Shown: positions 1 to 64,000 of the stretch, piece by piece | Position numbering within the stretch: the first letter of the stretch is position 1 | Layout of the letters: each line of letters starts with the position of its first letter | Source of the DNA: Mycolicibacterium litorale | GTDB lineage: Bacteria; Actinomycetota; Actinomycetes; Mycobacteriales; Mycobacteriaceae | DNA length: 64,000 nucleotides | NCBI RefSeq assembly: GCF_010731695.1 | Contig: NZ_AP022586.1 | Coordinates: 930,001 to 994,000 of the forward strand | Reading direction: 5' to 3' | The notes under the pieces: model-generated | Seen by the model: the letters and a program-made list of their open reading frames with translations, nothing else | The model's database searches: none | What the model was told of the DNA's origin: nothing | Made by a program: the position numbers and the translations under genes

Positions 1-2
1 CG

Positions 3-1886
3 CTCGACGGGGCCCGCCACATCTTGATCGAACGCGCCGCCGAGGACGCCGACCTCGTCGGCGCCGTGCGCGAGAAGTTCTGGTCCGACGGGGCCCTGCG
101 CACCTCACCCCGGTCGGAAGATGTCGCGAAGACCCCGGCGGGGCAGAAGTTCCGCGACTACTTCGAGTACTCCGAACCGCTCCAGAACATGCCCTCGCAC
201 CGGGTGCTGGCCGTCATGCGGGGCGAGAAGGAAGAGGTGCTCTCGCTGAACTTCGACGGCGGTGAGGACGAGGTCTACCTCGCGATGGTCGCGCGGACGC
301 TGGGCATCGACATGACGTCGACGGCCCCTGCCACCCCGTGGCTGGGGACCACCGTGCGACTGGCGTGGCGCGTCAAGCTGATGGTCTCCGCCGCCGTCGC
401 CGCCCGGGTGCGGCTGCGGCAGCGCGCCGAGGAGGACGCGGTCGCGGTGTTCGCCCGAAACCTCAAGGACCTGCTGCTCGCCGCGCCCGCCGGGACCCGC
501 ACCACCCTGGGGCTCGATCCAGGGTTCCGCACCGGCGTCAAGGTCGCGGTCGTCGACGGCACCGGCAAGGTCGTCGACACGTGCGCGATCTTCCCGCATC
601 AGCCGCAGAAGCAATGGGATCAGGCCAAGGCCACGCTCGCCGCGCTGGTCGCACGCCACGGCGTCGAACTGATCGCCGTCGGCAACGGAACCGCCTCGCG
701 CGAAACCGACGCGCTGGCAGCCGAATTGATCGCCGATATCGCCGCCGCGGGCGCCAAGGCGCCGGTGAAGGCGATGGTCAGCGAGGCCGGGGCGTCGGTG
801 TATTCCGCATCGGCCTACGCCGCGCACGAACTGCCGCATCTCGACGTGACGTTGCGGGGGGCGGTCTCCATCGCCCGCCGGCTGCAGGATCCGCTCGCCG
901 AACTCGTGAAGATCGAGCCGAAGTCGATCGGGGTCGGCCAGTACCAGCACGACGTGACGCCGGGAACGCTCGCGCGCAGCCTCGACGCCGTCGTCGAGGA
1001 CGCCGTCAACGCGGTCGGGGTCGACTTGAACACCGCGTCGGTGCCGCTGCTGTCGCGGGTCTCCGGGGTCACCGACACCCTCGCCGAGGCGATCGTCGCC
1101 CACCGCGAGAAGACAGGCCCGTTCCGCAACCGCACATCGCTTCTCGACGTTCCGCGCCTCGGCCCCAAGGCTTTCGAACAGTGCGCCGGCTTCCTGCGGA
1201 TCACCGGCGGCGACGATCCGCTGGACGCCTCGGGCGTGCACCCCGAGGCCTATCCGGTGGTGCGGCGCATCCTGGACCGCTCCGGGGTCACCCTGGCCGA
1301 GATCATCGGCAACGAACGGCAACTGCGCTCACTCGAACCGGCCGAGTTCGCCGACGACCGGTTTGGTATCCCGACCGTCAGCGACATCCTCGCCGAACTC
1401 GAGAAGCCGGGACGCGATCCGCGCCCGGCGTTCTCGACGGCGACGTTCGCCGCCGGGGTGGAGAAGGTGGCCGACCTCAAGGTGGGCATGGTCCTCGAAG
1501 GGGTGGTCACCAACGTGGCGGCATTCGGTGCGTTCGTCGACGTGGGCGTCCACCAGGACGGGCTCGTCCACGTCTCGGCGATGGCCGACCGCTTCGTATC
1601 CGACCCGCATGAGGTGGTGAAATCCGGGCAGGTCGTGCGGGTGAAGGTCGTCGACGTCGATGTCGACCGCCAGCGGATCGGGCTGAGCCTGCGCCTCAAG
1701 GACACCCCGCAGCGCGACAAGGCCACACCGCGCCGTGACGCCGGCCCCCAGCGCCCGCAGCAGAAGCGAACCCCGCAGCGCGAGGGCGGCCGGCGCGACA
1801 ACGGCCGTCGCGACAACGGCCGTCGCGAGAAGGCGCCGTCGGGGTCGATGGCCCAGGCGCTGCGCGACGCCGGTTTCGGCCGGTAG
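3..1886 (+). CDS. tex: Tex-family RNA-binding protein, 5' truncated by window
   Basis: Tex proteins are cytosolic nucleic-acid-binding factors linked to transcription and RNA metabolism. The frame is open from base 3 with no stop, so the TTG at 24 is internal and the N-terminal HTH part (about 150 residues of a usual ~770) lies outside the window. In order are seen an RNase H-like/YqgF-type domain (LGLDPGFRTGVKVAVVDG, about residues 160-290 of the visible part), tandem helix-hairpin-helix motifs (VSGVTDTLAEAI and VPRLGPKAFEQ, about 335-395), and an S1 domain (GMVLEGVVTNVAAFGAFVDV, about 485-560). The tail is basic, with three 15-bp repeats encoding GRRDN/GRREK. Identification is very secure; its target is not known. 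Confidence 0.95.
   Translation, partial: LDGARHILIERAAEDADLVGAVREKFWSDGALRTSPRSEDVAKTPAGQKFRDYFEYSEPLQNMPSHRVLAVMRGEKEEVLSLNFDGGEDEVYLAMVARTLGIDMTSTAPATPWLGTTVRLAWRVKLMVSAAVAARVRLRQRAEEDAVAVFARNLKDLLLAAPAGTRTTLGLDPGFRTGVKVAVVDGTGKVVDTCAIFPHQPQKQWDQAKATLAALVARHGVELIAVGNGTASRETDALAAELIADIAAAGAKAPVKAMVSEAGASVYSASAYAAHELPHLDVTLRGAVSIARRLQDPLAELVKIEPKSIGVGQYQHDVTPGTLARSLDAVVEDAVNAVGVDLNTASVPLLSRVSGVTDTLAEAIVAHREKTGPFRNRTSLLDVPRLGPKAFEQCAGFLRITGGDDPLDASGVHPEAYPVVRRILDRSGVTLAEIIGNERQLRSLEPAEFADDRFGIPTVSDILAELEKPGRDPRPAFSTATFAAGVEKVADLKVGMVLEGVVTNVAAFGAFVDVGVHQDGLVHVSAMADRFVSDPHEVVKSGQVVRVKVVDVDVDRQRIGLSLRLKDTPQRDKATPRRDAGPQRPQQKRTPQREGGRRDNGRRDNGRREKAPSGSMAQALRDAGFGR
1788..1832 (+). repeat. Three tandem 15-bp repeats in tex tail
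   Basis: Three consecutive 15-bp units (1788-1802, 1803-1817, 1818-1832) that differ at a few bases encode GRRDN, GRRDN and GRREK. They give Tex a basic RGG-like tail that probably adds to RNA binding. Confidence 0.8.
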
Positions 1887-1898
1887 CGCCGCCGCGGG

Positions 1899-4778
1899 CT
1901 AGCGCCGAGCGAGCGCCCTCGTCGACGCCGGTCTGCGGCGCACCCGCTGCGGCCACCAGAACCACGGGCCCAGCAGCGCCGCGATCGAGGGCGTCATGAA
2001 CGCGCGGATCACCAGGGTGTCGAACAGCAGGCCAAGGCCGATCGTCGTACCGATCTGGGCGGCGACGGTCAGTTCGCTGACGACCATCGACATCATCGTG
2101 AACGCGAACACCAGACCGGCGGCGGTCACCACCGAACCGGTGCCGCCCATCGCGCGGATGATCCCGGTGTTGATGCCCGCGGGGAGTTCCTCTTTGAGGC
2201 GCGCCACCAGGAGCAGGTTGTAATCGGCGCCGACGGCCAGCAGGATGATGACGGCCATCGCCATCACCATGAAGTGCAGCTCGATACCGAACAGGTGCTG
2301 CCACACCAACACCGACAACCCGAACGACGCACCGAGCGACAGGACCACGGTGCCCACGATCACCGCCGCGGCCACCAGAGCCCGGGTCAGGATCAGCATG
2401 ATGATGAAAATCAGTGACAGCGCGGCAATCCCGGCGATCAGCAGATCCCAGTCGTTGCCTTCCTGCATGTCCTTGAACGCCGCCGCGGTACCGCCGATGT
2501 AGATTCGCGAACCCTCCAGCGGCGTGCCCTTGATGGCCTCCTTGGTGGCGGTCTTGATGGCGTCGATGCGGTCGATGCCCTCCACCGTCAGGGGGTCACC
2601 CTCGTGGGAGATGATGAACCGGACCGCTTTGCCGTTCGGCGAGATGAAGCTCTCCATCCCGCGTTTGAAGTCCGCGTTCTCGAAGATCTCCGGCGGCAGG
2701 TAGAACGTGTCGTCGTTCATCGCGTCGTTGAAGGCGTCGGCCATCGCCGTCGAGTCCACATCCATCGCAGCCTGCTGCTCCAACAGGCCCGACTGAGTGG
2801 AGTGCATCGACAGGATCGTCGAGCGCGCGTTCTCCAGGGTCTGAATCGTCTGCGGCATCAGCTCGAGCAGCTGCGGCATCAACGCGTCGAGCCGCTCCAT
2901 GTCCGGGATGATGGCCTGGAAGTCCGCGGTCATGGTGTCGACACCGTCGAGGGCGTCGAATATCGACCGCATCGACCAACACACCGGGATGTTGAAGCAG
3001 TGCGGCTCCCAGTAGAAGTAGTTGCGGATAGGCCGGAAGAAGTCGTCGAAGTTGGAGATGCTGTCCCGCAACTCGGCGATCTTGACGGACAGTTCTTTGG
3101 ACTTGTCGACCAGGTTGTGCGTGGTCGCGCTCATCTCCTGCATCAACCCGATCATCTCGGTCATCGTGTCGATGGACTTCTGTGTCTCGCCGGCTTGCGC
3201 CAGCATGGTCTCCGTCATCTCCTGCAGATACGGCCGGGTCATCGTCTGCATCACCCCGCCGAGGCTCATCTGCGCCGGGATCGTGGTGTTCTCCAGCGGC
3301 TTGCCCTGGGGCCGGGTGATCGCCTGGACGCTGCCGACGCCCTCCACGCGAAAGACCGCCTTCGCGATCTTGTCGATGACCAGGAAGTCGGCCGGGTTGC
3401 GCAGATCGCGGTCGGTCTCCACGAGCAGCAGTTCCGGGTTCATCCGGGCGACGGAGAAGTGCCGCTCGGCGGCCGCGAAACCCTCCATCGCGGGCAGGTC
3501 GTCGGGCAGATAGTTGCGGTCGTTGTAGTTGGTCTTGTAGCCGGGCAGGGTGAGCAGTCCGATCAGCGACGCCGCGATCGTCAGCAGCAGGATGGGCCCT
3601 GGCCAGCGGACCACCGCGGTGCCGAGGCGGCGCCAGCCGCGAATCCGCATCGCGCGCTTGGGTTCCAGTAGGCCGAACCGGGTCGCCACGGTGATCATCG
3701 CCGGCCCCAGCGTGAGTGCGACCAGCACGGCGACCGTCATGCCTACGGCCAACGGGATGCCCAGCGACTGGAAGTAGGGCAGCCGGGTGAAGCTCAGGCA
3801 GAACGTCGCGCCGGCGATCGTCATACCGGAGCCGAGGACCACGTGCGCGGTGCCACCGAACATCGTGTAGTACGCCGACTCCCGGTCTTCGCCGGCGCTG
3901 CGCGCTTCCTGATAGCGGCCGATCAGGAAGATCGCGTAGTCGGTGGCCGCCGCAATCGCCAGCGCGACCAGCAGTGTGGTCGCGAACGTCGACAAGCCGA
4001 TCAGGTCGTGGTAGCCGAGGAATGCGACCACGCCGCGCGCCGAGGTCAACCCGAGCAGCACCATGCCCAGGACCAGCAGCACCGTGGCGATCGACCGGTA
4101 GACGATCAGCAGCACCACGATGATGACGGCGAACGTCACCATCTCGATGACCCGCACACTGCGGTCGCCGGCGATCTGCTGGTCGGCGGCCAGCGCGGAG
4201 CCGCCGGTGACGTACACCTTGACCCCGGGCGGGGGAGACAGGCCGGTCACGACGTCCTGTACGGCCTTCACCGATTCGTTGGCCAGCGCCTCTCCCTGGT
4301 TGCCGGCGAGGTAGAGCTGGACGTAGGCGGACTTGCCGTCGGTGCTCAGGGCACCCGCTTCGGTCAGCGGGTCGCCCCAGAAGTCCTGGATGTGTTCGAC
4401 GTGCCTGGTGTCGGCCTCGAGCCGGTCGACCATGTCGTTGTAGAAGCGGTGGGCCTCGTCGCCCAGCCGTTCCTCGCCCTCCAGCACGATCATGACCGAG
4501 CTGTCGGATTCGAACTCCTCGAAGACCTCGCCGGCGCGGGTCATCGCGATCACCGACGGAGCTTCTTCGGGCGCCATCGACACCGACCGCATCTGGCTGA
4601 CGACCTCGAGCTGCGGAACGGTGAGCGACAGCACCGCCACCAGCAGAATCCAGCCGAGGATGATCGGGACCGCGAACCGCCGGATCCATTTCGCCGGGCC
4701 CGTGCGCGGCGCGGCCTTCGGCGTGGGGTCTGACGGGGGACCGAGGCGGCGCCCAGCCTCAACGTGCGAGTTGGGCAA
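1899..4778 (-). CDS. MmpL-family RND transporter
   Basis: An inner-membrane, proton-driven exporter of the mycobacterial MmpL family, which usually moves lipids or siderophores. About 959 residues with twelve membrane segments and two large periplasmic loops; the conserved Asp-Tyr pairs of the proton relay are visible in TM4 ([17 protein letters not shown]) and TM10 ([16 protein letters not shown]). I chose TTG at 4778 because GGAGG lies 11 bases upstream; an open frame continues to 4898 without a ribosome site. It is divergent from a Ser/Thr kinase gene, and no mmpS partner is adjacent. The first periplasmic loop is long and carries coiled-coil-like stretches. The substrate cannot be told from sequence. 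Confidence 0.9.
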
Positions 4779-4876
4779 CTTCTGGCAATCCTCCGTGCGA
4801 CGTGGTGTCGCCCATGTTGATAGCAGATCGCGAACGATTTCAGTGGCCTCCCTCCGCGGCGGGCGGGGCGGCCACT

Positions 4877-4890
4877 GTGGGATGTCCCAC
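4877..4890. promoter_or_regulatory. 14-bp palindrome between mmpL and kinase genes
   Basis: GTGGGA-TG-TCCCAC is a perfect inverted repeat centred in the 209-bp region between the two divergent starts. It could be an operator for one or both genes, but no regulator is known for it; this is inference. Confidence 0.4.
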
Positions 4891-4987
4891 GAATCCACCG
4901 CGGGGTATCCGGGAACACTGGTGTCACCGGTCCGCCCCTCGCCCCGGCGCCCGGTACGGTCGGGACGGACTGAAAGGATCTCTTCTG

Positions 4988-6565
4988 ATGGCCACCCCGC
5001 ACGGCGGCTCGCGTCTCGGTACCCGGTTCGGCCCGTACGAACTCCGGTCCCTGATCGGAGTCGGCGGGATGGGCGAGGTGTACCGCGCCTACGACACGGT
5101 CAAGGGCCGCATGGTCGCGCTGAAACTGCTGCGCGCGGAGATGGCCGCCGATCCGGGCTTCCAGGAACGCTTCCGCCGCGAGTCACGCGTCGCGGCGCGT
5201 CTGCAGGAACCGCACGTCATCCCCGTGCACGACTTCGGCGACATCGGCGGTGTCCTCTACATCGACATGCGCCTGGTCGAAGGCGCCAGCCTCAAGGACG
5301 AACTGCGCGCCAACGGGCCGCTCGACGCCAAACGCGCGGCCTCGATCGTCGCCCAGGTCGCGGCCGCGCTGGACGCCGCGCACGCCGACGGGCTGGTGCA
5401 CCGCGACATCAAACCGGAGAACGTCCTACTCAACCCGGACGACTTCGCCTACCTCGTCGACTTCGGCATCGCCCACACCGGAGGTGACCCCGGGGTCACG
5501 TCCACCGGGATGATCGTCGGGTCGTCGGCGTACATGGCGCCCGAACGCTTCAGCGGCGGACCCGTCGGCCCGCCGGCCGACGTCTACTCGCTGACCTGTC
5601 TGCTCTACGAATGCCTCACGGCCAGAGCGCCCTTCGAAACCGGCGACCTGGGGCAGCTGATGAGCGCCCACATGTTCGCCCCGCCGCCGCGGCCGAGCAT
5701 CATGCGCCGCGGGGTCAGCCGTGCGTTCGACGACGTCATCGCCCGTGGGATGGCCAAACAACCGGGGGACAGGTTCGCCTCGGCCGGTGAGCTGGCGAAG
5801 GCGGCGACCGCGGCGGCGATGCTGCCCGCCGCGGCCGCAGGCGCCGTCATCGCCCCGGCATCGCCACCGCCGAGCACACGCCAGTTCTCGTCGGTGTTCG
5901 CCAACCCCGCCGCCACCGGCTACACCCCGTATCCGCCTCCGGCGCCGCCGCGACCGGCGGCCGAGGCGCCGGCCAAGAAGAACACCGCGCAGGTGGCGTT
6001 GATCGCGGCGATCATCGTGATGTTCGGGGTGGCCGCCGTGCTGGCCGCGATCCTCGCCTTCACTGGGCAGGACAGCGCGCCGACCGCCCGCACCACGCTC
6101 ACCCCGACGACCGCGCCCTACGACGAGAGCGTGCCGACCACCACGCGGACCACCACGCCGACGACCACCACGACCACGCCGTCCACCACGACCACGACGA
6201 GCACCACCCCGTCGACGTCCACCACCGGGCGCGCCCCCGAGGGCGTGACCGGTGCGGACGCGCAGGGATTCGTCGGCCACTACGCCCGCTGCGATTCCGG
6301 CGGCTCGCCGGCGGCGATGGTGCGCACCGCGCAGTCATTGGCGATCGTGTGCCGTGACGATGACGACAACTACTACTACCGTGGTGAGCGTCTCAGCGAC
6401 GGCGCGACGATCCAGTTGGACGGTGCGAGCCCAGCGGGCGGCGGATACGACGCCGTCGATCCGTCCAGTGGTGCCCGGTACGAAGTTCGGCCCGACCGGC
6501 TCACCATCGTGAGCAACGGCCGGGCCGATACGTCAGAACGCGTTCTGGAGTACTACGCGGACTGA
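4988..6565 (+). CDS. Membrane Ser/Thr protein kinase, PknE-like
   Basis: A eukaryotic-like receptor kinase of 525 residues. The kinase domain (about 8-270) has the glycine loop [13 protein letters not shown], catalytic Lys in [17 protein letters not shown], the DFG motif (VDFGIA), a [11 protein letters not shown] activation segment end and DVYSL. A Pro/Ala-rich juxtamembrane linker, one membrane helix (about 334-356), a Thr/Pro-rich extracytoplasmic stalk and a roughly 110-residue sensor domain follow. The kinase half resembles M. tuberculosis PknE, but the outer domain is not the DsbA-like fold of PknE. ATG at 4988 is preceded by AAAGGA at good spacing. Its divergent neighbour MmpL is a plausible substrate, since mycobacterial kinases phosphorylate MmpL proteins, but that is inference. 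Confidence 0.93.
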
Positions 6566-6582
6566 GAGCCGACTAGTGCGGA

Positions 6583-7260
6583 CTAGTTCTTCGCCGCGCG
6601 CTCCTGCTGACGCTTCTCCTTCTCGGTCTCCGCGAGATCCTCGACACGGTCGGCCTGCGCCCGCTTGGCGGCCGCGGCGCCGGCCTTGTCGGCGGCATCG
6701 TCAAGCTTCTCCTGAGCCATCTTCTCGACGCTCTTCTCGGTCGCCTTGATGACGGCCTCTTCCTGGCGGCGGGCGTTCTCGGCGGACTTCACGCGCTGCG
6801 CGGCCACCTGATCGGCCTGCTCCTTGGCGTCAGCGGCCCGCTTCTGCGCGTTCTGCACGGCGTTCTGCTTGCGCTCGGACGCCGTTTGGCGCGCCTCCTT
6901 GATCTCGCGCTGCCGGTCCTGCTCGGCCTGCTCCTGCTCACGCTTGGCCTGCTCGCGGGTCTGCTTCAGTTCCGCGTCGGCCTGCTCGGCCACCTGGGTG
7001 GCGGTCTCGTCGAGCTGAGCCGCCCGGCGCAGGGCCTCACTGCGTTCGATCAGCGCCGCACCGCGCTGCTCCACGTCGGGAGCGCTGAGCGCGTTGCCGA
7101 CCGCGAGGTCGAGCATGCCGAGCGAGCGCTCGTACAGCAGCCGGGCCGGCGCCTCGGAATCGAGGCGCGCGACCACGCGCTCCTCGATCACCTGCAGCGG
7201 GAAGCGGGCGATCTGGTACTGGAATCGCAGTACCGCGAACGGGAAAGTGGTGATCTTCAT
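6583..7260 (-). CDS. Coiled-coil protein of unknown function
   Basis: A 225-residue protein with a folded-looking N-terminus (about 1-80, starting MKITTFPFAVLRFQYQIARF) followed by a long, highly charged Ala/Glu/Lys/Arg coiled coil. Homologues in mycobacteria are often labelled IF2-like only because of composition similar to the IF2 linker; I see no GTPase motifs, so that label should not be trusted. ATG at 7260 has AGGAG 6 bases upstream. It lies 18 bases after the CsbD-like gene on the same strand, so the two are probably co-transcribed. No transmembrane segment or signal peptide is evident. Function unknown. Confidence 0.8.
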   Translation of the reverse strand: MKITTFPFAVLRFQYQIARFPLQVIEERVVARLDSEAPARLLYERSLGMLDLAVGNALSAPDVEQRGAALIERSEALRRAAQLDETATQVAEQADAELKQTREQAKREQEQAEQDRQREIKEARQTASERKQNAVQNAQKRAADAKEQADQVAAQRVKSAENARRQEEAVIKATEKSVEKMAQEKLDDAADKAGAAAAKRAQADRVEDLAETEKEKRQQERAAKN

Positions 7261-7278
7261 CGATTACTCCTGGGTCGT

Positions 7279-7845
7279 CTATCGCTGTTCGGGGACGTCG
7301 GCGTCGGCGGCGAGCTGGTCGGCCTCGGCCCGGATGCGCTCGGCCTCGGCCTTCGCGCTCGCGGCCGCCTCGGCGGCTTCCGCACGCTCATCGGCGGCCT
7401 CGGCGACCTCGGCGGCTGCCGAGACCTTCTCGGCGCGAGCTTCGGCCTCGGCCTGCTCGACCTTGCGCTGGGCCTCGGTCTCGGCCTGCGACGCGTCACG
7501 CGCCGCACGCTGTGCCGCGGCCTGTTCGGCGTGCCGCTTCTGTGCGGCCTGGTCGGCGCGGGCCTCGCGCTCGGCGGCAGCGGTCTCGGCGTTCACGGCG
7601 ATGCGCTCCTGCGCACCTTCCCGCCGGGCCTCGGCCACCTCCTGGCGAGCCTGTTCGGCCTCGGCCTCGGCGACCGCCTCGACCGCGTTGGCGTCCTTGC
7701 GCTCCTTGGCCTGCGTCTGTTCCAGCTGTCCCTCGGCGGTCAGCGAGTCGTTACCGGTCACGGCGCCGACGACCTCTTTCGCCTTGCCCTTGACCGAGTC
7801 GATGAGGCCCTTGCGAGCCTGGTCGGACTTGTTGTTCTCAGTCAT
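7279..7845 (-). CDS. CsbD-like stress protein with coiled-coil tail
   Basis: The first ~55 residues match the CsbD family of small general-stress proteins (DSVKGKAKEVVGAVTGNDSL and AEGQLEQTQAK). The remaining ~130 residues are an Ala/Glu/Arg-rich coiled coil, much longer than classic CsbD (about 60-70 residues). ATG at 7845 has AGGGG 5 bases upstream; a TTG immediately before it is less likely. First gene of a two-gene unit with the coiled-coil gene ending at 6583; both share the same unusual composition and could form a complex. CsbD proteins are usually controlled by general-stress sigma factors, so SigF/SigB control is a reasonable guess, but no clear promoter was identified. Confidence 0.78.
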   Translation of the reverse strand: MTENNKSDQARKGLIDSVKGKAKEVVGAVTGNDSLTAEGQLEQTQAKERKDANAVEAVAEAEAEQARQEVAEARREGAQERIAVNAETAAAEREARADQAAQKRHAEQAAAQRAARDASQAETEAQRKVEQAEAEARAEKVSAAAEVAEAADERAEAAEAAASAKAEAERIRAEADQLAADADVPEQR

Positions 7846-8070
7846 CAATTCCCCTCAGTAGGTATCGCGAGGAGCATTCCCGGCCTGCTGGCGATCAACA
7901 CGTCGATGTGTCCTGGGCCACTCTCTGGGTTTTCGCCGAGCCACGCCCGCCCTGGTTAACGGGCCGCAACGCCCCGTAAAACAGCGGGGTTAGGAAATTG
8001 CAAAGCGGGGTAAGATCAGCGTCGAAGCTGTGAACAGCCTAAACAGCTTGGCGTGCGGAGGACAGCGAAC

Positions 8071-8364
8071 ATGTATACCAATGAATTTCCTGAGGAAACC
8101 CTTCGAAACAACTTTGAACATTGGTTGTGTGAAGCGATCCGCACCGGTGTCCGCAACGGGCACCTGCAACCCCTCACGCCGCTGACCACCCAGACCTGGC
8201 AGTTGATCGACGAGGTCGCCGACGCCGCCGCTGCGGTCGGTGGACAGTCCGCGCACGTCGCCCGCCTCCAGGACGTGGTCCTCGCGGCCCGTGACCAGTT
8301 CGCCCGTCAACTCGACGGAAGCCACCGCGCACCCGAGATGCTGCTCGGCCAGGTCGCCAGCTAG
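8071..8364 (+). CDS. Small conserved-looking protein, function unknown
   Basis: A 97-residue soluble protein that I do not recognise. ATG at 8071 has GGAGG 9 bases upstream, which supports this start over an upstream in-frame codon at 8053. The middle is helical (LIDEVADAAAAVGGQSAHVARLQDVV), without cysteines, signal peptide or membrane segment. A strong 15-bp hairpin follows the stop, as expected at the end of a single-gene transcript. The upstream region to 7845 (225 bases) is shared with the divergent CsbD-like gene and is less GC-rich near 7975-8050, fitting a promoter region. Confidence 0.65.
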   Translation: MYTNEFPEETLRNNFEHWLCEAIRTGVRNGHLQPLTPLTTQTWQLIDEVADAAAAVGGQSAHVARLQDVVLAARDQFARQLDGSHRAPEMLLGQVAS

Positions 8365-8380
8365 CCCGGAACTTCGCAAA

Positions 8381-8417
8381 CGACAGTGCAGACGGTGATC
8401 CGCCGTCTGCACTGTCG
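8381..8417. terminator. 15-bp perfect hairpin, likely terminator
   Basis: Arms 8381-8395 and 8403-8417 are perfectly complementary (CGACAGTGCAGACGG and its reverse complement) around a 7-base loop. There is no T tract, as in many mycobacterial terminators. It sits 17 bases after the stop of the small gene ending at 8364. Confidence 0.7.
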
Positions 8418-8512
8418 ATGTCTGTCCGCGCCGTATCCGGCAAACAATCTCGGGACGGTCACGAAGCCGTTGCGGTTCCCTCGCTGACCGCCTGACATAC
8501 CTCAGGGGCCAC

Positions 8513-8524
8513 TACTGTCACAGT
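8513..8524 (+). promoter_or_regulatory. Likely -10 element and dyad before DUF4185 gene
   Basis: TACTGT at 8513-8518 fits the mycobacterial TANNNT -10 element. The perfect dyad ACTGT-C-ACAGT (8514-8524) overlaps it, so a repressor there would block RNA polymerase. The ribosome site GAAAGG and ATG (8563) follow. Confidence 0.4.
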
Positions 8525-8562
8525 GGTATCTCGCCGCGCGCGACGGGCCCGAAAGGTGTGAC

Positions 8563-9894
8563 ATGCCGGCCATTCGACGACTGGCAGCGCTGACCATCGC
8601 GTCGACGACCGCGGCCTCGCTGGTCCTGCCGCTGGCGACCAGTGCGCCCGCCGCCGCCGATCCCTGTTCGGTCCCCGTGGCCGCCGCACCGTCGGCGCGC
8701 AGTGCCACTCCCGGCGCCAACCCGGGCGTCGCGCTGCCGCGGTTCCCGGTCCTACACCTGCCGATCGGCCGCAAGCCGGCGCCGAAGACCACCCCCGCCG
8801 AGGCCGCGCAGGCCGACGCGGCCGTCGCCCCCGAGACCCAGGCGCGGGCGGCGGCCGCCCCCGCCGCGTCCGGAGCGACCGTCGTCGACACGATCGTCGG
8901 CCCGGCGTCGGACTCCTACCAGCGGTTCGGCATCTCCGGCGCCGACCTCGGGATCATGTGGGACAACGGCCAGTCCGGTACCCAACGCCAGGTGCTGATC
9001 GCCTTCGGTGACACCTTCGGCAACTGCACCCTGCCCGACCAGGAATGGCGCAAGAACACGCTGTTCCGCAGTTCGACCAAGAACCCTGCCGACGGGCTGA
9101 ACGTCCCGAGCCCCGTCCCCGGCGACCGGTACGGCGGCTCGCCGGCCAACGCCGACCGACCGAACTTCTCCCGGCAGGTCATCCAGAGCCTCAACCTCGC
9201 CGCCACCGAGGTCACCGTCATCCCCACGGCCGGCATCTCCGTCGGCACCCGCCAGTACGTCAACTTCATGTCGGTCAGCCAGTGGGGTGCGCCCGGCCAG
9301 TGGTCGACGAACTTCTCGGCGGTCGCGGTCTCCGACGACAACGGGGAGACCTGGACGGTGCCGCGCACCAGCATCCGCCCCAGCTGGTTCAACACGGTGC
9401 CGGGCGTGCAGTTCGTCTGGGGCGACCAGAACTTCCAGATGGGCGCCTACGTGCGCCACAGCGGCTACGTCTACGCCTACGGCACCGGTGCCGGACGCGG
9501 CGGCATGCCGTTCCTGTCCCGCGTCGCCGAGAACGCCGTCGCGGACAAATCCGCCTATGAGTACTACACCCCGTTCGGCTGGCTGAAGGGATTCCCGTTC
9601 CTGGCCATCCAGGTGGTCTGGGCGCCCGGCAGCGAGATGTCGGTCGCCTGGAACGAGCACCTCGAGAAATTCGTGATGCTCTACACCAACACCGCGAGCA
9701 ACGTGGTGATGCGCACGGCCGACAAACCCGAGGGCCCGTGGAGTTCGGCCAAGACGATCGTGACCTCCGCGGCGGTACCCGGCGGCATCTACGCCCCGTA
9801 CATCCACCCGTGGTCGACGGGCAACGACCTGTACTTCACGCTGTCACGCTGGTCGGACTACAGCACGCTGCTCATGCACACGACGCTCGGTTAG
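8563..9894 (+). CDS. Secreted DUF4185 protein
   Basis: A 443-residue exported protein. The N-terminus is a classical signal peptide (RR at residues 4-5, a hydrophobic core, cleavage after about ASAPAAA), followed by an Ala/Pro-rich linker to about residue 105. The rest is a DUF4185 domain, predicted to be a sialidase-like beta-propeller; typical elements are IAFGDTFGNC, NGETWTVPRTS and GGIYAPYIHPW. DUF4185 proteins are common in mycobacterial cell envelopes and some have been linked to arabinogalactan- or arabinofuranose-degrading activity, so glycan binding or hydrolysis is possible here but not shown by sequence. ATG at 8563 has GAAAGG upstream. Its stop overlaps the stop of the convergent Cys-repeat gene. 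Confidence 0.88.
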   Translation: MPAIRRLAALTIASTTAASLVLPLATSAPAAADPCSVPVAAAPSARSATPGANPGVALPRFPVLHLPIGRKPAPKTTPAEAAQADAAVAPETQARAAAAPAASGATVVDTIVGPASDSYQRFGISGADLGIMWDNGQSGTQRQVLIAFGDTFGNCTLPDQEWRKNTLFRSSTKNPADGLNVPSPVPGDRYGGSPANADRPNFSRQVIQSLNLAATEVTVIPTAGISVGTRQYVNFMSVSQWGAPGQWSTNFSAVAVSDDNGETWTVPRTSIRPSWFNTVPGVQFVWGDQNFQMGAYVRHSGYVYAYGTGAGRGGMPFLSRVAENAVADKSAYEYYTPFGWLKGFPFLAIQVVWAPGSEMSVAWNEHLEKFVMLYTNTASNVVMRTADKPEGPWSSAKTIVTSAAVPGGIYAPYIHPWSTGNDLYFTLSRWSDYSTLLMHTTLG

Positions 9895-10244
9895 ACGTGC
9901 ACATCGCGCAGCCCGACCGCGTTGCGCAGGCCCGAGCAGTTGTAACAGCCCACGCAGCCAACGCAATTCGCGCAGCGAGCGCATCCGAGGCAGCCGACGC
10001 ACCGGACGCAGGCGAAGCAGCCGGCACACGCCAGGCAGGCGCTCATCGCGAACGACAGTGCCACCAGCGCACTTCCGGCGACCGCGGCGCTGTTGACCGT
10101 CGCGAGTGAGCCGCTGATCCCGGCGCTGTTGACGGTGCCCATCGACCCCGACACGCCGGCGCTTCTCAGGGTCGCCACCGATCCGGCCACGCCCGCGCTG
10201 TCGCGGGTCGCCTTCGACCGCACCACACCGCGGCGCCGATTCAT
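9891..10244 (-). CDS. Cysteine tripeptide-repeat protein (12 Cys at i+3)
   Basis: I do not recognise a described family. The 117-residue protein has a basic N-terminus, four 12-residue Ser/Gly/Ala repeats (residues 16-63, consensus SAGvsGSxaTvn), then twelve cysteines at exactly every third residue, positions 70 to 103 (for example CVGCLGCARCANC), and a short polar tail. It is a real gene and not a shadow: its ATG overlaps the stop of the upstream SDR gene as ATGA, and it ends the coupled ABC-SDR operon. A metal-binding or redox role is an obvious guess from the Cys ladder; a peptide precursor or structural role is also possible. Positions between cysteines are small or hydrophobic with occasional Arg/Asn. 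The residue 52-66 region is hydrophobic but short for a membrane anchor. Confidence 0.75.
   Translation of the reverse strand: MNRRRGVVRSKATRDSAGVAGSVATLRSAGVSGSMGTVNSAGISGSLATVNSAAVAGSALVALSFAMSACLACAGCFACVRCVGCLGCARCANCVGCVGCYNCSGLRNAVGLRDVHV
9936..10037 (-). repeat. Region encoding the (Cys-X-X)12 run
   Basis: Bases 9936-10037 encode twelve cysteine codons, each followed by two variable codons, which gives a 9-bp periodicity. Only the cysteine codon is strictly kept while the two between vary, which suggests selection on protein spacing and not simple DNA slippage. Confidence 0.85.
10056..10199 (-). repeat. Four 36-bp imperfect repeats
   Basis: Encodes residues 16-63 as four units of 12: SAGVAGSVATLR, SAGVSGSMGTVN, SAGISGSLATVN and SAAVAGSALVAL. 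The units suggest a short beta-coil or solenoid preceding the Cys ladder. Confidence 0.8.
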
Positions 10245-10981
10245 CCGGCCGTCTTCCCGTTGTCGACCAGGTACACCGCGCCGTGCACCGCCGCGGCGTC
10301 GTCACTGGCGAGGAACGCGATGGTCTTGGCGACGTCGGCGACGTCCATCATCCCGCGGGGCGCGGCGATGCGCATGATCAGGTTCCAGTCCGCCTGTTCG
10401 GGTGCGGCGAACTCCGTCGTCTGCGGCGTGACCATGCCACCCGGGCAGATGGCGTTGACGCGCAACCGATCTGCGGTGAACTCGATGGCCAGCGCCCGCG
10501 TCAGCCCGACCAGCCCGTGTTTGGCCGCACAGTAGCCCGCCGAGTACACCTCGCCCTCGATACCGGCGATGGAGGCGACGTTGACGATGTTGCCGCCGGT
10601 CTCGAGCAGGTGCGGCAGCGCCGCGCGGCAGAGGTAGAACGGCCCGTTGAGGTTGACGGCGAGGTCGCGGTCCCAGTCGTCGTCCGACATCGACGGCGTG
10701 TGACGCATCTGGTGGTAACCGGCGATGTTGGCCAGCACGTCGAGCCTGCCGAACTCGGCGACGCAGTCGTCGACGGCGCGGCGGCAGGCCTCGGGTGAGG
10801 TGATGTCGACCGACGCGAAGGACCCGCCGGGCACGTCGGCGAACACCTCGGTCATCCGGTCGGCGTCCCGGGAGATCCCGAACACCGTCGCACCGCGCTC
10901 GGCGAACAGCTTCGCCGTCGCCGCACCCAAACCGGACGACGCGCCGGTCACCAGCGCCACCTTGCCGCTCAGCTGTGTCAC
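10241..10981 (-). CDS. SDR-family oxidoreductase in peptide-ABC operon
   Basis: A classical short-chain dehydrogenase/reductase, 246 residues and cytosolic. It shows the Rossmann motif TGASSGLG (about 13-20), NIAG in the NNAG position, catalytic Ser in VASIAG and YCAAK as the YxxxK motif. Arg-Asp after beta-2 (SRDADR) is compatible with either NAD or NADP. GTG at 10981 lies 13 bases after the ATPase gene stop, and its own stop overlaps the start of the Cys-repeat gene (ATGA), so all are translated from one message. The substrate is unknown; it could process whatever the ABC importer brings in. Confidence 0.88.
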   Translation of the reverse strand: MTQLSGKVALVTGASSGLGAATAKLFAERGATVFGISRDADRMTEVFADVPGGSFASVDITSPEACRRAVDDCVAEFGRLDVLANIAGYHQMRHTPSMSDDDWDRDLAVNLNGPFYLCRAALPHLLETGGNIVNVASIAGIEGEVYSAGYCAAKHGLVGLTRALAIEFTADRLRVNAICPGGMVTPQTTEFAAPEQADWNLIMRIAAPRGMMDVADVAKTIAFLASDDAAAVHGAVYLVDNGKTAG

Positions 10982-10994
10982 GGCAACGACTGTC

Positions 10995-12608
10995 TCACGC
11001 CGAGGCGCGCGGCCGGGCGGGAGGCACCGCCGCCAGCAGATCCCGCGTGTAGGGCTGCTCGGGCGCGGCGAACAGCTCCGCGGCCGGGCGGTGCTCGACC
11101 GCGGCCCCGTCGCGCATCACCAGGACGTCATGGCTCATCCGCTGGATGACCGCGAGGTCGTGGCCGATGAACAGATAGGTCAGCTCGAGATCGCGCTGCA
11201 GGCGGGTGAGCAGGTCGAGCACCTTCGACTGCACCGAGACGTCAAGGGAGGCCGTGGATTCGTCGAGGATGAGCAGGTCCGGTTCGGTTGCCAGTGCCCG
11301 TGCGATGCTGACCCGTTGGCGCTGACCGCCGGACAGTTCGTGCGGGTACCGTGACGCGAACTCCGCGGGCAGTCCGACGAGGTCGAGCAGTTCGGCGACC
11401 CGCGCCCGGCGGCCGTCCCGCCCGTCCACCAGCTTGTGCACGGCCAGCGGTTCCCCGATCGCAGCACCCACCCGCATCCGGGAGTTGAGCGACGAGAACG
11501 GATCCTGGAACACCAGGCTGATCCGCCGCCGCAGCCGCTTCTCGTCGGCGCCGCGAACCCCGAACACGTCGACGCCGTCGAGCGTCGCGGTCCCGGCGTG
11601 GGGTGCCACCAGACCGGTCAGCGCAGCGGCCACCGTCGACTTGCCGGACCCGGACTCGCCGACCAGGCCGAGGGTGGTGCCACGACGGATCCCGAACGAA
11701 AGGTCCTGCACCGCATGCACCGTCGAACGGCCGGTCGGTCCGGACACGTCGAAGCGCACGTCGAGGCCGTCGACCTGCAGCAGGACAGGGGAGTCCGGAT
11801 CGGCGGGTGGGGGACCGTCACCGCCGACGAGGGGGCGGGCCGCCAGCAGCTCGCGGGTGTATTCGTGGCGCGGCCGGTCGAAGACGTCGAGTACCGGAGC
11901 CTGCTCCACGGCGCTTCCGTGCTGCAGCACGGTGACGTCGTCGGCGACCTGTCCGATCACGCCGAGGTCGTGGCTGATCCACACGACCGCGGTGCCGAAG
12001 TCGCGCTGCAGGTCTCGCACCAACTCGACGATCTGCGCCTGGGTGGTGACGTCGAGCGCGGTGGTCGGTTCGTCGGCGATGAGCAGTTCGGGGTCACACG
12101 CCAGCGCGATCGCGATCATCACGCGCTGACGCTGACCGCCCGACAGCTGGTGCGGGTAAGAGTCCAACCGGCGCTGGGCCTCGGGCAGACCGACGGCGGT
12201 GAGCAGTTCCAGGGCACGGCCCCGCGCCTGCCGCCGCGTCATGTTCCGGTGCGCTTCCAGCGATTCGGTGATCTGACGTTCCAGCGTCAGCAGCGGATTG
12301 AGCGACGTGCCCGGATCCTGGAACACGAACCCGATCCGCCCGCCGTGCACGGTGCGCAGCGTGCGCGCCGACGCGTCGACGAGCTCGATCGGCGGCGCTC
12401 CGCCGAGCAGGCTGGACCCGCTGATCCGCGCCCCCGGTGCGTCGAGCAGACCCGTTGCGGCCAGCACGGTGATCGACTTCCCGGACCCGGACTCACCGAC
12501 GATGCCGAGGGTCTTCTCGCGCTCGACGGAGAACGAGATGTCGCGCACGATGTCGCGGCGCCCGATCCGCACGGCCAGATCGGCGACCTCGAGGACGGGT
12601 CCGGTCAT
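10995..12608 (-). CDS. Peptide/nickel ABC importer, fused double ATPase
   Basis: A 537-residue cytosolic protein in which the DppD-like and DppF-like ATPases are joined. Each half has Walker A (GESGSGKS), the signature LSGGQRQRV and Walker B ([13 protein letters not shown] and [13 protein letters not shown]). Both halves carry the C-terminal extension typical of oligopeptide ATPases (about residue 260 and the end). ATG at 12608 overlaps the stop of the second permease gene (ATGA), which fixes the start although the frame stays open far upstream. It powers the importer formed by the two permeases and binding lipoprotein. Fused forms are common in actinobacteria. Confidence 0.93.
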
Positions 12609-13495
12609 TGCTTTCTCCGCGCCTCGATCATGGTGCGCTGCTTGGGGTCCAGCACATCTCGCATCCCGTCGCCGAGCAGGTTGAACGCCAGCACGATCAC
12701 GAAGATCGCCGCGCCGGGGAACACCGCCATCCACCACGCCAGCGTCACGAAACCCTGCGAGTCGAAGATCATCCGGCCCAGCGACGGCTGCGGCGGCTGG
12801 ATGCCGAGCCCGAGGAACGACAGCGCGGCCTCGGAGAGGATCGCGAACGCCAGCGAGATCGAGGTCTGCACGATCAGCGGTCCCGAGATGTTCGGCAGCA
12901 CATGGCGGGTCAGGATGTAGAGGTGGCCGGTGCCCATCGTCCGCGACACCGCCACATAGGGTTCGACCCGGACCGACAGTGTGCTCGCTCGGGAGACGCG
13001 GGCGAAGATCGGGGTGTAGACGATGCCGATGGCAAGGATCGTCGTGGTCACCCCCGGCCCGAGGATCGCCACCACCGCCAGCGCGAGCAGCAGCACCGGG
13101 AACGCGAACATCACGTCGACGATGCGCATGAACACCGTGTCGAGCCAGCCGCCGCGGTAGCCCGCGACCACCCCGATCGTCACCCCGACGACCACCGCGA
13201 ACGCCACACTGATGACCGCGACCCGCATGGAGGCCTGGATGGCGACCAGCACGCGGGAGAACACGTCGCGCCCCAGTTCGTCGGTGCCGAGCCAGTGCGC
13301 GCCGCTGGGGGACTGCAGCGCATTCGGCACGTCGATGTCGTTGACGCCGTAGGGGATCAGCCAGGTGGCGAACGCGGATATGACGATCACCACGGCGAGG
13401 ACGAGCGCGCTGACCACGGTGACGGGATTGCCGAGCAGCAGTCGCCACCCCGGAACTCGCGTCGCGGTGTTGGTCTCGTCGGCCGGGGCGGTCAT
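12605..13495 (-). CDS. DppC-like ABC permease
   Basis: An inner-membrane permease of the peptide/nickel importer family, 296 residues with about six membrane segments. The N-terminal part includes the conserved HWLGTDELGRDVFSRV motif of the DppC/OppC group, and the EAA-loop region reads YVAVSRTMGTGHLYILTRHV, where it contacts the ATPase. ATG at 13495 overlaps the preceding permease stop (ATGA), and its stop overlaps the ATPase start. It pairs with the DppB-like permease to form the channel. Confidence 0.93.
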   Translation of the reverse strand: MTAPADETNTATRVPGWRLLLGNPVTVVSALVLAVVIVISAFATWLIPYGVNDIDVPNALQSPSGAHWLGTDELGRDVFSRVLVAIQASMRVAVISVAFAVVVGVTIGVVAGYRGGWLDTVFMRIVDVMFAFPVLLLALAVVAILGPGVTTTILAIGIVYTPIFARVSRASTLSVRVEPYVAVSRTMGTGHLYILTRHVLPNISGPLIVQTSISLAFAILSEAALSFLGLGIQPPQPSLGRMIFDSQGFVTLAWWMAVFPGAAIFVIVLAFNLLGDGMRDVLDPKQRTMIEARRKQ

Positions 13496-14460
13496 GACAG
13501 CCGGATCCTCGGGTCGACGACGGCGTACAGCACGTCCACGATCAGGTTGATGAGAAGGAACAGCGCGGCCATCAACAGCACGGCGCCCTGGATGACGGGA
13601 TAGTCGCGGGCGGCCACGGCGTTGTAGACCAGCCTGCCCAGGCCGGGCCAGGCGAACACCACCTCGACGACGATGACCCCGCCCAGGATCGTGGCGAGCT
13701 GGATGCCGGTGATGGTGAGAACCGGGATCAGCGCGTTGCGCACGGTGTGGCGCGCGGTGACCACGCGCGGCGGAAGACCCTTGGACCGGGCGGTGCGCAC
13801 ATATCCGGTCGAGGCCACTTCGAGCACCGCCGAGCGGATGTAGCGGGTCATGATCGCCGCCGCGACCACCCCGACGGTCAGTCCGGGCAGGATGATGTGG
13901 CGCAGCCACCCGGCCGGATCGTCGAACAGCGGCCGGTAGCCCGACGTCGGCAGCCATCCGAGCGTCGACGAGAACAGCGCGATCAGCAGGATACCGAGCC
14001 AGAAGTCGGGGATCGACACGCCGAACTGACTGGTGATCCGCACGATCGCGTCGCTGGCCCGGCCCTCGTGCAGCGCCGAGTAGATCCCCGCGGGCACCGC
14101 GATGAGCATCGCGAACACGATGCCGACCAGACCCAGCGACACCGTCGCGGGCAACCGGTCGAGCAGGGTGGCGGTGACCGGGTCGCCGTTGCGGAAGCTC
14201 ACCCCGAGGTCACCGGTGAGCGCATTGCCCAGATAGCTGAAGAACTGCACGATCAGCGGCCGGTCCAGCCCGCTGGCCGACCGCAGCGCCTCATACGCCT
14301 CGGGCGTGTAGCGGGTCCCCAGCGCGATCCGCACCGGATCGCCGGGTACCAGCTGCACCAGCGCGAACACCACGATCAGCACACCGATCAGCACCACCAG
14401 CGAGTAGGCGACCCGCCGGGCGAGGAAGCGCACGACGGGGTGGGCGGCCAGGGTTCTCAC
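13492..14460 (-). CDS. DppB-like ABC permease
   Basis: A 322-residue inner-membrane permease with the family's first-helix block (FALVQLVPGDPVRIALG), six or so membrane spans and the EAA-type loop GYVRTARSKGLPPRVVTARH. GTG at 14460 overlaps the stop of the binding-protein gene as GTGA. The three-way overlaps across this operon suggest the subunits are made in fixed ratio. The substrate is decided by the lipoprotein, which is not diagnostic. Confidence 0.93.
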   Translation of the reverse strand: MRTLAAHPVVRFLARRVAYSLVVLIGVLIVVFALVQLVPGDPVRIALGTRYTPEAYEALRSASGLDRPLIVQFFSYLGNALTGDLGVSFRNGDPVTATLLDRLPATVSLGLVGIVFAMLIAVPAGIYSALHEGRASDAIVRITSQFGVSIPDFWLGILLIALFSSTLGWLPTSGYRPLFDDPAGWLRHIILPGLTVGVVAAAIMTRYIRSAVLEVASTGYVRTARSKGLPPRVVTARHTVRNALIPVLTITGIQLATILGGVIVVEVVFAWPGLGRLVYNAVAARDYPVIQGAVLLMAALFLLINLIVDVLYAVVDPRIRLS

Positions 14461-15995
14461 GAGGATTCGTCCTCACCGAGGACCGCGCTGCGGAACCGGA
14501 CCGCGCCGTCGCGGCGGGCCTCGTACCCGGACAGCGCGGGGGTCCAGGCCTGGATGACCGACGGGTTGTAGAGGTAGATGTAGCTGACCTCGTCGGCGAT
14601 GCGGGTGGCCGCCTTCGCGTAGCCGTCCCGGCGGGCCTCGCGGTTGGTCTCGACCCGGCCGGCGTCGAGCAGCCGGTCCACCTCGGGGTCGGAGAACTTC
14701 TGGGCGTTGCTGGTGCCGTTGGTGTGGTGCTGGGCGTAGTAAAAGTCGTCGGGGTCGATGTTGCCCAGCCAGCCCATCATCAGCATGTCGAAGTTGCCGT
14801 TGTTCTGTTCGTCGAGCCAGGTGGCGAAGTCGACGGTGCGGATGTCGACGGTGATGCCCAGCGGGGCGAGGTTGTCGGCGATGATCTGTGCGGCGGTGAC
14901 GGTTTCCGGGTACTCGCTGGTGACCAGCATGTCGAGTTTCCCCGGTTTCGCATTCGCCTCGGCCAACAGGCTTTTCGCCTTGTCGACGTCGTAGGAGTAG
15001 GTGTCGTACGGCGTGTACCAGGGGTTGCCCTCGGGGATCGCGAGCTGGTTGCGCGCTGCGGTGCCGTAGCTCGTCGCCGCCACGATGGCTTCGCGGTCGA
15101 TACCGTAGGCGATCGCCCGGCGCACCCGCACGTCGTTCCACGGCGGCCGGGCCTCGTTGAGCGCCAGATACCAGTAGTCGTTGCTGGGCGTGACGGCCAG
15201 CCGCAGCGATTCGTCGTCGCGCAACTGCGAGACACGCTGCGGCGGGACCGAATCCGTCCAGTCCACCTCACCGGCCTGCAGTGCCGAGAGCGCCGTCGAC
15301 GGTTCGGAGATGAAGCGGAACGTCACCCCGGAGATCCGCGGCGCCCCGTCCCAGTAGGACGGGTTGGCGCGCAACGTGATCAAGTCGCCGCTGGTGGCAC
15401 CGGCGAACGAGAACGGCCCGGTGCCGACGGGATGGGTGGCGATGCGTCCGCTCTCGACGTTGGCCCGCGACACGATCGCCATCCCCTTGAAGCCGCCGAG
15501 GTTGGTCAGCAGGTTGGGGGTGGGCTTGTCGACGGTGATGCGCACGGTGGCCGGATCGACCGCCGTGATGTCGGTGACCGCGGCGAACTTGTCGACGTTG
15601 GTCAGCTCCTCGTCGATGATGCGGCGGTACGAGTAGACGACGTCGTCGGCGGTGAACGGCGACCCGTCGTGGAAGGTGACGCCGCGGCGCAGGTGGAACG
15701 TCCACACCCGCTGGTCGGGGCTGACCTCCCACGACTCGGCCAGCGCCGGGCGCATCTCCAGGTTCGCGTCGGGTTCCACGAGGGTGTCGAAGACGTTCTC
15801 GAGCACCTCGAACGAGAAGTACGCGCTGGTCTTGTGCGGGTCGAGCTGATCGGGTTCGCCCGCGATCGCGGCGACCAGGTTGCCCGATGCGGCGTCACCC
15901 AGGTCGACCCGCTCGCCGGTGGAGCACCCCGTCATCGCCAGCAGCAGCGCCGCGGTCAGCGCGAGGCAGGCAGCCAGCACCGCGTCACGCCGCAT
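14457..15995 (-). CDS. Peptide/nickel-type substrate-binding lipoprotein
   Basis: A family 5 extracellular solute-binding protein, about 512 residues. The signal peptide ends in a lipobox (LLLAMTGCS), so it is anchored to the outer face of the membrane. Domain hallmarks are FDTLVEPD, RGVTFHDGSPFTADDVVYS, and the C-terminal NIDPDDFYY segment. ATG at 15995 has GAGG about 8 bases upstream; a GTG at 16004 in the same frame is an alternative. It is the first gene of a six-gene operon ending with the Cys-repeat protein. Ligands in this family include peptides, nickel chelates and sugars; no ligand can be assigned. It is divergent from a secreted-protein gene. Confidence 0.9.
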   Translation of the reverse strand: MRRDAVLAACLALTAALLLAMTGCSTGERVDLGDAASGNLVAAIAGEPDQLDPHKTSAYFSFEVLENVFDTLVEPDANLEMRPALAESWEVSPDQRVWTFHLRRGVTFHDGSPFTADDVVYSYRRIIDEELTNVDKFAAVTDITAVDPATVRITVDKPTPNLLTNLGGFKGMAIVSRANVESGRIATHPVGTGPFSFAGATSGDLITLRANPSYWDGAPRISGVTFRFISEPSTALSALQAGEVDWTDSVPPQRVSQLRDDESLRLAVTPSNDYWYLALNEARPPWNDVRVRRAIAYGIDREAIVAATSYGTAARNQLAIPEGNPWYTPYDTYSYDVDKAKSLLAEANAKPGKLDMLVTSEYPETVTAAQIIADNLAPLGITVDIRTVDFATWLDEQNNGNFDMLMMGWLGNIDPDDFYYAQHHTNGTSNAQKFSDPEVDRLLDAGRVETNREARRDGYAKAATRIADEVSYIYLYNPSVIQAWTPALSGYEARRDGAVRFRSAVLGEDESS

Positions 15996-16109
15996 CACGA
16001 CCACCTCAAGATCAACCGGGCATCTGGACGCTTCGTACCCCCTACAGTCGTGTCCGCAAACGTTTCGAACCGCTGACGAGCCGGGCGGCGGACTGCCATA
16101 CTGACCGCG

Positions 16110-16643
16110 ATGACGACCCTCACTCGAGTGATAGCCGCCGCGGTGCTGGCGCTCGGCGCTGCGGTCGGTGCGGCCGGCCCCGCCCAGGCCGAGCAGCAGA
16201 TTCTCGAAGGCGTCTACACCTACACCCAGGCCGACGGTTTGCGCGGTGAGGTGACGATCTTCCCGTCCTGCGTGCCCACCGTCGGCGATCTACGGGAACC
16301 GCTGTACCTGCCGGTGGCCTGCCGGCTGTGGGTGCAGGCGTTCACCGGCGTCCAGGGCGGCCAGGCCAGGGTGACCAACGGCGTGTGGACGTACACCACC
16401 GCGGTCAAGGACGGCCTCAAATGCCCGGACGGCAGCCTCGGGCCGATCGTCGAGACCTACGAGATCAACACGGACACGATGTCCGGGACCCGCACCACCA
16501 CCAACGTCCCGGCCTGCAACGGGGCCATGCCGGCCAACATGATCAAGACGCCGTTCACACTCGCCTATGTGCGGCCGCTGGACACTCCGGTCGATCGGTA
16601 CCCGTTGATCTGCGAGCCGGGCGGGCTGCGGCGCTGCTTCTAG
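16110..16643 (+). CDS. Secreted cysteine-containing protein, unknown function
   Basis: A 177-residue protein with a clear signal peptide (TRVIAAAVLALGAAVGAAGPAQA, residues 5-27; cleavage after AQA). The mature part is beta-rich with six cysteines, probably three disulphides (FPSCVP, VACRLW, LKCPDG, PACNGA, LICEPG, RRCF). It resembles small exported proteins common in mycobacteria, but I cannot name a family. ATG at 16110 has no good ribosome site; CATACT 7 bases before ATG suggests a leaderless message. It faces away from the importer operon across about 100 bases. Confidence 0.75.
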   Translation: MTTLTRVIAAAVLALGAAVGAAGPAQAEQQILEGVYTYTQADGLRGEVTIFPSCVPTVGDLREPLYLPVACRLWVQAFTGVQGGQARVTNGVWTYTTAVKDGLKCPDGSLGPIVETYEINTDTMSGTRTTTNVPACNGAMPANMIKTPFTLAYVRPLDTPVDRYPLICEPGGLRRCF

Positions 16644-16646
16644 CGC

Positions 16647-17402
16647 TCAGGCGGTGAAGCCGCCGTCGACATTCCAGTTGGCCCCGGTGATGTAGCTGGC
16701 GTCCGGTCCGGCCAGGTAGCTCACCACGCCGGCCACGTCGGATGTGTGGCCGTAATGCCCGACGGCGATGAGTTGGGTTGCCGCCTCGGCGAATTCCCCG
16801 TGCTCGGGGTTCATGTCCGTCGCGATCGGACCGGGCTGGACGTTGTTGATCGTGATACCGCGCGGCCCCAGCTCGCGGGCGAGCCCGCGCGTCAGCCCGG
16901 CCACCGCGGCCTTGGTCATCGAGTACACCGACAGGCCGGGCGACGGGACCCGCTCGGCGTTGATGCTGCCGATGTTGATGATGCGCCCGCCGTCACCCAA
17001 ATGCGGGACCGCGCACTGGATCGCCACGAACACCCCACGGACGTTGACCGCCACCAGCCGGTCGAACTCGTCGAGCGGGACCGATTCGACCGCGCCGAAG
17101 CTCGCCACTCCGGCGTTGTTGACCAGGATGTCGAGGCCGCCGAGGCGGGTGACCGTCTCGTCGACCGCCGAGGCGATCTGCCCGGCATCCGCACTGTCCG
17201 CCCGGATCGGCAACGCCAGGCCGCCGCCACGGGACACGTCGACGACGACCTTGTCCGCATCGGCCACCGACGACCCGTAGGTGAACGCCACCGCAGCCCC
17301 GTCGAAGGCCAGTCGCCGCACGATCTCCGCACCGATGCCGCGCGACCCGCCGGTCACCAGTGCCCGCCGCCCGGCCAGCGGGCCGCCGTTCGCTGTCGTC
17401 AT
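16647..17402 (-). CDS. SDR-family oxidoreductase
   Basis: A classical SDR of 251 residues with TGGSRGIG (residues 17-24), NNAG (VNNAGVAS), catalytic Ser in NIGSINAE, and YSMTK for the YxxxK pair. The C-terminus WNVDGGFTA is typical of FabG-like members. A Gly-Ser-Ser motif after beta-2 (TYGSS) in place of an acidic residue suggests NADPH preference. Its stop is 4 bases from that of the convergent secreted protein. TACATT lies 8 bases before ATG 17402 and may be its -10. Substrate unknown. Confidence 0.88.
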   Translation of the reverse strand: MTTANGGPLAGRRALVTGGSRGIGAEIVRRLAFDGAAVAFTYGSSVADADKVVVDVSRGGGLALPIRADSADAGQIASAVDETVTRLGGLDILVNNAGVASFGAVESVPLDEFDRLVAVNVRGVFVAIQCAVPHLGDGGRIINIGSINAERVPSPGLSVYSMTKAAVAGLTRGLARELGPRGITINNVQPGPIATDMNPEHGEFAEAATQLIAVGHYGHTSDVAGVVSYLAGPDASYITGANWNVDGGFTA

Positions 17403-17439
17403 GCCACCCGAATGTAGCCGCCGCGGCGCCCGCGCGCCC

Positions 17440-17445
17440 TAAGGT
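17440..17445 (+). promoter_or_regulatory. Likely -10 element of dehydrogenase/Hsp70-like unit
   Basis: TAAGGT fits TANNNT. A start about 7 bases downstream leaves a short leader with GGAAGG before ATG 17472. Confidence 0.4.
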
Positions 17446-17471
17446 GAACCCAAGTCGACGGAAGGCGGCGC

Positions 17472-18545
17472 ATGACCAAACGGATCGTGGTGTGGGGCAC
17501 CGGCTTCGTCGGCAAGATGGTGATCGCCGAGATCGACCGGCACCCGCTGTTCGAACTCGTCGGCGTCGGGGTGAGCGACCCGCACAAGGTGGGCCGCGAC
17601 GCGGGGGAGATCTGCGGGCTCGGCCGCCCGCTCGGCGTCACCGCCACCGACGACATCGACGCGCTCATCGCGCTGCGCCCCGACGCACTGGTGCACTTCG
17701 GGCCCACCGCCGCGCACGCCGACGCCAACATCGCGCTGATCACCCGGTTCCTGCGCGCCGGGATCGACGTGTGCTCGACGGCGATGACGCCGTGGGTGTG
17801 GCCGACCATGCACCTCAACCCGCCCGAATGGATCGTGCCGGTGACCGAGGCATGCGAGCTCGGGGAGTCGTCGTGCTTCACCACCGGTATCGACCCCGGC
17901 TTCGCCAACGACCTGTTCCCGATGACGCTCATGGGCGTGTGCGCCGAGGTCAAGCGCGTGCGCGCCGCCGAACTGCTCGACTACACCAACTACACCGGTG
18001 ACTACGAGAACGAGATGGGCATCGGCAGGCCACCCGGGCACCGGGCGCTGCTCGAGACCCCCGACATCCTTGTGTTCGCTTGGGGTGCAACGGTTCCCAT
18101 GATCGCGCACGCGGCGGGGATCATGCTCGACGAGATCACCACCACCTACGACAAGTGGGTGACGCCCACGGACCGCAAGAGCGCGAAGGGGGTCATCGAG
18201 GCGGGCAACGTCGCGGCCGTCCGGTTCACCATCAACGGCGTCTACCGGGGCGAGACGCGCATCCAACTCGAACACGTCAACCGCATCGGCAACGACGCGG
18301 CCCCCGACTGGCCGTCGGGCACCGAGAACGACGTCTACCGCGTCGAGATCGACGGCACCCCCAGCATCGTGCAGGAGACCGCGTTCCGGTTCACCGATGG
18401 CTCGGGACGCGACGCCGCCGCGGCGGGATGTCTGGCCACCGGGATGCGCGCGCTCAACGCCGTACCCGCCGTCAACGACCTGCGCCCGGGCTGGGTGACC
18501 GCCCTGGACTTACCGCTGATCGCCGGGGCAGGCACAATTCGCTGA
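17472..18545 (+). CDS. Dihydrodipicolinate reductase-like NAD(P) oxidoreductase
   Basis: A 357-residue cytosolic enzyme with an N-terminal Rossmann fold (VVWGTGFVGKMVIAEI, residues 5-20) and a C-terminal domain of the DapB-like/2,4-diaminopentanoate dehydrogenase-like family. A conserved stretch is TTGIDPGFANDLFP. Mycobacteria carry several paralogues, generally annotated only as dihydrodipicolinate reductase-like. True DapB is about 245 residues, so this is not the lysine-pathway enzyme. ATG 17472 has GGAAGG upstream. Its stop overlaps the start of the Hsp70-like gene (TGATG), so the two are co-translated, though no functional link is obvious. Confidence 0.8.
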   Translation: MTKRIVVWGTGFVGKMVIAEIDRHPLFELVGVGVSDPHKVGRDAGEICGLGRPLGVTATDDIDALIALRPDALVHFGPTAAHADANIALITRFLRAGIDVCSTAMTPWVWPTMHLNPPEWIVPVTEACELGESSCFTTGIDPGFANDLFPMTLMGVCAEVKRVRAAELLDYTNYTGDYENEMGIGRPPGHRALLETPDILVFAWGATVPMIAHAAGIMLDEITTTYDKWVTPTDRKSAKGVIEAGNVAAVRFTINGVYRGETRIQLEHVNRIGNDAAPDWPSGTENDVYRVEIDGTPSIVQETAFRFTDGSGRDAAAAGCLATGMRALNAVPAVNDLRPGWVTALDLPLIAGAGTIR

Positions 18546-20266
18546 TGCCAGACGGGATAGGACTGTCGCTCGGAGCGACCGCGATGGCGGCCGTGGTGGT
18601 GGGCCGCGCCGCGGTGCGGCGCACACCGGTGCTCACGCTGTTCGGCCACCGTCCGCCCGAGGTCGGCCTGCCCGGCGAGAATCCCCGACTCGACGAGCCC
18701 GGCCTGGTCGTCACCGACTTCGTCGACCGGGTGGGGGATCCGGTCGCGATCCTGGCCGCCGACGGGACCAGTCATCGCGGGGAGGCGCTGACGGCCGACG
18801 CGCTGCGGGCCCTGCTCTATGCGCTGACCCGTGGCCGCGAGCCCGTCGACCCGATCGCGGTGAGCCACCCCGCCCATTGGCATGACGGCGCGGTCGAGGC
18901 GCTGCGCACCGCGCTCGCCGAGGTGCCGGAGTTCGGGCGCTCGGTCCCGGTGCTGCCCGATGCGGTGGCGACGCTGACCGCGTTGCGGGACGAGCCCGGG
19001 CTGCCGACCCGCGGCGTGATCGCGCTGTGCGACTTCGGCGGATCCGGCACCAGCATCACGCTGGCCGACGCCGCCGACGGCCTGCGGCCGATCGCCCCCA
19101 CCGTGCGGCACCTCGACCTGTCCGGGGACGTGATCGACCAGGCGCTGCTCACCCACGTCGTCGCCGGCCTGTCGGCCGCGGGGACGGTGGATGTGTCGGG
19201 CACCTCGGCGATCGGCTCGCTGACCCGGCTGCGCGGTGCGTGCCGCGGCGCCAAGGAGCGGCTGTCCACCGAGACCGTGACGGCGCTGACCGCCGAGCTG
19301 CCCGGGCACAGTGGCGAGGTCCGGCTCACCCGCGCCGAACTCGACGACATCGTGCGCACACCGCTCGCGGACTTCGTGGCGGTCCTGCGCGGCAGCCTGG
19401 AGCGGGCCGGTGTCCGGCCGGGCGACCTGGCCGCGGTCGCCACCGCAGGCGGCGGTGCGCGCATCCCGATCATCACCACCACGCTGTCGGAGAACTTCCG
19501 CGTCCCGGTGGTCACCAGCCGGCGACCGGAACTCGCCGCGGCGATCGGCGCGGGACTGACCGCAGTCCGCGGACCCGACGACGACGCGCACACCGCGCTC
19601 GCCGCGGCCGCACCGCTGACGGCCGCCGCGCCCGTCGTCGACGACACCGCGCAGTCCAGCACGTTCCGCGCGCTGGCGTGGTCGGACGCCGACGACGTCC
19701 CCGACATCGCCCCCGCCGCCTACGACACCGAGCCGGCCGGCGATGCGGACGTGCGGCCGAAGTTCCTGTTCGGCCCGCCCGACGGGGCCGACGACAGGCG
19801 GCCCGCGACGGTGCCGTGGTACCGGCGCCCGCCGGTGGCGCTCGGGCTCGGGGCGGCCGCGGTGCTCGCGGCGCTGGTGGCGGCGGTGGTGCTCGTCAAC
19901 CGCGACGACGACGCCCCGTCCTCCACGGAGCCGACCACCACCACGGTGACGACGACGGAAGCGCCCGCGCCGGCGGCGCCACCGCCCGTCGACACGCCCG
20001 CCCCGCAGGCGCCGGCACCCGAAACGGTCCGGCAGACCGCGCCGCCGCCCGCGACGCAAGCGCCACCGCCGCCGGCCCCCGAGGCGCCGCCGCCCCCGCC
20101 CGCGGAGCCACCGGCGACCACCCCGCCGCCGGCCACCACCCCGCCGCCGGCCACGACTCAGCCGCCGGTCACGACCACACAGCCACCGCCGCTGATCCCG
20201 ACGCTGCCGTACACGACGATCCCCGGCCTGCCGTTCGTGCCCGCCCCGCCCGGCTTCGGCGGGTAG
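18545..20266 (+). CDS. Hsp70-like membrane protein with Pro/Thr-rich tail
   Basis: The first ~350 residues have the actin/Hsp70 ATPase fold: LSLGATAMAAVV replaces the usual DLGTT phosphate loop, and CDFGGSGTSITLAD matches the second phosphate motif. TAGGGARIPII resembles the adenosine motif. Then come an acidic linker, one membrane helix (about 430-452, LGLGAAAVLAALVAAVVLV) and an external tail of Pro/Thr repeats. There is no peptide-binding domain like that of DnaK. Several mycobacteria encode such Hsp70-like, proline-rich membrane proteins; M. tuberculosis Rv2264c seems similar, from memory. ATP binding is likely, but hydrolysis is uncertain given the altered first loop. ATG at 18545 overlaps the preceding stop. 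Confidence 0.78.
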   Translation: MPDGIGLSLGATAMAAVVVGRAAVRRTPVLTLFGHRPPEVGLPGENPRLDEPGLVVTDFVDRVGDPVAILAADGTSHRGEALTADALRALLYALTRGREPVDPIAVSHPAHWHDGAVEALRTALAEVPEFGRSVPVLPDAVATLTALRDEPGLPTRGVIALCDFGGSGTSITLADAADGLRPIAPTVRHLDLSGDVIDQALLTHVVAGLSAAGTVDVSGTSAIGSLTRLRGACRGAKERLSTETVTALTAELPGHSGEVRLTRAELDDIVRTPLADFVAVLRGSLERAGVRPGDLAAVATAGGGARIPIITTTLSENFRVPVVTSRRPELAAAIGAGLTAVRGPDDDAHTALAAAAPLTAAAPVVDDTAQSSTFRALAWSDADDVPDIAPAAYDTEPAGDADVRPKFLFGPPDGADDRRPATVPWYRRPPVALGLGAAAVLAALVAAVVLVNRDDDAPSSTEPTTTTVTTTEAPAPAAPPPVDTPAPQAPAPETVRQTAPPPATQAPPPPAPEAPPPPPAEPPATTPPPATTPPPATTQPPVTTTQPPPLIPTLPYTTIPGLPFVPAPPGFGG

Positions 20267-20566
20267 TCAGCCGCGGCGCACGCCCGTCACCGCCGAGCGG
20301 GGCAGGCGGCCGGCCCGCGAATGGCCGCTCATCCGGTCGCCGTCGACGACGACGTCGAAGTCGAGGTGCAGCCGCATCGGTCGCGTCACCGACTGACGCC
20401 ACGTCACCCGCTGTCCGCCGACGGTGATGTCCTCCAGGGGTACGGTCTCGCTCGTCGAGGTGGCGCTGCCGCGCAGCGCTCCGCCGTCGTCGACGAAATC
20501 GTATGTGGCGGTGATGGATCCGATCGGCGTCTTGATCCGCACGTCCCATTGGCCGACGATCCCCAT
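20267..20566 (-). CDS. Small beta-barrel-like protein, unknown function
   Basis: A 99-residue protein beginning MGIVGQWDVRIKTPIGSITA; the GxW motif near the N-terminus and alternating beta-strand pattern suggest a small lipocalin-like or DUF-type barrel. No signal peptide or cysteine is present. ATG at 20566 overlaps the stop of the DJ-1/PfpI gene (TGATG), so it is expressed with it. The stop directly abuts the stop of the convergent Hsp70-like gene. Function unknown. Confidence 0.7.
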   Translation of the reverse strand: MGIVGQWDVRIKTPIGSITATYDFVDDGGALRGSATSTSETVPLEDITVGGQRVTWRQSVTRPMRLHLDFDVVVDGDRMSGHSRAGRLPRSAVTGVRRG

Positions 20567-21222
20567 CACACCGCCTCCGGGACGCGGCCGCGGTTGCTCC
20601 ACACCGTTCCGCGCCGCTCGTAGGCGAACAGAGATTCGACCGCGGCGGCGATCTGCGGCCCGTAGGTTCGCTCGAGCAGGTGCAGTGCCAGATCGAGTCC
20701 CGAGGTCACCCCCGCCCCGCTGACCACGTCTCCGTCGTCGACCACCCGGGCGGGGACCGCATGCACACCGGTCGCCTCGAGCACGGCCATACCGAGGTGG
20801 TGGGTGACCGCGTACCTGCCCTCCAGGAGACCGGCCATCGCCAGCGCGAGCGAACCGCCGCACACCGTGGCCACCGTGACCTGCGGATGGGCGAGGGCTC
20901 GCCGGATGAGCGGGATCGCCGCGGTTTCGCCGAAGCGGGCCAGCAGTACAGGAATCGTCACGTCGCCGTCGTCGGGATCGCCTTCGACCGGGCCCGCCGC
21001 GCCCGGCACGATCACGAACCCCGGTGTCTGCGGGTCCAATCGGGAGGTCGCCTGCAACACCAGTCCGCGACTGCCGCTGATCACCGGCCGCGGGCCCTCC
21101 GCGGCGACGAGCTCGACGGCCAGCTCACCCCCGACGGCGTCGCTGCCGGCGACGAGCACTTCGAACGGGGCGATGACGTCGAGCGGGTCGAACCCGTCGA
21201 ACAGCACGATCTGGGCCTTCAT
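20566..21222 (-). CDS. DJ-1/PfpI-family protein
   Basis: A 218-residue class I glutamine-amidotransferase-like protein. The nucleophile elbow is TVCGGSLALA, with Cys at about 119, preceded by FVIVPGA, and an acidic residue near the N-terminus (DGFDPLDVIAPFEVL), the typical DJ-1/PfpI layout. The family includes isonitrile hydratases, glyoxalase III and chaperone-like members, so the activity cannot be chosen. It is divergent from an AraC regulator carrying the same domain, a common arrangement in which the regulator controls the enzyme. ATG at 21222. Confidence 0.85.
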   Translation of the reverse strand: MKAQIVLFDGFDPLDVIAPFEVLVAGSDAVGGELAVELVAAEGPRPVISGSRGLVLQATSRLDPQTPGFVIVPGAAGPVEGDPDDGDVTIPVLLARFGETAAIPLIRRALAHPQVTVATVCGGSLALAMAGLLEGRYAVTHHLGMAVLEATGVHAVPARVVDDGDVVSGAGVTSGLDLALHLLERTYGPQIAAAVESLFAYERRGTVWSNRGRVPEAV

Positions 21223-21293
21223 GCCGATCAGCGTGCCGGGTGCGCGACGGCGACGGCAGTGGCCAGATCGCCATTGTGCGCCGACATCTTGCC

Positions 21294-21310
21294 AGCAGGA
21301 CTGCTACTGT
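21294..21310 (+). promoter_or_regulatory. Leaderless promoter and dyad of AraC-type gene
   Basis: TACTGT at 21305-21310 lies 6 bases before ATG 21317, the spacing of a leaderless mycobacterial gene. The perfect dyad AGCAG-GA-CTGCT (21294-21305) abuts it and may be an autoregulatory operator. Confidence 0.5.
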
Positions 21311-21316
21311 GCGGCC

Positions 21317-22279
21317 ATGCACACCGTCGCGGTCCTGGCCGTGCCCGACACCATCGCGTTCGACCTCGCCACCGCCGTCGAGGTGTTCGGCCGCACCCGA
21401 AAGCCCGACGGCACACCGGGTTACGACGTGCGGGTGTGCGCCACCGCCCCGCAGGTCGACGCCGGACCGCTGCGTATCGCCACCGACCACGGCATCGACG
21501 CACTGGCCGGGGCGGACACGATCGTGGTGCCCGGTGTCAACGACATCGACACGCCCGCACCGGCGGCCGTGGTCGAGGCGTTGCGCACCGCCTACGCGGC
21601 GGGCGCCCGGATCGCCTCGATCTGCACCGGCGCCTTCACCGTGGCCGCCGCCGGACTGCTCGACGGCAGGCGGGCCACCACGCACTGGCTGGCCGCCGAC
21701 GCATTCCGCGCCGCGTACCCTGCCGTGCGCCTCGATCCCGACGTCCTCTACGTCGACGAGGGTCAGGTGCTCACCTCCGCCGGTGCGTCGGCCGGCCTGG
21801 ATCTGTGCCTGCACATGGTGGCCCGCGACCACGGCGCCGCCGTCGCCGCCGACTCCGCCCGCATGGCGGTCGCGCCGTTGCACCGCAGTGGCGGTCAGGC
21901 GCAGTTCATCCTGCGCAACCGGGCGGCCGCCGGACCGCTGGCCGAACGCACGGAACTCGACGCCGTGCTGGCCTGGCTCGAACAGCACGCCCACCGAGAC
22001 CTCACGCTCGCCGACATCGCGCAGTACGCGTCGATGAGCGTGCGCACGCTGAACCGGCGCTTCCAGGCGGAGACCGGCCAGACCCCGATGCAGTGGGTGA
22101 CCGGGGTGCGCGTCCGGCACGCCCAGCAGCTGTTGGAGACCACCAACTACGGTGTCGAACGCGTCGGCCGCGAGGTGGGGTTCACCTCGCCCGCGAACTT
22201 CCGCGAACAGTTCCGACGGCTGACCGGCGTAGCACCGTTGAGCTACCGCAACACTTTTCGCGAACGCCTCGCCGGCTGA
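21317..22279 (+). CDS. AraC-family regulator with DJ-1/PfpI sensor domain
   Basis: A 320-residue FtrA/GlxA-type transcriptional regulator. Residues 1-190 form a DJ-1/PfpI-like domain with SICTGAFTVAAAGLL at the nucleophile elbow; the C-terminus (about 215-315) holds two AraC helix-turn-helix motifs (LTLADIAQYASMSVRTLNRR and VGREVGFTSPANFREQFRR). The sensor may bind a small molecule also acted on by the divergent PfpI enzyme. ATG at 21317 is leaderless-like; there is no ribosome site. It is convergent and stop-to-stop with the methyltransferase gene. Confidence 0.9.
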   Translation: MHTVAVLAVPDTIAFDLATAVEVFGRTRKPDGTPGYDVRVCATAPQVDAGPLRIATDHGIDALAGADTIVVPGVNDIDTPAPAAVVEALRTAYAAGARIASICTGAFTVAAAGLLDGRRATTHWLAADAFRAAYPAVRLDPDVLYVDEGQVLTSAGASAGLDLCLHMVARDHGAAVAADSARMAVAPLHRSGGQAQFILRNRAAAGPLAERTELDAVLAWLEQHAHRDLTLADIAQYASMSVRTLNRRFQAETGQTPMQWVTGVRVRHAQQLLETTNYGVERVGREVGFTSPANFREQFRRLTGVAPLSYRNTFRERLAG

Positions 22280-23368
22280 TCACCGGATCTTCGGCCGCTT
22301 GTGCAGCACCAGATGGGCCAGCGGGATCTGCGTGCCCTCTGGAGCGGCGGCCATCCGCGCGGCGATGCCCGCCTCGAGCCCGTCGGCGAACTGCCGGGCG
22401 CGCGGATCACCGGGCGCGACCTCGAGCGCCCCGACCATCGTGGCGAACACCGACGCCCGCGCGAACTGCGCCCAGTTGCGGCCGAAAGCCCTGGCGTCCT
22501 TGTCCGCCCGATACTGGCCGAAGAACCGGTCCTCACCGTCGAACACGTCGAGGTGCTCGATCTCCAGGCGTTCGAACCGACCCGAGGGGGCGAACGGCGC
22601 CATGAACTCCGCGGCGCGCCGGCCCACGGTGGGGATCGTCATGCGCCGCAGTTCGTCCTCGCGCACCAGCCCCGCCCCGGCGAGTTCGGCCAGCGCATCG
22701 GTCATCGCGGCCAGCAGCGGCCGGTACCCGTACTCACCGTCCTCGCCGATGCCCATGGTCATCACCACCAGCCGCCCGCCCGGGCACAGTTCGCGACCCC
22801 GGAACGCGATGAACTCGTGCCAGTCGTGGGCCGCCTGGCGGGCGTAGGCGGCGCGCACGGACGCGTCGGTGGTGTGGGCCACCAGGAGATGGTCGGGCAC
22901 CGGGGTCGGGACCCGGCTCAGCCACTGCACCGCATAGGAACTCCAACCGAGCGTGATGCTGTTGGACGGCAGGATCTGCGAGTAGAACGACCGCCCGACC
23001 GCGGACGCGAACGCCGCGGCGTCCTTGCGCAGATACGAATCGGGGTCCTCGGTCAGCGTGCGGAACATCGCGGTGAAGTCGTTCTCGGGCACGTCGGTGT
23101 GGGCCACCAGCACCGAATGCTCACGCGTCGTGCGGGTGCGCAGCACTTTGAGCGCCGCGCAGATCGGCAGCAGCGAGTTGTGCCCGGTCGCCGCACCGTA
23201 GTCGGCGATCGCGATCGGCTGCGGGGCGTGCGGCAGCGGCACCACCCTGGCGGCCTGCTCGAACAGCGCGATCGCCGGCCGCAGCCCCGCGGCCTGCAGC
23301 CGTGACGCCTCCGTGTAGTAGCCGCTGTCCTTCGGCTGCGGGCGAACCACCACACTGGACTCGGGCAC
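22280..23368 (-). CDS. SABATH-like SAM-dependent carboxyl methyltransferase
   Basis: A 362-residue protein that resembles the plant SABATH family (salicylate, jasmonate and IAA carboxyl methyltransferases): a GYYTEASRLQAAG start, ADYGAATGHNSL as the SAM-binding motif, and SSYAVQWLSRVP matching the SSYSLMWLS block of the plant enzymes. Bacterial members exist, including in actinobacteria, but few have been characterised. It probably methylates a carboxylate of a small acid; the substrate is unknown. GTG at 23368 has AAGGAA upstream. It follows the mscR/hydrolase pair by 103 bases on the same strand, so read-through from that operon is possible. Confidence 0.75.
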   Translation of the reverse strand: MPESSVVVRPQPKDSGYYTEASRLQAAGLRPAIALFEQAARVVPLPHAPQPIAIADYGAATGHNSLLPICAALKVLRTRTTREHSVLVAHTDVPENDFTAMFRTLTEDPDSYLRKDAAAFASAVGRSFYSQILPSNSITLGWSSYAVQWLSRVPTPVPDHLLVAHTTDASVRAAYARQAAHDWHEFIAFRGRELCPGGRLVVMTMGIGEDGEYGYRPLLAAMTDALAELAGAGLVREDELRRMTIPTVGRRAAEFMAPFAPSGRFERLEIEHLDVFDGEDRFFGQYRADKDARAFGRNWAQFARASVFATMVGALEVAPGDPRARQFADGLEAGIAARMAAAPEGTQIPLAHLVLHKRPKIR

Positions 23369-23471
23369 GGGCGGATTTCCTTCGAACGCAGACGACGCTA
23401 TTCACCGAGTGTGCGCCCCTCGCGAGATTTCCGCTCGGAAGTCGCAGGAGGCGCACGTTCGGCGGAGTCGG

Positions 23472-24095
23472 TCAGTGCCCCCGGGCGACCCAGTCGTCGT
23501 AGTGGACGATCTCGTCGCCGATGGTGGTGGTGTCACCGTGTCCGGTGTAGACGGCGGTTTCACCGGGCAGCACCCCGAGGCGCCCGGAGATGGATTCCAG
23601 GATGGTGGGGAAGTCGGAGTAGGAGCGGCCGGTGGCGCCGGGTCCGCCCTGGAACAGGGTGTCCCCGGAGAACACCGCGTTCAGCTCGGGGGCGTACCAG
23701 CAGACCGAGCCGGGGGAGTGCCCCGGGGTGTGCAGGGCGCGCAGTTCGATGCCGCCGGCGCGCAGGGTGGCCCCGTCCTCGACGGTGCGGAACGGCTTGC
23801 CCGGGTGCGTCATCTGCCACAGCATGTCGTCGGCGGGGTGCAGCAGCACCGGCGCGTCGAGGGCCTGGCCGAGTTCGGGCGCCACGGTGATGTGGTCGTT
23901 GTGGCCGTGGGTGCAGACCACCGCGACGACATTGCGGCCGCCGACGGCCATCACGATCGGGGCGGCGTCGTGCGCGGCGTCGAACACCACCACATCGGTG
24001 TCGTCGCCGACGATCCAGATGTTGTTGTCGACCTCCCAGGACCCCCCGTCGAGTTCGAAGACCCCGGAGGTGACGACCCGCTCGATATTGCTCAT
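23472..24095 (-). CDS. Metallo-beta-lactamase-fold hydrolase next to mscR
   Basis: A 207-residue MBL-fold hydrolase with CTHGHNDH (HxHxDH), HTPGHSPGSVCW, FSGDTLF and YTGHGDTT, all metal ligands for a glyoxalase II-like dinuclear site. The M. tuberculosis partner of mscR (Rv2259) is Rv2260, a similar protein. It likely hydrolyses a mycothiol thioester, such as S-formylmycothiol made by MscR; that is inference from context and fold. ATG at 24095 has GGAGAG upstream and overlaps the stop of a minicistron (TGATG). Same strand as mscR. Confidence 0.88.
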   Translation of the reverse strand: MSNIERVVTSGVFELDGGSWEVDNNIWIVGDDTDVVVFDAAHDAAPIVMAVGGRNVVAVVCTHGHNDHITVAPELGQALDAPVLLHPADDMLWQMTHPGKPFRTVEDGATLRAGGIELRALHTPGHSPGSVCWYAPELNAVFSGDTLFQGGPGATGRSYSDFPTILESISGRLGVLPGETAVYTGHGDTTTIGDEIVHYDDWVARGH

Positions 24096-24154
24096 CAGTG
24101 CTCTCCGTTCTTCGCGCGAGCGCTCATCAGTGCTCTCCGTTCTTCGCGCGAGCG
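24091..24154. repeat. 32-bp tandem duplication between mscR and hydrolase
   Basis: Unit 24091-24122 is repeated exactly at 24123-24154, and a third partial unit begins at 24155 inside the mscR stop. Each unit includes a ribosome site and an ATG on the minus strand. Confidence 0.95.
24095..24127 (-). CDS. Downstream 10-codon minicistron, identical copy
   Basis: ATG at 24127, the same [10 protein letters not shown] peptide, GGAGAG ribosome site inside, and TGATG overlap with the hydrolase start at 24095. It creates a continuous chain of start/stop overlaps from mscR to the hydrolase. Each copy carries the ribosome site for the next start. Confidence 0.45.
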   Translation of the reverse strand: MSARAKNGEH

Positions 24155-24159
24155 CTCAT
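24127..24159 (-). CDS. Upstream 10-codon minicistron
   Basis: Starts with ATG at 24159, overlapping the mscR stop (TGATG), and encodes [10 protein letters not shown] followed by TGA. Its stop overlaps the ATG of the second copy. It is probably a translational relay and not a functional peptide; expression is not shown. Confidence 0.45.
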   Translation of the reverse strand: MSARAKNGEH

Positions 24160-25244
24160 CACAACACCACCACGGAGCGCAGCACCTCACCGGCATGCAT
24201 CTTGTGGAAGGCGTCCTCGATGCCGTCGAGCCCGATGCGTTCGGAGACGAACTTCTCCAGCGGCAACCGGCCCTGGCGGTACAGGGAGATCAGGGTGGGG
24301 AAGTCGCGTTCGGGCAGGCAATCGCCGTACCAACTGGATTTCAGGGCGCCGCCGCGGGAGAAGAAGTCCACCAGCGGCATCTCCAGCGTCATGTCCGGGG
24401 TGGGAACCCCGACGAGCACGACGGTGCCGGCCAGGTCGCGGGCGTAGAAGGCCTGCTTCCAGGTTTCGGGGCGTCCGACCGCGTCGATGACCACGTCGGT
24501 GCCGAACCCGTCGGTGAGGTCCTGGATGGTGGCGACGACGTCGAGATCGCGGGCGTTGATGGTGTGGGTGGCGCCGAAGTCGCGGGCCCACTCCAGTTTC
24601 CGGTTGTCGGTGTCGACGGCGATGATCTTCTTCGCCCCGACCAGGGCGGCGCCGGCGATCGCGGCGTCGCCGACCCCGCCGCAGCCGATGACCGCGACGG
24701 TGTCGTCGCGAGTGATCGCCCCGGTGTTGATCGCGGCGCCGATGCCGGCCATCACCCCGCAGCCCAGCAGGCCGGCCACCGCCGGGTCGGCCTCGGGGTC
24801 GACCTTCGTGCACTGGCCCTCGTGGACGAGGGTCTTGTCCGCGAACGCCCCGATCCCCAGCGCGGGGGTGAGTTCGGTGCCGTCGGTCAGCGTCATCTTC
24901 TGGGCGGCGTTGTGGGTGTCGAAACACAGATGCGGGCGGCCGCGTTTGCAGGCCCGGCACTGCCCGCACACCGCCCGCCAGTTCAGGACGACGAAATCGC
25001 CGGGGGCCACGTTGGTGACCCCCTCGCCGACGGATTCGACGGTGCCGGCGGCCTCATGGCCGAGCAGAAACGGGTACTCGTCGTTGATGCCGCCCTCGCG
25101 GTAGGTCAGATCGGTATGACACACCCCGCACGCGATCACGTCGACGACCACCTCGCCGGGACCCGGATCGGGGATCACGATGTCGACCACTTCCACCGGC
25201 TGCTTCTTCGAGCGGGAGATCACGCCGCGCACTGTCTGACTCAT
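24159..25244 (-). CDS. mscR: S-nitrosomycothiol reductase / mycothiol-dependent formaldehyde dehydrogenase
   Basis: A zinc-dependent class III alcohol dehydrogenase of 361 residues that oxidises the mycothiol-formaldehyde adduct and reduces S-nitrosomycothiol, protecting against formaldehyde and nitrosative stress. Catalytic zinc: Cys42 in [10 protein letters not shown] and [14 protein letters not shown]; structural zinc: [18 protein letters not shown] fold: [18 protein letters not shown] at 25244 appears leaderless. The following MBL hydrolase gene and gene order match the M. tuberculosis Rv2259-Rv2260 pair. It is divergent from a LuxR regulator. Confidence 0.92.
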
Positions 25245-25250
25245 GCCTAC

Positions 25251-25256
25251 AACCTA
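25251..25256 (-). promoter_or_regulatory. Leaderless -10 element of mscR
   Basis: On the minus strand TAGGTT is followed by 6 bases and ATG 25244, so transcription should begin at or next to the start codon. Confidence 0.5.
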
Positions 25257-25324
25257 ATGCCTCGAGTCCGTCGACGAATCCCGCCGGCCTGGCGAAACCC
25301 CTGATCGAACCGGCCGGCTCGCTC

Positions 25325-25330
25325 TACCGT
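25325..25330 (+). promoter_or_regulatory. -10 element of LuxR-type gene
   Basis: TACCGT is 13 bases before ATG 25344, with GGAG between, giving a very short leader. It shares a 99-bp divergent region with the mscR promoter. Confidence 0.4.
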
Positions 25331-25343
25331 TGAACGGAGCGAG

Positions 25344-26960
25344 ATGAACACGATCACGGATGCCCAGACCGGGCTGCTGGCCTCGGCGCGCGCGGCCCAC
25401 GCGCGTCGCGACTGGCACGGCGCCTACGCGGATTTCGTACGGGCCAACACGATCGCGGCGCTGCACACCGACGATCTCGACGCCCTCTCGGTGGCCGCGT
25501 GGCGCATCGGCGAGGCGAAGGAAGCGGTGCGCATCGCCGAGCGGGTCTTCGCCCAGCTGGTGCGCAGCGATCCGAACGCCGCGGCGCGCAAGGCCGTCGA
25601 GCTGGCGCTGGCGTGGCTCACCCGCGGTGACCTCAACATCGCGGCCGGCTGGATGAACCGCGCGAGGCGACTGCTCGACGGTGTTCCGGAGAACTCGACC
25701 CACGGTTATCTCACCTACCTGGACGCGGTGGTCGCCGTACTGAGCGACGACTTCGACACGCTGGGCCGGCTCGTCGGGGAGCTGCGGGCGATGAGCGGCC
25801 GCCTCGACGTGCCCGCGCTGACCGCGCTGGCGATGGTCGCCGAGGCGATCGAGGCGGTGTACGCCGGCCGGATGGCGTACGCGGGCGGACTGCTCGACGA
25901 GGTGATGCTGCCGCTGCTGGCCGACGACGTGCCGATCGACTGGGCCGGTGACATCTACTGCATCGTGCTGCACGTCTGCCACAAGGTGGCCGACCTGCCG
26001 CGCATGCGGGCGTGGGTGCACTCCATGGAACGGTGGTGCGCCACGGCCGGTTCGGACACCTACGGCGGGGTGTGCGATGTGCACCGGCTGCAGGTGCGTG
26101 CCGCGACCGACGATTACGCGACGCTCGAGAACGAGTTGGCCGTCGCCAGCCAGATGCTCGAGAGTGTCAACTCCTGGGCCGCCGGCGAAGGCTTCTATCA
26201 ACTCGGGGAGGTGCGCCGGCTGCGCGGCGACGCCGACGGCGCACTGACCGCCTACGCGAGGGCCCGCGCCTCGGGTGTCGACCCGCAGCCCGGGGAGGCG
26301 CTGCTGCGCTGCAGCCGGGGGGAGAGCCAGGCGGCGTGGACCGCGCTGCACGTCGCGCTGACCGGCGCCGGTCGGCTCGACCGGATGCGGCTGCTGCGGG
26401 CTGCGGTCGAGATCGCTTTGGCCCGTGGTCAATTCGACGACGCCGAGCGCTACTGCCGGGAACTCGAGGAGGGCGCGGCACGGTTCGGCACCGCCGGCTT
26501 CCGCGGGTGGGCGGCCCATGCCCGCGGCGCGGTCGATGTCCGGCAGGGCCGGTACGCCGAGGCGCTCGAGCGCCTCGCCGCCGCGCTGCGCGAGTACCGC
26601 ACCCAGCAGTCCCGCTATGAGGCCGCCGAAGTGTACGAGTGGATGGCACTGGCCCACCGCGCGTCGGGGGACGAGGCCGCCGCGGCCGCAGATTCCGCGA
26701 CGGCCGAGAGCATCTACGCGCAGCTGGGTGTCGAGTCCACGGCGATGTGCGGCAACCCCTCACCGGGCGGGCTCACCAAGCGCGAGCTCGACATCCTGCG
26801 CCGCATCGCCGCCGACGGTGCGAGCAACCGCCAACTGGCACAACAGATGTTCATCAGCGAGAAGACCGTCGGCCGCCATCTGGCCAACATCTACCTCAAG
26901 CTTCAGGTGTCCTCGCGCGCCGCGGCGGTGGCCTGGGCGCATCAGCACAACATCGTGTAG
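25344..26960 (+). CDS. LuxR-family regulator with TPR-like sensory region
   Basis: A 538-residue protein. About residues 1-465 are helical repeats like those of MalT/LAL regulators but without an ATPase domain, since no Walker motif is seen. Residues 475-538 are a LuxR/GerE helix-turn-helix ([37 protein letters not shown]). The C-terminus ends in the usual position, so it is full length. It lies divergent to mscR, so it may regulate that gene or the downstream methyltransferase. Its inducer is unknown. ATG at 25344 has GGAG upstream. Confidence 0.85.
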
Positions 26961-27015
26961 ACGCCTCCGGGGCGAAATACATCGTTTTCCCGATCCGGCG
27001 CTCCCGCCCGGCGCC

Positions 27016-27021
27016 TAGCGT
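27016..27021 (+). promoter_or_regulatory. Leaderless -10 of methyltransferase gene
   Basis: TAGCGT lies exactly 7 bases before ATG 27029, with no ribosome site, which suggests a leaderless transcript. Confidence 0.45.
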
Positions 27022-27028
27022 TCCAGCC

Positions 27029-28096
27029 ATGACCACCGTTGACGACACCACCTCGGCCGAGCAGTTCGCAGAACGCATCGTCGGCGCGCTCGACAGCGCG
27101 AGCCTGACGATCCTGCTGTCCATCGGACACCAGACCGGTCTGTTCGACACCATGGCTGAACTTCCGCCCGCCACCAGCGTCCAGATCGCCGACGCCGCAG
27201 GGCTCGACGAACGCTACGTGCGTGAGTGGCTCGGCGGGATCGCCGCCGCCCGCGTCGTGGATTACGACGCCACGGCGCAGACTTTCGCGCTGCCGCGCAG
27301 CCACGCCGCCGTCCTCACCCGCGCGGCGGGTCCGGAAAACCTCGCGCGGGTCGCCCAGTTCATCCCCCTGCTCGGTGAGGTCGAACAGAAGATCCTCGAC
27401 TGCTTCCGGCACGGCGGGGGACTGCCCTACAGCGCGTATCCGCGATTCCACACCCTGATGGCCGAGGAGAGCGGCGAGGTCTTCGACGCCGCGCTCGTCG
27501 ATGCGATCCTGCCGATGGCGGACGGTCTCCCGGAGCGGCTTCGCGCCGGCGTCGACGTCGCCGACATCGGTTGCGGCAGCGGGCACGCGATCAACGTGAT
27601 GGCGCAGGCGTTCCCGGCCAGCCGGTTCACCGGCATCGACTTCTCCGACCAGGGACTGGGCACCGGCCGCGCCGAGGCGCAGCGCCTCGGCCTGCAGAAC
27701 GCGCGGTTCGTCGCCGAGGACGTCGCCACGCTGGAGGTGACCGACGCCTACGACGTCATCACCGTGTTCGACGCGATCCACGACCAGGCGCAGCCGGCCC
27801 GGGTGCTGGCCAACATCCATCGCGCGCTGCGGCCCGGCGGGGTGTTCCTGATGGTCGACATCAAGGCCTCCAGCCGGCTCGAGGAGAACATCGGGGTGCC
27901 GATGGCGCCGTACCTCTACACCGTGTCGACCATGCACTGCATGAGCGTGTCGCTCGGCCTGGACGGCGCCGGGCTTGGCACCTGCTGGGGCCGCGAACTC
28001 GCCACCTCGATGCTGGCCGACGCCGGCTTCACCGATGTCGACGTGCGGGAGATCGAGTCGGATCCGCTGAACTTCTACTACGTCTGCCGCAAGTAA
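27029..28096 (+). CDS. Class I SAM-dependent methyltransferase, Rv2258c-like
   Basis: A 355-residue enzyme with an N-terminal winged-helix dimerisation region (about 1-120) and a C-terminal Rossmann methyltransferase domain; motif I is [16 protein letters not shown] and [10 protein letters not shown] matches motif IV. This domain order resembles M. tuberculosis Rv2258c, which is also next to mscR. The substrate is unknown; a lipophilic small molecule was suggested for that family. It follows the LuxR gene by 68 bases on the same strand. The start is supported by the leaderless -10. Confidence 0.85.
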
Positions 28097-28099
28097 CAT
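28094..28099 (+). promoter_or_regulatory. Leaderless -10 of serine hydrolase gene
   Basis: TAACAT overlaps the TAA stop of the methyltransferase gene and lies 7 bases before ATG 28107. It could be an internal promoter. Confidence 0.4.
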
Positions 28100-28106
28100 C
28101 TGCCCG

Positions 28107-28931
28107 ATGGGCGTGCTGGACGTGATCGCGGACTGGCCGGTCGACACCGCCGCCGCGGCGGTGGTCGGGTCCGACGGGGTGCTGGCCGAACACGGTGACC
28201 TCCGGCACCGCTTCCGGCTCGCGTCGGTGACCAAACCGCTGGCCGCGCGCGCCGCGCAGATCGCCGTCGAGGAAGGTGTGGTCGAACTCGCCACCGAGGC
28301 CGGGCCGCCCGGGTCCACCGTGCGGCACCTGCTCGCGCACACGTCGGGGCTGTCGATGAACTCCGACGAGACGATGTGCGAGCCCGGCGAACGCCGCGTC
28401 TACTCCAATTACGGGTTCGGGGTGCTCGCCGAGACGATCGAGCGGGCGGCGGGCATCGAGTTCGGCCGATATCTCGCCGAGGCGGTGTTCGAGCCACTCG
28501 GCATGGGCGACAGCACGCTGGACGGGGGTGCGCAGGCCGCCGGGTACGGCGCGTACTCGACCGTCGCCGATCTGGCGGCTTTCGCCGCCGACCTGTTGCG
28601 GCCGCAGTTGGTCTCGCAGGAGATGCACGACGAGGCGATCACCGTCCAGTTCCCGGGCGTCGACGGGGTGCTGCCGGGCTTCGGCGTGCAGCGCCCGAAC
28701 GACTGGGGGCTGGGCTTCGAGATCCGCGACGACAAATCTCCGCACTGGACCGGGTCGAGCAACTCGAAGCGCACTTTCGGGCATTTCGGCCAGTCAGGGA
28801 CGTTTTTGTGGGTGGATCCGGACGCCGGCCTGGCGCTCGTCGGACTCGCCGACCGCGATTTCGGCGACTGGGCGTACGAGCGCTGGCCGACGATCTCTGA
28901 TGGAGTCCTGAGAGAATTCGGGGCACACTAG
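28107..28931 (+). CDS. Serine beta-lactamase-like hydrolase, Rv2257c-like
   Basis: A 274-residue protein of the class C beta-lactamase/penicillin-binding family: SVTK is the SxxK nucleophile motif (about residue 43), YSNYG the YxN motif and HFGQSG the third motif. There is no signal peptide, so it is likely cytosolic, like the esterase-type members and unlike true beta-lactamases. It is shorter than AmpC-like enzymes (about 360). It sits 10 bases after the methyltransferase gene. Gene order agrees with Rv2258c-Rv2257c. Substrate unknown. Confidence 0.87.
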   Translation: MGVLDVIADWPVDTAAAAVVGSDGVLAEHGDLRHRFRLASVTKPLAARAAQIAVEEGVVELATEAGPPGSTVRHLLAHTSGLSMNSDETMCEPGERRVYSNYGFGVLAETIERAAGIEFGRYLAEAVFEPLGMGDSTLDGGAQAAGYGAYSTVADLAAFAADLLRPQLVSQEMHDEAITVQFPGVDGVLPGFGVQRPNDWGLGFEIRDDKSPHWTGSSNSKRTFGHFGQSGTFLWVDPDAGLALVGLADRDFGDWAYERWPTISDGVLREFGAH

Positions 28932-29038
28932 CGCAACACAGGCCTCACAAGGCACAATAAACACGCACGACACAGTTGTAATTCGGTTTCGCCAGGCCGC
29001 TTGGGGAAGACGTCCCTCGTGGAACCGAAGGAGCAGCT

Positions 29039-29551
29039 ATGCGTGCGTCGAACCAGTTCGCCGACGCGACGACAGGCGTGGTGTACGTGCACGCCTCGCC
29101 CGCGGCGGTGTGCCCACATGTCGAGTGGGCGTTGTCGTCGACCCTGTCGGCGCGCGCCAACTTGAAGTGGACCCCGCAGCCCGCCATGCCCGGGCAGCTT
29201 CGTGCTGTCACGAACTGGGTGGGCCCGGTGGGGACCGGGGCGCAGCTGGCGAACGCGCTGCGGTCCTGGTCGGTGCTGCGGTTCGAGGTCACCGAGGATC
29301 CGAGCCCGGGAGTCGACGGGCACCGCTGGTGCCACACCCCGCAGCTGGGTCTGTGGAGCGGTCCGATGAGCGCCAACGGCGACATCATGGTGACCGAGAT
29401 GCGGTTGCGCGCACTGATGGCCTCGGGTGCCGACGTGCTGGCCGCCGAACTCGACACCGTGCTCGGCACGGCGTGGGACGAGGCCCTGGAGCCCTACCGG
29501 GACGGTGGCGCGGGCGCCGAGGTCAGCTGGCTGTCGCGCGGAGTCGGGTAG
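29039..29551 (+). CDS. DUF3145 protein, Rv2256c-like
   Basis: A 170-residue conserved actinobacterial protein of unknown function. Recognised by TTGVVYVHASPAAVCPHVEW near the N-terminus and the central WCHTPQLGLWSG block, typical of DUF3145. It has no membrane segment. ATG at 29039 is preceded by AAGGAG with 5-base spacing, a strong ribosome site. It is its own transcription unit, with about 107 bases upstream and a large hairpin downstream. Confidence 0.88.
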   Translation: MRASNQFADATTGVVYVHASPAAVCPHVEWALSSTLSARANLKWTPQPAMPGQLRAVTNWVGPVGTGAQLANALRSWSVLRFEVTEDPSPGVDGHRWCHTPQLGLWSGPMSANGDIMVTEMRLRALMASGADVLAAELDTVLGTAWDEALEPYRDGGAGAEVSWLSRGVG

Positions 29552-29560
29552 CCGACGGGC

Positions 29561-29621
29561 GCGAGCGTGCGCAAACTGCCACTTGCCGGCGGCGTGTCGC
29601 GGAGCAGACACGCACGCTCGC
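29561..29621. terminator. Bidirectional hairpin between convergent genes
   Basis: GCGAGCGTGCG (29561-29571) pairs with CGCACGCTCGC (29611-29621) across 39 bases. It lies between the convergent stops at 29551 and 29623, so it may end both transcripts. The core resembles intergenic GCGAGCGTGCG repeats that I recall in mycobacteria. Confidence 0.55.
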
Positions 29622-29622
29622 G

Positions 29623-30537
29623 TTATGAGGCGGGGACCAGGATCTTCAGCGCGCGCGGCACCGCTGAGACGGTGACGGGCAGCGGGCACGCGAAGTCGCC
29701 GTCGGCGTAGGCGTTGATGCCGGGACAGTCCACCTCGATGACGCGGGCGCGGGCGGTGGTCACCTCGTCGAGGTCGACGTGCGTGCCCTTGAACACCGTG
29801 GGGAACAACCGGACCAGCCGGGTGCGCGAGGCGGAATGCACCATCGTGACGTCGAGCAGCCCGTCGCCGTGGTCGGCGTTCGGGCAGATCCGCATCCCGC
29901 CGCCGTAGGTCCGGGTGTTGCCGAAGGCGGCGAGCGTGAGCTCGGTGCGCACCTCGTCGCCGTCGTCGAAGCGCAGCCGGAAGGGCAGCAGCCGCAGCTT
30001 CGACAGCTCGGCCACCATCGCGACGTTGTAGCGCATCCGGCCGTGCGGCCAGCGCATCCGGTTGGTGCGGTCGCTGACCAGGGAATCGAACCCGGCCGCC
30101 ATCACCGTGCCGAACCACTTGTGCCCGCCTGCCGCGTCGTCGATGCGGCCGAGGTCGACGGTCTCGGTGTGCCCGTCGACGACCACATCGGCCGCCGCCT
30201 CGGGATCGCCTGTGGGCAGGCGGTATTCGCGGGCGTGGTCGTTGCCGGTGCCCGCGGGCACGATGCCCAGCGGGACGTCGCCGCGGGCCAGGGACTGCAG
30301 CGCCAGCGAGATCACCCCGTCACCCCCGACGACGACCAGCGCATCGGTCCCGCCGGCCAGCGCGTCGTCGACCAGGCGACGCGCGTGCGCGGCGTCGGTG
30401 CCGACGATCGCGCAGACATCGACCCCGCGCTGCTGGAAGCGGGCGACCGCGCGCTCGGCGGCGTGCGGTGCGTTGCCGTGGCCCGACAACGGATTCGTCA
30501 GCACCGTGACGTGGCCGATCGTCACTTGCCGGGTCAT
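29623..30537 (-). CDS. Diacylglycerol/lipid kinase, Rv2252-like
   Basis: A 304-residue DAGK catalytic-domain protein. NPLSGHG (residues 15-21), VVGGDGVISLALQ and PAGTGNDHARE mark the nucleotide site of the YegS/DgkB family. In M. tuberculosis the homologue Rv2252 makes phosphatidic acid and influences phosphatidylinositol mannoside synthesis. ATG at 30537 overlaps the stop of the FAD oxidase gene (ATGA), so both come from one message. It is likely to act at the inner membrane face. Confidence 0.9.
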   Translation of the reverse strand: MTRQVTIGHVTVLTNPLSGHGNAPHAAERAVARFQQRGVDVCAIVGTDAAHARRLVDDALAGGTDALVVVGGDGVISLALQSLARGDVPLGIVPAGTGNDHAREYRLPTGDPEAAADVVVDGHTETVDLGRIDDAAGGHKWFGTVMAAGFDSLVSDRTNRMRWPHGRMRYNVAMVAELSKLRLLPFRLRFDDGDEVRTELTLAAFGNTRTYGGGMRICPNADHGDGLLDVTMVHSASRTRLVRLFPTVFKGTHVDLDEVTTARARVIEVDCPGINAYADGDFACPLPVTVSAVPRALKILVPAS

Positions 30538-32165
30538 GGAATCAGCTTGCCCGGGTTCAGGATTCCGGCCGGGTCGACCGCCGCCTTGACCGCGCGCAGG
30601 ATCTCGGCGCCGAGGTCGCCGATCTCGTCGCGCATCCAGGGCCGGTGATCGGCGCCCACCGCATGGTGGTGGGTGATGGTGCCGCCCGCACGCACGATCG
30701 CCTGTGACGCCGCGGCTTTGGCGGTGCGCCACTGCTCGATCGGGTTGCCGCGCTGGGCGGCGACGACGGTGAAGTACAGCGACGCGCCGGTCGGATACAC
30801 GTGCGAGATATGACACAGCACCAGCGCCGAGGTCCCCGACGCGGTGAGCGCATCGGTGAGCGCCTGGGTGACCGCGGCTTTGAGGGCCGGGATGTTCGAC
30901 CACGTGGTCGCCGTCTCGAGTGTCTCGCACAGCGCGCCGGCGGACAGCAGCGAATCACGCAGATACGGCGCCCCGAACCGCCCGTGCTCCCACGCCTTGG
31001 CGGGTTCCTCGCCCAGCGAGGCGCCGCCGTGTGCCAGCAGCAGCGCACGGGTCTCGGCGTGCCTGCTCTCGGCGTGGGCGGCGGTGCCCTCGAACACCGT
31101 CACCGCCAGACATCCGCCGGTGATGGTCTGTTCGCCGATGGTTTCGGTGGTGGCGAGGTTGACGGCGGTCTCGGCCTCGTCGGACAGCCGGATCACCGTC
31201 GGCCCGCTGCCGGTCTGGGTCACCGCGCGCAAAGCCGTTGCGCCCGTGGCGAAGTCGGGGAACGACCAGGCCTCGTAGCGCGTGACCTCGGGGATCGGGT
31301 GCACCCGCAGCCGCACCCGGGTGATGACACCGAACACGCCCTCCGAGCCGACGAGCAGCTGACGCAGGTCCGGACCGGCCGCCGACGCCGGGGCGCGGCC
31401 GACGTCCAGGACGCCGGCGGGGGTGACGGCACGCACCCCGCGCACCATGTCGTCGAAGCGGCCGTAGCCGGCCGAATCCTGCCCCGACGACCGCGTCGCG
31501 GCGAATCCGCCGATCGTGGCGTAACAGAAGCTCTGCGGGAAATGGCCGAGGGAGAAGCCCTGTTCGCCCAGGAGGCGTTCGGCGTCCGGCCCGGTGACGC
31601 CCGCGCCGAGTTCGGCCTCGCCGGAGACCTCGTCGAGCCAGTGCAGCGCGTCGAGCCGGCGCAGATCGAGCGAAACCACGGCCGCGAAGTCGCCGCGGAT
31701 CGGATCGAGCCCACCCACCACGCTGGTGCCCCCGCCGAACGGCACCACGGCGATCCCGTGCACGCCGCAATATCGCAGGATCTCGGCGATCTGGCCCTCG
31801 TCGGCCGGGATCAGCACCGCGTCCGGTGCGTCCTGCCGGGCGGGGTCCCGCCGGCGCAGCAGGTCGAGCGTGGACTTGCCGCCGGCGTGCAGGAGCCGGC
31901 CGACGTCGTCGACCAGGCAGTACCGCTCGCCGACGATGCCGGCCAACGCCGCGTGGTCGTCGCGGGAGAGCGCCGACGGGCGGACGGTCACGTCCTCGAC
32001 GCCGAGCGGCGCCGTCTCCCCTCGGACTCCCCGGGTGACGCCGAGTGCCTGTTCGAGAAGTGACCGGATGCCGTCGGACAGCGGTTTGGCGGCGGCCGCG
32101 TCCCCCCAGGCATCCCACTTCATGGGGGGAAGGAGGTCGGCGGGATGGTCGGATCGGCCTGACAT
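30534..32165 (-). CDS. FAD-linked oxidase, AGPS/ADHAPS-like, Rv2251-like
   Basis: A 543-residue flavoprotein of the VAO family. PFGGGTSVVGG and HFPQSFCYATIGGFAATRSSG form the FAD-binding part; the C-terminal HHHAVGADHRPW is close to alkyl-dihydroxyacetonephosphate synthase, the ether-lipid enzyme. DLLPPMKWDAWG near the N-terminus also matches that family. Whether it makes ether lipids or oxidises a hydroxyacid is not decided; co-transcription with a lipid kinase and divergence from glpD favour lipid or glycerol metabolism. ATG at 32165 has a -10-like TACTGT just upstream, so it is likely leaderless. Confidence 0.85.
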   Translation of the reverse strand: MSGRSDHPADLLPPMKWDAWGDAAAAKPLSDGIRSLLEQALGVTRGVRGETAPLGVEDVTVRPSALSRDDHAALAGIVGERYCLVDDVGRLLHAGGKSTLDLLRRRDPARQDAPDAVLIPADEGQIAEILRYCGVHGIAVVPFGGGTSVVGGLDPIRGDFAAVVSLDLRRLDALHWLDEVSGEAELGAGVTGPDAERLLGEQGFSLGHFPQSFCYATIGGFAATRSSGQDSAGYGRFDDMVRGVRAVTPAGVLDVGRAPASAAGPDLRQLLVGSEGVFGVITRVRLRVHPIPEVTRYEAWSFPDFATGATALRAVTQTGSGPTVIRLSDEAETAVNLATTETIGEQTITGGCLAVTVFEGTAAHAESRHAETRALLLAHGGASLGEEPAKAWEHGRFGAPYLRDSLLSAGALCETLETATTWSNIPALKAAVTQALTDALTASGTSALVLCHISHVYPTGASLYFTVVAAQRGNPIEQWRTAKAAASQAIVRAGGTITHHHAVGADHRPWMRDEIGDLGAEILRAVKAAVDPAGILNPGKLIP

Positions 32166-32169
32166 GCGT

Positions 32170-32176
32170 TACAGTA
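32170..32176. promoter_or_regulatory. Overlapping divergent -10 elements
   Basis: Plus strand TACAGT (32170-32175) lies 7 bases before ATG 32183; minus strand TACTGT (32171-32176) lies 5 bases before ATG 32165. Both fit TANNNT and almost coincide, so polymerase bound for one gene should exclude the other. The TetR product is the natural candidate to act here. Confidence 0.55.
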
Positions 32177-32182
32177 TTACAC

Positions 32183-32764
32183 ATGGTGTCAATCCGTAAG
32201 GATGCTCCGCGGTCGGTGGAGGAGCGCATCCTCGACGCCGCCGCGGCGTGCGTCGTGGCGTACGGGGTCAATCGGGTGACGCTCGCCGAGATCGCCCGCC
32301 GCGCGCGAGTGAGCCGACCCACCATCTACCGCCGCTGGCGCGACACCGACGCGGTTCTCGCCGCCCTGCTGACCGCCCGCATCGCCGGCGTGCTCGATGC
32401 CGCCCCCGGGGACGGGGTCGGCCGCCGATCGCTGGTCGACCGGATCGTGCGGGTGGGGGAGAAGCTGCGCAACGACGAGATCGTGATGTCGGTGATCCAC
32501 AGCGCCCCGGAACTGGCGATGGTCTACATCACCGAACGGCTCGGCACCAGCCAGCAGATCCTCATCGACGCGCTGGCAGGCGAGATCAGGAGCGCCCAGG
32601 ACGACGGCAGCGTCCGCCCCGGGGAGCCCCGCCAACTCGCGGCGATGTGCCTGCTGATCACCCAGTCCACGATCCAGTCCGCGCAGATGGTGGCCCCGCT
32701 GCTCGACGCCGAGAGCCTCTCGGCCGAACTCGCGCACTCGCTGAACGGATACCTGCGCCCGTGA
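32183..32764 (+). CDS. TetR-family regulator, Rv2250c-like
   Basis: A 193-residue repressor. The N-terminal helix-turn-helix is clear: ILDAAAACVVAYGVNRVTLA then VSRPTIYRRWRDTD. The C-terminal ligand domain is variable. GlpD follows with a GTGA overlap, so both are made from one message; the AGPS-like oxidase is divergent. It probably represses its own operon and the oxidase through the shared 17-bp region. ATG 32183 appears leaderless. Inducer unknown. Confidence 0.9.
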   Translation: MVSIRKDAPRSVEERILDAAAACVVAYGVNRVTLAEIARRARVSRPTIYRRWRDTDAVLAALLTARIAGVLDAAPGDGVGRRSLVDRIVRVGEKLRNDEIVMSVIHSAPELAMVYITERLGTSQQILIDALAGEIRSAQDDGSVRPGEPRQLAAMCLLITQSTIQSAQMVAPLLDAESLSAELAHSLNGYLRP

Positions 32765-34317
32765 CCGCCACCTCCGAGGCGGCCCGCCGCGCGGCGCTGA
32801 ACGCGGCCCGCCGCAGGGCGGAACTGGAAGCCCTCGCCGCCGGCGCCGCCATCGACGTCGTGGTGATCGGCGGCGGCATCACCGGCACCGGTATCGCACT
32901 GGACGCCGCGAGCCGCGGCCTGTCGGTGGTGCTGGTCGAGAAACACGATCTCGCGTTCGGCACCAGCCGCTGGAGCTCCAAACTCGTCCACGGCGGGTTG
33001 CGCTACCTTGCCAGCGGCAACGTCGGGATCGCCAGGCGCAGCGCGATCGAACGCGGAATCCTGATGACCCGCAACGCTCCTCACCTCGTATCCGCGATGC
33101 CACAGCTGGTGCCCCTGCTGCCCGAGATGGGCTCCTCGGCGCGGGCGCTGGTCCGCGCCGGCTTCCTCGCCGGCGACGGGCTGCGCCGGTTGGCGGGTAC
33201 GCCCGCCTCGACGCTGCCCCGCTCACGCCGGGTCACCGCGCAGCGCGCCGCCCACCTCGTCCCCGCCGTCCGCCGCGACGGGCTCGACGGCGCGTTCCTC
33301 GCCTACGACGGTCAGCTGATCGACGACGCCCGGCTGGTGACCGCGGTCGCCCGCACCGCCGCCCAGCACGGCGCACGCATCCTCACCCGGGTCGGCGCCT
33401 CACACGCCACGGCCACCTCGGTCCGGCTCACCGACCGGTGCAGTGGCGACTCCTTCGACGTCACGGCCCGCGCGGTGGTCAACGCCGCGGGCGTGTGGGC
33501 CGCCGACGTCGACGACACGCTGCGCCTGCGGCCCTCGCGCGGCACACACCTGGTGTTCGACGCCGCCGCCTTCGGCCACCCAGCCGCCGCGCTGACCATC
33601 CCGATTCCCGGTGCGCTCAACCGCTTCGTCTTCGCGATGCCCGAACAACTCGGCCGGGTCTACCTGGGACTGACCGACGAGGCGGCGCCCGGGCCGATAC
33701 CCGATGTGCCCCAACCGAGTCCGCAGGAGGTCGCCTTCCTGCTCGACACCGTCAACACCGCGCTCGAGACGGCGCTGACCGAGGCCGACGTGCTGGGCGC
33801 CTACGCCGGGCTGCGCCCGTTGATCGACACCGGCGGGGGCAGCACAGCCGACCTCTCGCGCGACCACGCCGTCACCGAATCGCCGTCGGGCGTGATCAGT
33901 GTGATCGGCGGCAAACTCACCGAGTACCGGTTCATGGCGCAGGACGTCCTCGACCGGGCGATCGCGCTGCGCGGCCTGTCCGCCGGACCCTGCCGCACCC
34001 GCAACCTGCCGTTGGTGGGGGCGCCGGCCAACCCGGTGTCGACGCTGCGCGCGCAGGCCGAACTGCCCGGCTCACTGGTCGCCCGCTACGGCGCCGAGGC
34101 GCCCCACGTGCTCGCCCAGGCTCGCTGCGAGCGGCCGACCGCGCCGGTGGCCGAGGGGATCGACGTCACCCGCGCCGAATTCGAGTACGCGGTCTCCCAC
34201 GAGGGCGCGATGACCGTGGGGGACATCCTCGACCGCCGCACCCGCATCGGGCTCGTCGCCGCCGATCGCGAGCGGGCGCTGCCCGCGGCCGAGGAGTTCG
34301 TCGCCCCACTCGACTGA
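32761..34317 (+). CDS. glpD1: Glycerol-3-phosphate dehydrogenase, FAD-dependent
   Basis: A 518-residue membrane-associated respiratory enzyme that oxidises glycerol-3-phosphate to dihydroxyacetone phosphate and passes electrons to quinone. FAD motif VVIGGGITGTGIALDAASRG (about 35-54), GTSRWSSKLVHGGLRYL and the conserved GGKLTEYR match GlpD. GTG at 32761 overlaps the tetR stop. The tetR-glpD1 pair matches M. tuberculosis Rv2250c-Rv2249c. The permease starts directly after its stop. Confidence 0.92.
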   Translation: MTATSEAARRAALNAARRRAELEALAAGAAIDVVVIGGGITGTGIALDAASRGLSVVLVEKHDLAFGTSRWSSKLVHGGLRYLASGNVGIARRSAIERGILMTRNAPHLVSAMPQLVPLLPEMGSSARALVRAGFLAGDGLRRLAGTPASTLPRSRRVTAQRAAHLVPAVRRDGLDGAFLAYDGQLIDDARLVTAVARTAAQHGARILTRVGASHATATSVRLTDRCSGDSFDVTARAVVNAAGVWAADVDDTLRLRPSRGTHLVFDAAAFGHPAAALTIPIPGALNRFVFAMPEQLGRVYLGLTDEAAPGPIPDVPQPSPQEVAFLLDTVNTALETALTEADVLGAYAGLRPLIDTGGGSTADLSRDHAVTESPSGVISVIGGKLTEYRFMAQDVLDRAIALRGLSAGPCRTRNLPLVGAPANPVSTLRAQAELPGSLVARYGAEAPHVLAQARCERPTAPVAEGIDVTRAEFEYAVSHEGAMTVGDILDRRTRIGLVAADRERALPAAEEFVAPLD

Positions 34318-36171
34318 GTGACTCAGCTCACATCTGGGTACTCGTCGCTGATGACAGCAGCACCCACCCTCAAGAAGGCGCTGAATCAGCGCCAACTGCG
34401 GATGATCGCGATCGGCGGGGTCATCGGCGCCGGACTCTTCGTGGGGTCCGGAGTGGTGATCGCCGATACCGGTCCCGGCTCCTTCATCACCTACGCGATG
34501 AGCGGTGTGCTCATCATCATGGTGATGCGGATGCTCGCCGAGATGGCGGTGGCCAATCCGTCCACCGGTTCGTTCGCCGACTACTCGCGCAACGCGCTGG
34601 GCAACTGGGCGGGGTTCTCCGTCGGCTGGCTCTACTGGTACTTCTGGGTCATCGTGGTCGGATTCGAGGCGATCGCCGGCGCCAAGATCATCCAGTACTG
34701 GGTCGACGTCCCGCTGTGGGCGTCCGCGCTGGTCTTCATGATCCTGATGACGGCGACCAACCTGTTCTCCGTGAAGTCCTATGGCGAATTCGAGTTCTGG
34801 TTCGCCGGCATCAAGGTCGCCGCCATCCTGGCGTTCATCGCGCTCGGCGCGCTCTTCGTGCTGGGGTTGTGGCCGGGCAAGGACGCCGACTTCTCGAACC
34901 TCACCGACCACGGCGGCTTCATGCCGATGGGCTTCAGCGTGATCACCGTGGGGATCGTGACGGTGATCTTCTCGATGGTGGGCGCCGAGATCGCGACGAT
35001 CGCCGCCGCGGAGTCCGCCGATCCCGAACGGGCGGTCGCCAAGGCCGCGAACTCGGTGATCGTGCGCATCCTGCTGTTCTACGTGGGGTCGGCGCTGCTG
35101 CTGGTCACGATCCTTCCGTGGAACGACGAGGGCATCGCCGCATCGCCGTTCGTCGCGGCGTTCACCGAGATGGGCATCCCCTACGCCGACCACGTGATGA
35201 ACGCCGTGGTGCTCACGGCCGTGCTGAGCTGTCTGAATTCCGGCATGTACACCGCGTCGCGGATGCTCTTCGTCCTCGCAGCGCGGCGGGAGGCGCCACC
35301 GCAACTGGTGCGGGTGACCCGCAGGGGAGTGCCGGCCATCGCCATCCTCGCGTCGTCGGTGGTCGGTTTCCTGTGCGTGATCGCCGCGGCGGTCTCGCCG
35401 GACACGATCTTCGCGTTCCTGCTCAACTCCAGCGGCGCGATCATCCTGTTCGTCTACCTGCTGATCGCGGTCTCGGAGATCGTATTGCGCCGCCGCACAC
35501 CGGATTCCCGGCTGAAGGTGAAGATGTGGCTGTTCCCGGTGCTGTCGGTGCTGACCGCCCTGGGCATCGTGGCGATCCTGGTGCAGATGTTCATCGACGA
35601 CGCGCTGCGCTCGCAGCTGGTGCTGAGCCTGTTGTCGTGGGCGGTGGTGCTGCTGCTCTACTTCGCGAACAAGATGTTCCTCAAGCGGCGGCCGACCGCC
35701 CCGGACGTCTCCGGCACGGGGAAGCCGCACCGCGTGGTGGTGCTGGCCAACCAGACCGTGGACTCCGCCGAGCTGCTCGAGGAACTGCACCGCATCGGCG
35801 TGGACCGCGAGACCACCTTCTACGTCGTGGTGCCGGTCAGCCCGATCGAGACCGGGACGGCGGCCACCCACGGTCCCCTCGACGTCGAGGAGGCCACCCA
35901 GCGAGCCGCGTCGGAACGCCTCGAACACACGCTGGAAACGTTGCGCGGCCACGATTTCAGCGCTGAGGGAAGACTCGGGGACTACCGGCCGCTGCGGGCG
36001 CTGTCCGAGGCCGTCGAGGAGTTCGAGCCCGACCAGATCGTGGTCTCGACACTGCCGCCCGAACAGTCGGTGTGGCAACGCTTCGACGTCGTCGACCGCG
36101 CCCGCGCACAACACAAGGTGCCCGTGACCCACGTGGTCGCCACCACGGTCGAAGCCGCCCCCACACCATGA
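34318..36171 (+). CDS. APC amino-acid permease with C-terminal USP-like domain
   Basis: A 617-residue inner-membrane permease with about twelve spans (residues 15-460). IGGVIGAGLFVGSG, GEFEFWFAGIKVAAI and the general pattern match GabP/CycA-type amino-acid permeases. Residues 475-617 form a soluble domain like universal stress proteins (HRVVVLANQTVDS start, DQIVVSTLPPEQSVWQ end), perhaps a nucleotide-sensing gate. The start is uncertain: GTG 34318 directly follows the glpD1 stop, while ATG 34351 gives a normal permease N-terminus; neither has a good ribosome site. Substrate not determined. The stop overlaps the next gene's start. Confidence 0.85.
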   Translation: MTQLTSGYSSLMTAAPTLKKALNQRQLRMIAIGGVIGAGLFVGSGVVIADTGPGSFITYAMSGVLIIMVMRMLAEMAVANPSTGSFADYSRNALGNWAGFSVGWLYWYFWVIVVGFEAIAGAKIIQYWVDVPLWASALVFMILMTATNLFSVKSYGEFEFWFAGIKVAAILAFIALGALFVLGLWPGKDADFSNLTDHGGFMPMGFSVITVGIVTVIFSMVGAEIATIAAAESADPERAVAKAANSVIVRILLFYVGSALLLVTILPWNDEGIAASPFVAAFTEMGIPYADHVMNAVVLTAVLSCLNSGMYTASRMLFVLAARREAPPQLVRVTRRGVPAIAILASSVVGFLCVIAAAVSPDTIFAFLLNSSGAIILFVYLLIAVSEIVLRRRTPDSRLKVKMWLFPVLSVLTALGIVAILVQMFIDDALRSQLVLSLLSWAVVLLLYFANKMFLKRRPTAPDVSGTGKPHRVVVLANQTVDSAELLEELHRIGVDRETTFYVVVPVSPIETGTAATHGPLDVEEATQRAASERLEHTLETLRGHDFSAEGRLGDYRPLRALSEAVEEFEPDQIVVSTLPPEQSVWQRFDVVDRARAQHKVPVTHVVATTVEAAPTP

Positions 36172-37046
36172 CGATCGTCGCCGGGTTCAGCGCCAGCCGC
36201 CAGGGCAGTGCACCGCTGCACCTGGCCGCCGAACTCGCCCGGTGCACGTTCGACCGGATCATCGCCGCGGCGATCGTGGAGCGGCCGTGGCCGCCTCGCG
36301 ACGACCCGGTCGAGAAGGAGTACCTGCACTACCTCACCCTGCAGGTGCGCACGTCGCTCGAGCGGGTGGTCGGGGAGATGTCCGGCGACGTGGAGACCTC
36401 GGTGGTCGTCCACAAGTCGGCATCGGTCCCGGAGGGCCTGACCGAACTGGCGACCCACCACCGCGCCGAAGCGGTCGTCGTGGGTTCCTCCTCCTCGGGT
36501 CTGCTCGGCCGTGTCGCCCTGGGCAGCGTCACCGACCGCCTCGTGCACACCGCGGCGGTCCCGGTGGCGATCGCCCCGCGCGGTTATCCGACGAGCCGCG
36601 AGCCGATCCGCCGCCTGACCGTCGCCTACGGCGGACACGCCGACGCCGTCCGATTGATCGAGACCGCGGTCGAGCTCGCCGTGCGGTGGTCGGTGCGGCT
36701 GCGCATCGCGTCGTTCTCGGTGCGCCCGGTCGCGGTGTTCGGCGGGTCCTTCGAACCGTCCGCCGAGTCCCTGGTCGTCGAACAGTGGTCGAAGCGCACC
36801 GAAGAAGAGGTGACCAGACAGCTCGACGACATCCGCGCCCGCATCGCCACCCCGGACGTCGACGTCGTCGTCGGCGTATCCCACGACTGGCGCGAAGCGG
36901 TCGAGAACGTGGCCTGGGAGCCCGGCGATCTGCTGCTGCTGGGATCGGGTGCGGCGGGGCCGAGCGCTCAGGTGTTCCTCGGCTCGGCTGCGGCAAAGAT
37001 CCTGCGGCACAGCCCCGTTCCGGTGATGATCGTCCCGAAGCGCTGA
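36168..37046 (+). CDS. Universal stress protein, two-domain
   Basis: A 292-residue protein with two tandem UspA domains. ATP-type loops are VVGSSSSGLLGRVALGSV (first) and LLGSGAAGPSAQVFLGSA (second), each followed by the PVPVMIV-type last strand. ATG at 36168 overlaps the permease stop (ATGA), so it is co-translated with a permease that already carries a USP-like domain; a sensory pairing is plausible. Cytosolic. It is convergent with the hemophore-like gene. Confidence 0.88.
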   Translation: MTIVAGFSASRQGSAPLHLAAELARCTFDRIIAAAIVERPWPPRDDPVEKEYLHYLTLQVRTSLERVVGEMSGDVETSVVVHKSASVPEGLTELATHHRAEAVVVGSSSSGLLGRVALGSVTDRLVHTAAVPVAIAPRGYPTSREPIRRLTVAYGGHADAVRLIETAVELAVRWSVRLRIASFSVRPVAVFGGSFEPSAESLVVEQWSKRTEEEVTRQLDDIRARIATPDVDVVVGVSHDWREAVENVAWEPGDLLLLGSGAAGPSAQVFLGSAAAKILRHSPVPVMIVPKR

Positions 37047-37053
37047 CTCTGGG

Positions 37054-37446
37054 CTAGGACGCCATCGCGTCGTACAACCGCGCGATGTCGGCCGGTGCCA
37101 CGTCGACCTGGCACTGCTGCCGCAAGGCCCGCAGCGGTTGTGCGATCCGCTGCAGGTCGGCCCATTCCTGCGGGTGGGCGACGAAGTAATTCCGGATGGC
37201 GGCCTCGCCTCCGGCTCCCTGCCCGCCGGCATTGGTCACGGCGTCGTTCGCGCCGGGATGGCTGCTCAGGTATTGGCCGGTCTGCGCGGAGACGGTGCCC
37301 AGCGCGCTGCTCAGTGCCGCTGCGGTGCACTGGGGCTGGGCGGCGGCCGTCGGCAGGGCGATGGTGGCGGCGGCGAGTCCCAGGAGAGCCCCGCCCACGA
37401 CTGCGCCCCCGAATCCGCGGCGCACGGCGATGCCAGGTGTGTACAT
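37054..37446 (-). CDS. Hemophore-related secreted protein
   Basis: A 130-residue exported protein with signal peptide (GGAVVGGALLGLAAATIALP, about 13-32; cleavage near TAAA-Q). The mature part has two cysteines (QPQCTAAAL and RQQCQVD) that probably form one disulphide, and the four-helix pattern of the mycobacterial heme-binding family that includes Rv0203; LSSHPGANDAVTNA and NYFVAHPQEWADL are characteristic. It may bind heme at the cell surface, but I see no clear heme tyrosine motif. ATG 37446 has GAGGGG 7 bases upstream. Confidence 0.8.
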   Translation of the reverse strand: MYTPGIAVRRGFGGAVVGGALLGLAAATIALPTAAAQPQCTAAALSSALGTVSAQTGQYLSSHPGANDAVTNAGGQGAGGEAAIRNYFVAHPQEWADLQRIAQPLRALRQQCQVDVAPADIARLYDAMAS

Positions 37447-37530
37447 AATCGAACCCCTCGATCTTGGTGGTGACCTCTCCCCGACACCACTGGCCACGCT
37501 ACGCCCAACGCGGCCCGCTTCTGGGCAGAC

Positions 37531-37567
37531 GAGAAAATCCCCGGCACGCCAAACGGCGGCCGGGGAT
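37531..37567 (-). terminator. Intrinsic terminator of FAS-II operon
   Basis: Read on the minus strand, ATCCCCGGCCGCC pairs through GTTT with GGCG-T-GCCGGGGAT, then TTTTCTC follows. It is 28 bases after the accD6 stop, so the long operon ends here. A T-rich tail like this is unusual for a high-GC genome, which makes the call strong. Confidence 0.85.
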
Positions 37568-37595
37568 CTCTGCGGGGGTGTTCTGCGCGGTCTGC

Positions 37596-39017
37596 CTACA
37601 GCGGGATGTTCTTGTGACGGCCGCGACGGGCGGGTGCCTCAGCGAGCGCCTGGGTCAGCTTGCTGCGAGTGTGGGCCGGGTCGATCTTCTCGTCCACCAC
37701 GCCGATCTCGATCGCGGAATCCACCCCGCCGGCGATGCGCTCGTGCTCGGCGGCCAGTTCCTCGTGCAGCGCCTCGCGGTCTTCGGGGGCGGCGGCGGCC
37801 AGCTTCTTCTTGTGCAGGATGCCGACGGCGGCCTTGGCACCCATGACCGCGACCTCGGCGTCCGGCCAGGCGAACACCTTCGTCGCACCCAACGACCGCG
37901 AGTTCATCGCGATGTAGGCGCCGCCGTAGATCTTGCGGGTGACCAGCGTGACGCGCGGGACGGTGGCCTCACCGAACGCGTGCAGCAGCTTGGCGCCGCG
38001 GCGCACCACGCCGCCCCATTCCTGGTCGACGCCGGGCAGGTACCCGGGCACGTCGACCACGACGACCAGCGGGATGCCGAACGCGTCGCACAGTCGCACG
38101 AAACGTGCTGCTTTCTCGGCGCTTTCGGAGTTCAGGCAGCCGCCGAGGCGCAGCGGGTTGTTGGCCAGCACGCCGACGGTGCGCCCGGACAGCCGGCCGA
38201 GACCGACCACCATCGACGGCGCCCACTTGCCCTGGAACTCCTCGAACGGCACACCGTCGTCGAGCAGCGCGGTGATCAGCGGGTGCACGTCGTAGGCGCG
38301 CCGTGCCGACGCCGGCAGCAGCGCCGCGAGGTCGCTGTCCTGGGCCTCGGCCTTGGTGCGGTCGAAATGACCCTGCTGGCAGAACAACCCGACGAGGCGG
38401 CGGCCGCGCTCGTAGGCGTCGAGCTCGTCGTTGGCGACGATGTGGCAGACACCGGACTTCTTGTGGTGCGCTTCGGGGCCGCCGAGCGAGACCATGTCGA
38501 CGTCCTCGCCGGTCACGCTGCGCACCACGTCGGGCCCGGTGACGAAGACCTTGCTGTCGGGGGCCATCACGATGACGTCGGTCAGCGCGGGACCGTATGC
38601 GGCGCCGCCTGCGGCGAAGCCGACCACCACAGAGATCTGGGGGATGTAGCCGGAGGCCCGGATCATGGCCTCGAACACCAGGCCGACCGCGTGCAGTGCC
38701 TTTACGCCCTCGGCGAGGCGGGCACCGCCGGAGTGCCAGATCCCGATGATCGGGCTCTGCTCCTCGATCGCGGTGTCGTAGGCGTTGACGATGTGGCGGC
38801 AGCCCTCGACGCCCATGGCGCCACCCATCACGGTCCCGTCGGTGCAGAACGCGACGCTGCGCACGCCGTTGACCGTGCCTGCCGCGGCGAGAACGCCGGA
38901 GCGGTCGCGCTCGTGCAGCAGCTCGACGGTGCCGTCGTCGAAGAACGTCTTCAGCCGCAGCAGGGGGTCGCGCGGGTCGAGCGATTCGTCGACAGCCTCG
39001 GGGGCCATGATCGTCAT
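37596..39017 (-). CDS. accD6: Acetyl/propionyl-CoA carboxylase beta subunit
   Basis: The carboxyltransferase subunit of the acyl-CoA carboxylase that makes malonyl-CoA for FAS-I and FAS-II. 473 residues; acyl-CoA site GIWHSGGARLAEG and FAAGGAAYGPALTD, and the biotin-side VVVVDVPGYLPGVDQEW and RKIYGGAYIAMNS are typical of AccD5/AccD6. It is shorter than AccD5 (about 548), as AccD6 is. ATG 39017 has AGGAGG 6 bases upstream. Last gene of the FAS-II operon, matching Rv2247. It works with biotinylated AccA3 encoded elsewhere. Confidence 0.96.
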   Translation of the reverse strand: MTIMAPEAVDESLDPRDPLLRLKTFFDDGTVELLHERDRSGVLAAAGTVNGVRSVAFCTDGTVMGGAMGVEGCRHIVNAYDTAIEEQSPIIGIWHSGGARLAEGVKALHAVGLVFEAMIRASGYIPQISVVVGFAAGGAAYGPALTDVIVMAPDSKVFVTGPDVVRSVTGEDVDMVSLGGPEAHHKKSGVCHIVANDELDAYERGRRLVGLFCQQGHFDRTKAEAQDSDLAALLPASARRAYDVHPLITALLDDGVPFEEFQGKWAPSMVVGLGRLSGRTVGVLANNPLRLGGCLNSESAEKAARFVRLCDAFGIPLVVVVDVPGYLPGVDQEWGGVVRRGAKLLHAFGEATVPRVTLVTRKIYGGAYIAMNSRSLGATKVFAWPDAEVAVMGAKAAVGILHKKKLAAAAPEDREALHEELAAEHERIAGGVDSAIEIGVVDEKIDPAHTRSKLTQALAEAPARRGRHKNIPL

Positions 39018-39073
39018 CTAAATCCTCCTAGTGCCCGTTCCGATGTCAGCTGACTGTCGAGAAGCTGTGTGTG

Positions 39074-40327
39074 TCAGTACTTCCCGAAAGCGAGCGCGAC
39101 GTTGTGCCCACCGAATCCGAACGAATTGTTGATGGCGTACTGGTAGTTACCGGGCCGGGGAGAGCCTGCGACCACGTCGAGGTCGATCTCCGGATCCAGG
39201 TTCTTCAGGTTGAGGGTGGGCGGGATGACGCCGTTCTTGAGCGCCAGCACCGTCAGGATCGATTCGACCGCGCCGACGGCGCCGACCGAGTGGCCGAGCG
39301 CACCCTTGGGCGCGTAGACCGCGGGCTTGTGGCCGCCCATCGCCCTGTTGATCGCCTTGCCCTCGGCGACGTCGCCGACACTGGTGCCGGTGGCGTGCGC
39401 GTTGACGTGGTCGATGTCGGACGGTTGCAGACCGGCCTGCTGGATGGCGCGGGTCATCGCCCATCCCGCCTGCTCACCGTTGGGGTCCGGCGCCACGATG
39501 TGGTAGCCGTCCGAGGTGACGCTCGCGCCCATGATGCGGGCGAGGATGTTCGCGCCCCGCGCCTTGGCGTGCTCCTCGGTTTCGATGACCATGAGCGCGC
39601 CGGCCTCGCCGAACACGAAGCCGTTGCGGTCCTTGTCGAATGGGCGGCAGGCGCCCGCCGGATCGTCGTTGGTGGTCGACAGCACGATCCGCATCTGCGC
39701 GAATCCGGCGATCGGCACGGCCTCGATCCGGGTCTCGACACCACCGCAGATCGCGATGTCGGCTTCGCCCAGCACGATGTTGCGCCATGCCTGGGCGATG
39801 CCTTCCGAACCGGAGGCGCAGGCCGAGACCGGGGTGATGACCCCGGCCCGGGCCTTGCGCTCCAGACCCACCGCGGCAGCGGCCGCGTTGGGCATGTACA
39901 TCTGCACGGCCAGCGGAGAGACCGCCTTGAGCCCCTTGGCCCGCATGCCGTCGTAGCTGAACACGAGTTCCTCGGTGGAACCCATGCCGGTGCCGATCGA
40001 CACCATCAGCCGGCGCGGATCGACCTCGGGATTTCCGGCGTTGTCCCAGACCCGCCGGCCCAGCACCGTCGACATCTTCTGCAGGTACGACAGCCGACGC
40101 AGCTCGACGCGCGTCAGCTCACTGTCGAAGTCCTCCAGCAGATGGCCACCGATCTTGACCGGCAGGTCGTACTCCTCGACGAACGGATCGTCGAGTCGGC
40201 GGATTCCGCTCTGGCCGTCGAGGAGACGCTGCCAGGTGGTCTCCGCGTCGGTAGCCAACGCGGTGGTCATGGCAACACCAGTGACCACCACGTTGGGGAA
40301 GCCGTTCCCCGTAGCCAACCGTGCCAT
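39074..40327 (-). CDS. kasB: Beta-ketoacyl-ACP synthase KasB
   Basis: A FAS-II condensing enzyme, 417 residues, that extends meromycolate chains to full length. Catalytic triad seen: Cys170 (SACASGSEG), His311 (NAHATGTS) and His346 ([11 protein letters not shown]). The GFGGHN motif ends the protein. It is about as long as KasA and clearly its tandem paralogue. The order acpM-kasA-kasB-accD6 and the N-terminus [14 protein letters not shown] identify it as KasB. ATG 40327 has GGAG 5 bases upstream; 37 bases separate it from kasA. Confidence 0.95.
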
Positions 40328-40364
40328 TACTGCTCCGTTGATCCTTCCGTGGGCCGTGCGTTAC

Positions 40365-41615
40365 TCAGTAACGACCGAACGCCAAGGCCACATTGTGGCC
40401 GCCGAACCCGAACGAGTTGTTGATGGCGTACTTGTAGTCGCCATACCGTGGCTCGCCCGCAACGACATCGAGATCGATCTCGGGATCCGGCGTCTCGTAG
40501 TTCAGTGTCGGCGGAATGACGCCGTCACGGAGGGCGAGCACCGTCAGGATCGACTCGAGCGCACCCACCGCGCCGATGGAGTGGCCGAGCGCCGACTTCG
40601 GCGCGTAGACCGCAGCGTGCTCCACACCGGCGGCACGGATGGCGTTGGCCTCGGCCGTGTCACCGATCGGGGTGGCGGTGGCGTGGGCGTTGACATGGTT
40701 GATGTCCTTGGGTTCGAGCCCCGCGGTCTCCATGGCACGCTTCATCGCCTGACCGGCACGCAGACCGTCGGCCGCCGGAGCGACCATGTGGAACGCATCG
40801 CTGGTGATACCCGCGCCCATCAGACGCGCCAGCGGCTTGGCCCCACGGGCCAAGGCATGCTCCTCGGTCTCGATGATCATCATCGCGCCGGCCTCACCGA
40901 ACACGAAGCCGTCCCGGTTCTTGTCGAACGGGCGGGACGCGCCGGCGGGATCGTCATTGCGGGTCGACATGGCGCGCATCATCGAGAACGCCGCGATCGG
41001 CAGCGCCTCGATGCCGCCTTCCACGCCGCCGACGACGGCGAAGTCCGCGTCACCCATAACGATCTGGCGCCAACCGTGGGCGATCGCCTCGGACCCCGAC
41101 GAGCACGCCGACACCGGGGTGATGACCCCGGCGCGGGCGCCCAGTTCGAGACCGGCGACGGCCGCCGCACCGTTGGGCATGATCATCTGCACTGCGAGCG
41201 GGGACACCTTGCGGGGTCCGCCCTCGTTCATCGCGTCGTAGGTCTCGACGATCTTCTCGCCGCCGCCCAGACCCGTGCCGATGATCACGGCGAACCGGTC
41301 CGGATCGACCTCGGGCTTACCCGCGGTCTCCCAGAGCCGGCCGGAGAGCAGCTTCGACATGCGCTGCACGTAGGACATACGACGCATGTCGATGCGGGTC
41401 ATGTGGTCGTCGACGTTGTCGACCAGATGACCGCCGATCCGCACGGGCAGGTCCCACTTGGTGACGAACTCGTCCTCGAGAACGCGGATGCCGCTCTCGC
41501 CAGCCAGCAGGCCCTTCCACGTGCTCTCGATGTCCGCGGCGAGCGACGTGGTGGCCTCGACGGCGGTCACCACGACGCTCGGGAAACCGCCGTTAGCAGT
41601 GGAAGGCCTGGTCAC
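40365..41615 (-). CDS. kasA: Beta-ketoacyl-ACP synthase KasA
   Basis: An essential FAS-II elongation condensing enzyme of 416 residues; in M. tuberculosis the target of thiolactomycin. The catalytic Cys171, His311 and His345 have exactly the numbering of M. tuberculosis KasA ([28 protein letters not shown]). GTG at 41615 overlaps the acpM stop (GTGA), coupling it to its carrier protein. It condenses malonyl-AcpM with the growing acyl-AcpM. Confidence 0.97.
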
Positions 41616-41905
41616 TGCGAGAACTTATCGCGCAGCGCGGCGGCAGCCTCGGGGTTCTCTTCCTCGAGCTTCTGGATGTAGGCGACCACGTCGCCCACGG
41701 TGCGCAGACCGGCGAGGTCCTCGTCGGGGATCTTCACGCCGTACTTGTCCTCGGTCTGCACCGCGATCTCCACCATCGACAGCGAGTCGATGTCCAGGTC
41801 GTCGACGAACGACTTCTCCGGGGTGACCTCGGACGGCTCGATACCGGTGACCTCTTCGATGATCTCGGCGAGGCCGGCGATGATTTCTTCCTGAGTGGCG
41901 GGCAC
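41612..41905 (-). CDS. acpM: Meromycolate-extension acyl carrier protein
   Basis: A 97-residue acyl carrier protein whose Ser41 (DIDSLSMVE) takes 4'-phosphopantetheine. It carries the growing meromycolate chain between FAS-II enzymes. The core is nearly identical to M. tuberculosis AcpM but lacks most of its C-terminal extension (115 residues there), as in fast growers. GTG 41905 has AAGGAG 5 bases upstream; an in-frame extension to 41935 lacks such a site. Its stop overlaps the kasA start. Confidence 0.96.
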
Positions 41906-41996
41906 GGTGGCTCCTTCTATATGGGTGGTGAACACGCCTCCGCGAAAGCGGAGAACTTCTCGGATTCAACGATCGATATGCGGTTGTCCCGGCGGG

Positions 41997-42935
41997 TTAC
42001 AGCGAGGTGAGCCCGTCCAGGTCAGCGGGGGACTTGACGGCGTGCGTCGGCACCCCCCGGAGTTCGCGTTTGGCGATGCCGACGAGTGTGCCCGCGGGCG
42101 GGAATTCCACGATCGCGGCATTCTCGGCGTTCTCGAAGCGCTGCCGCATCGTTGCGGTGCAGAGATCCCAGCGCACGGGTCGGGTCAGCTGGGCGACGAG
42201 CTTGTCGATCGCGTCCGCCGCCGAGGCTACCGGCTGTCCGTCGGCGTTCGACAGCAGCGTCGCGGTCGGCTCGGCGGTGGCCACGGCGCGCGCGGCGGCC
42301 TCGTAGCCCTCGAGCGCGGAGGCCATGTAGGCGGTGTGGAAGGCTCCCGCGGTGGCCAGCTTGCGGACGCGGGCCTTGGCCGGCGGATCCTCGGCGAGCT
42401 TGTCCAACGCGGACACCGCACCGGCCGCGACGATCTGGCCGGCGGCGTTGCGGTTGGCCGGCACCAGGTCGAGCGCCTCGAGACGGGCGAGCACCTCGGC
42501 CTCGTCACCGCCGAGGACGGCGGCCATGCCGGTCGGCTCCAGCGCGCAGGCCTTGGCCATCTCGGCGCCGCGGGTGGCGGCCAGCTTGATCGCGTCGTCG
42601 GCGGAGATGACGCCGGCGATGGCGTAGGCGGCGATCTCACCGACGGAGTGGCCGGCGACGACGACGTCGGTGCCGCCGAAGAGGGCGCGTCGGGCGGATT
42701 CCTCGTGGGCCAGCAGCGTCGCGGCCACGACGAGCGGCTGGGTCACCGCGGTGTCGGTGATCTCCTCGGCGTCGGCGGTGGTGCCCAGCCGGGCGAGGTC
42801 CAGGCCGCTGATCTGTGACCATGTCGCCAGGCGCTCGGCGGCGCCGGGAAGCTGCAGCCACGGCTCGAGCATCCCGGGCGTCTGAGAACCCTGGCCGGGC
42901 GCGAGCAGCGCGATCTGGGTATGCGATTGAGGCAC
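41997..42935 (-). CDS. fabD: Malonyl-CoA:ACP transacylase
   Basis: Loads malonate from CoA onto AcpM for FAS-II elongation. 312 residues; LAPGQGSQTPGM near the N-terminus, nucleophile Ser97 in AGHSVGEIAAY, and FHTAYMASA with catalytic His. First gene of the FAS-II operon. GTG at 42935 starts after a weak ribosome site; the leader is about 35 bases if the -10 at 42979-42984 is used. 91 bases separate its stop from acpM. Confidence 0.95.
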   Translation of the reverse strand: MPQSHTQIALLAPGQGSQTPGMLEPWLQLPGAAERLATWSQISGLDLARLGTTADAEEITDTAVTQPLVVAATLLAHEESARRALFGGTDVVVAGHSVGEIAAYAIAGVISADDAIKLAATRGAEMAKACALEPTGMAAVLGGDEAEVLARLEALDLVPANRNAAGQIVAAGAVSALDKLAEDPPAKARVRKLATAGAFHTAYMASALEGYEAAARAVATAEPTATLLSNADGQPVASAADAIDKLVAQLTRPVRWDLCTATMRQRFENAENAAIVEFPPAGTLVGIAKRELRGVPTHAVKSPADLDGLTSL

Positions 42936-42954
42936 GTCTCTAAGAGAACACTGT

Positions 42955-42966
42955 GAAGTCGACTTC
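42955..42966. promoter_or_regulatory. 12-bp palindrome in fabD leader
   Basis: GAAGTCGACTTC is a perfect palindrome 20 bases before the fabD start, in the predicted leader. It may be a second operator or a small hairpin; no factor is assigned. Confidence 0.35.
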
Positions 42967-42978
42967 GCGCCGTGTAAG

Positions 42979-42984
42979 AGATTA
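42979..42984 (-). promoter_or_regulatory. Likely -10 of FAS-II operon promoter
   Basis: Minus-strand TAATCT fits TANNNT and lies 18-24 bases downstream of the MabR dyad, which would therefore cover the -35 region. Confidence 0.45.
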
Positions 42985-43001
42985 TGAACCTCGTCTTATG
43001 T

Positions 43002-43022
43002 TTTTGTAGCTACTCCACAAAA
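43002..43022. promoter_or_regulatory. MabR operator TTTTGT-N9-ACAAAA
   Basis: Exact inverted repeat with 6-base arms and 9-base spacer in the fabD promoter. This matches the site reported for MabR control of the mycobacterial fasII operon (from memory), and the mabR gene is directly upstream. Confidence 0.85.
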
Positions 43023-43063
43023 CGGCATGTGATGCGACTCCACCGAGACCGCCCCGCGACATG

Positions 43064-44350
43064 TCATACCGTCCGGTAGAAGATCGGACTGGGCGGCCGC
43101 ACCGCCGGGACCTGCGCCGATGACCCCCCGGACCGGCTGGACTGGGCGATTTGGCGGTGGAGCCGGCCGACGGTCGAGGCCACCCGCAGGACGTACGCGT
43201 CGCGGGGCAGCGTGGGGTCGCGACCGGTGAAGTCGGCGATGCGTTTCAGCCGGTACCGCACGGTATTTGGATGAACGAACAATTGACGTGCACACGCCTC
43301 GATGGCGCCGCCGGCGTCCAGGTAGGCGTCGAGCGTCTCGCTCAGCGCCGGACCGGCGTCGCCCAGGGGGCGCATCACCTCCGCCTCCAGCGCCGCGATG
43401 GCGGTCGCGTCGCCGAGCAGGGCGCGTTCGGGCAGCAGTTCGCGGGCCGAGACCGGCCGCGGGGCACCGCTCCAGCCGGCCACCGCGTTCATCCCCGCGA
43501 TGGCCTCGGTCGCGGACAAGTGGGCCGCCGACAGCGTCGGCGCGGTGGGCCCGACGACCACCGGCCCGTCGGCGAACACCGCCAGCAGCTCCTTGAGGAA
43601 GCGGTCGGTGGCCGACAGCGGACCGGAGACGATCGCCACCAGCCAGGTGCCGTGGACGTCGGACAGCGCCGCCCGGTCGTTGCGGGTCACCACATCGCGG
43701 ACGTCGTCGGACGCCAGGTCGATGCGGTCGGGGTGGGGCAGCCCGACGATCACGGTGGCCGGCGCGGTGGCGTCCCAGTTGAGCGTGGCCGCCTGGGACT
43801 GCAGTTCCGGGCCGACGTCCCCGCGGACCACCGCGTCGACGACGTTGGCCTCCATCCGGGTATCCCACGCGCCGCGTGCCTCGGCCGCATCGGCGTAGGC
43901 CGAGGCCGCGGCGAACGCCAGGTCGCGGCTGTACCGCAGGATGCCCGCGGTCAGCGCCGTGACCTGTTCGTCGGAACGGGCCAGCAGCGGGACCGCCTCC
44001 TCGAAGAACTCCATCGTGGTGCGCACCATCTCCACCGTCTGGCGCAGCGCGATGCGGCGCGTCAGATCCTGCGGGACGACCTCGAAGGCCTGCGCGGTGT
44101 AGCTGACGTTGCTCTGCGGATTGCGCATCCACTCGACGAAGTTGACCACCGCCGTCTGCACCACCAAGTGCACGCTGGCGCGCTGGGAGGCCTCCAGCCC
44201 GGCGAAGAACGGCAACCGGTCCTGCATCGAGGCCACCGCTTCGGTGGCCAACCGCCCGGAGTACTGCTTCAACCGGCGCAGGACGGAGTCCGGCACCGTC
44301 TGCAGCACCTCGACCGTCGACGCCGGCGGGACGTACCGATTGTCAGGCAT
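43064..44350 (-). CDS. mabR: FAS-II regulator MabR, PucR/CdaR family
   Basis: A 428-residue DNA-binding regulator of mycolic acid biosynthesis. The C-terminus has a PucR-type helix-turn-helix (CARQLFVHPNTVRYRLKRI), preceded by a GGDEF-like region and a long N-terminal sensing part. In M. tuberculosis MabR (Rv2242) senses long-chain acyl-CoA and controls fasII transcription. Located between aceE and fabD, as in M. tuberculosis. ATG at 44350. About 130 bases lie before fabD with the operator. Confidence 0.93.
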   Translation of the reverse strand: MPDNRYVPPASTVEVLQTVPDSVLRRLKQYSGRLATEAVASMQDRLPFFAGLEASQRASVHLVVQTAVVNFVEWMRNPQSNVSYTAQAFEVVPQDLTRRIALRQTVEMVRTTMEFFEEAVPLLARSDEQVTALTAGILRYSRDLAFAAASAYADAAEARGAWDTRMEANVVDAVVRGDVGPELQSQAATLNWDATAPATVIVGLPHPDRIDLASDDVRDVVTRNDRAALSDVHGTWLVAIVSGPLSATDRFLKELLAVFADGPVVVGPTAPTLSAAHLSATEAIAGMNAVAGWSGAPRPVSARELLPERALLGDATAIAALEAEVMRPLGDAGPALSETLDAYLDAGGAIEACARQLFVHPNTVRYRLKRIADFTGRDPTLPRDAYVLRVASTVGRLHRQIAQSSRSGGSSAQVPAVRPPSPIFYRTV

Positions 44351-44408
44351 CCCTAAAAGCTACGCCAAGAATCTGGCGGAACTCTCCAAGCCCGCCCCCG
44401 GGGGATGC

Positions 44409-47198
<2,790 letters not shown>

Positions 47199-47353
47199 CT
47201 TCCGCTCCTTGTCAGGCGGTATCGGTACGTCACACCCGTGGGGAGTTTGTGACCCCTCACGCGCGCGACACCTCCATCCTTCCCTCATCGCGTCGCGGCC
47301 GCACTGCTGGGGGTGGGTGTCCCAATGAACCCGCGATCCGGCCCGTGTACCGG

Positions 47354-47359
47354 TAACGT
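47354..47359 (+). promoter_or_regulatory. -10 element of lipoprotein gene
   Basis: TAACGT lies 9 bases before GTG 47369; no ribosome site is seen, so the transcript is leaderless or nearly so. Confidence 0.4.
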
Positions 47360-47368
47360 CTGCAGATC

Positions 47369-47947
47369 GTGCTGATCGGTGGACGGCGCCGGGGGAGGCG
47401 ACTGCAGGCGGTTGCCCGGATCCTCGGCGCGCTGGCCGCGGCCGCCATGATCATCGTCGGCTGCACCTCCGTGACCTCGGGCAACGGCCAGGTCGACCGC
47501 GAGGCCGCGCCGGTCTACCGCGCCTCGGTGTCGGCCTCGATCGAGGAGTCGATCGCGCAGTCGAGCGCCCGGGAGTCCAAACGCCAGGAGTCGCTGACCA
47601 CCGCGGCCATCCACACCTCGTGCGAGGACCTGAGCAGTTCCAGCGTGGACGCGATCAACGCGGTCAACGCCTACGTCGACGCGGTCAACGAGAACACCGC
47701 TGAGGTGGCGGCGCGTGCCGGACCGGCCGTCGACTCGCTCAACATCAGCGCCGACCTGGTCAGCACCGGGATCTCCGATGTGCTCTCACCCGAACTGCGC
47801 GATGCGCTGAACGCCTGGGTGGGGGCGGCCCGCGATGTCGCAGGCACGATCACCCGCGATGCCGGGCCCGACGAATTCAACGCCGCGGTGACCCGGCTGA
47901 ACGATTCCAGGGAGGTCGCGCTCGAACTGTGCGACGCGTCATATTGA
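47369..47947 (+). CDS. Lipoprotein of unknown function, Rv2240c-like
   Basis: A 192-residue protein with basic start, hydrophobic segment ([13 protein letters not shown]) and a lipobox ending in GC (Cys about 32), so likely a lipoprotein facing the periplasm. The mature part is helical and Ser/Ala/Asn-rich with two further cysteines (TSCEDL and ELCDAS). The position, next to the DUF3052 gene and divergent from aceE, matches M. tuberculosis Rv2240c. GTG at 47369 is the only sensible start. Function unknown. Confidence 0.75.
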
Positions 47948-48064
47948 CGAACCGGGGCAGCGGCCGCACGTAACCAGTGGGGCACGTGCAACGATAGGGC
48001 TCTACAGAATCTCGACTCGGGCACCTGGCCGGATGACGGACAGCGGGCAGAAGGAGGACCGACG

Positions 48065-48490
48065 GTGGTCGCGGCGGCAGACGCCCCGAACTACGCCCAA
48101 CGACTGGGCATCGAAAACGATCAGGTTGTGCAGGAACTGGGCTGGGACGAGGACGTCGACGACGACATCCGGGCCGATATCGAGGACGCGTGCGGCGGTG
48201 AGCTGCTCGACGAGGACGCCGATGAGGTCATCGACGTCGTGCTGATGTGGTGGCGCGACGACGACGGTGACCTGGTGGACGCGCTGATGGACGCCATCAC
48301 CCCGTTGGCCGACGACGGCGTGATCTGGGTGGTGACCCCGAAGACCGGCAAACCCGGGCACGTGCAGCCGGCGGACATCGCCGAGTCGGCGCCCACTGCG
48401 GGTCTGATGCAGACGTCGTCGGCGAATCTCGGTGACTGGATCGCCAGCCGGCTGGTGCAGCCCAAGTCGAAGGCCGCGGGGCGCAGGTGA
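48065..48490 (+). CDS. DUF3052 protein, Rv2239c-like
   Basis: A 141-residue acidic cytosolic protein of the DUF3052 family, found across actinobacteria and always of unknown function. Diagnostic stretches are VQELGWDEDVDDDIR, VLMWWRDDDGDLVDAL and LGDWIASRLVQPK. GTG at 48065 has AAGGAGG 7 bases upstream. Its stop overlaps the ahpE start as GTGA, so the two are co-translated, suggesting a link to redox or stress. Confidence 0.9.
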   Translation: MVAAADAPNYAQRLGIENDQVVQELGWDEDVDDDIRADIEDACGGELLDEDADEVIDVVLMWWRDDDGDLVDALMDAITPLADDGVIWVVTPKTGKPGHVQPADIAESAPTAGLMQTSSANLGDWIASRLVQPKSKAAGRR

Positions 48491-48951
48491 TCGAGGCAGG
48501 CGCCGAGGCGCCCGACTTCACGCTCAAGGACCAGAACGGTCAACCCGTCACGCTGAGCGGCTTTCGCGGCGAGAAGAACGTGTTGCTGGTGTTCTTCCCG
48601 CTCGCGTTCACCGGCATCTGCCAGGGTGAGCTCGACGAGATCCGGGACAACCTGCCCAGCTACGAGAACGACGACACGGTGACGCTGGCGATCTCCGTCG
48701 GCCCGCCGCCCACCCACAAGGTGTGGGCCACCCAGAGCGGGTTCACGTTCCCGGTGCTGTCGGACTTCTGGCCGCACGGCGCGGTCGCCCAGGCCTACGG
48801 GGTGTTCAACGCCGACGCGGGCATCGCCAACCGGGGCACCTTCGTGGTGGACCGGTCGGGCATCGTGCGGTTCTCGGAGATGAAGGGGCCCGGCGAGGCG
48901 CGCGATCAGGCGCTGTGGACCGACGCCCTGGCGGCGCTGCGCTCGCCCTGA
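48487..48951 (+). CDS. ahpE: One-cysteine peroxiredoxin AhpE
   Basis: A 154-residue peroxidase that reduces hydrogen peroxide, organic hydroperoxides and peroxynitrite. The active site P38-L-A-F-T42-G-I-C45 is exactly that of M. tuberculosis AhpE (Rv2238c), and no second cysteine exists, so it is a 1-Cys type that needs mycothiol/mycoredoxin to recycle. The conserved Arg is in NRGTFVVD. GTG at 48487 overlaps the DUF3052 stop. Cytosolic. Confidence 0.96.
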   Translation: MIEAGAEAPDFTLKDQNGQPVTLSGFRGEKNVLLVFFPLAFTGICQGELDEIRDNLPSYENDDTVTLAISVGPPPTHKVWATQSGFTFPVLSDFWPHGAVAQAYGVFNADAGIANRGTFVVDRSGIVRFSEMKGPGEARDQALWTDALAALRSP

Positions 48952-48998
48952 GGCGATTTCCGCCTGCGGCGCGCCGCCAGGTAGCCTGCCCGGCAACG

Positions 48999-49073
48999 GG
49001 GCGTGTAGCTCAGTGGTAGAGCTCTGGTTTTACACACCAGCGGTCGGCGGTTCGATACCGTCCACGCCCACCA
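48999..49073 (+). tRNA. tRNA-Val (anticodon TAC)
   Basis: GGGCGTG/CACGCCC acceptor stem, D-arm GCTC/GAGC, anticodon arm CTGGT-TTTACAC-ACCAG with TAC, T-arm GGCGG-TTCGATA-CCGTC, discriminator A and encoded CCA. It reads GUA valine codons. The gene lies 48 bases after ahpE; no integrase or att-like duplicate is next to it. Confidence 0.96.
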
Positions 49074-49089
49074 TCGCTCGCGACCGGAC

Positions 49090-49485
49090 CTACTGCGCCG
49101 CCGCGGACTGCTTCGTGCCGTACACCCGTTCCATCAGTGCGGTGTCGCCGTAGATCTCCACGCGTACGGTTTTGCCGTCGCGCACGGTGAACACATCGGC
49201 GTCCTTGCTCCGTTCACCGGCGACCGAGATGTCGGTCAACGCGATGACTGTGTCCCCGTCGGCGATCAGCCGTGTCGCCCGGACATCCAAGTCCTTCTCG
49301 GCCATCTTGGCCAGGTAGGCGCCGACCTCACCCTTGCCGTGATAGGTGCCGCTGATCGTGCTGTTGCCCGGATGCACCCATTCGACGTTGTCGTCGAAGA
49401 GGCTCATGACGGTCTCGATGTCGCCGGACGCGAAGGCGTCGTAACCCTTCTTGATGACCTCGATGTTCTGTTCCTGTTCCGACAT
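49090..49485 (-). CDS. SnoaL-like NTF2-fold protein
   Basis: A 131-residue cone-shaped alpha+beta barrel protein. IKKGYDAFASGDIETVMSLF followed by VEWVHPG and the GKGEVGAYL block are characteristic of SnoaL-like polyketide cyclase/ketosteroid-isomerase relatives. Many of these are stress-related or small-molecule isomerases; no catalytic assignment can be made. ATG 49485 has AAGGG 7 bases upstream. No apparent partner nearby; the 187 bases between it and the next gene hold no feature I can support. Confidence 0.8.
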   Translation of the reverse strand: MSEQEQNIEVIKKGYDAFASGDIETVMSLFDDNVEWVHPGNSTISGTYHGKGEVGAYLAKMAEKDLDVRATRLIADGDTVIALTDISVAGERSKDADVFTVRDGKTVRVEIYGDTALMERVYGTKQSAAAQ

Positions 49486-49672
49486 GGCCGTACCCTTTCG
49501 TGCCTTCCCATGGAATGGCTGTGCTGGCCGGGCCGGATACAGGAGGCGGTCAGACCAACGCCGCCACGTCGATTGTCGACCTGTCGCGGCGACGACGGAA
49601 GGGTGCGGACCGCAGGTAATCGGTGTTATGAGCGCTTTCAATGAAGTTGTGCCGCAACGGCTGACGGGACGG

Positions 49673-50071
49673 CTAACGGGACGGCGGTGCGAAGAACTCG
49701 AGCGCCACCCCGTCCGGGTCACGGAAACTCAGCCCCGACCCGTAGGCGGCATCGACGATACCGCCGTGCGAGACGCCGAGCTCGTCGAGGCGGCCCACCC
49801 ACTGCTCGAGTTCGGCCCGGTCGGCGCAGCCGAACCCGACATGGTCGAGGCCCGGCTCCAATTCGCTGAAATCCGTTTCGCCGGCGCGCCGGTCGTGCTG
49901 ATGGATGCCGAACAGCGTGCCGTCGCCGAACGCCCACACCAGGTGGTGGAAACCGGCGTCGGTGTGCTCGTCGAGCACGGGTTCGGTGCCGAACAGTGCG
50001 CGGTACCACGGTCCGCTCACCTGAAGGTCACGCACCGTGACGGCGACGTGGTTGATTCCGTTGACGTTCAT
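49673..50071 (-). CDS. VOC-family (glyoxalase-like) protein
   Basis: A 132-residue protein of the vicinal oxygen chelate fold. INHVAVTVRDLQVSGPWYRALFG is the typical first module and LDHVGFGCADRAEL the second; the metal ligands His8, His68 or so and Glu near the end (DPDGVALEFF) are present. The family includes glyoxalase I, dioxygenases and resistance proteins, so the activity is open. ATG at 50071. It faces away from cobD, separated by 64 bases. Confidence 0.85.
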   Translation of the reverse strand: MNVNGINHVAVTVRDLQVSGPWYRALFGTEPVLDEHTDAGFHHLVWAFGDGTLFGIHQHDRRAGETDFSELEPGLDHVGFGCADRAELEQWVGRLDELGVSHGGIVDAAYGSGLSFRDPDGVALEFFAPPSR

Positions 50072-50135
50072 GGCTCCACCTTCGTCCCGTCATGGGGGTC
50101 GACTTCGAGAAAACACCGTGTGAGACGCTCCCGGG

Positions 50136-51185
50136 GTGATTTCGCCGAATCCGCGCGCCCGCGCCGCCGGAATCGCCGTCGGCATGCTGGCCGATGCCCT
50201 GCTGGGTGATCCCCGCCGCGGCCATCCGGTGGCCGGGTTCGGCCGCGCCGCAGCGACGTTGGAGCGCATCGGATACGCCGACTCCCGGTGGGCCGGGACG
50301 GCGCACACCGGTGTCCTGCTCACCGCGCTGGCGGTCGGGGGAATCGCCGCCGAACAGGCCGCGGCCCGCCGCGGTCCGGCGGCCACCGCCGCGCTCACCG
50401 CCGCCGCCACGTTCGTCGCCGCTGGGGGCACGTCGCTGTGCCGGGTCGGCGCGCACCTGTCGGATCTGCTCGAGGACGCCGACATCGAGGCCGGCCGCGC
50501 ACTGCTGCCGTCACTGTGCGGGCGCGATCCGTCCGTACTCGACGCCGAAGGGCTGACCCGCGCGGCCGCGGAATCCATCGCCGAGAACACTTCCGACGCT
50601 CAGGTGGCGCCCATGGTGTGGGCGGCCATCGCCGGCGTTCCCGGCCTGCTGGTGTACCGCGGGGCGAACACCCTGGACGCGATGATCGGCAACCGATCCC
50701 CGCGCTACCTCCGCTTCGGCTGGGCCGCAGCGAGATTCGACGACGTACTGAACTACCTGCCGGCCCGGGTGACCGGTGCGCTCACGGCGCTCTGCGCACC
50801 GCTGGTGGGCGGGTCACCGGCCGCCGTGCTGCGGGCGTGGCGCCGCGACGCCCGCAGGCATCCCAGCCCGAACGCGGGGGTGGCCGAGGCCGCGTTCGCC
50901 GGTGCGCTCGGGGTGCGGCTGGGCGGACCGACGCAGTACGCCCACGAATTGGAGATCCGGCCGACGCTGGGCGACGGACGGGGCCCCGTCGTGGGTGATC
51001 TGCGGCGCGCGGTGCGGCTCTCGCGTGCGGTGCAGATCGCGGCCGCGGTGCTGGCGGTCGCGGTCAGCGCCGCCGGCCGTAGCGGTCGGCGAGCTTGTCC
51101 TCGGGCGTCGCGGGTGCCTTGGAATCGGCGGCGGCGTCCGCGGCGGCCTTGTCGCGTCGGCGCTGGCGGATCTCGGCGTAGATGA
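50136..51185 (+). CDS. cobD: Adenosylcobinamide-phosphate synthase CobD/CbiB
   Basis: A membrane protein of the adenosylcobalamin pathway that attaches aminopropanol (phosphate) to the cobyric acid side chain. 349 residues; ADALLGDPRRGHPVAGFG, AESIAENTSDAQVAP and YRGANTLDAMIG are family signatures. M. tuberculosis CobD is about 313 residues. Here the usual end at about residue 310 is followed by some 40 basic residues that overlap the 3' end of the opposite surf1 gene. GTG at 50136; the gene matches Rv2236c. Confidence 0.9.
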   Translation: MISPNPRARAAGIAVGMLADALLGDPRRGHPVAGFGRAAATLERIGYADSRWAGTAHTGVLLTALAVGGIAAEQAAARRGPAATAALTAAATFVAAGGTSLCRVGAHLSDLLEDADIEAGRALLPSLCGRDPSVLDAEGLTRAAAESIAENTSDAQVAPMVWAAIAGVPGLLVYRGANTLDAMIGNRSPRYLRFGWAAARFDDVLNYLPARVTGALTALCAPLVGGSPAAVLRAWRRDARRHPSPNAGVAEAAFAGALGVRLGGPTQYAHELEIRPTLGDGRGPVVGDLRRAVRLSRAVQIAAAVLAVAVSAAGRSGRRACPRASRVPWNRRRRPRRPCRVGAGGSRRR

Positions 51186-51888
51186 AGTAGCCCAGGCCGA
51201 TCGGGGCGATGATGCCGAACGCGATCCACTGGATCCCGTACGACAGGAACGGGCCCGCGTCCAGATGGGGTAGCCCGATGACGCCGAGCCCGCCCGGCTG
51301 ATCCTCGACGAGCTGCAGATAGGAACCGGCCAGCGGGACGCCGGTCACGGCCGAGATCTGTCCGGGGTTGATCGCGTACACCTGCGGAATGCCGTTCTCC
51401 CGCAACGGCTCCTTGCCCGGCGGGACGGGTTCGGCGTCGCGCAGCCGCGCGGTGATGGTCACGGTCTCGGTGGGGGCCGGCTCGATCGGCGGCACGTCGG
51501 TGCCCCGTTCGGGTTTGACGTAGCCACGGTCCACCAGCACGGTCGGGCCGCCGTCGACGGCGAACGGCACCAGCACCTCGTACGCCGGGTCGCCGTCGAT
51601 CACCCGCAGCCGCGCCAGCACCTGCGCCTGCGGCAGGTACCGCCCGGTCGCGGTGACCCGCTGCCACTGTTCGTCCGGTGCGGCCGAATCCTGCCGGGGG
51701 AGCACGTCGGTCACCGGCACGGGTTCGGCGGTCACCGAGCGCGCGATCTGGTCGTTCTCCCGGGAGGTCTTGGTGTTCTTCCCCAGCTGCCACGGCGCCA
51801 GCACGGTGAAGCACAGGTAGGCGAAGGCGAGCACCACCACGAACAGCGCGAGCCACGCCGGCCGCAACAGGAACGCCCAGCGCTTCAT
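51064..51888 (-). CDS. SURF1-family cytochrome oxidase assembly protein
   Basis: A 274-residue membrane protein with one helix near the N-terminus (about 9-31) and one near the C-terminus (about 215-235), with a SURF1 beta-rich domain between. APWQLGKNTKTSREN and YVKPERGTDVPPIEP fit the family. SURF1 helps assemble the aa3-type oxidase. ATG at 51888 overlaps the ptpA stop by one base (TGATG). Corresponds to Rv2235. Its last 122 bases are opposite the cobD 3' end. Confidence 0.9.
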   Translation of the reverse strand: MKRWAFLLRPAWLALFVVVLAFAYLCFTVLAPWQLGKNTKTSRENDQIARSVTAEPVPVTDVLPRQDSAAPDEQWQRVTATGRYLPQAQVLARLRVIDGDPAYEVLVPFAVDGGPTVLVDRGYVKPERGTDVPPIEPAPTETVTITARLRDAEPVPPGKEPLRENGIPQVYAINPGQISAVTGVPLAGSYLQLVEDQPGGLGVIGLPHLDAGPFLSYGIQWIAFGIIAPIGLGYFIYAEIRQRRRDKAAADAAADSKAPATPEDKLADRYGRRR

Positions 51889-52388
51889 CAGCTCGCGAGC
51901 CCCCGTGTCGCGAGTTGTTCGTCCACCCAGTCGTGCAGGCCCGGCAGTGCCGCTTCGATCACGGCGAAGACGTCCTCGAAGTCGTCCTGGGTGCCGTAAT
52001 ACGGATCCTCGACGTCCAGTGGGTGCGCCGCGGAGCGCGGATCGAACGAGCGCAGCATGCGCAGCCGCCCCGCCGGCACGCCCAGTTCGGTCAGCATCCG
52101 CACGTGGTTGCGGCCCAGCGCGACGACGAGATCGGCGGACAGGTGGTCGTCGTCGACCTGGGCGGCCTCGTGGGTGGTGGGGTAGCCGTGGGCGCGCAGC
52201 ACGTGGACGGCGCGCGCGTCGGCGGGGTCACCGGCATGCCAGCCGCCCGTCCCCGCGCTGCTCACCCGTACCGCCCCGGACAGTCCGCGTTCGGCGATCT
52301 GGTGGGCGAACATCTTCTCGGCCATCGGGGAGCGGCAGATGTTGCCGGAGCAGACGAACGTGATGTGCAGCGGGCCCGACTCAGACAC
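51888..52388 (-). CDS. ptpA: Low-molecular-weight protein tyrosine phosphatase
   Basis: A 166-residue phosphatase. The active-site loop is VCSGNICRSPM (Cys13 to Arg19), and the general acid Asp is in EDPYYGTQDDF. In M. tuberculosis the homologue (Rv2234) is secreted into macrophages and blocks phagosome acidification; here the same enzyme may have other roles. GTG at 52388 lies within the 3' end of ptkA (8-base overlap), so kinase and phosphatase are co-translated. Matches the Rv2232-Rv2234 order. Confidence 0.94.
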   Translation of the reverse strand: MSESGPLHITFVCSGNICRSPMAEKMFAHQIAERGLSGAVRVSSAGTGGWHAGDPADARAVHVLRAHGYPTTHEAAQVDDDHLSADLVVALGRNHVRMLTELGVPAGRLRMLRSFDPRSAAHPLDVEDPYYGTQDDFEDVFAVIEAALPGLHDWVDEQLATRGLAS

Positions 52389-53058
52389 CGAGCACCTCCC
52401 GCAGGTCGGCCACCGTCTCGACGTGCGCGAGCACCGGCATCGGGCCGGGTTCGGCGAAGTCGGCGCGGCCGTAACCCCAGCCGACCACCACGGTGTCGAT
52501 GCCGTGGGCGGCGGCGCCCTCGACGTCGTGGCGCCGGTCGCCGACCATCACCACCCGGTCGGGCAGCGGTTCGAGGCGGGCCAGCGCGGACGCGACGACG
52601 TCGGCCTTGGCCGCGCGGGTGCCGTCCGGGCTGGCGCCGGCGATGACCTCGAAGAAGCCGTCGAGGCCGAAGTGGGCCAGGATGCGCTGCGCCGTCGGTT
52701 CGGCCTTCGACGTGGCCACCGCGAGGCGGACGCCCGCGGACTGTAGGTCGGTCAGCAGGGCGGGGATGCCGTCGAACGTGCGGTTCATCGACCAGCCGCG
52801 GGAGGTGTAGTCGGCCCGGTAGGCCGCGATCGCCTCGTCGGCCCGCTCGCCCAGACCGAGCGAGCGCAGCGTGTGGTGCATGGGCGGACCGACGATGCGG
52901 CTGACGAGGTCGCCGTCGGGCACCGGCGCCCCGACCTCGCCCAGCGCATGCCGGAAGCTGGCCACGATGCCCTGCGCCGAATCGGTCAGCGTGCCGTCGA
53001 GGTCGAACAACACCAGCTGCGGGCGGGTGGCGGTGGAACGGTCCAGCGTGTCGGTCAC
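52381..53058 (-). CDS. ptkA: HAD-family protein tyrosine kinase PtkA
   Basis: A 225-residue haloacid dehalogenase-fold protein. LFDLDGTLTDS contains the nucleophile Asp, VATSK the second motif and VMVGDRRHDVEGAAAHG the third. In M. tuberculosis PtkA (Rv2232) autophosphorylates and phosphorylates PtpA; without the pathway context it would be read as phosphoglycolate phosphatase-like. M. tuberculosis PtkA is longer (291), with a disordered N-terminus missing here if GTG 53058 (GGGGAG upstream) is the start. Gene order and ptpA overlap support the name. Confidence 0.85.
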   Translation of the reverse strand: MTDTLDRSTATRPQLVLFDLDGTLTDSAQGIVASFRHALGEVGAPVPDGDLVSRIVGPPMHHTLRSLGLGERADEAIAAYRADYTSRGWSMNRTFDGIPALLTDLQSAGVRLAVATSKAEPTAQRILAHFGLDGFFEVIAGASPDGTRAAKADVVASALARLEPLPDRVVMVGDRRHDVEGAAAHGIDTVVVGWGYGRADFAEPGPMPVLAHVETVADLREVLGV

Positions 53059-53115
53059 AGGTCCATTCTCCCCGACGTCCCGGGGTCGTTCGGCTTCGCG
53101 TCCCGTACGGCGCAC

Positions 53116-53121
53116 TACTGT
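53116..53121 (+). promoter_or_regulatory. Leaderless -10 of cobC
   Basis: TACTGT lies exactly 6 bases before GTG 53128 with no ribosome site, a textbook leaderless arrangement. Confidence 0.55.
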
Positions 53122-53127
53122 CGTGCT

Positions 53128-54150
53128 GTGCCACGTCTCGCGCCGCAGGCGACCAGGTACCACGGCGACCAGGCCGTGCGGCCCGGCATGCTCGACTTCG
53201 CCGTCAACGTGCGCGCGGGTGGGCCGCCGTCGTGGCTGGTCGAGCGCCTGGCCGACCGGCTGACCGACCTGGGCAGTTACCCGTCGGCCGCCGACGAGCG
53301 CCGCGCGGTGCAGGCGGTGGCCGCCCGGCACGGACGCGCCGAGGACGAGGTCGCGCTGCTGGCCGGCGGGGCCGAAGGATTCGCGCTGCTGGCCTGTCTG
53401 CAGCCCCGGCTGGCCGCGCTGATCGCGCCGTCGTTCACCGAACCGGACGCCGTGTTCGCCGCGGCCGGGGTGCCCGTCGCGCACGTGGTGCTCGACCCGC
53501 CGTTCGGCCTTGCCGGCGCACAGGTCCCCGCCGACGCCGACCTCGTGGTCGTCGGCAACCCCACCAACCCCACCGCGGTGCTGCACACCCGGGCGGAGAT
53601 CCTCGCGTTGCGCAGGCCCGGTCGCCTCGTGGTGGTCGACGAGGCATTCGCCGACGCGGTTCCGGGCGAGCCGCAATCGCTGGCCGCCGACGCCCCGCCG
53701 GACGTGCTCGTGCTGCGCAGCCTGACCAAGACGTGGGCGCTGGCCGGGCTGCGGGTCGGCTACGCGCTCGGCGCACCCGAGGCCGTGGCGCGGCTGACGT
53801 CGCAACGGGCCCACTGGGCGCTGGGCACCCTGCAACTCGAGGCGCTGGCCGCATGCAACGCCCCATCGGCGGTGCGCGACGCCGAGGCGGGGGCCCACCG
53901 GCTGGCCGCACTGCGGGTCGAGATGGTGGCCGGCCTGACCGCTATCGGTGTCGAGTGCGTGCCCGGTGCCGCGCCGTTCGTGCTGTTCGCCGTGCCGGAT
54001 GCGGAGTTGGTCCGAAAGCGATTGGCAGGTAGGGGGATCGCGGTGCGACGGTGTGACACGTTCGTCGGCCTGGACGGTGAGTACCTGCGGGCGGCGGTGC
54101 GCGCGGAGTGGCCGGTGCTCGTCGAGGCGCTGGCGGAGGCGATGCGATGA
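53128..54150 (+). CDS. cobC: Threonine-phosphate decarboxylase-like aminotransferase CobC
   Basis: A PLP-dependent fold-type I enzyme of 340 residues in the cobalamin pathway, presumably making aminopropanol phosphate from threonine phosphate for CobD. The PLP lysine is in [18 protein letters not shown], with [13 protein letters not shown] and VVDEAFAD as cofactor motifs. GTG at 53128 is leaderless-like. Its stop overlaps the next gene's ATG. Matches Rv2231c. Divergent from ptkA by about 70 bases. Confidence 0.9.
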
Positions 54151-55286
54151 GCGTGCTGCTGCGAGACGTGATCGACGTCCTCGACGACGCCTACCCACCG
54201 CGGCTGGCCGAGGACTGGGATTCGGTCGGGCTGGTCTGCGGCGATCCGGACGAACCCGTCGAATCGGTGACCGTCGCGGTGGACCCGACCGAGGCCGTCA
54301 TCGCGCAGGTACCGGAGCGGGGTCTGCTGGTGGCCCACCACCCGCTGCTGTTGCGCGGTGTGGACACCGTCGCGGCGAGCACCCCGAAGGGGGCGCTCGT
54401 GCACTCGTTGATCCGCACCGGCCGAGCGCTGTTCACCGCCCACACCAACGCCGACTCCGCCTCGCCCGGGGTGTCGGACGCGCTGGCCGCGGCGCTCGGC
54501 ATCACCGTCGAGGAGGTGCTCTCGCCGGTGGCCGCCGACACCGAACTGGACAAGTGGGTGGTGTACGTCCCCGCCGAGAACGCCGACGCCGTGCGGGAGG
54601 CCATGTTCGGTGCGGGCGGCGGCCAGATCGGCGACTACTCGCACTGCAGCTGGAGCGCGTCGGGCACCGGGCAGTTCCTGCCGCACGAGGGCGCCTCGCC
54701 CGCCATCGGCAGCGTCGGGTCGGTGGAACACGTCGCCGAGGAGCGGGTCGAGGTGATCGCCCCTGCGGCGCGCCGCCGGGACCTGCTCGCCGCCGTGCGC
54801 GGCGCGCATCCCTACGAGGAGCCCGCGTTCGACATCTTCAGCATCGCGCCGATCCCCGGCGACGTGGGCATCGGCCGTATCGGCTCGTTGTCGACGCCGG
54901 AACCGTTGTCGCAGTTCGTCTCCCGCGTCAACGCCGCGCTGCCCGCCACGTCGTGGGGGGTACGGGCGGCCGGTGACCCGGCGACGAGGGTGTCGCGGGT
55001 CGCCGTGTGCGGCGGCGCGGGGGACTCGCTGCTTGCTACGGTGTCCCGCGCCGACGTGCAGGCGTACGTGACGGCCGATCTGCGCCACCATCCCGCCGAC
55101 GAACACCGGCGGGCATCGCCGGTGGCGCTGGTCGACGTCGCCCACTGGGCCAGCGAGTTCCCGTGGTGCGAACAGGCCGCCGGCGTGCTGCGGGCGCACT
55201 TCTCCGAGGCGTTACCGGTGCGGGTCTGCGACCTGCGCACCGATCCATGGAACCTAGGAACTGGTAGGGAAACACGTGAAAGCTGA
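54147..55286 (+). CDS. Nif3-family dinuclear metal protein, Rv2230c-like
   Basis: A 379-residue protein of the Nif3/YbgI family, hexamers with a dinuclear metal site. Metal motifs AHHPLLLRG and HTNAD are clear, and a central inserted PII-like (CutA-like) domain explains the length beyond 250. Its exact role is unknown in any organism; GTP cyclohydrolase I type activity was suggested. ATG at 54147 overlaps cobC's stop (ATGA). It begins the conserved Nif3, zinc-ribbon and RNase H chain. Confidence 0.9.
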
Positions 55287-56013
55287 TGTCTGGCAGCAAC
55301 ATTCGTTGCTGCAGCTGGCCGAGGTGGATGCCGGGCTGGCGCGAGTCGAGCACCGGGTGAAGAAGTTGCCCGAACAGGAGGAACTCGACCGGATCCGCGC
55401 CGAACACGGTGCGGCCGGTGACCGGGTGGCCACGCTCGGCATCGCGATCGAAGACCTCGACGACCAGGTGACGAAGTTCGAATCCGAGATCGAGGGCGTC
55501 CGTCAGCGCGAAGACCGCGACCGCGCGCTGCTGCAGGGCGGCAGCGTCGCGGCCAAACAGGTCGCAGAACTGCAGCACGAACTCGAAACGCTCGAACGCC
55601 GTCAGGCGAGCCTGGAGGATTCGCTGCTCGAGGTCATGGAGCGCCGCGAGGAACTCACCGCCCAGCGCGCCGACGCAGTGGCGCGCGTCGACGAGTTGCA
55701 GGTCACGCTGACGGCCGCCCAGCACGCACTGGCCGAGGCGGTGGCCGAGCTCGACCGGGCGCGGCAGGAACACCTGACCCGGCGCGACGAGCTGCTCGCG
55801 ACGTTGCAGCCCGACCTGGTCGCGCTCTACGAACGCCAACGCGCCCGCGGCGGTCCCGGCGCCGGGCAGCTGCAGGGCCGCCGGTGCGGCGCCTGCCGGC
55901 TCGAGATCGACCGGGGCGAGATGGCCCGGATCACCGCCGCCCCCGACGACGAGGTGCTGCGCTGCCCCGAGTGCAACGCGATCCTGGTGCGCGCGGAGGG
56001 ATTCAAGAAATGA
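55276..56013 (+). CDS. Coiled-coil C4 zinc-ribbon protein, Rv2229c-like
   Basis: A 245-residue protein. Residues 10-180 are a long antiparallel coiled coil, and the C-terminus has a zinc ribbon ([10 protein letters not shown] and [10 protein letters not shown]). This domain order resembles the CT398/FlgZ-type zinc-ribbon family, found in nearly all actinobacteria. It may bind RNA, since it is always translated with RNase H; this is inference. GTG 55276 overlaps the Nif3 stop by 11 bases; its stop overlaps the RNase H start (ATGA). Confidence 0.9.
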
Positions 56014-57107
56014 AGGTGATCGTCGAGGCCGACGGGGGTTCGCGCGGCAACCCCGGCCCGGCGGGCTACGGGTCGGTGGTCTGGTCGGCCGACCGGTCCT
56101 CGGTGCTCGCCGAGAGCAAGCAGTCGATCGGCCGGGCCACCAACAACGTCGCCGAATACCGCGGGTTGATCGCCGGTCTCGAGGAGGCCGCCAACGTCGG
56201 CGCCACCGAGGTCGCGGTATCCATGGACTCCAAGCTGGTCGTCGAGCAGATGGCGGGCCGCTGGAAGGTCAAGCACCCCGATCTGGTTCCGCTGCACGAG
56301 CAGGCGCGGTCCCTGGCGCGGCGGTTCGACCGGGTGACCTACGCCTGGATTCCCCGGGCCCGCAACGCCCACGCCGACCGGTTGGCCAACGAGGCGATGG
56401 ACGCCGCGGCGGGTATCGAATCCGCGCCCCGCAGCGCCCCAACGGTCGCGCCGACCGAGACACCGGCCTCGCCGGCCGGCTGGACCGGTGCGCGAGGGGC
56501 GCCGACGCGCTTCCTGCTGCTGCGCCACGGCCAGACCGAACTGTCGGTCGAGCGCCGGTATTCGGGGCGGGGTAACCCGGCGCTGACCGAACTGGGCCGC
56601 AGGCAGGCCGAGGCCGCGGCCGCCCACCTCGCGCAGCGGGGCGGGATCGACGCCGTCGTCAGCTCACCCCTGCAGCGCGCGTACGACACCGCGGCCGCGG
56701 CCGCCAAGGCGCTCGGACTCGACGTCGCGGTCGACGAGGACCTGATCGAAACGGACTTCGGCACGTGGGAAGGATTGACGTTCGGGGAGGCGGCCCAACG
56801 TGATCCGGACATCCATGCGCGCTGGTTGAGTGACACCAGCGTGGAACCGCCCGGCGGGGAGAGCTTCGACGCCGTCGCCCACCGGGTCCGGCGGGCGCGT
56901 AACCGCATCATCGCCGAGCACGGTGCCTCGACGGTGCTGGTGGTGTCCCATGTGACACCGATCAAGACGATGCTGCGGCTGGCGCTCAACGCCGGTGAAG
57001 GGATCCTCTACCGGCTGCACCTCGACCTCGCCTCACTGAGCATCGCGGAGTTCTACCCCGACGGCGGCTCGTCGGTGCGGCTGGTGAACCAGACGGCGTA
57101 CCTCTAG
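56010..57107 (+). CDS. Bifunctional RNase HI / CobC-like phosphatase, Rv2228c-like
   Basis: A 365-residue fusion. Residues 1-135 are an RNase HI (VEADGGSRGNPGPAG, NVAEYRGLI, MDSKLVVEQM) that cuts RNA in RNA-DNA hybrids; residues about 165-365 are a histidine phosphatase (LLRHGQTELS, SSPLQRAYDTAAA, VVSHVTPIK), alpha-ribazole phosphatase-like (CobC in enteric naming). M. tuberculosis Rv2228c has both activities. The linker is Pro/Ala/Thr-rich. ATG 56010 overlaps the zinc-ribbon stop. The stop shares CTAG with the convergent cupin gene. Confidence 0.95.
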   Translation: MKVIVEADGGSRGNPGPAGYGSVVWSADRSSVLAESKQSIGRATNNVAEYRGLIAGLEEAANVGATEVAVSMDSKLVVEQMAGRWKVKHPDLVPLHEQARSLARRFDRVTYAWIPRARNAHADRLANEAMDAAAGIESAPRSAPTVAPTETPASPAGWTGARGAPTRFLLLRHGQTELSVERRYSGRGNPALTELGRRQAEAAAAHLAQRGGIDAVVSSPLQRAYDTAAAAAKALGLDVAVDEDLIETDFGTWEGLTFGEAAQRDPDIHARWLSDTSVEPPGGESFDAVAHRVRRARNRIIAEHGASTVLVVSHVTPIKTMLRLALNAGEGILYRLHLDLASLSIAEFYPDGGSSVRLVNQTAYL

Positions 57108-57685
57108 GTGTGCAGGTGAACGCGCTCACCGTGGGGGCCGAAGATCACGATCGCCTCCACCGGGCCGTCGACCACCCCGAACCAGTGCGGGGTCCACGTC
57201 GAGAACTCAACGGCCTCACCGGGTTCGACGGTGAAGTCGCGCTCCCCGAGGATCAGGCGCAGCCGGCCCGAGAGCACGTACATCCAGTCCTGACCCTCGT
57301 GCACCGGTAGCTCGGCGGGTGGTTTGCGCCGCCGCGCGCTGACTCTGATCTTGAACGCGTGCAGCCCGCCCGGCGAACCCTGACGGCTCAACGGCCAGTA
57401 CGTCACGCCGTGACGGGTGTGCGAATCGGCATGTACGCGAGGGTCTTCGGCCTCCGGCGGCCGCAGCAGTTCGTCGGTGCTGACCGCCAGCGCGGCGGCC
57501 AGGCGGGGGAGGTGGTCGAGCGCCAACCGCCGCTTGCCCGATTCCAGCCGGCTCAGCGTCGACACGTCGATGGCCGATCTGGCCGCCACCTCCTCGAGGG
57601 TGAACCCGCGCTGCCTGCGCAGTTCGCGCAACCGCTTGCGGACCCGCTCGTCGACGCGGTCCTCCGAGGAGCCATTTGCCTGCAT
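57104..57685 (-). CDS. XRE-family regulator with cupin domain
   Basis: A 193-residue regulator. The N-terminal helix-turn-helix is LRRQRGFTLEEVAARSAIDV, and the C-terminus (about 115-193) is a cupin with VHEGQDWMYVLSGRLRLILG and PGEAVEFSTWTPHWFGV. Cupins sense small ligands in this family. It is divergent from the TrxR-like gene by 48 bases, so it probably controls that gene and the methyltransferase. ATG 57685. Ligand unknown. Convergent with the RNase H gene. Confidence 0.88.
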   Translation of the reverse strand: MQANGSSEDRVDERVRKRLRELRRQRGFTLEEVAARSAIDVSTLSRLESGKRRLALDHLPRLAAALAVSTDELLRPPEAEDPRVHADSHTRHGVTYWPLSRQGSPGGLHAFKIRVSARRRKPPAELPVHEGQDWMYVLSGRLRLILGERDFTVEPGEAVEFSTWTPHWFGVVDGPVEAIVIFGPHGERVHLHT

Positions 57686-57733
57686 GGCAAAACAGCTTGG
57701 CACTTGGGCGGTGTCCGGGGCAACCTCGGGGGC

Positions 57734-58669
57734 ATGGACAACGTATGGGACTGTGTGATCGTCGGGGGCGGGGCCGCGGGCCTGAGCGCCGCGCTGGTGC
57801 TGGGCCGGGCGCGCCGCCGCACCCTGGTGGTGGATGCCGGCGAGCAGAGCAACGCCGTGGCACACGGCATCGGGGGACTGCTCGGCCACGACGGGCGGCC
57901 GCCTGCGGAGCTGTACGCCGCCGGTCGGCGCGAACTGCAGAACTACCCCGTCGTCGTGCGCTCGGGCGACGTGACGTCGGTGCGGCGCGGGGACGTGTTC
58001 ACCGTCGAACTCGCCGACGGCACCGTCGAGCAGGCGCGGCGCATCGTGCTCGCCACCGGGATGCAGTACCGGCTGCCGGAGCTGCCCGGCCTCGCACCGC
58101 TGTGGGGGACATCGGTGTTCCACTGCCCGTTCTGTCACGGGTGGGAGGTGCGCGACGCCCCCGTCGCGGTGCTCGCCGAGGGTGCCCGCGCGGTGCACGC
58201 CGCGCTGCTGTTGCGCGGATGGACCGACGACATCGTGCTGCTCACCGGGGATCTCGGTGAGCAGCGGGCGCTGATCGAAGCCGCGGGCGTGCGCATCGAC
58301 CCCCGACCGGTCGCGGAGGTGCGCGGCACCGGCGACGGTCTCGAAATCGTCTTCTCCGACGGTGCCGTGCTGCCGCGCCGCGGACTGATGGTCGCGCCGT
58401 CGGTGTGTCAGCGCTCGGCACTCGCCGAGCAGTTGGGTGTGCAGTTCGGGGAGCCGAATCCGCTGTCGGCCGAGGCGGTCTGGGTCGACGAGTTCGGCCG
58501 CACGTCGGTGCGGGGAGTGTTCGCGGCCGGGGACGTCACCGTCCAGCTGCCTCAGGTGGCCGCGGCGGTCGCGGCCGGGTCGAAGGTGGCCGCTGCGGTG
58601 GTACAGAGTCTGCTCGCCGACGAGTTCGGATTGCCGGTTCCGGCATGGAAGGAGGACGTGAATGTCTGA
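57734..58669 (+). CDS. Thioredoxin reductase-like flavoprotein
   Basis: A 311-residue FAD enzyme with VIVGGGAAGLSAALVLGRAR at the N-terminus, a redox pair Cys131-Cys134 (CPFCHGWE) and the FAD end motif GVFAAGDV. The NADPH site, normally GxGxxA, is degenerate here (VAVLAEGARAVHAALL), as in the GliT/HlmI dithiol oxidase group, which uses oxygen and not NADPH. It therefore may form disulphides in a small molecule or protein. The methyltransferase gene overlaps its end by 8 bases. Confidence 0.82.
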   Translation: MDNVWDCVIVGGGAAGLSAALVLGRARRRTLVVDAGEQSNAVAHGIGGLLGHDGRPPAELYAAGRRELQNYPVVVRSGDVTSVRRGDVFTVELADGTVEQARRIVLATGMQYRLPELPGLAPLWGTSVFHCPFCHGWEVRDAPVAVLAEGARAVHAALLLRGWTDDIVLLTGDLGEQRALIEAAGVRIDPRPVAEVRGTGDGLEIVFSDGAVLPRRGLMVAPSVCQRSALAEQLGVQFGEPNPLSAEAVWVDEFGRTSVRGVFAAGDVTVQLPQVAAAVAAGSKVAAAVVQSLLADEFGLPVPAWKEDVNV

Positions 58670-59282
58670 GACGGTGGACTTCTGGGAGCAGCACTACGGT
58701 GCGAAGGACCGGGTGTGGAGCGGCCGGGTCAATGCGCGGCTCGCCGAGATCGTCGAACCACTCGCACCGGGGCGCGCGCTCGACCTCGGCTGCGGTGAGG
58801 GCGCCGACGCGATCTGGCTGGCCCGCCGCGGTTGGCAGGTGGTGGGCGTCGATGTCTCACCGACCGCGTTGCGCCGGGCCACCGAGGACGCCGCGGCGGC
58901 CGGTGTGGGCCAGCGCATCCGGTTCGAACAGCACGACCTCGCCGAGACGTTCCCGCAGGGCGAATTCGATCTGGTGTCGGCGCAGTTCTTCCACTCGCCG
59001 CTGGACGTCGACCGCACCGCGGCGCTACGCCGCGCGGCGGACGCGGTGGCCCAAGGCGGGCTCCTGCTGATCGTCGATCACGGGTCCGCCCCGCCGTGGG
59101 GGTGGAAGGACGGTCACGAACACCACCTGCCGTCGGCGCAGGACGTGGTGGACGGGCTGGCGCCGGAGCCCGGGCGCTGGGAGCGGTTGCGGGTGGAGGC
59201 GGTCGAGCGCGAGGCGACCGGGCCCGAGGGTCAGGTGGCGACGATCTCGGACAACGTCATCCTGCTGCGGCGGCTCGGCTGA
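58662..59282 (+). CDS. SAM-dependent methyltransferase with TrxR-like gene
   Basis: A 206-residue class I methyltransferase. Motif I is LDLGCGEGADAIWLARRGW, motif II VVGVDVSPTALRRA and LLLIVDHG matches motif VI. Thiopurine/tellurite methyltransferase-like. ATG 58662 lies within the flavoprotein gene, an 8-base overlap. In gliotoxin-like systems a thiol oxidase is paired with a thiol methyltransferase; the same logic could apply here, but no biosynthetic cluster is present. Substrate unknown. Confidence 0.85.
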   Translation: MSETVDFWEQHYGAKDRVWSGRVNARLAEIVEPLAPGRALDLGCGEGADAIWLARRGWQVVGVDVSPTALRRATEDAAAAGVGQRIRFEQHDLAETFPQGEFDLVSAQFFHSPLDVDRTAALRRAADAVAQGGLLLIVDHGSAPPWGWKDGHEHHLPSAQDVVDGLAPEPGRWERLRVEAVEREATGPEGQVATISDNVILLRRLG

Positions 59283-59296
59283 CGGTCCGCCGCGGC

Positions 59297-61288
59297 TCAC
59301 CGCCAGCGGTCACGCCCCGTCGGAACCGGAACCCGTTGCGCGCGTACGGGTTGGGTGTAGGCGTGCGGGGACACGCGCGGCGGCGCCGTCGCGGCCCGGC
59401 GGCGCCGGCTCTCTTCGTCGATGCCGTCCGACAGCCGGCCGAGATAGCCGATCAGGACCGCGACGTCGCCGTCGTCCCAGCGGCTCAGCACCGATTCCAG
59501 CCCGGCGATGTTCGTCGACCGCTGATGCTCGAAGATCGCGCGGCCGCGCGGGGTCAGCACGAAGCGCGGCGGGGCGGCGTGATCGGCGGTCGGCACCCGG
59601 CCGACGAGGCCGTCGCGGATCAGCGCCGTCAGCCGCTCCTCGACCGGCCGCGTGGGACTGTCGAGGGCGCGGGCGAGTTCGGCCATTGTCATCGGATTCG
59701 ACCCGCCCAGGTAGGCGGCGATCACGTAATCGCCACGATCCAGTCGCTTGGGCATCGACGGGATCTCCAGACCCACCGCGGCCTGGCGGCCGAGCGCGGT
59801 CATCACGTTCTCCAGGCGCTGGGCACGCCGATGCAGCGGCGCCGGGGCCAGCACCGGTTCGATGACCGACGGCGCCGGCGCGGGAGCCGCGGTGGGGATG
59901 GCGGCGGCGATGAGGGCGGCGGCAGCCGCGGCGCCCGCCGCGATCAGCAGCGCCGTCCGGAATCCCGAGAGGGACGGGATGGCGTGGCCGGCGAACTCCA
60001 CGGTCATCTGCACCAGTACCGCGCTCATCACCGCACTCGACACCGACGTGCCAAGGGAACGGGCCAGTGAATTGATGCCGTTGGCGGCAGCGGTTTCCGA
60101 GACCGGGACCGCGCCGTTGATCAACGTGGGGAGTGCGGCGAACGCGAATCCGACACCGACGCTGACGACGACGCTGAACGTCAGCACCCCGGCCGGGCTG
60201 CCGAGCAGCTGGGTCCCGCCGAGATAGCCGGCCGCGATCACGACGGCGCCGACGGTGAGCGCGAACCGCGGTCCGCGGGCGGCGATGATCCGCGCCGCGA
60301 TCGGGGCCGAGGCCATCATCGCCAGACCGCCGGGCGCCATCCACAACCCGGCCGCCACCATGCTCTGCCCCAGCCCGTAACCGGTCGCGCTGGGCATCTG
60401 GAGCAGCTGCGGACCGATCAGCGACATCCCGAACATGCCGAAGCCGACCGCGATCGAGGCCACATTGGTCAGCAGCACCGGTGCCTTGAGCGTGGTGCGG
60501 ATGTCGACCAGAGGCGTGGACGCCCGGGTCTGCCACCACCCGAACGCGCCGAGGACGGCGACCGACCCGGCCAGCAGACCGAGCGTGCCGGGACTCGTCC
60601 AACCCCAGCTGGAGCCCTTCGAGATGGGCAGGAGCAGCATCAGCAGGCCCGCGGCGAGGCCGACCGCACCCAATACGTCGAAGCGGCCCATGTGCGCGGA
60701 CGGGACGATGTCGGGGACGAGGGTCGCGAAGATCAGGCAGCAGCCCAGGCCGAGGGCGGCAGCAGACCAGAACAGCGCATGCCAGCTGAGGTGCTCGGCG
60801 ATCACCGCCGACAGCGGCAGGCCGAGTGCGCCGCCCACCCCGAGCGAGGCGCTCACCATACCCATTGCGGCGCCGACACGTTCGGCCGGAAGCGAGGCGC
60901 GCAGCACGCTGATGCCGAGCGGGATCACCGGGGCGCCGAAGCCCTGCAGGGCGCGGCCGATGATCAGCGGCACCAGGGTACTGGTGAGCGCGGCGACGAC
61001 CGAGCCGACGGTCAGCAGCGCCGCACAGGCGACCAGAACCCGTTTGGCGCCGAACATATCGCCGAGACGGCCGAACACGGGTGTGGCAACCGCACCCGTG
61101 AGCAGGGTGGCCGTGACCGCCCACGAGGCGTTGGCCGACGAGGTGTTCAGCAGAGCGGGCAATTGGGGGACCAGAGGGATGACCAGGGTCTGCATGAGGG
61201 AGACGCTGGTGCCCGCGGCGGCCAGCGCCGCGATCAGCAGTCCGCCGCCGCGGGGCGACGCCGGGCGCTCCACCAATTGGTTAGCCAT
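59297..61288 (-). CDS. MFS exporter fused to MarR-type winged helix
   Basis: A 663-residue protein. Residues about 15-475 form a DHA2-type drug:H+ antiporter with about fourteen membrane spans (GRLGDMFGAKR between spans 2 and 3; GIDLGTSV-like turn SLARSLGTSVSS). Residues about 515-635 are a MarR-like winged helix: DYVIAAYLGGSNPMTMAELA, LIRDGLVGRVP, RFVLTPRGRAIFEHQ, and the dimer helix SRWDDGDVAVLIGYL. A membrane-tethered DNA-binding domain could couple transport to gene control. The ATG at 61288 lies on the dyad CATTC-AAA-GAATG. It follows no partner; convergent with the methyltransferase. Confidence 0.85.
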   Translation of the reverse strand: MANQLVERPASPRGGGLLIAALAAAGTSVSLMQTLVIPLVPQLPALLNTSSANASWAVTATLLTGAVATPVFGRLGDMFGAKRVLVACAALLTVGSVVAALTSTLVPLIIGRALQGFGAPVIPLGISVLRASLPAERVGAAMGMVSASLGVGGALGLPLSAVIAEHLSWHALFWSAAALGLGCCLIFATLVPDIVPSAHMGRFDVLGAVGLAAGLLMLLLPISKGSSWGWTSPGTLGLLAGSVAVLGAFGWWQTRASTPLVDIRTTLKAPVLLTNVASIAVGFGMFGMSLIGPQLLQMPSATGYGLGQSMVAAGLWMAPGGLAMMASAPIAARIIAARGPRFALTVGAVVIAAGYLGGTQLLGSPAGVLTFSVVVSVGVGFAFAALPTLINGAVPVSETAAANGINSLARSLGTSVSSAVMSAVLVQMTVEFAGHAIPSLSGFRTALLIAAGAAAAAALIAAAIPTAAPAPAPSVIEPVLAPAPLHRRAQRLENVMTALGRQAAVGLEIPSMPKRLDRGDYVIAAYLGGSNPMTMAELARALDSPTRPVEERLTALIRDGLVGRVPTADHAAPPRFVLTPRGRAIFEHQRSTNIAGLESVLSRWDDGDVAVLIGYLGRLSDGIDEESRRRRAATAPPRVSPHAYTQPVRAQRVPVPTGRDRWR

Positions 61289-61310
61289 TCAAAGAATGAT
61301 AATTGCTTAG
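61275..61310. promoter_or_regulatory. Dyad and direct repeats over MFS-MarR start
   Basis: CATTC-AAA-GAATG (61286-61298) overlaps the start codon, flanked by direct repeats AATTGGTTAG (61275-61284) and AATTGCTTAG (61301-61310). This AT-rich block looks like a MarR-type operator. Confidence 0.45.
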
Positions 61311-61349
61311 TGGAACTATGCAAAATCGTCGGGCTCGCTGTCGGGCCCG

Positions 61350-62234
61350 TCACGCGTTGCGCGCGAGCCGCTTTCCGCCGGTGTGCCCGGTGAGGATGAC
61401 CGCAAGGACGAAGGGGGTCAGCGCTGCGCACAGCAGAACCGTCGTGCCGGTGATACCGACGGCGTCGCCGAACACCAGCATCATCCCGAGCGACGCCACC
61501 ATGTTGCTGCCGGCGTGCAGCATCGCGCCCGGCCACACCGACGCCGTCTCCGACCACAGCCACCCGATGAGGAACTCGAGCAGGATGCTCAGCGGGAGCC
61601 ACAGCAGCATTCCCCACAGGGCGTCCGACACCGGCGCGTCGCCACCGAAGTAGCCGACCCAGGGCAGCGGCCAGTGCCACACCCCCCACACCAGACCTGT
61701 GAGGAACGTCGTCAGGATCGGGCGGCCGGGAACCAGGCGGTCGCGCAGATAGGCCGTCCAGCCGTACTCCTCACCCCAGAAGATCGGGGACAGCGCGACG
61801 CAGACGACCGGGCCCGCGGCCAGGTACAGCCACGACGACGCGCCCACCTCCATCGATCGCGGCGTCCACAGGCCCGTCGCGGCGGCGATGAGCACGGCGA
61901 GAAGCAGCACCCCCCAGGGGATGGTGACCGCCGCCGCGTAGTGCCACCACGAGCCGCTCAGGTTCAGACGCAGCCCCGATTCACCGAAGCCCTGCCGGGT
62001 GATCCACCGGCGCACCACGCAGGCGGCCAGTGCGGGAACGAACGCCGCGGTGAGTAGCTGGGTGACGGGATCGTCCAGCGACCCGCCCGCCAGATACACG
62101 GCGAACCAGGGCAGCCAGGCGCAGCCGAACGCCAGGATCAGGAACCAGCGGACCCCGCGGCGCCGCTGATCGGCAGGCTCGGCCCAGGCACTGAGCGCGG
62201 GGTGCTGTTCTCGGACGTCGGGAGGAGGGGGCAC
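61350..62234 (-). CDS. CPBP-family intramembrane metalloprotease
   Basis: A 294-residue membrane protein with about eight spans. The CPBP/Abi motifs are all seen: GEEYGWTAYLRDRL (EExxxR), LVWGVWHWPL (WxxxH) and MLHAGSNMVA (HxxxN). Relatives include CAAX prenyl endopeptidases, bacteriocin-immunity proteins and stress proteins; the role here is unknown. GTG at 62234. Seven bases from the upstream reductase gene stop, so likely co-transcribed. Confidence 0.88.
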   Translation of the reverse strand: MPPPPDVREQHPALSAWAEPADQRRRGVRWFLILAFGCAWLPWFAVYLAGGSLDDPVTQLLTAAFVPALAACVVRRWITRQGFGESGLRLNLSGSWWHYAAAVTIPWGVLLLAVLIAAATGLWTPRSMEVGASSWLYLAAGPVVCVALSPIFWGEEYGWTAYLRDRLVPGRPILTTFLTGLVWGVWHWPLPWVGYFGGDAPVSDALWGMLLWLPLSILLEFLIGWLWSETASVWPGAMLHAGSNMVASLGMMLVFGDAVGITGTTVLLCAALTPFVLAVILTGHTGGKRLARNA

Positions 62235-62241
62235 CCGTACA

Positions 62242-62883
62242 TCATCGCCGCCAGAACAGGTGGTGGGTCACCCCGCTCGGACTCGGCACCACTTCGTGGT
62301 GGAAGCGGTCGTCCAATTCGTCGGGCGATTCCCACAGCCGCACGCCGCGGCCGATCCGCACGTCGGAGACCGCCACGTGCAGGGTGTCGACGAGGCCGGC
62401 GGCGAGGAACTCCCGGATCACCGTGGCGCCGCCGCCCAGCCGGACGTCCTTGCCGTCGGCGGCTTCGCGGGCCTGCGCCAGCACGGTGACCGGGTCGCCG
62501 TCGACGAAGTGGAACGTGGTGTCGGACAGGGTGAACGACGGCCGCGGATGGTGAGTCATGACGAACACGGGGGTGTGGAACGGCGGTTCGTCACCCCACC
62601 AGCCCTGCCAGTCGTGGTCCTGCCACGGGCCGCGCTGGGGGCCGAACTTGTTGCGGCCCATGATCTCGGCGCCGATGCGATGGGTGAAGTCGCGGGTGAA
62701 GTAGTCGTCGAGACCGCGGCTGCCGCCCGGGTCGGTGCGGTTGGGCCAGCTGGCGGTGGCGCCGGCCCAGGCGAACATGTCGCCCGGGTCGGCGTCGCCG
62801 AAGGGTCGTTCGAGGCTCTGATTCTCGCCGGCGCCGAAGCCGTCCCGCGAGACGGTGAAGTTCTGGACTCTCAGCAGTTGCAT
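62242..62883 (-). CDS. RibD-C/dihydrofolate reductase-like protein
   Basis: A 213-residue NADPH-type reductase of the RibD C-terminal family: IGAEIMGRNKFGP, PVFVMTHHPRPSF and GKDVRLGGGATVIREFL are family blocks. Members often lack a known substrate and are not true folate reductases. ATG at 62883 is chosen (MQLLRVQNFTVSRDG); an in-frame TTG at 62937 adds 18 residues without a ribosome site. Same strand as the CPBP, VOC and AraC genes. Confidence 0.82.
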   Translation of the reverse strand: MQLLRVQNFTVSRDGFGAGENQSLERPFGDADPGDMFAWAGATASWPNRTDPGGSRGLDDYFTRDFTHRIGAEIMGRNKFGPQRGPWQDHDWQGWWGDEPPFHTPVFVMTHHPRPSFTLSDTTFHFVDGDPVTVLAQAREAADGKDVRLGGGATVIREFLAAGLVDTLHVAVSDVRIGRGVRLWESPDELDDRFHHEVVPSPSGVTHHLFWRR

Positions 62884-62948
62884 CACGTCAGTCTGACTCC
62901 GCGGACCGACGAATCTCATCGGCCGGGGCACGGGCAACGCCGCCAGGG

Positions 62949-63377
62949 CTATGTGACCGGCGCGTCGGCCAGCTGCGTCACGCGCACGCTGTTGCCCGAG
63001 GGGTCGCGGAACCCGGAGTCGATACCGTACGGCATCTGGTGCGGCGCCTCGGTGAACTCGACTCCGCGGGCGGACAACTCCTCGTACGTGCGCTGGCAGT
63101 CGTCGGTGGTGAGGAAGATCGTGCCGGCGAAACCCTTAGCGGTCAGGTCCAGCACCTGCCGGCGGGTGGCCTCGTCCATCACGGGTGGGCCGGGGACGGC
63201 CATCAGGACGATCGAGACGTCGTCCTGGCCGGGCGGGCCGACGGTCAGCCAACGGAACAGGCCGTCGACGTCGGGAAGCGAAACATCCTGTCGCACTTCC
63301 ATTCCGACCTTCGTGGTCCAGAACTCGAGTGCGACCTGCTGGTCGTGAACCCACAGATGGGTGGTGGCGATCTTCAT
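62949..63377 (-). CDS. VOC-family (glyoxalase-like) protein
   Basis: A 142-residue protein. KIATTHLWVHDQQVALEFWT opens a beta-alpha-beta-beta-beta module of the vicinal oxygen chelate family; the second module ends GIDSGFRDPSGNSVRVTQ. Metal ligands resemble those of bleomycin-resistance/dioxygenase relatives (His6 and others), not proven. ATG 63377 lies 10 bases after the AraC gene stop, suggesting co-transcription from the AraC promoter. Activity unknown. Confidence 0.85.
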   Translation of the reverse strand: MKIATTHLWVHDQQVALEFWTTKVGMEVRQDVSLPDVDGLFRWLTVGPPGQDDVSIVLMAVPGPPVMDEATRRQVLDLTAKGFAGTIFLTTDDCQRTYEELSARGVEFTEAPHQMPYGIDSGFRDPSGNSVRVTQLADAPVT

Positions 63378-63387
63378 GACAGTGACG

Positions 63388-63840
63388 CTACGACTGGACC
63401 GGGCGTGCCGTCTTCTCCCCGCGTGCTGTCTTCACCCGGCTGTCGGCCGGCGGCCGGGTGTCGCGCATGAGGATGCACGACGGCACCCGGGCGTACACGG
63501 CCGCGGGCGGCAGGCTGGCCCGGTACGCGGCCGGCGGCAACCCGTAGACCCGGGCGAAGCTGGTGGTGAACGAGCCGACGCTCTGCAACCCGACCATCGC
63601 GCAGATGTCGGCGACCGAGCGGTCGGTGAAGCGCAGCAGCGCGGCGGCGCGTTCGAGGCGGCGGGTCTGCAGATAGGCCCGCGGGGACTCCCCGAAGGTG
63701 CGGGTGAACATGCGGCTGAAGTGCGCCCGCGACAGGCCGGCGGCAGCCGCCAGGTCGTCGACGGTGATCGGATCCGCGTACCGGGCGTCGACGAGGTCAC
63801 GGGCCCGCTGCAGATAGCGGGCCGGCGGCACCTGCGGCAT
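63388..63840 (-). CDS. AraC-family transcriptional regulator
   Basis: A short AraC/XylS protein of 150 residues that consists mainly of the DNA-binding domain (about 5-105): ITVDDLAAAAGLSRAHFSRM and VADICAMVGLQSVGSFTTSF are the two helix-turn-helix motifs. There is no sizeable ligand domain, unlike full-length members (about 290). ATG 63840 has minus-strand TACCCT 7 bases upstream, so is probably leaderless; ATG 63846 gives two more residues. It leads the VOC and reductase genes and is divergent from rnpB. Confidence 0.87.
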   Translation of the reverse strand: MPQVPPARYLQRARDLVDARYADPITVDDLAAAAGLSRAHFSRMFTRTFGESPRAYLQTRRLERAAALLRFTDRSVADICAMVGLQSVGSFTTSFARVYGLPPAAYRASLPPAAVYARVPSCILMRDTRPPADSRVKTARGEKTARPVQS

Positions 63841-63847
63841 GCACATA

Positions 63848-63857
63848 AGGGTACGGT
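63848..63857. promoter_or_regulatory. Overlapping -10 elements of araC gene and rnpB
   Basis: Minus strand TACCCT (63848-63853) serves the AraC gene and plus strand TACGGT (63852-63857) is suitably placed for rnpB. They overlap by two bases. Confidence 0.45.
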
Positions 63858-63862
63858 GATCT

Positions 63863-64000
63863 GCGCGGACGAGTTGGCCGGGCGGCCGCGGACCGGAAAC
63901 GGTTCGAGGAAAGTCCGGACTTCACAGAGCAGGGTGATTGCTAACGGCAATCCGAGGTGACTCGCGGGAAAGTGCCACAGAAAACAGACCGCCACCGCTG
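63863..64000 (+). ncRNA. rnpB: RNase P RNA, 5' part, truncated by window
   Basis: The catalytic RNA of RNase P, which matures tRNA 5' ends. The conserved segments are unmistakable: GGCGGCCGCGGACCGG, GAGGAAAGTCCGGACTTC, ACAGAGCAGGGTGATTGC and CCACAGAAAACAGACCGCC, in type A order. The 5' end is estimated from the -10 and from mycobacterial homologues and may be a few bases off. The 3' two-thirds lie outside the window. Confidence 0.97.

Follow-up and report, generated by a model that had tools for sequence, protein, structure and literature searches.

Hyperactive antifreeze proteins of the Tenebrio type are secreted and consist of 12-residue coils with inward Cys, two per coil in disulfides, and a TxT ice face. 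The Cys of the mycobacterial protein MymT are irregularly spaced. MymT is described as a small Cys-rich protein of 4.9 kDa, encoded by a non-annotated ORF and associated with Cu(I) (PMC7558416). According to the same source, the copper storage proteins Csp1 and Csp3 are four-helix bundles with a core of many Cys that holds many Cu(I), and Csp3 is cytosolic (PMC7558416). Regular Cys-Xaa-Xaa repeats are described for the heterocycloanthracin precursor of Bacillus (TIGR03601), a short protein with a C-terminal repeat of variable unit number that is easily missed in annotation (PMC2674419).

Here we describe a gene with a ladder of Cys in a stretch of 64,000 nucleotides from Mycolicibacterium litorale (the window). 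The ladder protein resembles the heterocycloanthracin precursor in its shortness, its C-terminal repeat and its poor visibility to annotation, but the number of units in its family is nearly constant at twelve and a conserved tail follows. Compared with MymT, as described in the source above, it is also a small Cys-rich mycobacterial protein, but it has 117 residues and a repeat half that MymT does not have. The Tenebrio-type protein shares 12-residue coils and inward Cys with the ladder protein; it was not among the fold matches of the latter. The Cys-rich core of the Csp proteins, as far as it is described in PMC7558416, is the closest working analogue of the ladder, reached by a different fold: the ladder protein has a period of 12 and a predicted beta-solenoid in place of the four-helix bundle. 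Both this period and the second of two AlphaFold2 models, the structure of which is not confident, speak against Csp-type helices.

Organisation of the ladder gene and its locus

The ladder gene is located on the minus strand at 9891..10244, with the ATG at 10242-10244 and the stop codon at 9891-9893, and its assignment is supported by homologues and by the pattern of selection. Translation of this strand confirmed the twelve Cys at exact three-residue spacing reported in a preliminary description of this DNA, at residues 70, 73, 76, 79, 82, 85, 88, 91, 94, 97, 100 and 103, with no Cys elsewhere in the protein. A period of 3 runs along the whole sequence, which is composed of four 12-residue units, a half unit, three 12-residue CXX units and a tail. 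The N-terminal repeat half (10056..10199, minus strand; residues 16-63) holds the four units, which read approximately S-x-(A/G)-V-x-G-S-x-(A/G)-T-x-x and are exemplified by SAGVSGSMGTVN. It is followed by the half unit S-F-A-M-S-A (10038..10055, minus strand; residues 64-69), delimited by sequence and hydropathy and included in the most hydrophobic stretch of the protein. The Cys ladder itself (9930..10037, minus strand; residues 70-105) comprises twelve CXX triplets, which we interpret as three coils, each of 12 residues with four Cys, and the conserved C-terminal tail LRNAVGLRDVHV (9894..9929, minus strand; residues 106-117) completes the protein. No secretion signal was recognised by eye.

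Runs of in-register Cys of this length are unusual. The longest in the six frames of the window had 12 Cys, followed by two runs of 5 and eight runs of 3, and the longest runs in 100 first-order Markov controls had 2-4 Cys. The underlying DNA is loosely repetitive, with a 9-bp unit (67% matches, 10% indels) and also a 27-bp unit present in two copies (76% matches). A GGGAAG-like ribosome site was found 8 nt 5' of the ATG, and a promoter and terminator scan around the gene found none.

The start of the ladder gene overlaps by 4 nt (ATGA) with the gene upstream of it, which encodes an SDR oxidoreductase (10241..10981, minus strand; Pfam adh_short_C2, 2.2e-55). Further upstream on the same strand, and probably in the same operon, is the double ATPase of an Opp/Nik-type ABC importer (10995..12608), followed by permeases of the NikC/OppC type (12605..13495) and the NikB/OppB type (13492..14460) and a substrate-binding protein of the NikA/Opp/GsiB type (14457..16004). 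These genes were assigned from NCBIfam, with the substrate-binding protein scoring below every curated cut-off shown. A rough script scan of the 155 nt that precede the ABC operon found no metal-regulator boxes. At its other end, the ladder gene overlaps by 4 nt at its stop codon with a convergent DUF4185 gene (8563..9894, plus strand; PF13810, 1.4e-109), which is not taken as part of the ladder system. Near the ladder operon, a charged, repeat-rich gene at 7279-7845 of the window starts like a CsbD stress protein, as judged by eye.

Distribution of the family and selection on the Cys

Ladder matches, a few of them weak, were found in 112 of 248 sampled genomes of the same genus, including the own genome. 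Matches in a set of relatives plus the own genome (25/61) were the own genome, 22 genus-mates and two weak repeat matches in other genera (G046 and G052). The order sample gave matches in 30 of 397 genomes, 21 of these within the genus, and the phylum sample in 14 of 396, comprising six from the genus, two clear members from another class (L141 and L142) and several weak repeat matches. A scan of named genomes returned 321 candidate stretches, 204 of which were confirmed, and 80 loci were kept. They come from Mycobacterium sensu lato, Williamsia, Pseudonocardia and uncultured actinobacteria. In 79/80 loci at least eight ladder Cys follow one another without a break, and L082 has one ladder Cys replaced by Ser. 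Phage and plasmid records gave no ladder match, and a phage or plasmid gene was rejected.

The family is poorly represented among predicted proteins. A profile search of 5.8 billion of them gave at least 38 matches, of which 36 were single-member clusters and several were doubtful; this is a lower bound because the candidates were restricted by length and to the best 7990 word-sharers. Set against the 204 confirmed genomic stretches, it looks as if the family is under-called in predicted-protein sets, and a simple codon-usage gene caller recovered the ladder gene in 57/80 loci. Pfam and NCBIfam offered no fit beyond weak low-complexity matches. At E <= 0.01, the NCBIfam scan of 105 ladder members, run with a release that may or may not include TIGR03601, matched only three other families, all weakly. 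Pfam Collagen was weakly matched by 7 of the 105 members, the window protein not among them, and a collagen-like protein was rejected, as the third triplet position is as a rule G, A, R, N or D and not Gly throughout. The signature CVGCVGC was absent from the papers of the literature library searched, and no title found by the literature searches, which covered open-access papers, names a mycobacterial (CXX)n family. The statement that no family with such a ladder has been described holds for Pfam and NCBIfam, weak matches aside, and not for (CXX)n proteins at large, as the account of heterocycloanthracin attests (PMC2674419).

Some matches depart from the common pattern. L133-L135 are relatives with a shorter ladder of about eight Cys and long N-terminal repeats, which could show the minimum ladder. 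L136 (1465-1641, minus strand), from another genus, has a 59-aa open frame with at least nine units of (CVG)n in a row and looks like a 9-bp DNA repeat, not a gene. L148 (1408-1632, plus strand), from another actinobacterial family, has 13 Cys in triplets of the SCPPCPACASCAAC type within an open frame of 75 aa, and could be either an artefact or a (CXX)n protein with no relation to the family.

Codon changes were counted by parsimony on a tree of the same DNA. After removal of 19 of 151 loci (duplicates, the window's own copies and weak remote matches), the codon table had 133 sources including the window; 125 of these match a C-terminal anchor, and 106 of the latter are distinct. The anchor demands Cys columns 36, 39, 42 and 45 and some neighbours and leaves the other eight Cys columns free, so that the invariance of the four columns is partly due to the selection of rows. 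Ladder copies lacking the anchor stay outside the table, and it was not found in L057, L078 and L095 of the reference list, though each carries a ladder. At the first, second and third codon positions, the twelve Cys columns showed 11, 4 and 210 changes, respectively, compared with 243, 172 and 521 in the 22 between-Cys columns. For the eight Cys columns outside the anchor requirement the counts were 11, 4 and 143. Interchange of TGC and TGT was seen at every Cys column. This pattern clearly points to strong purifying selection on the twelve in-register Cys and excludes codon-level neutrality, which had been named as an outcome that would count against the gene.

All 12 Cys were present in 88/106 rows, and columns 12-52 contained no off-register Cys. 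Most of the loss falls on the first three Cys columns (94, 99 and 98 Cys in 106 rows), and the last nine, four of them anchor-required, retain 103-106. Whether the residues between the Cys vary freely, as first described, depends on the part of the ladder: they do so in its first two thirds, but the last third, xDC(V/I)GC(V/I)GCxNCSGLRNxxG, is nearly invariant among the 106 distinct sequences, part of the motif being anchor-required. Frameshifts or free loss of Cys had likewise been put forward as contrary evidence. No internal stop was present among the genomic ladder matches listed; among the predicted proteins, however, P0004 and P0007 each lack one ladder Cys, and most of the ladder of the metagenomic protein P0005 is read in a neighbouring frame, as seen by eye, which may reflect mutation or sequencing error. 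With the ATGA overlap, the homologues and the purifying selection at the Cys codons, the early judgement that the gene is real is upheld, and the ladder family is real, conserved and largely unannotated.

Twelve-residue repeat and candidate fold

Self-identity of the N-terminal half over the homologues was highest at lags 12 (0.67) and 24 (0.61), compared with 0.39 at lags 6 and 18 and 0.18 at lag 3. The period of pentapeptide-type repeats was absent, with 0.11 at both lag 5 and lag 20, and a pentapeptide-repeat protein was rejected; such proteins (MfpA, Qnr) have five residues per side instead of three and no Cys ladder. Repeat duplication alone could cause the identity at lag 12, and covariation is a more independent test of the period. 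Among the variable non-Cys columns of the ladder, separation 12 stood out of the seven separations tested, by 0.93 and 1.19 sd with the full and the reduced alphabet (permutation values 0.0024 and 0.0008, respectively), and separations 3, 6, 9, 15, 18 and 24 did not stand out. Separations 11, 23, 2 and 19 were also raised in the unpermuted table, which has about 34 effective sequences. Lag-12 identity and covariation at separation 12 together confirm the 12-residue period; the solenoid itself is a prediction. At the sequence level, the repeat unit of the ladder protein is thus 12 residues, or four triplets, and not a three-residue turn.

The backbone was scanned with a strict 3-residue repeat and a pitch of 4.8 Å. 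This gave 6, 20, 10 and 1 clash-free conformer classes for coils of 9, 12, 15 and 18 residues, respectively. An alpha-L corner at position 3 (G/A/N/D/R) of the triplet was assumed from composition. With this corner, the 12-residue classes displayed have only position 1 (S/T/V/C) pointing inward, with C-beta 2.3-3.2 Å from the axis. The best 15-residue coils bond 12/12 N atoms, compared with 8 in the 12-residue alpha-L classes; they amount to only two solutions and leave room for larger inward side chains than those seen. Depending on the rotamer, some of which clash, SG lies 1.1-3.7 Å from the axis, mostly 1.5-3.1 Å, a range that spans the metal-sulfur bond, and the SG atoms of residues i and i+3 can approach to 0.9-2.2 Å. 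Repeat period, covariation and backbone geometry all fit a 12-residue coil better than the helix of three residues per turn, with all Cys on one face, that had been proposed initially, and the latter was dropped.

Two AlphaFold2 runs with different alignments placed a bridge at about every third ladder residue, with pLDDT of 82-85 and 73-78 for the block. The bridges are counted only as agreement, because overall confidence was modest and AlphaFold2 is reported to over-predict solenoids (PMC11795689). A sequence search of the PDB returned two weak matches (E 0.1 and 0.28), which were not accepted as relatives, and Foldseek and VIA found no convincing solved fold, with the ladder part barely covered. 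There is moderate support for each 12-residue unit being one square coil of a narrow beta-solenoid.

In such a coil, residue 1 of each triplet, Ser/Thr/Val in the N-terminal coils and Cys in the last three, would point inward, and residue 3, rich in Gly/Ala/Asn/Asp/Arg, would make the corner. The last three coils would enclose a tube whose inner sides carry the Cys, 3 x 4 thiols in all. The inward N-terminal positions accept S/T/V and nine ladder columns stay Cys in 103-106 of 106 rows, which argues that a thiol is wanted and not merely a small side chain. With twelve clustered invariant thiols and a probable place in the cytosol, the protein most plausibly binds a soft metal; in the reducing cytosol the thiolates would hold a row of soft metal ions, most likely Cu(I) and after that Zn(II), and the protein could serve to buffer or store metal. 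The tube would be nucleated and capped by the N-terminal coils, and its end would be closed by the conserved LRNxxG tail. We tentatively hypothesize, at somewhat less than even confidence, that the ladder protein is a beta-solenoid located in the cytosol and lined with thiols, to which a soft metal binds, perhaps Cu(I). Metal binding, the identity of the metal, the cytosolic location and the physiological role are held less firmly than the coil.

A more far-reaching and more doubtful proposal is that the protein represents a new architecture, a square beta-solenoid of minimal size, with three residues to each side, in which every inward position of the last three coils is Cys and a 12-thiolate channel holds along its axis a metal string of fixed length, be it Cu(I) or a different soft metal, within a widespread and mostly overlooked family. 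If the tube is real, it would be a new kind of metal site, in which a very simple solenoid provides a linear channel of thiolates with a set length, and could serve as a design template. If it is not, a conserved gene family overlooked by annotation has still been exposed.

Alternative readings and neighbours across loci

The same coils could instead be braced by disulfides, as in the beetle antifreeze proteins, with inward Cys pairs stiffening a small exported or envelope protein or forming a thiol redox store. The coil length equals that of the Tenebrio protein and the close approach of SG atoms at i and i+3 makes a disulfide possible, but no signal peptide was seen by eye, the mycobacterial cytosol is reducing, and cross-bracing needs fewer than four Cys per coil. 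Neither is Cys lost mainly in pairs, since 11 of the 18 incomplete rows lack one Cys, four lack two and three lack four, and we regard disulfide bracing as unlikely. Modification of the ladder to thioethers or thiazoles, with the N-terminal half as the leader of a RiPP precursor, is also rather improbable. Such a route has been proposed for heterocycloanthracin, a (CXX)n precursor encoded far from its maturation genes (PMC2674419), and the ladder protein is likewise encoded by a small gene at operon ends. YcaO, expected in the same genome for heterocycloanthracin/TOMM systems, was found in 5 of the 22 other ladder-bearing genus-mates and in none of the 14 without a ladder, a weak association; because all five YcaO-bearing genus-mates carry the ladder, the modified-peptide reading retains some weight. 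Against it, neither the own genome nor the remaining 17 of these 22 carriers has YcaO, on which ground a thiazole bacteriocin was rejected, and of the neighbours that received an annotation (cluster representatives and 80 proteins; 25 of 65 families shown) none was recognised as a maturase. Conservation is moreover highest in the putative core and tail and lowest in the supposed leader, and the ladder length is nearly constant, whereas heterocycloanthracin varies by CXX units.

That the ladder carries Fe-S clusters, as a scaffold or wire, on behalf of redox enzymes encoded next to it (FrdB/SdhB-type, SDR) is improbable in our view. An FrdB/SdhB-type 2Fe-2S/4Fe-4S gene lies directly upstream of the ladder in 17/80 loci other than those with the SDR, and WhiB genes lie beside some, but many loci show no Fe-S neighbour, SDRs carry no Fe-S, and a pore of the modelled SG radius seems too tight to take a cubane within a single coil. 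Polycysteine uORFs of mycobacteria are Cys-sensing leader ORFs that regulate a neighbour gene, and the twelve Cys codons and the SDR overlap would suit such a role, with ribosomes stalling at cysteine shortage. In the window, however, the ladder gene comes last and runs against a convergent gene, the order in 32 SDR-linked loci is mixed (ladder first in 17, SDR first in 15), and residues other than Cys are conserved too, which makes a leader very improbable. Least credible of all is a chance open frame or DNA-repeat artefact: the low-complexity DNA, the few copies in predicted protein sets, the (CVG)n run in another genus and the frame-shifted P0005 are set against 210 third-position versus 15 first- and second-position changes in the Cys columns and against open frames in the genomic matches listed.

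One SDR ortholog family adjoins the ladder in 36/80 loci, counted over 79 fetched loci plus the window with genes from a codon-usage caller. The 35 other SDRs are 72-91% identical to that of the window, on the same strand and mostly within about 60 nt; three larger overlaps stem from over-extended ladder starts. Ladder and SDR distances correlate (Spearman 0.57), which shared species history can explain. An adjacent SDR was present in at least 45 of the 111 ladder genomes listed. Conversely, among the 149 of 190 SDR genomes listed, 80 had no ladder among the matches listed and 69 had one, adjacent in 45. Seven SDR loci without an adjacent ladder (L152-L158) showed no ladder or remnant in about 400 nt translated per side; the end of an ABC-ATPase gene precedes the SDR clearly in six of them and in part in the seventh (L157), and in one of the seven genomes (G242) a ladder is present on a different contig. 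Conservation of the SDR neighbour, suggested early on as a check, is thus real but not universal, and the SDR was rejected as an obligatory partner, being common without a ladder and missing from many ladder loci.

SDR-linked ladders are surrounded by an ABC importer, by carotenoid genes (a polyprenyl synthetase according to Pfam; desaturase and phytoene synthase by eye) or by others, and the ladder behaves as a module of its own that sits next to various operons. In the mixed contexts, a tally of 80 of the 101 neighbour proteins from 27 loci gave Pfam matches to WhiB (3), SodC (2) and hemerythrin (2) amid many unrelated families. These few redox or metal genes, together with the FrdB/SdhB-type neighbour of 17/80 loci, count in favour of the metal-binding proposal. 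A Cu/Zn superoxide dismutase gene is located directly downstream of the ladder in L045 and L088, with hemerythrin and Rieske/DUF2231 genes upstream in L045 and a WhiB gene upstream in L088.
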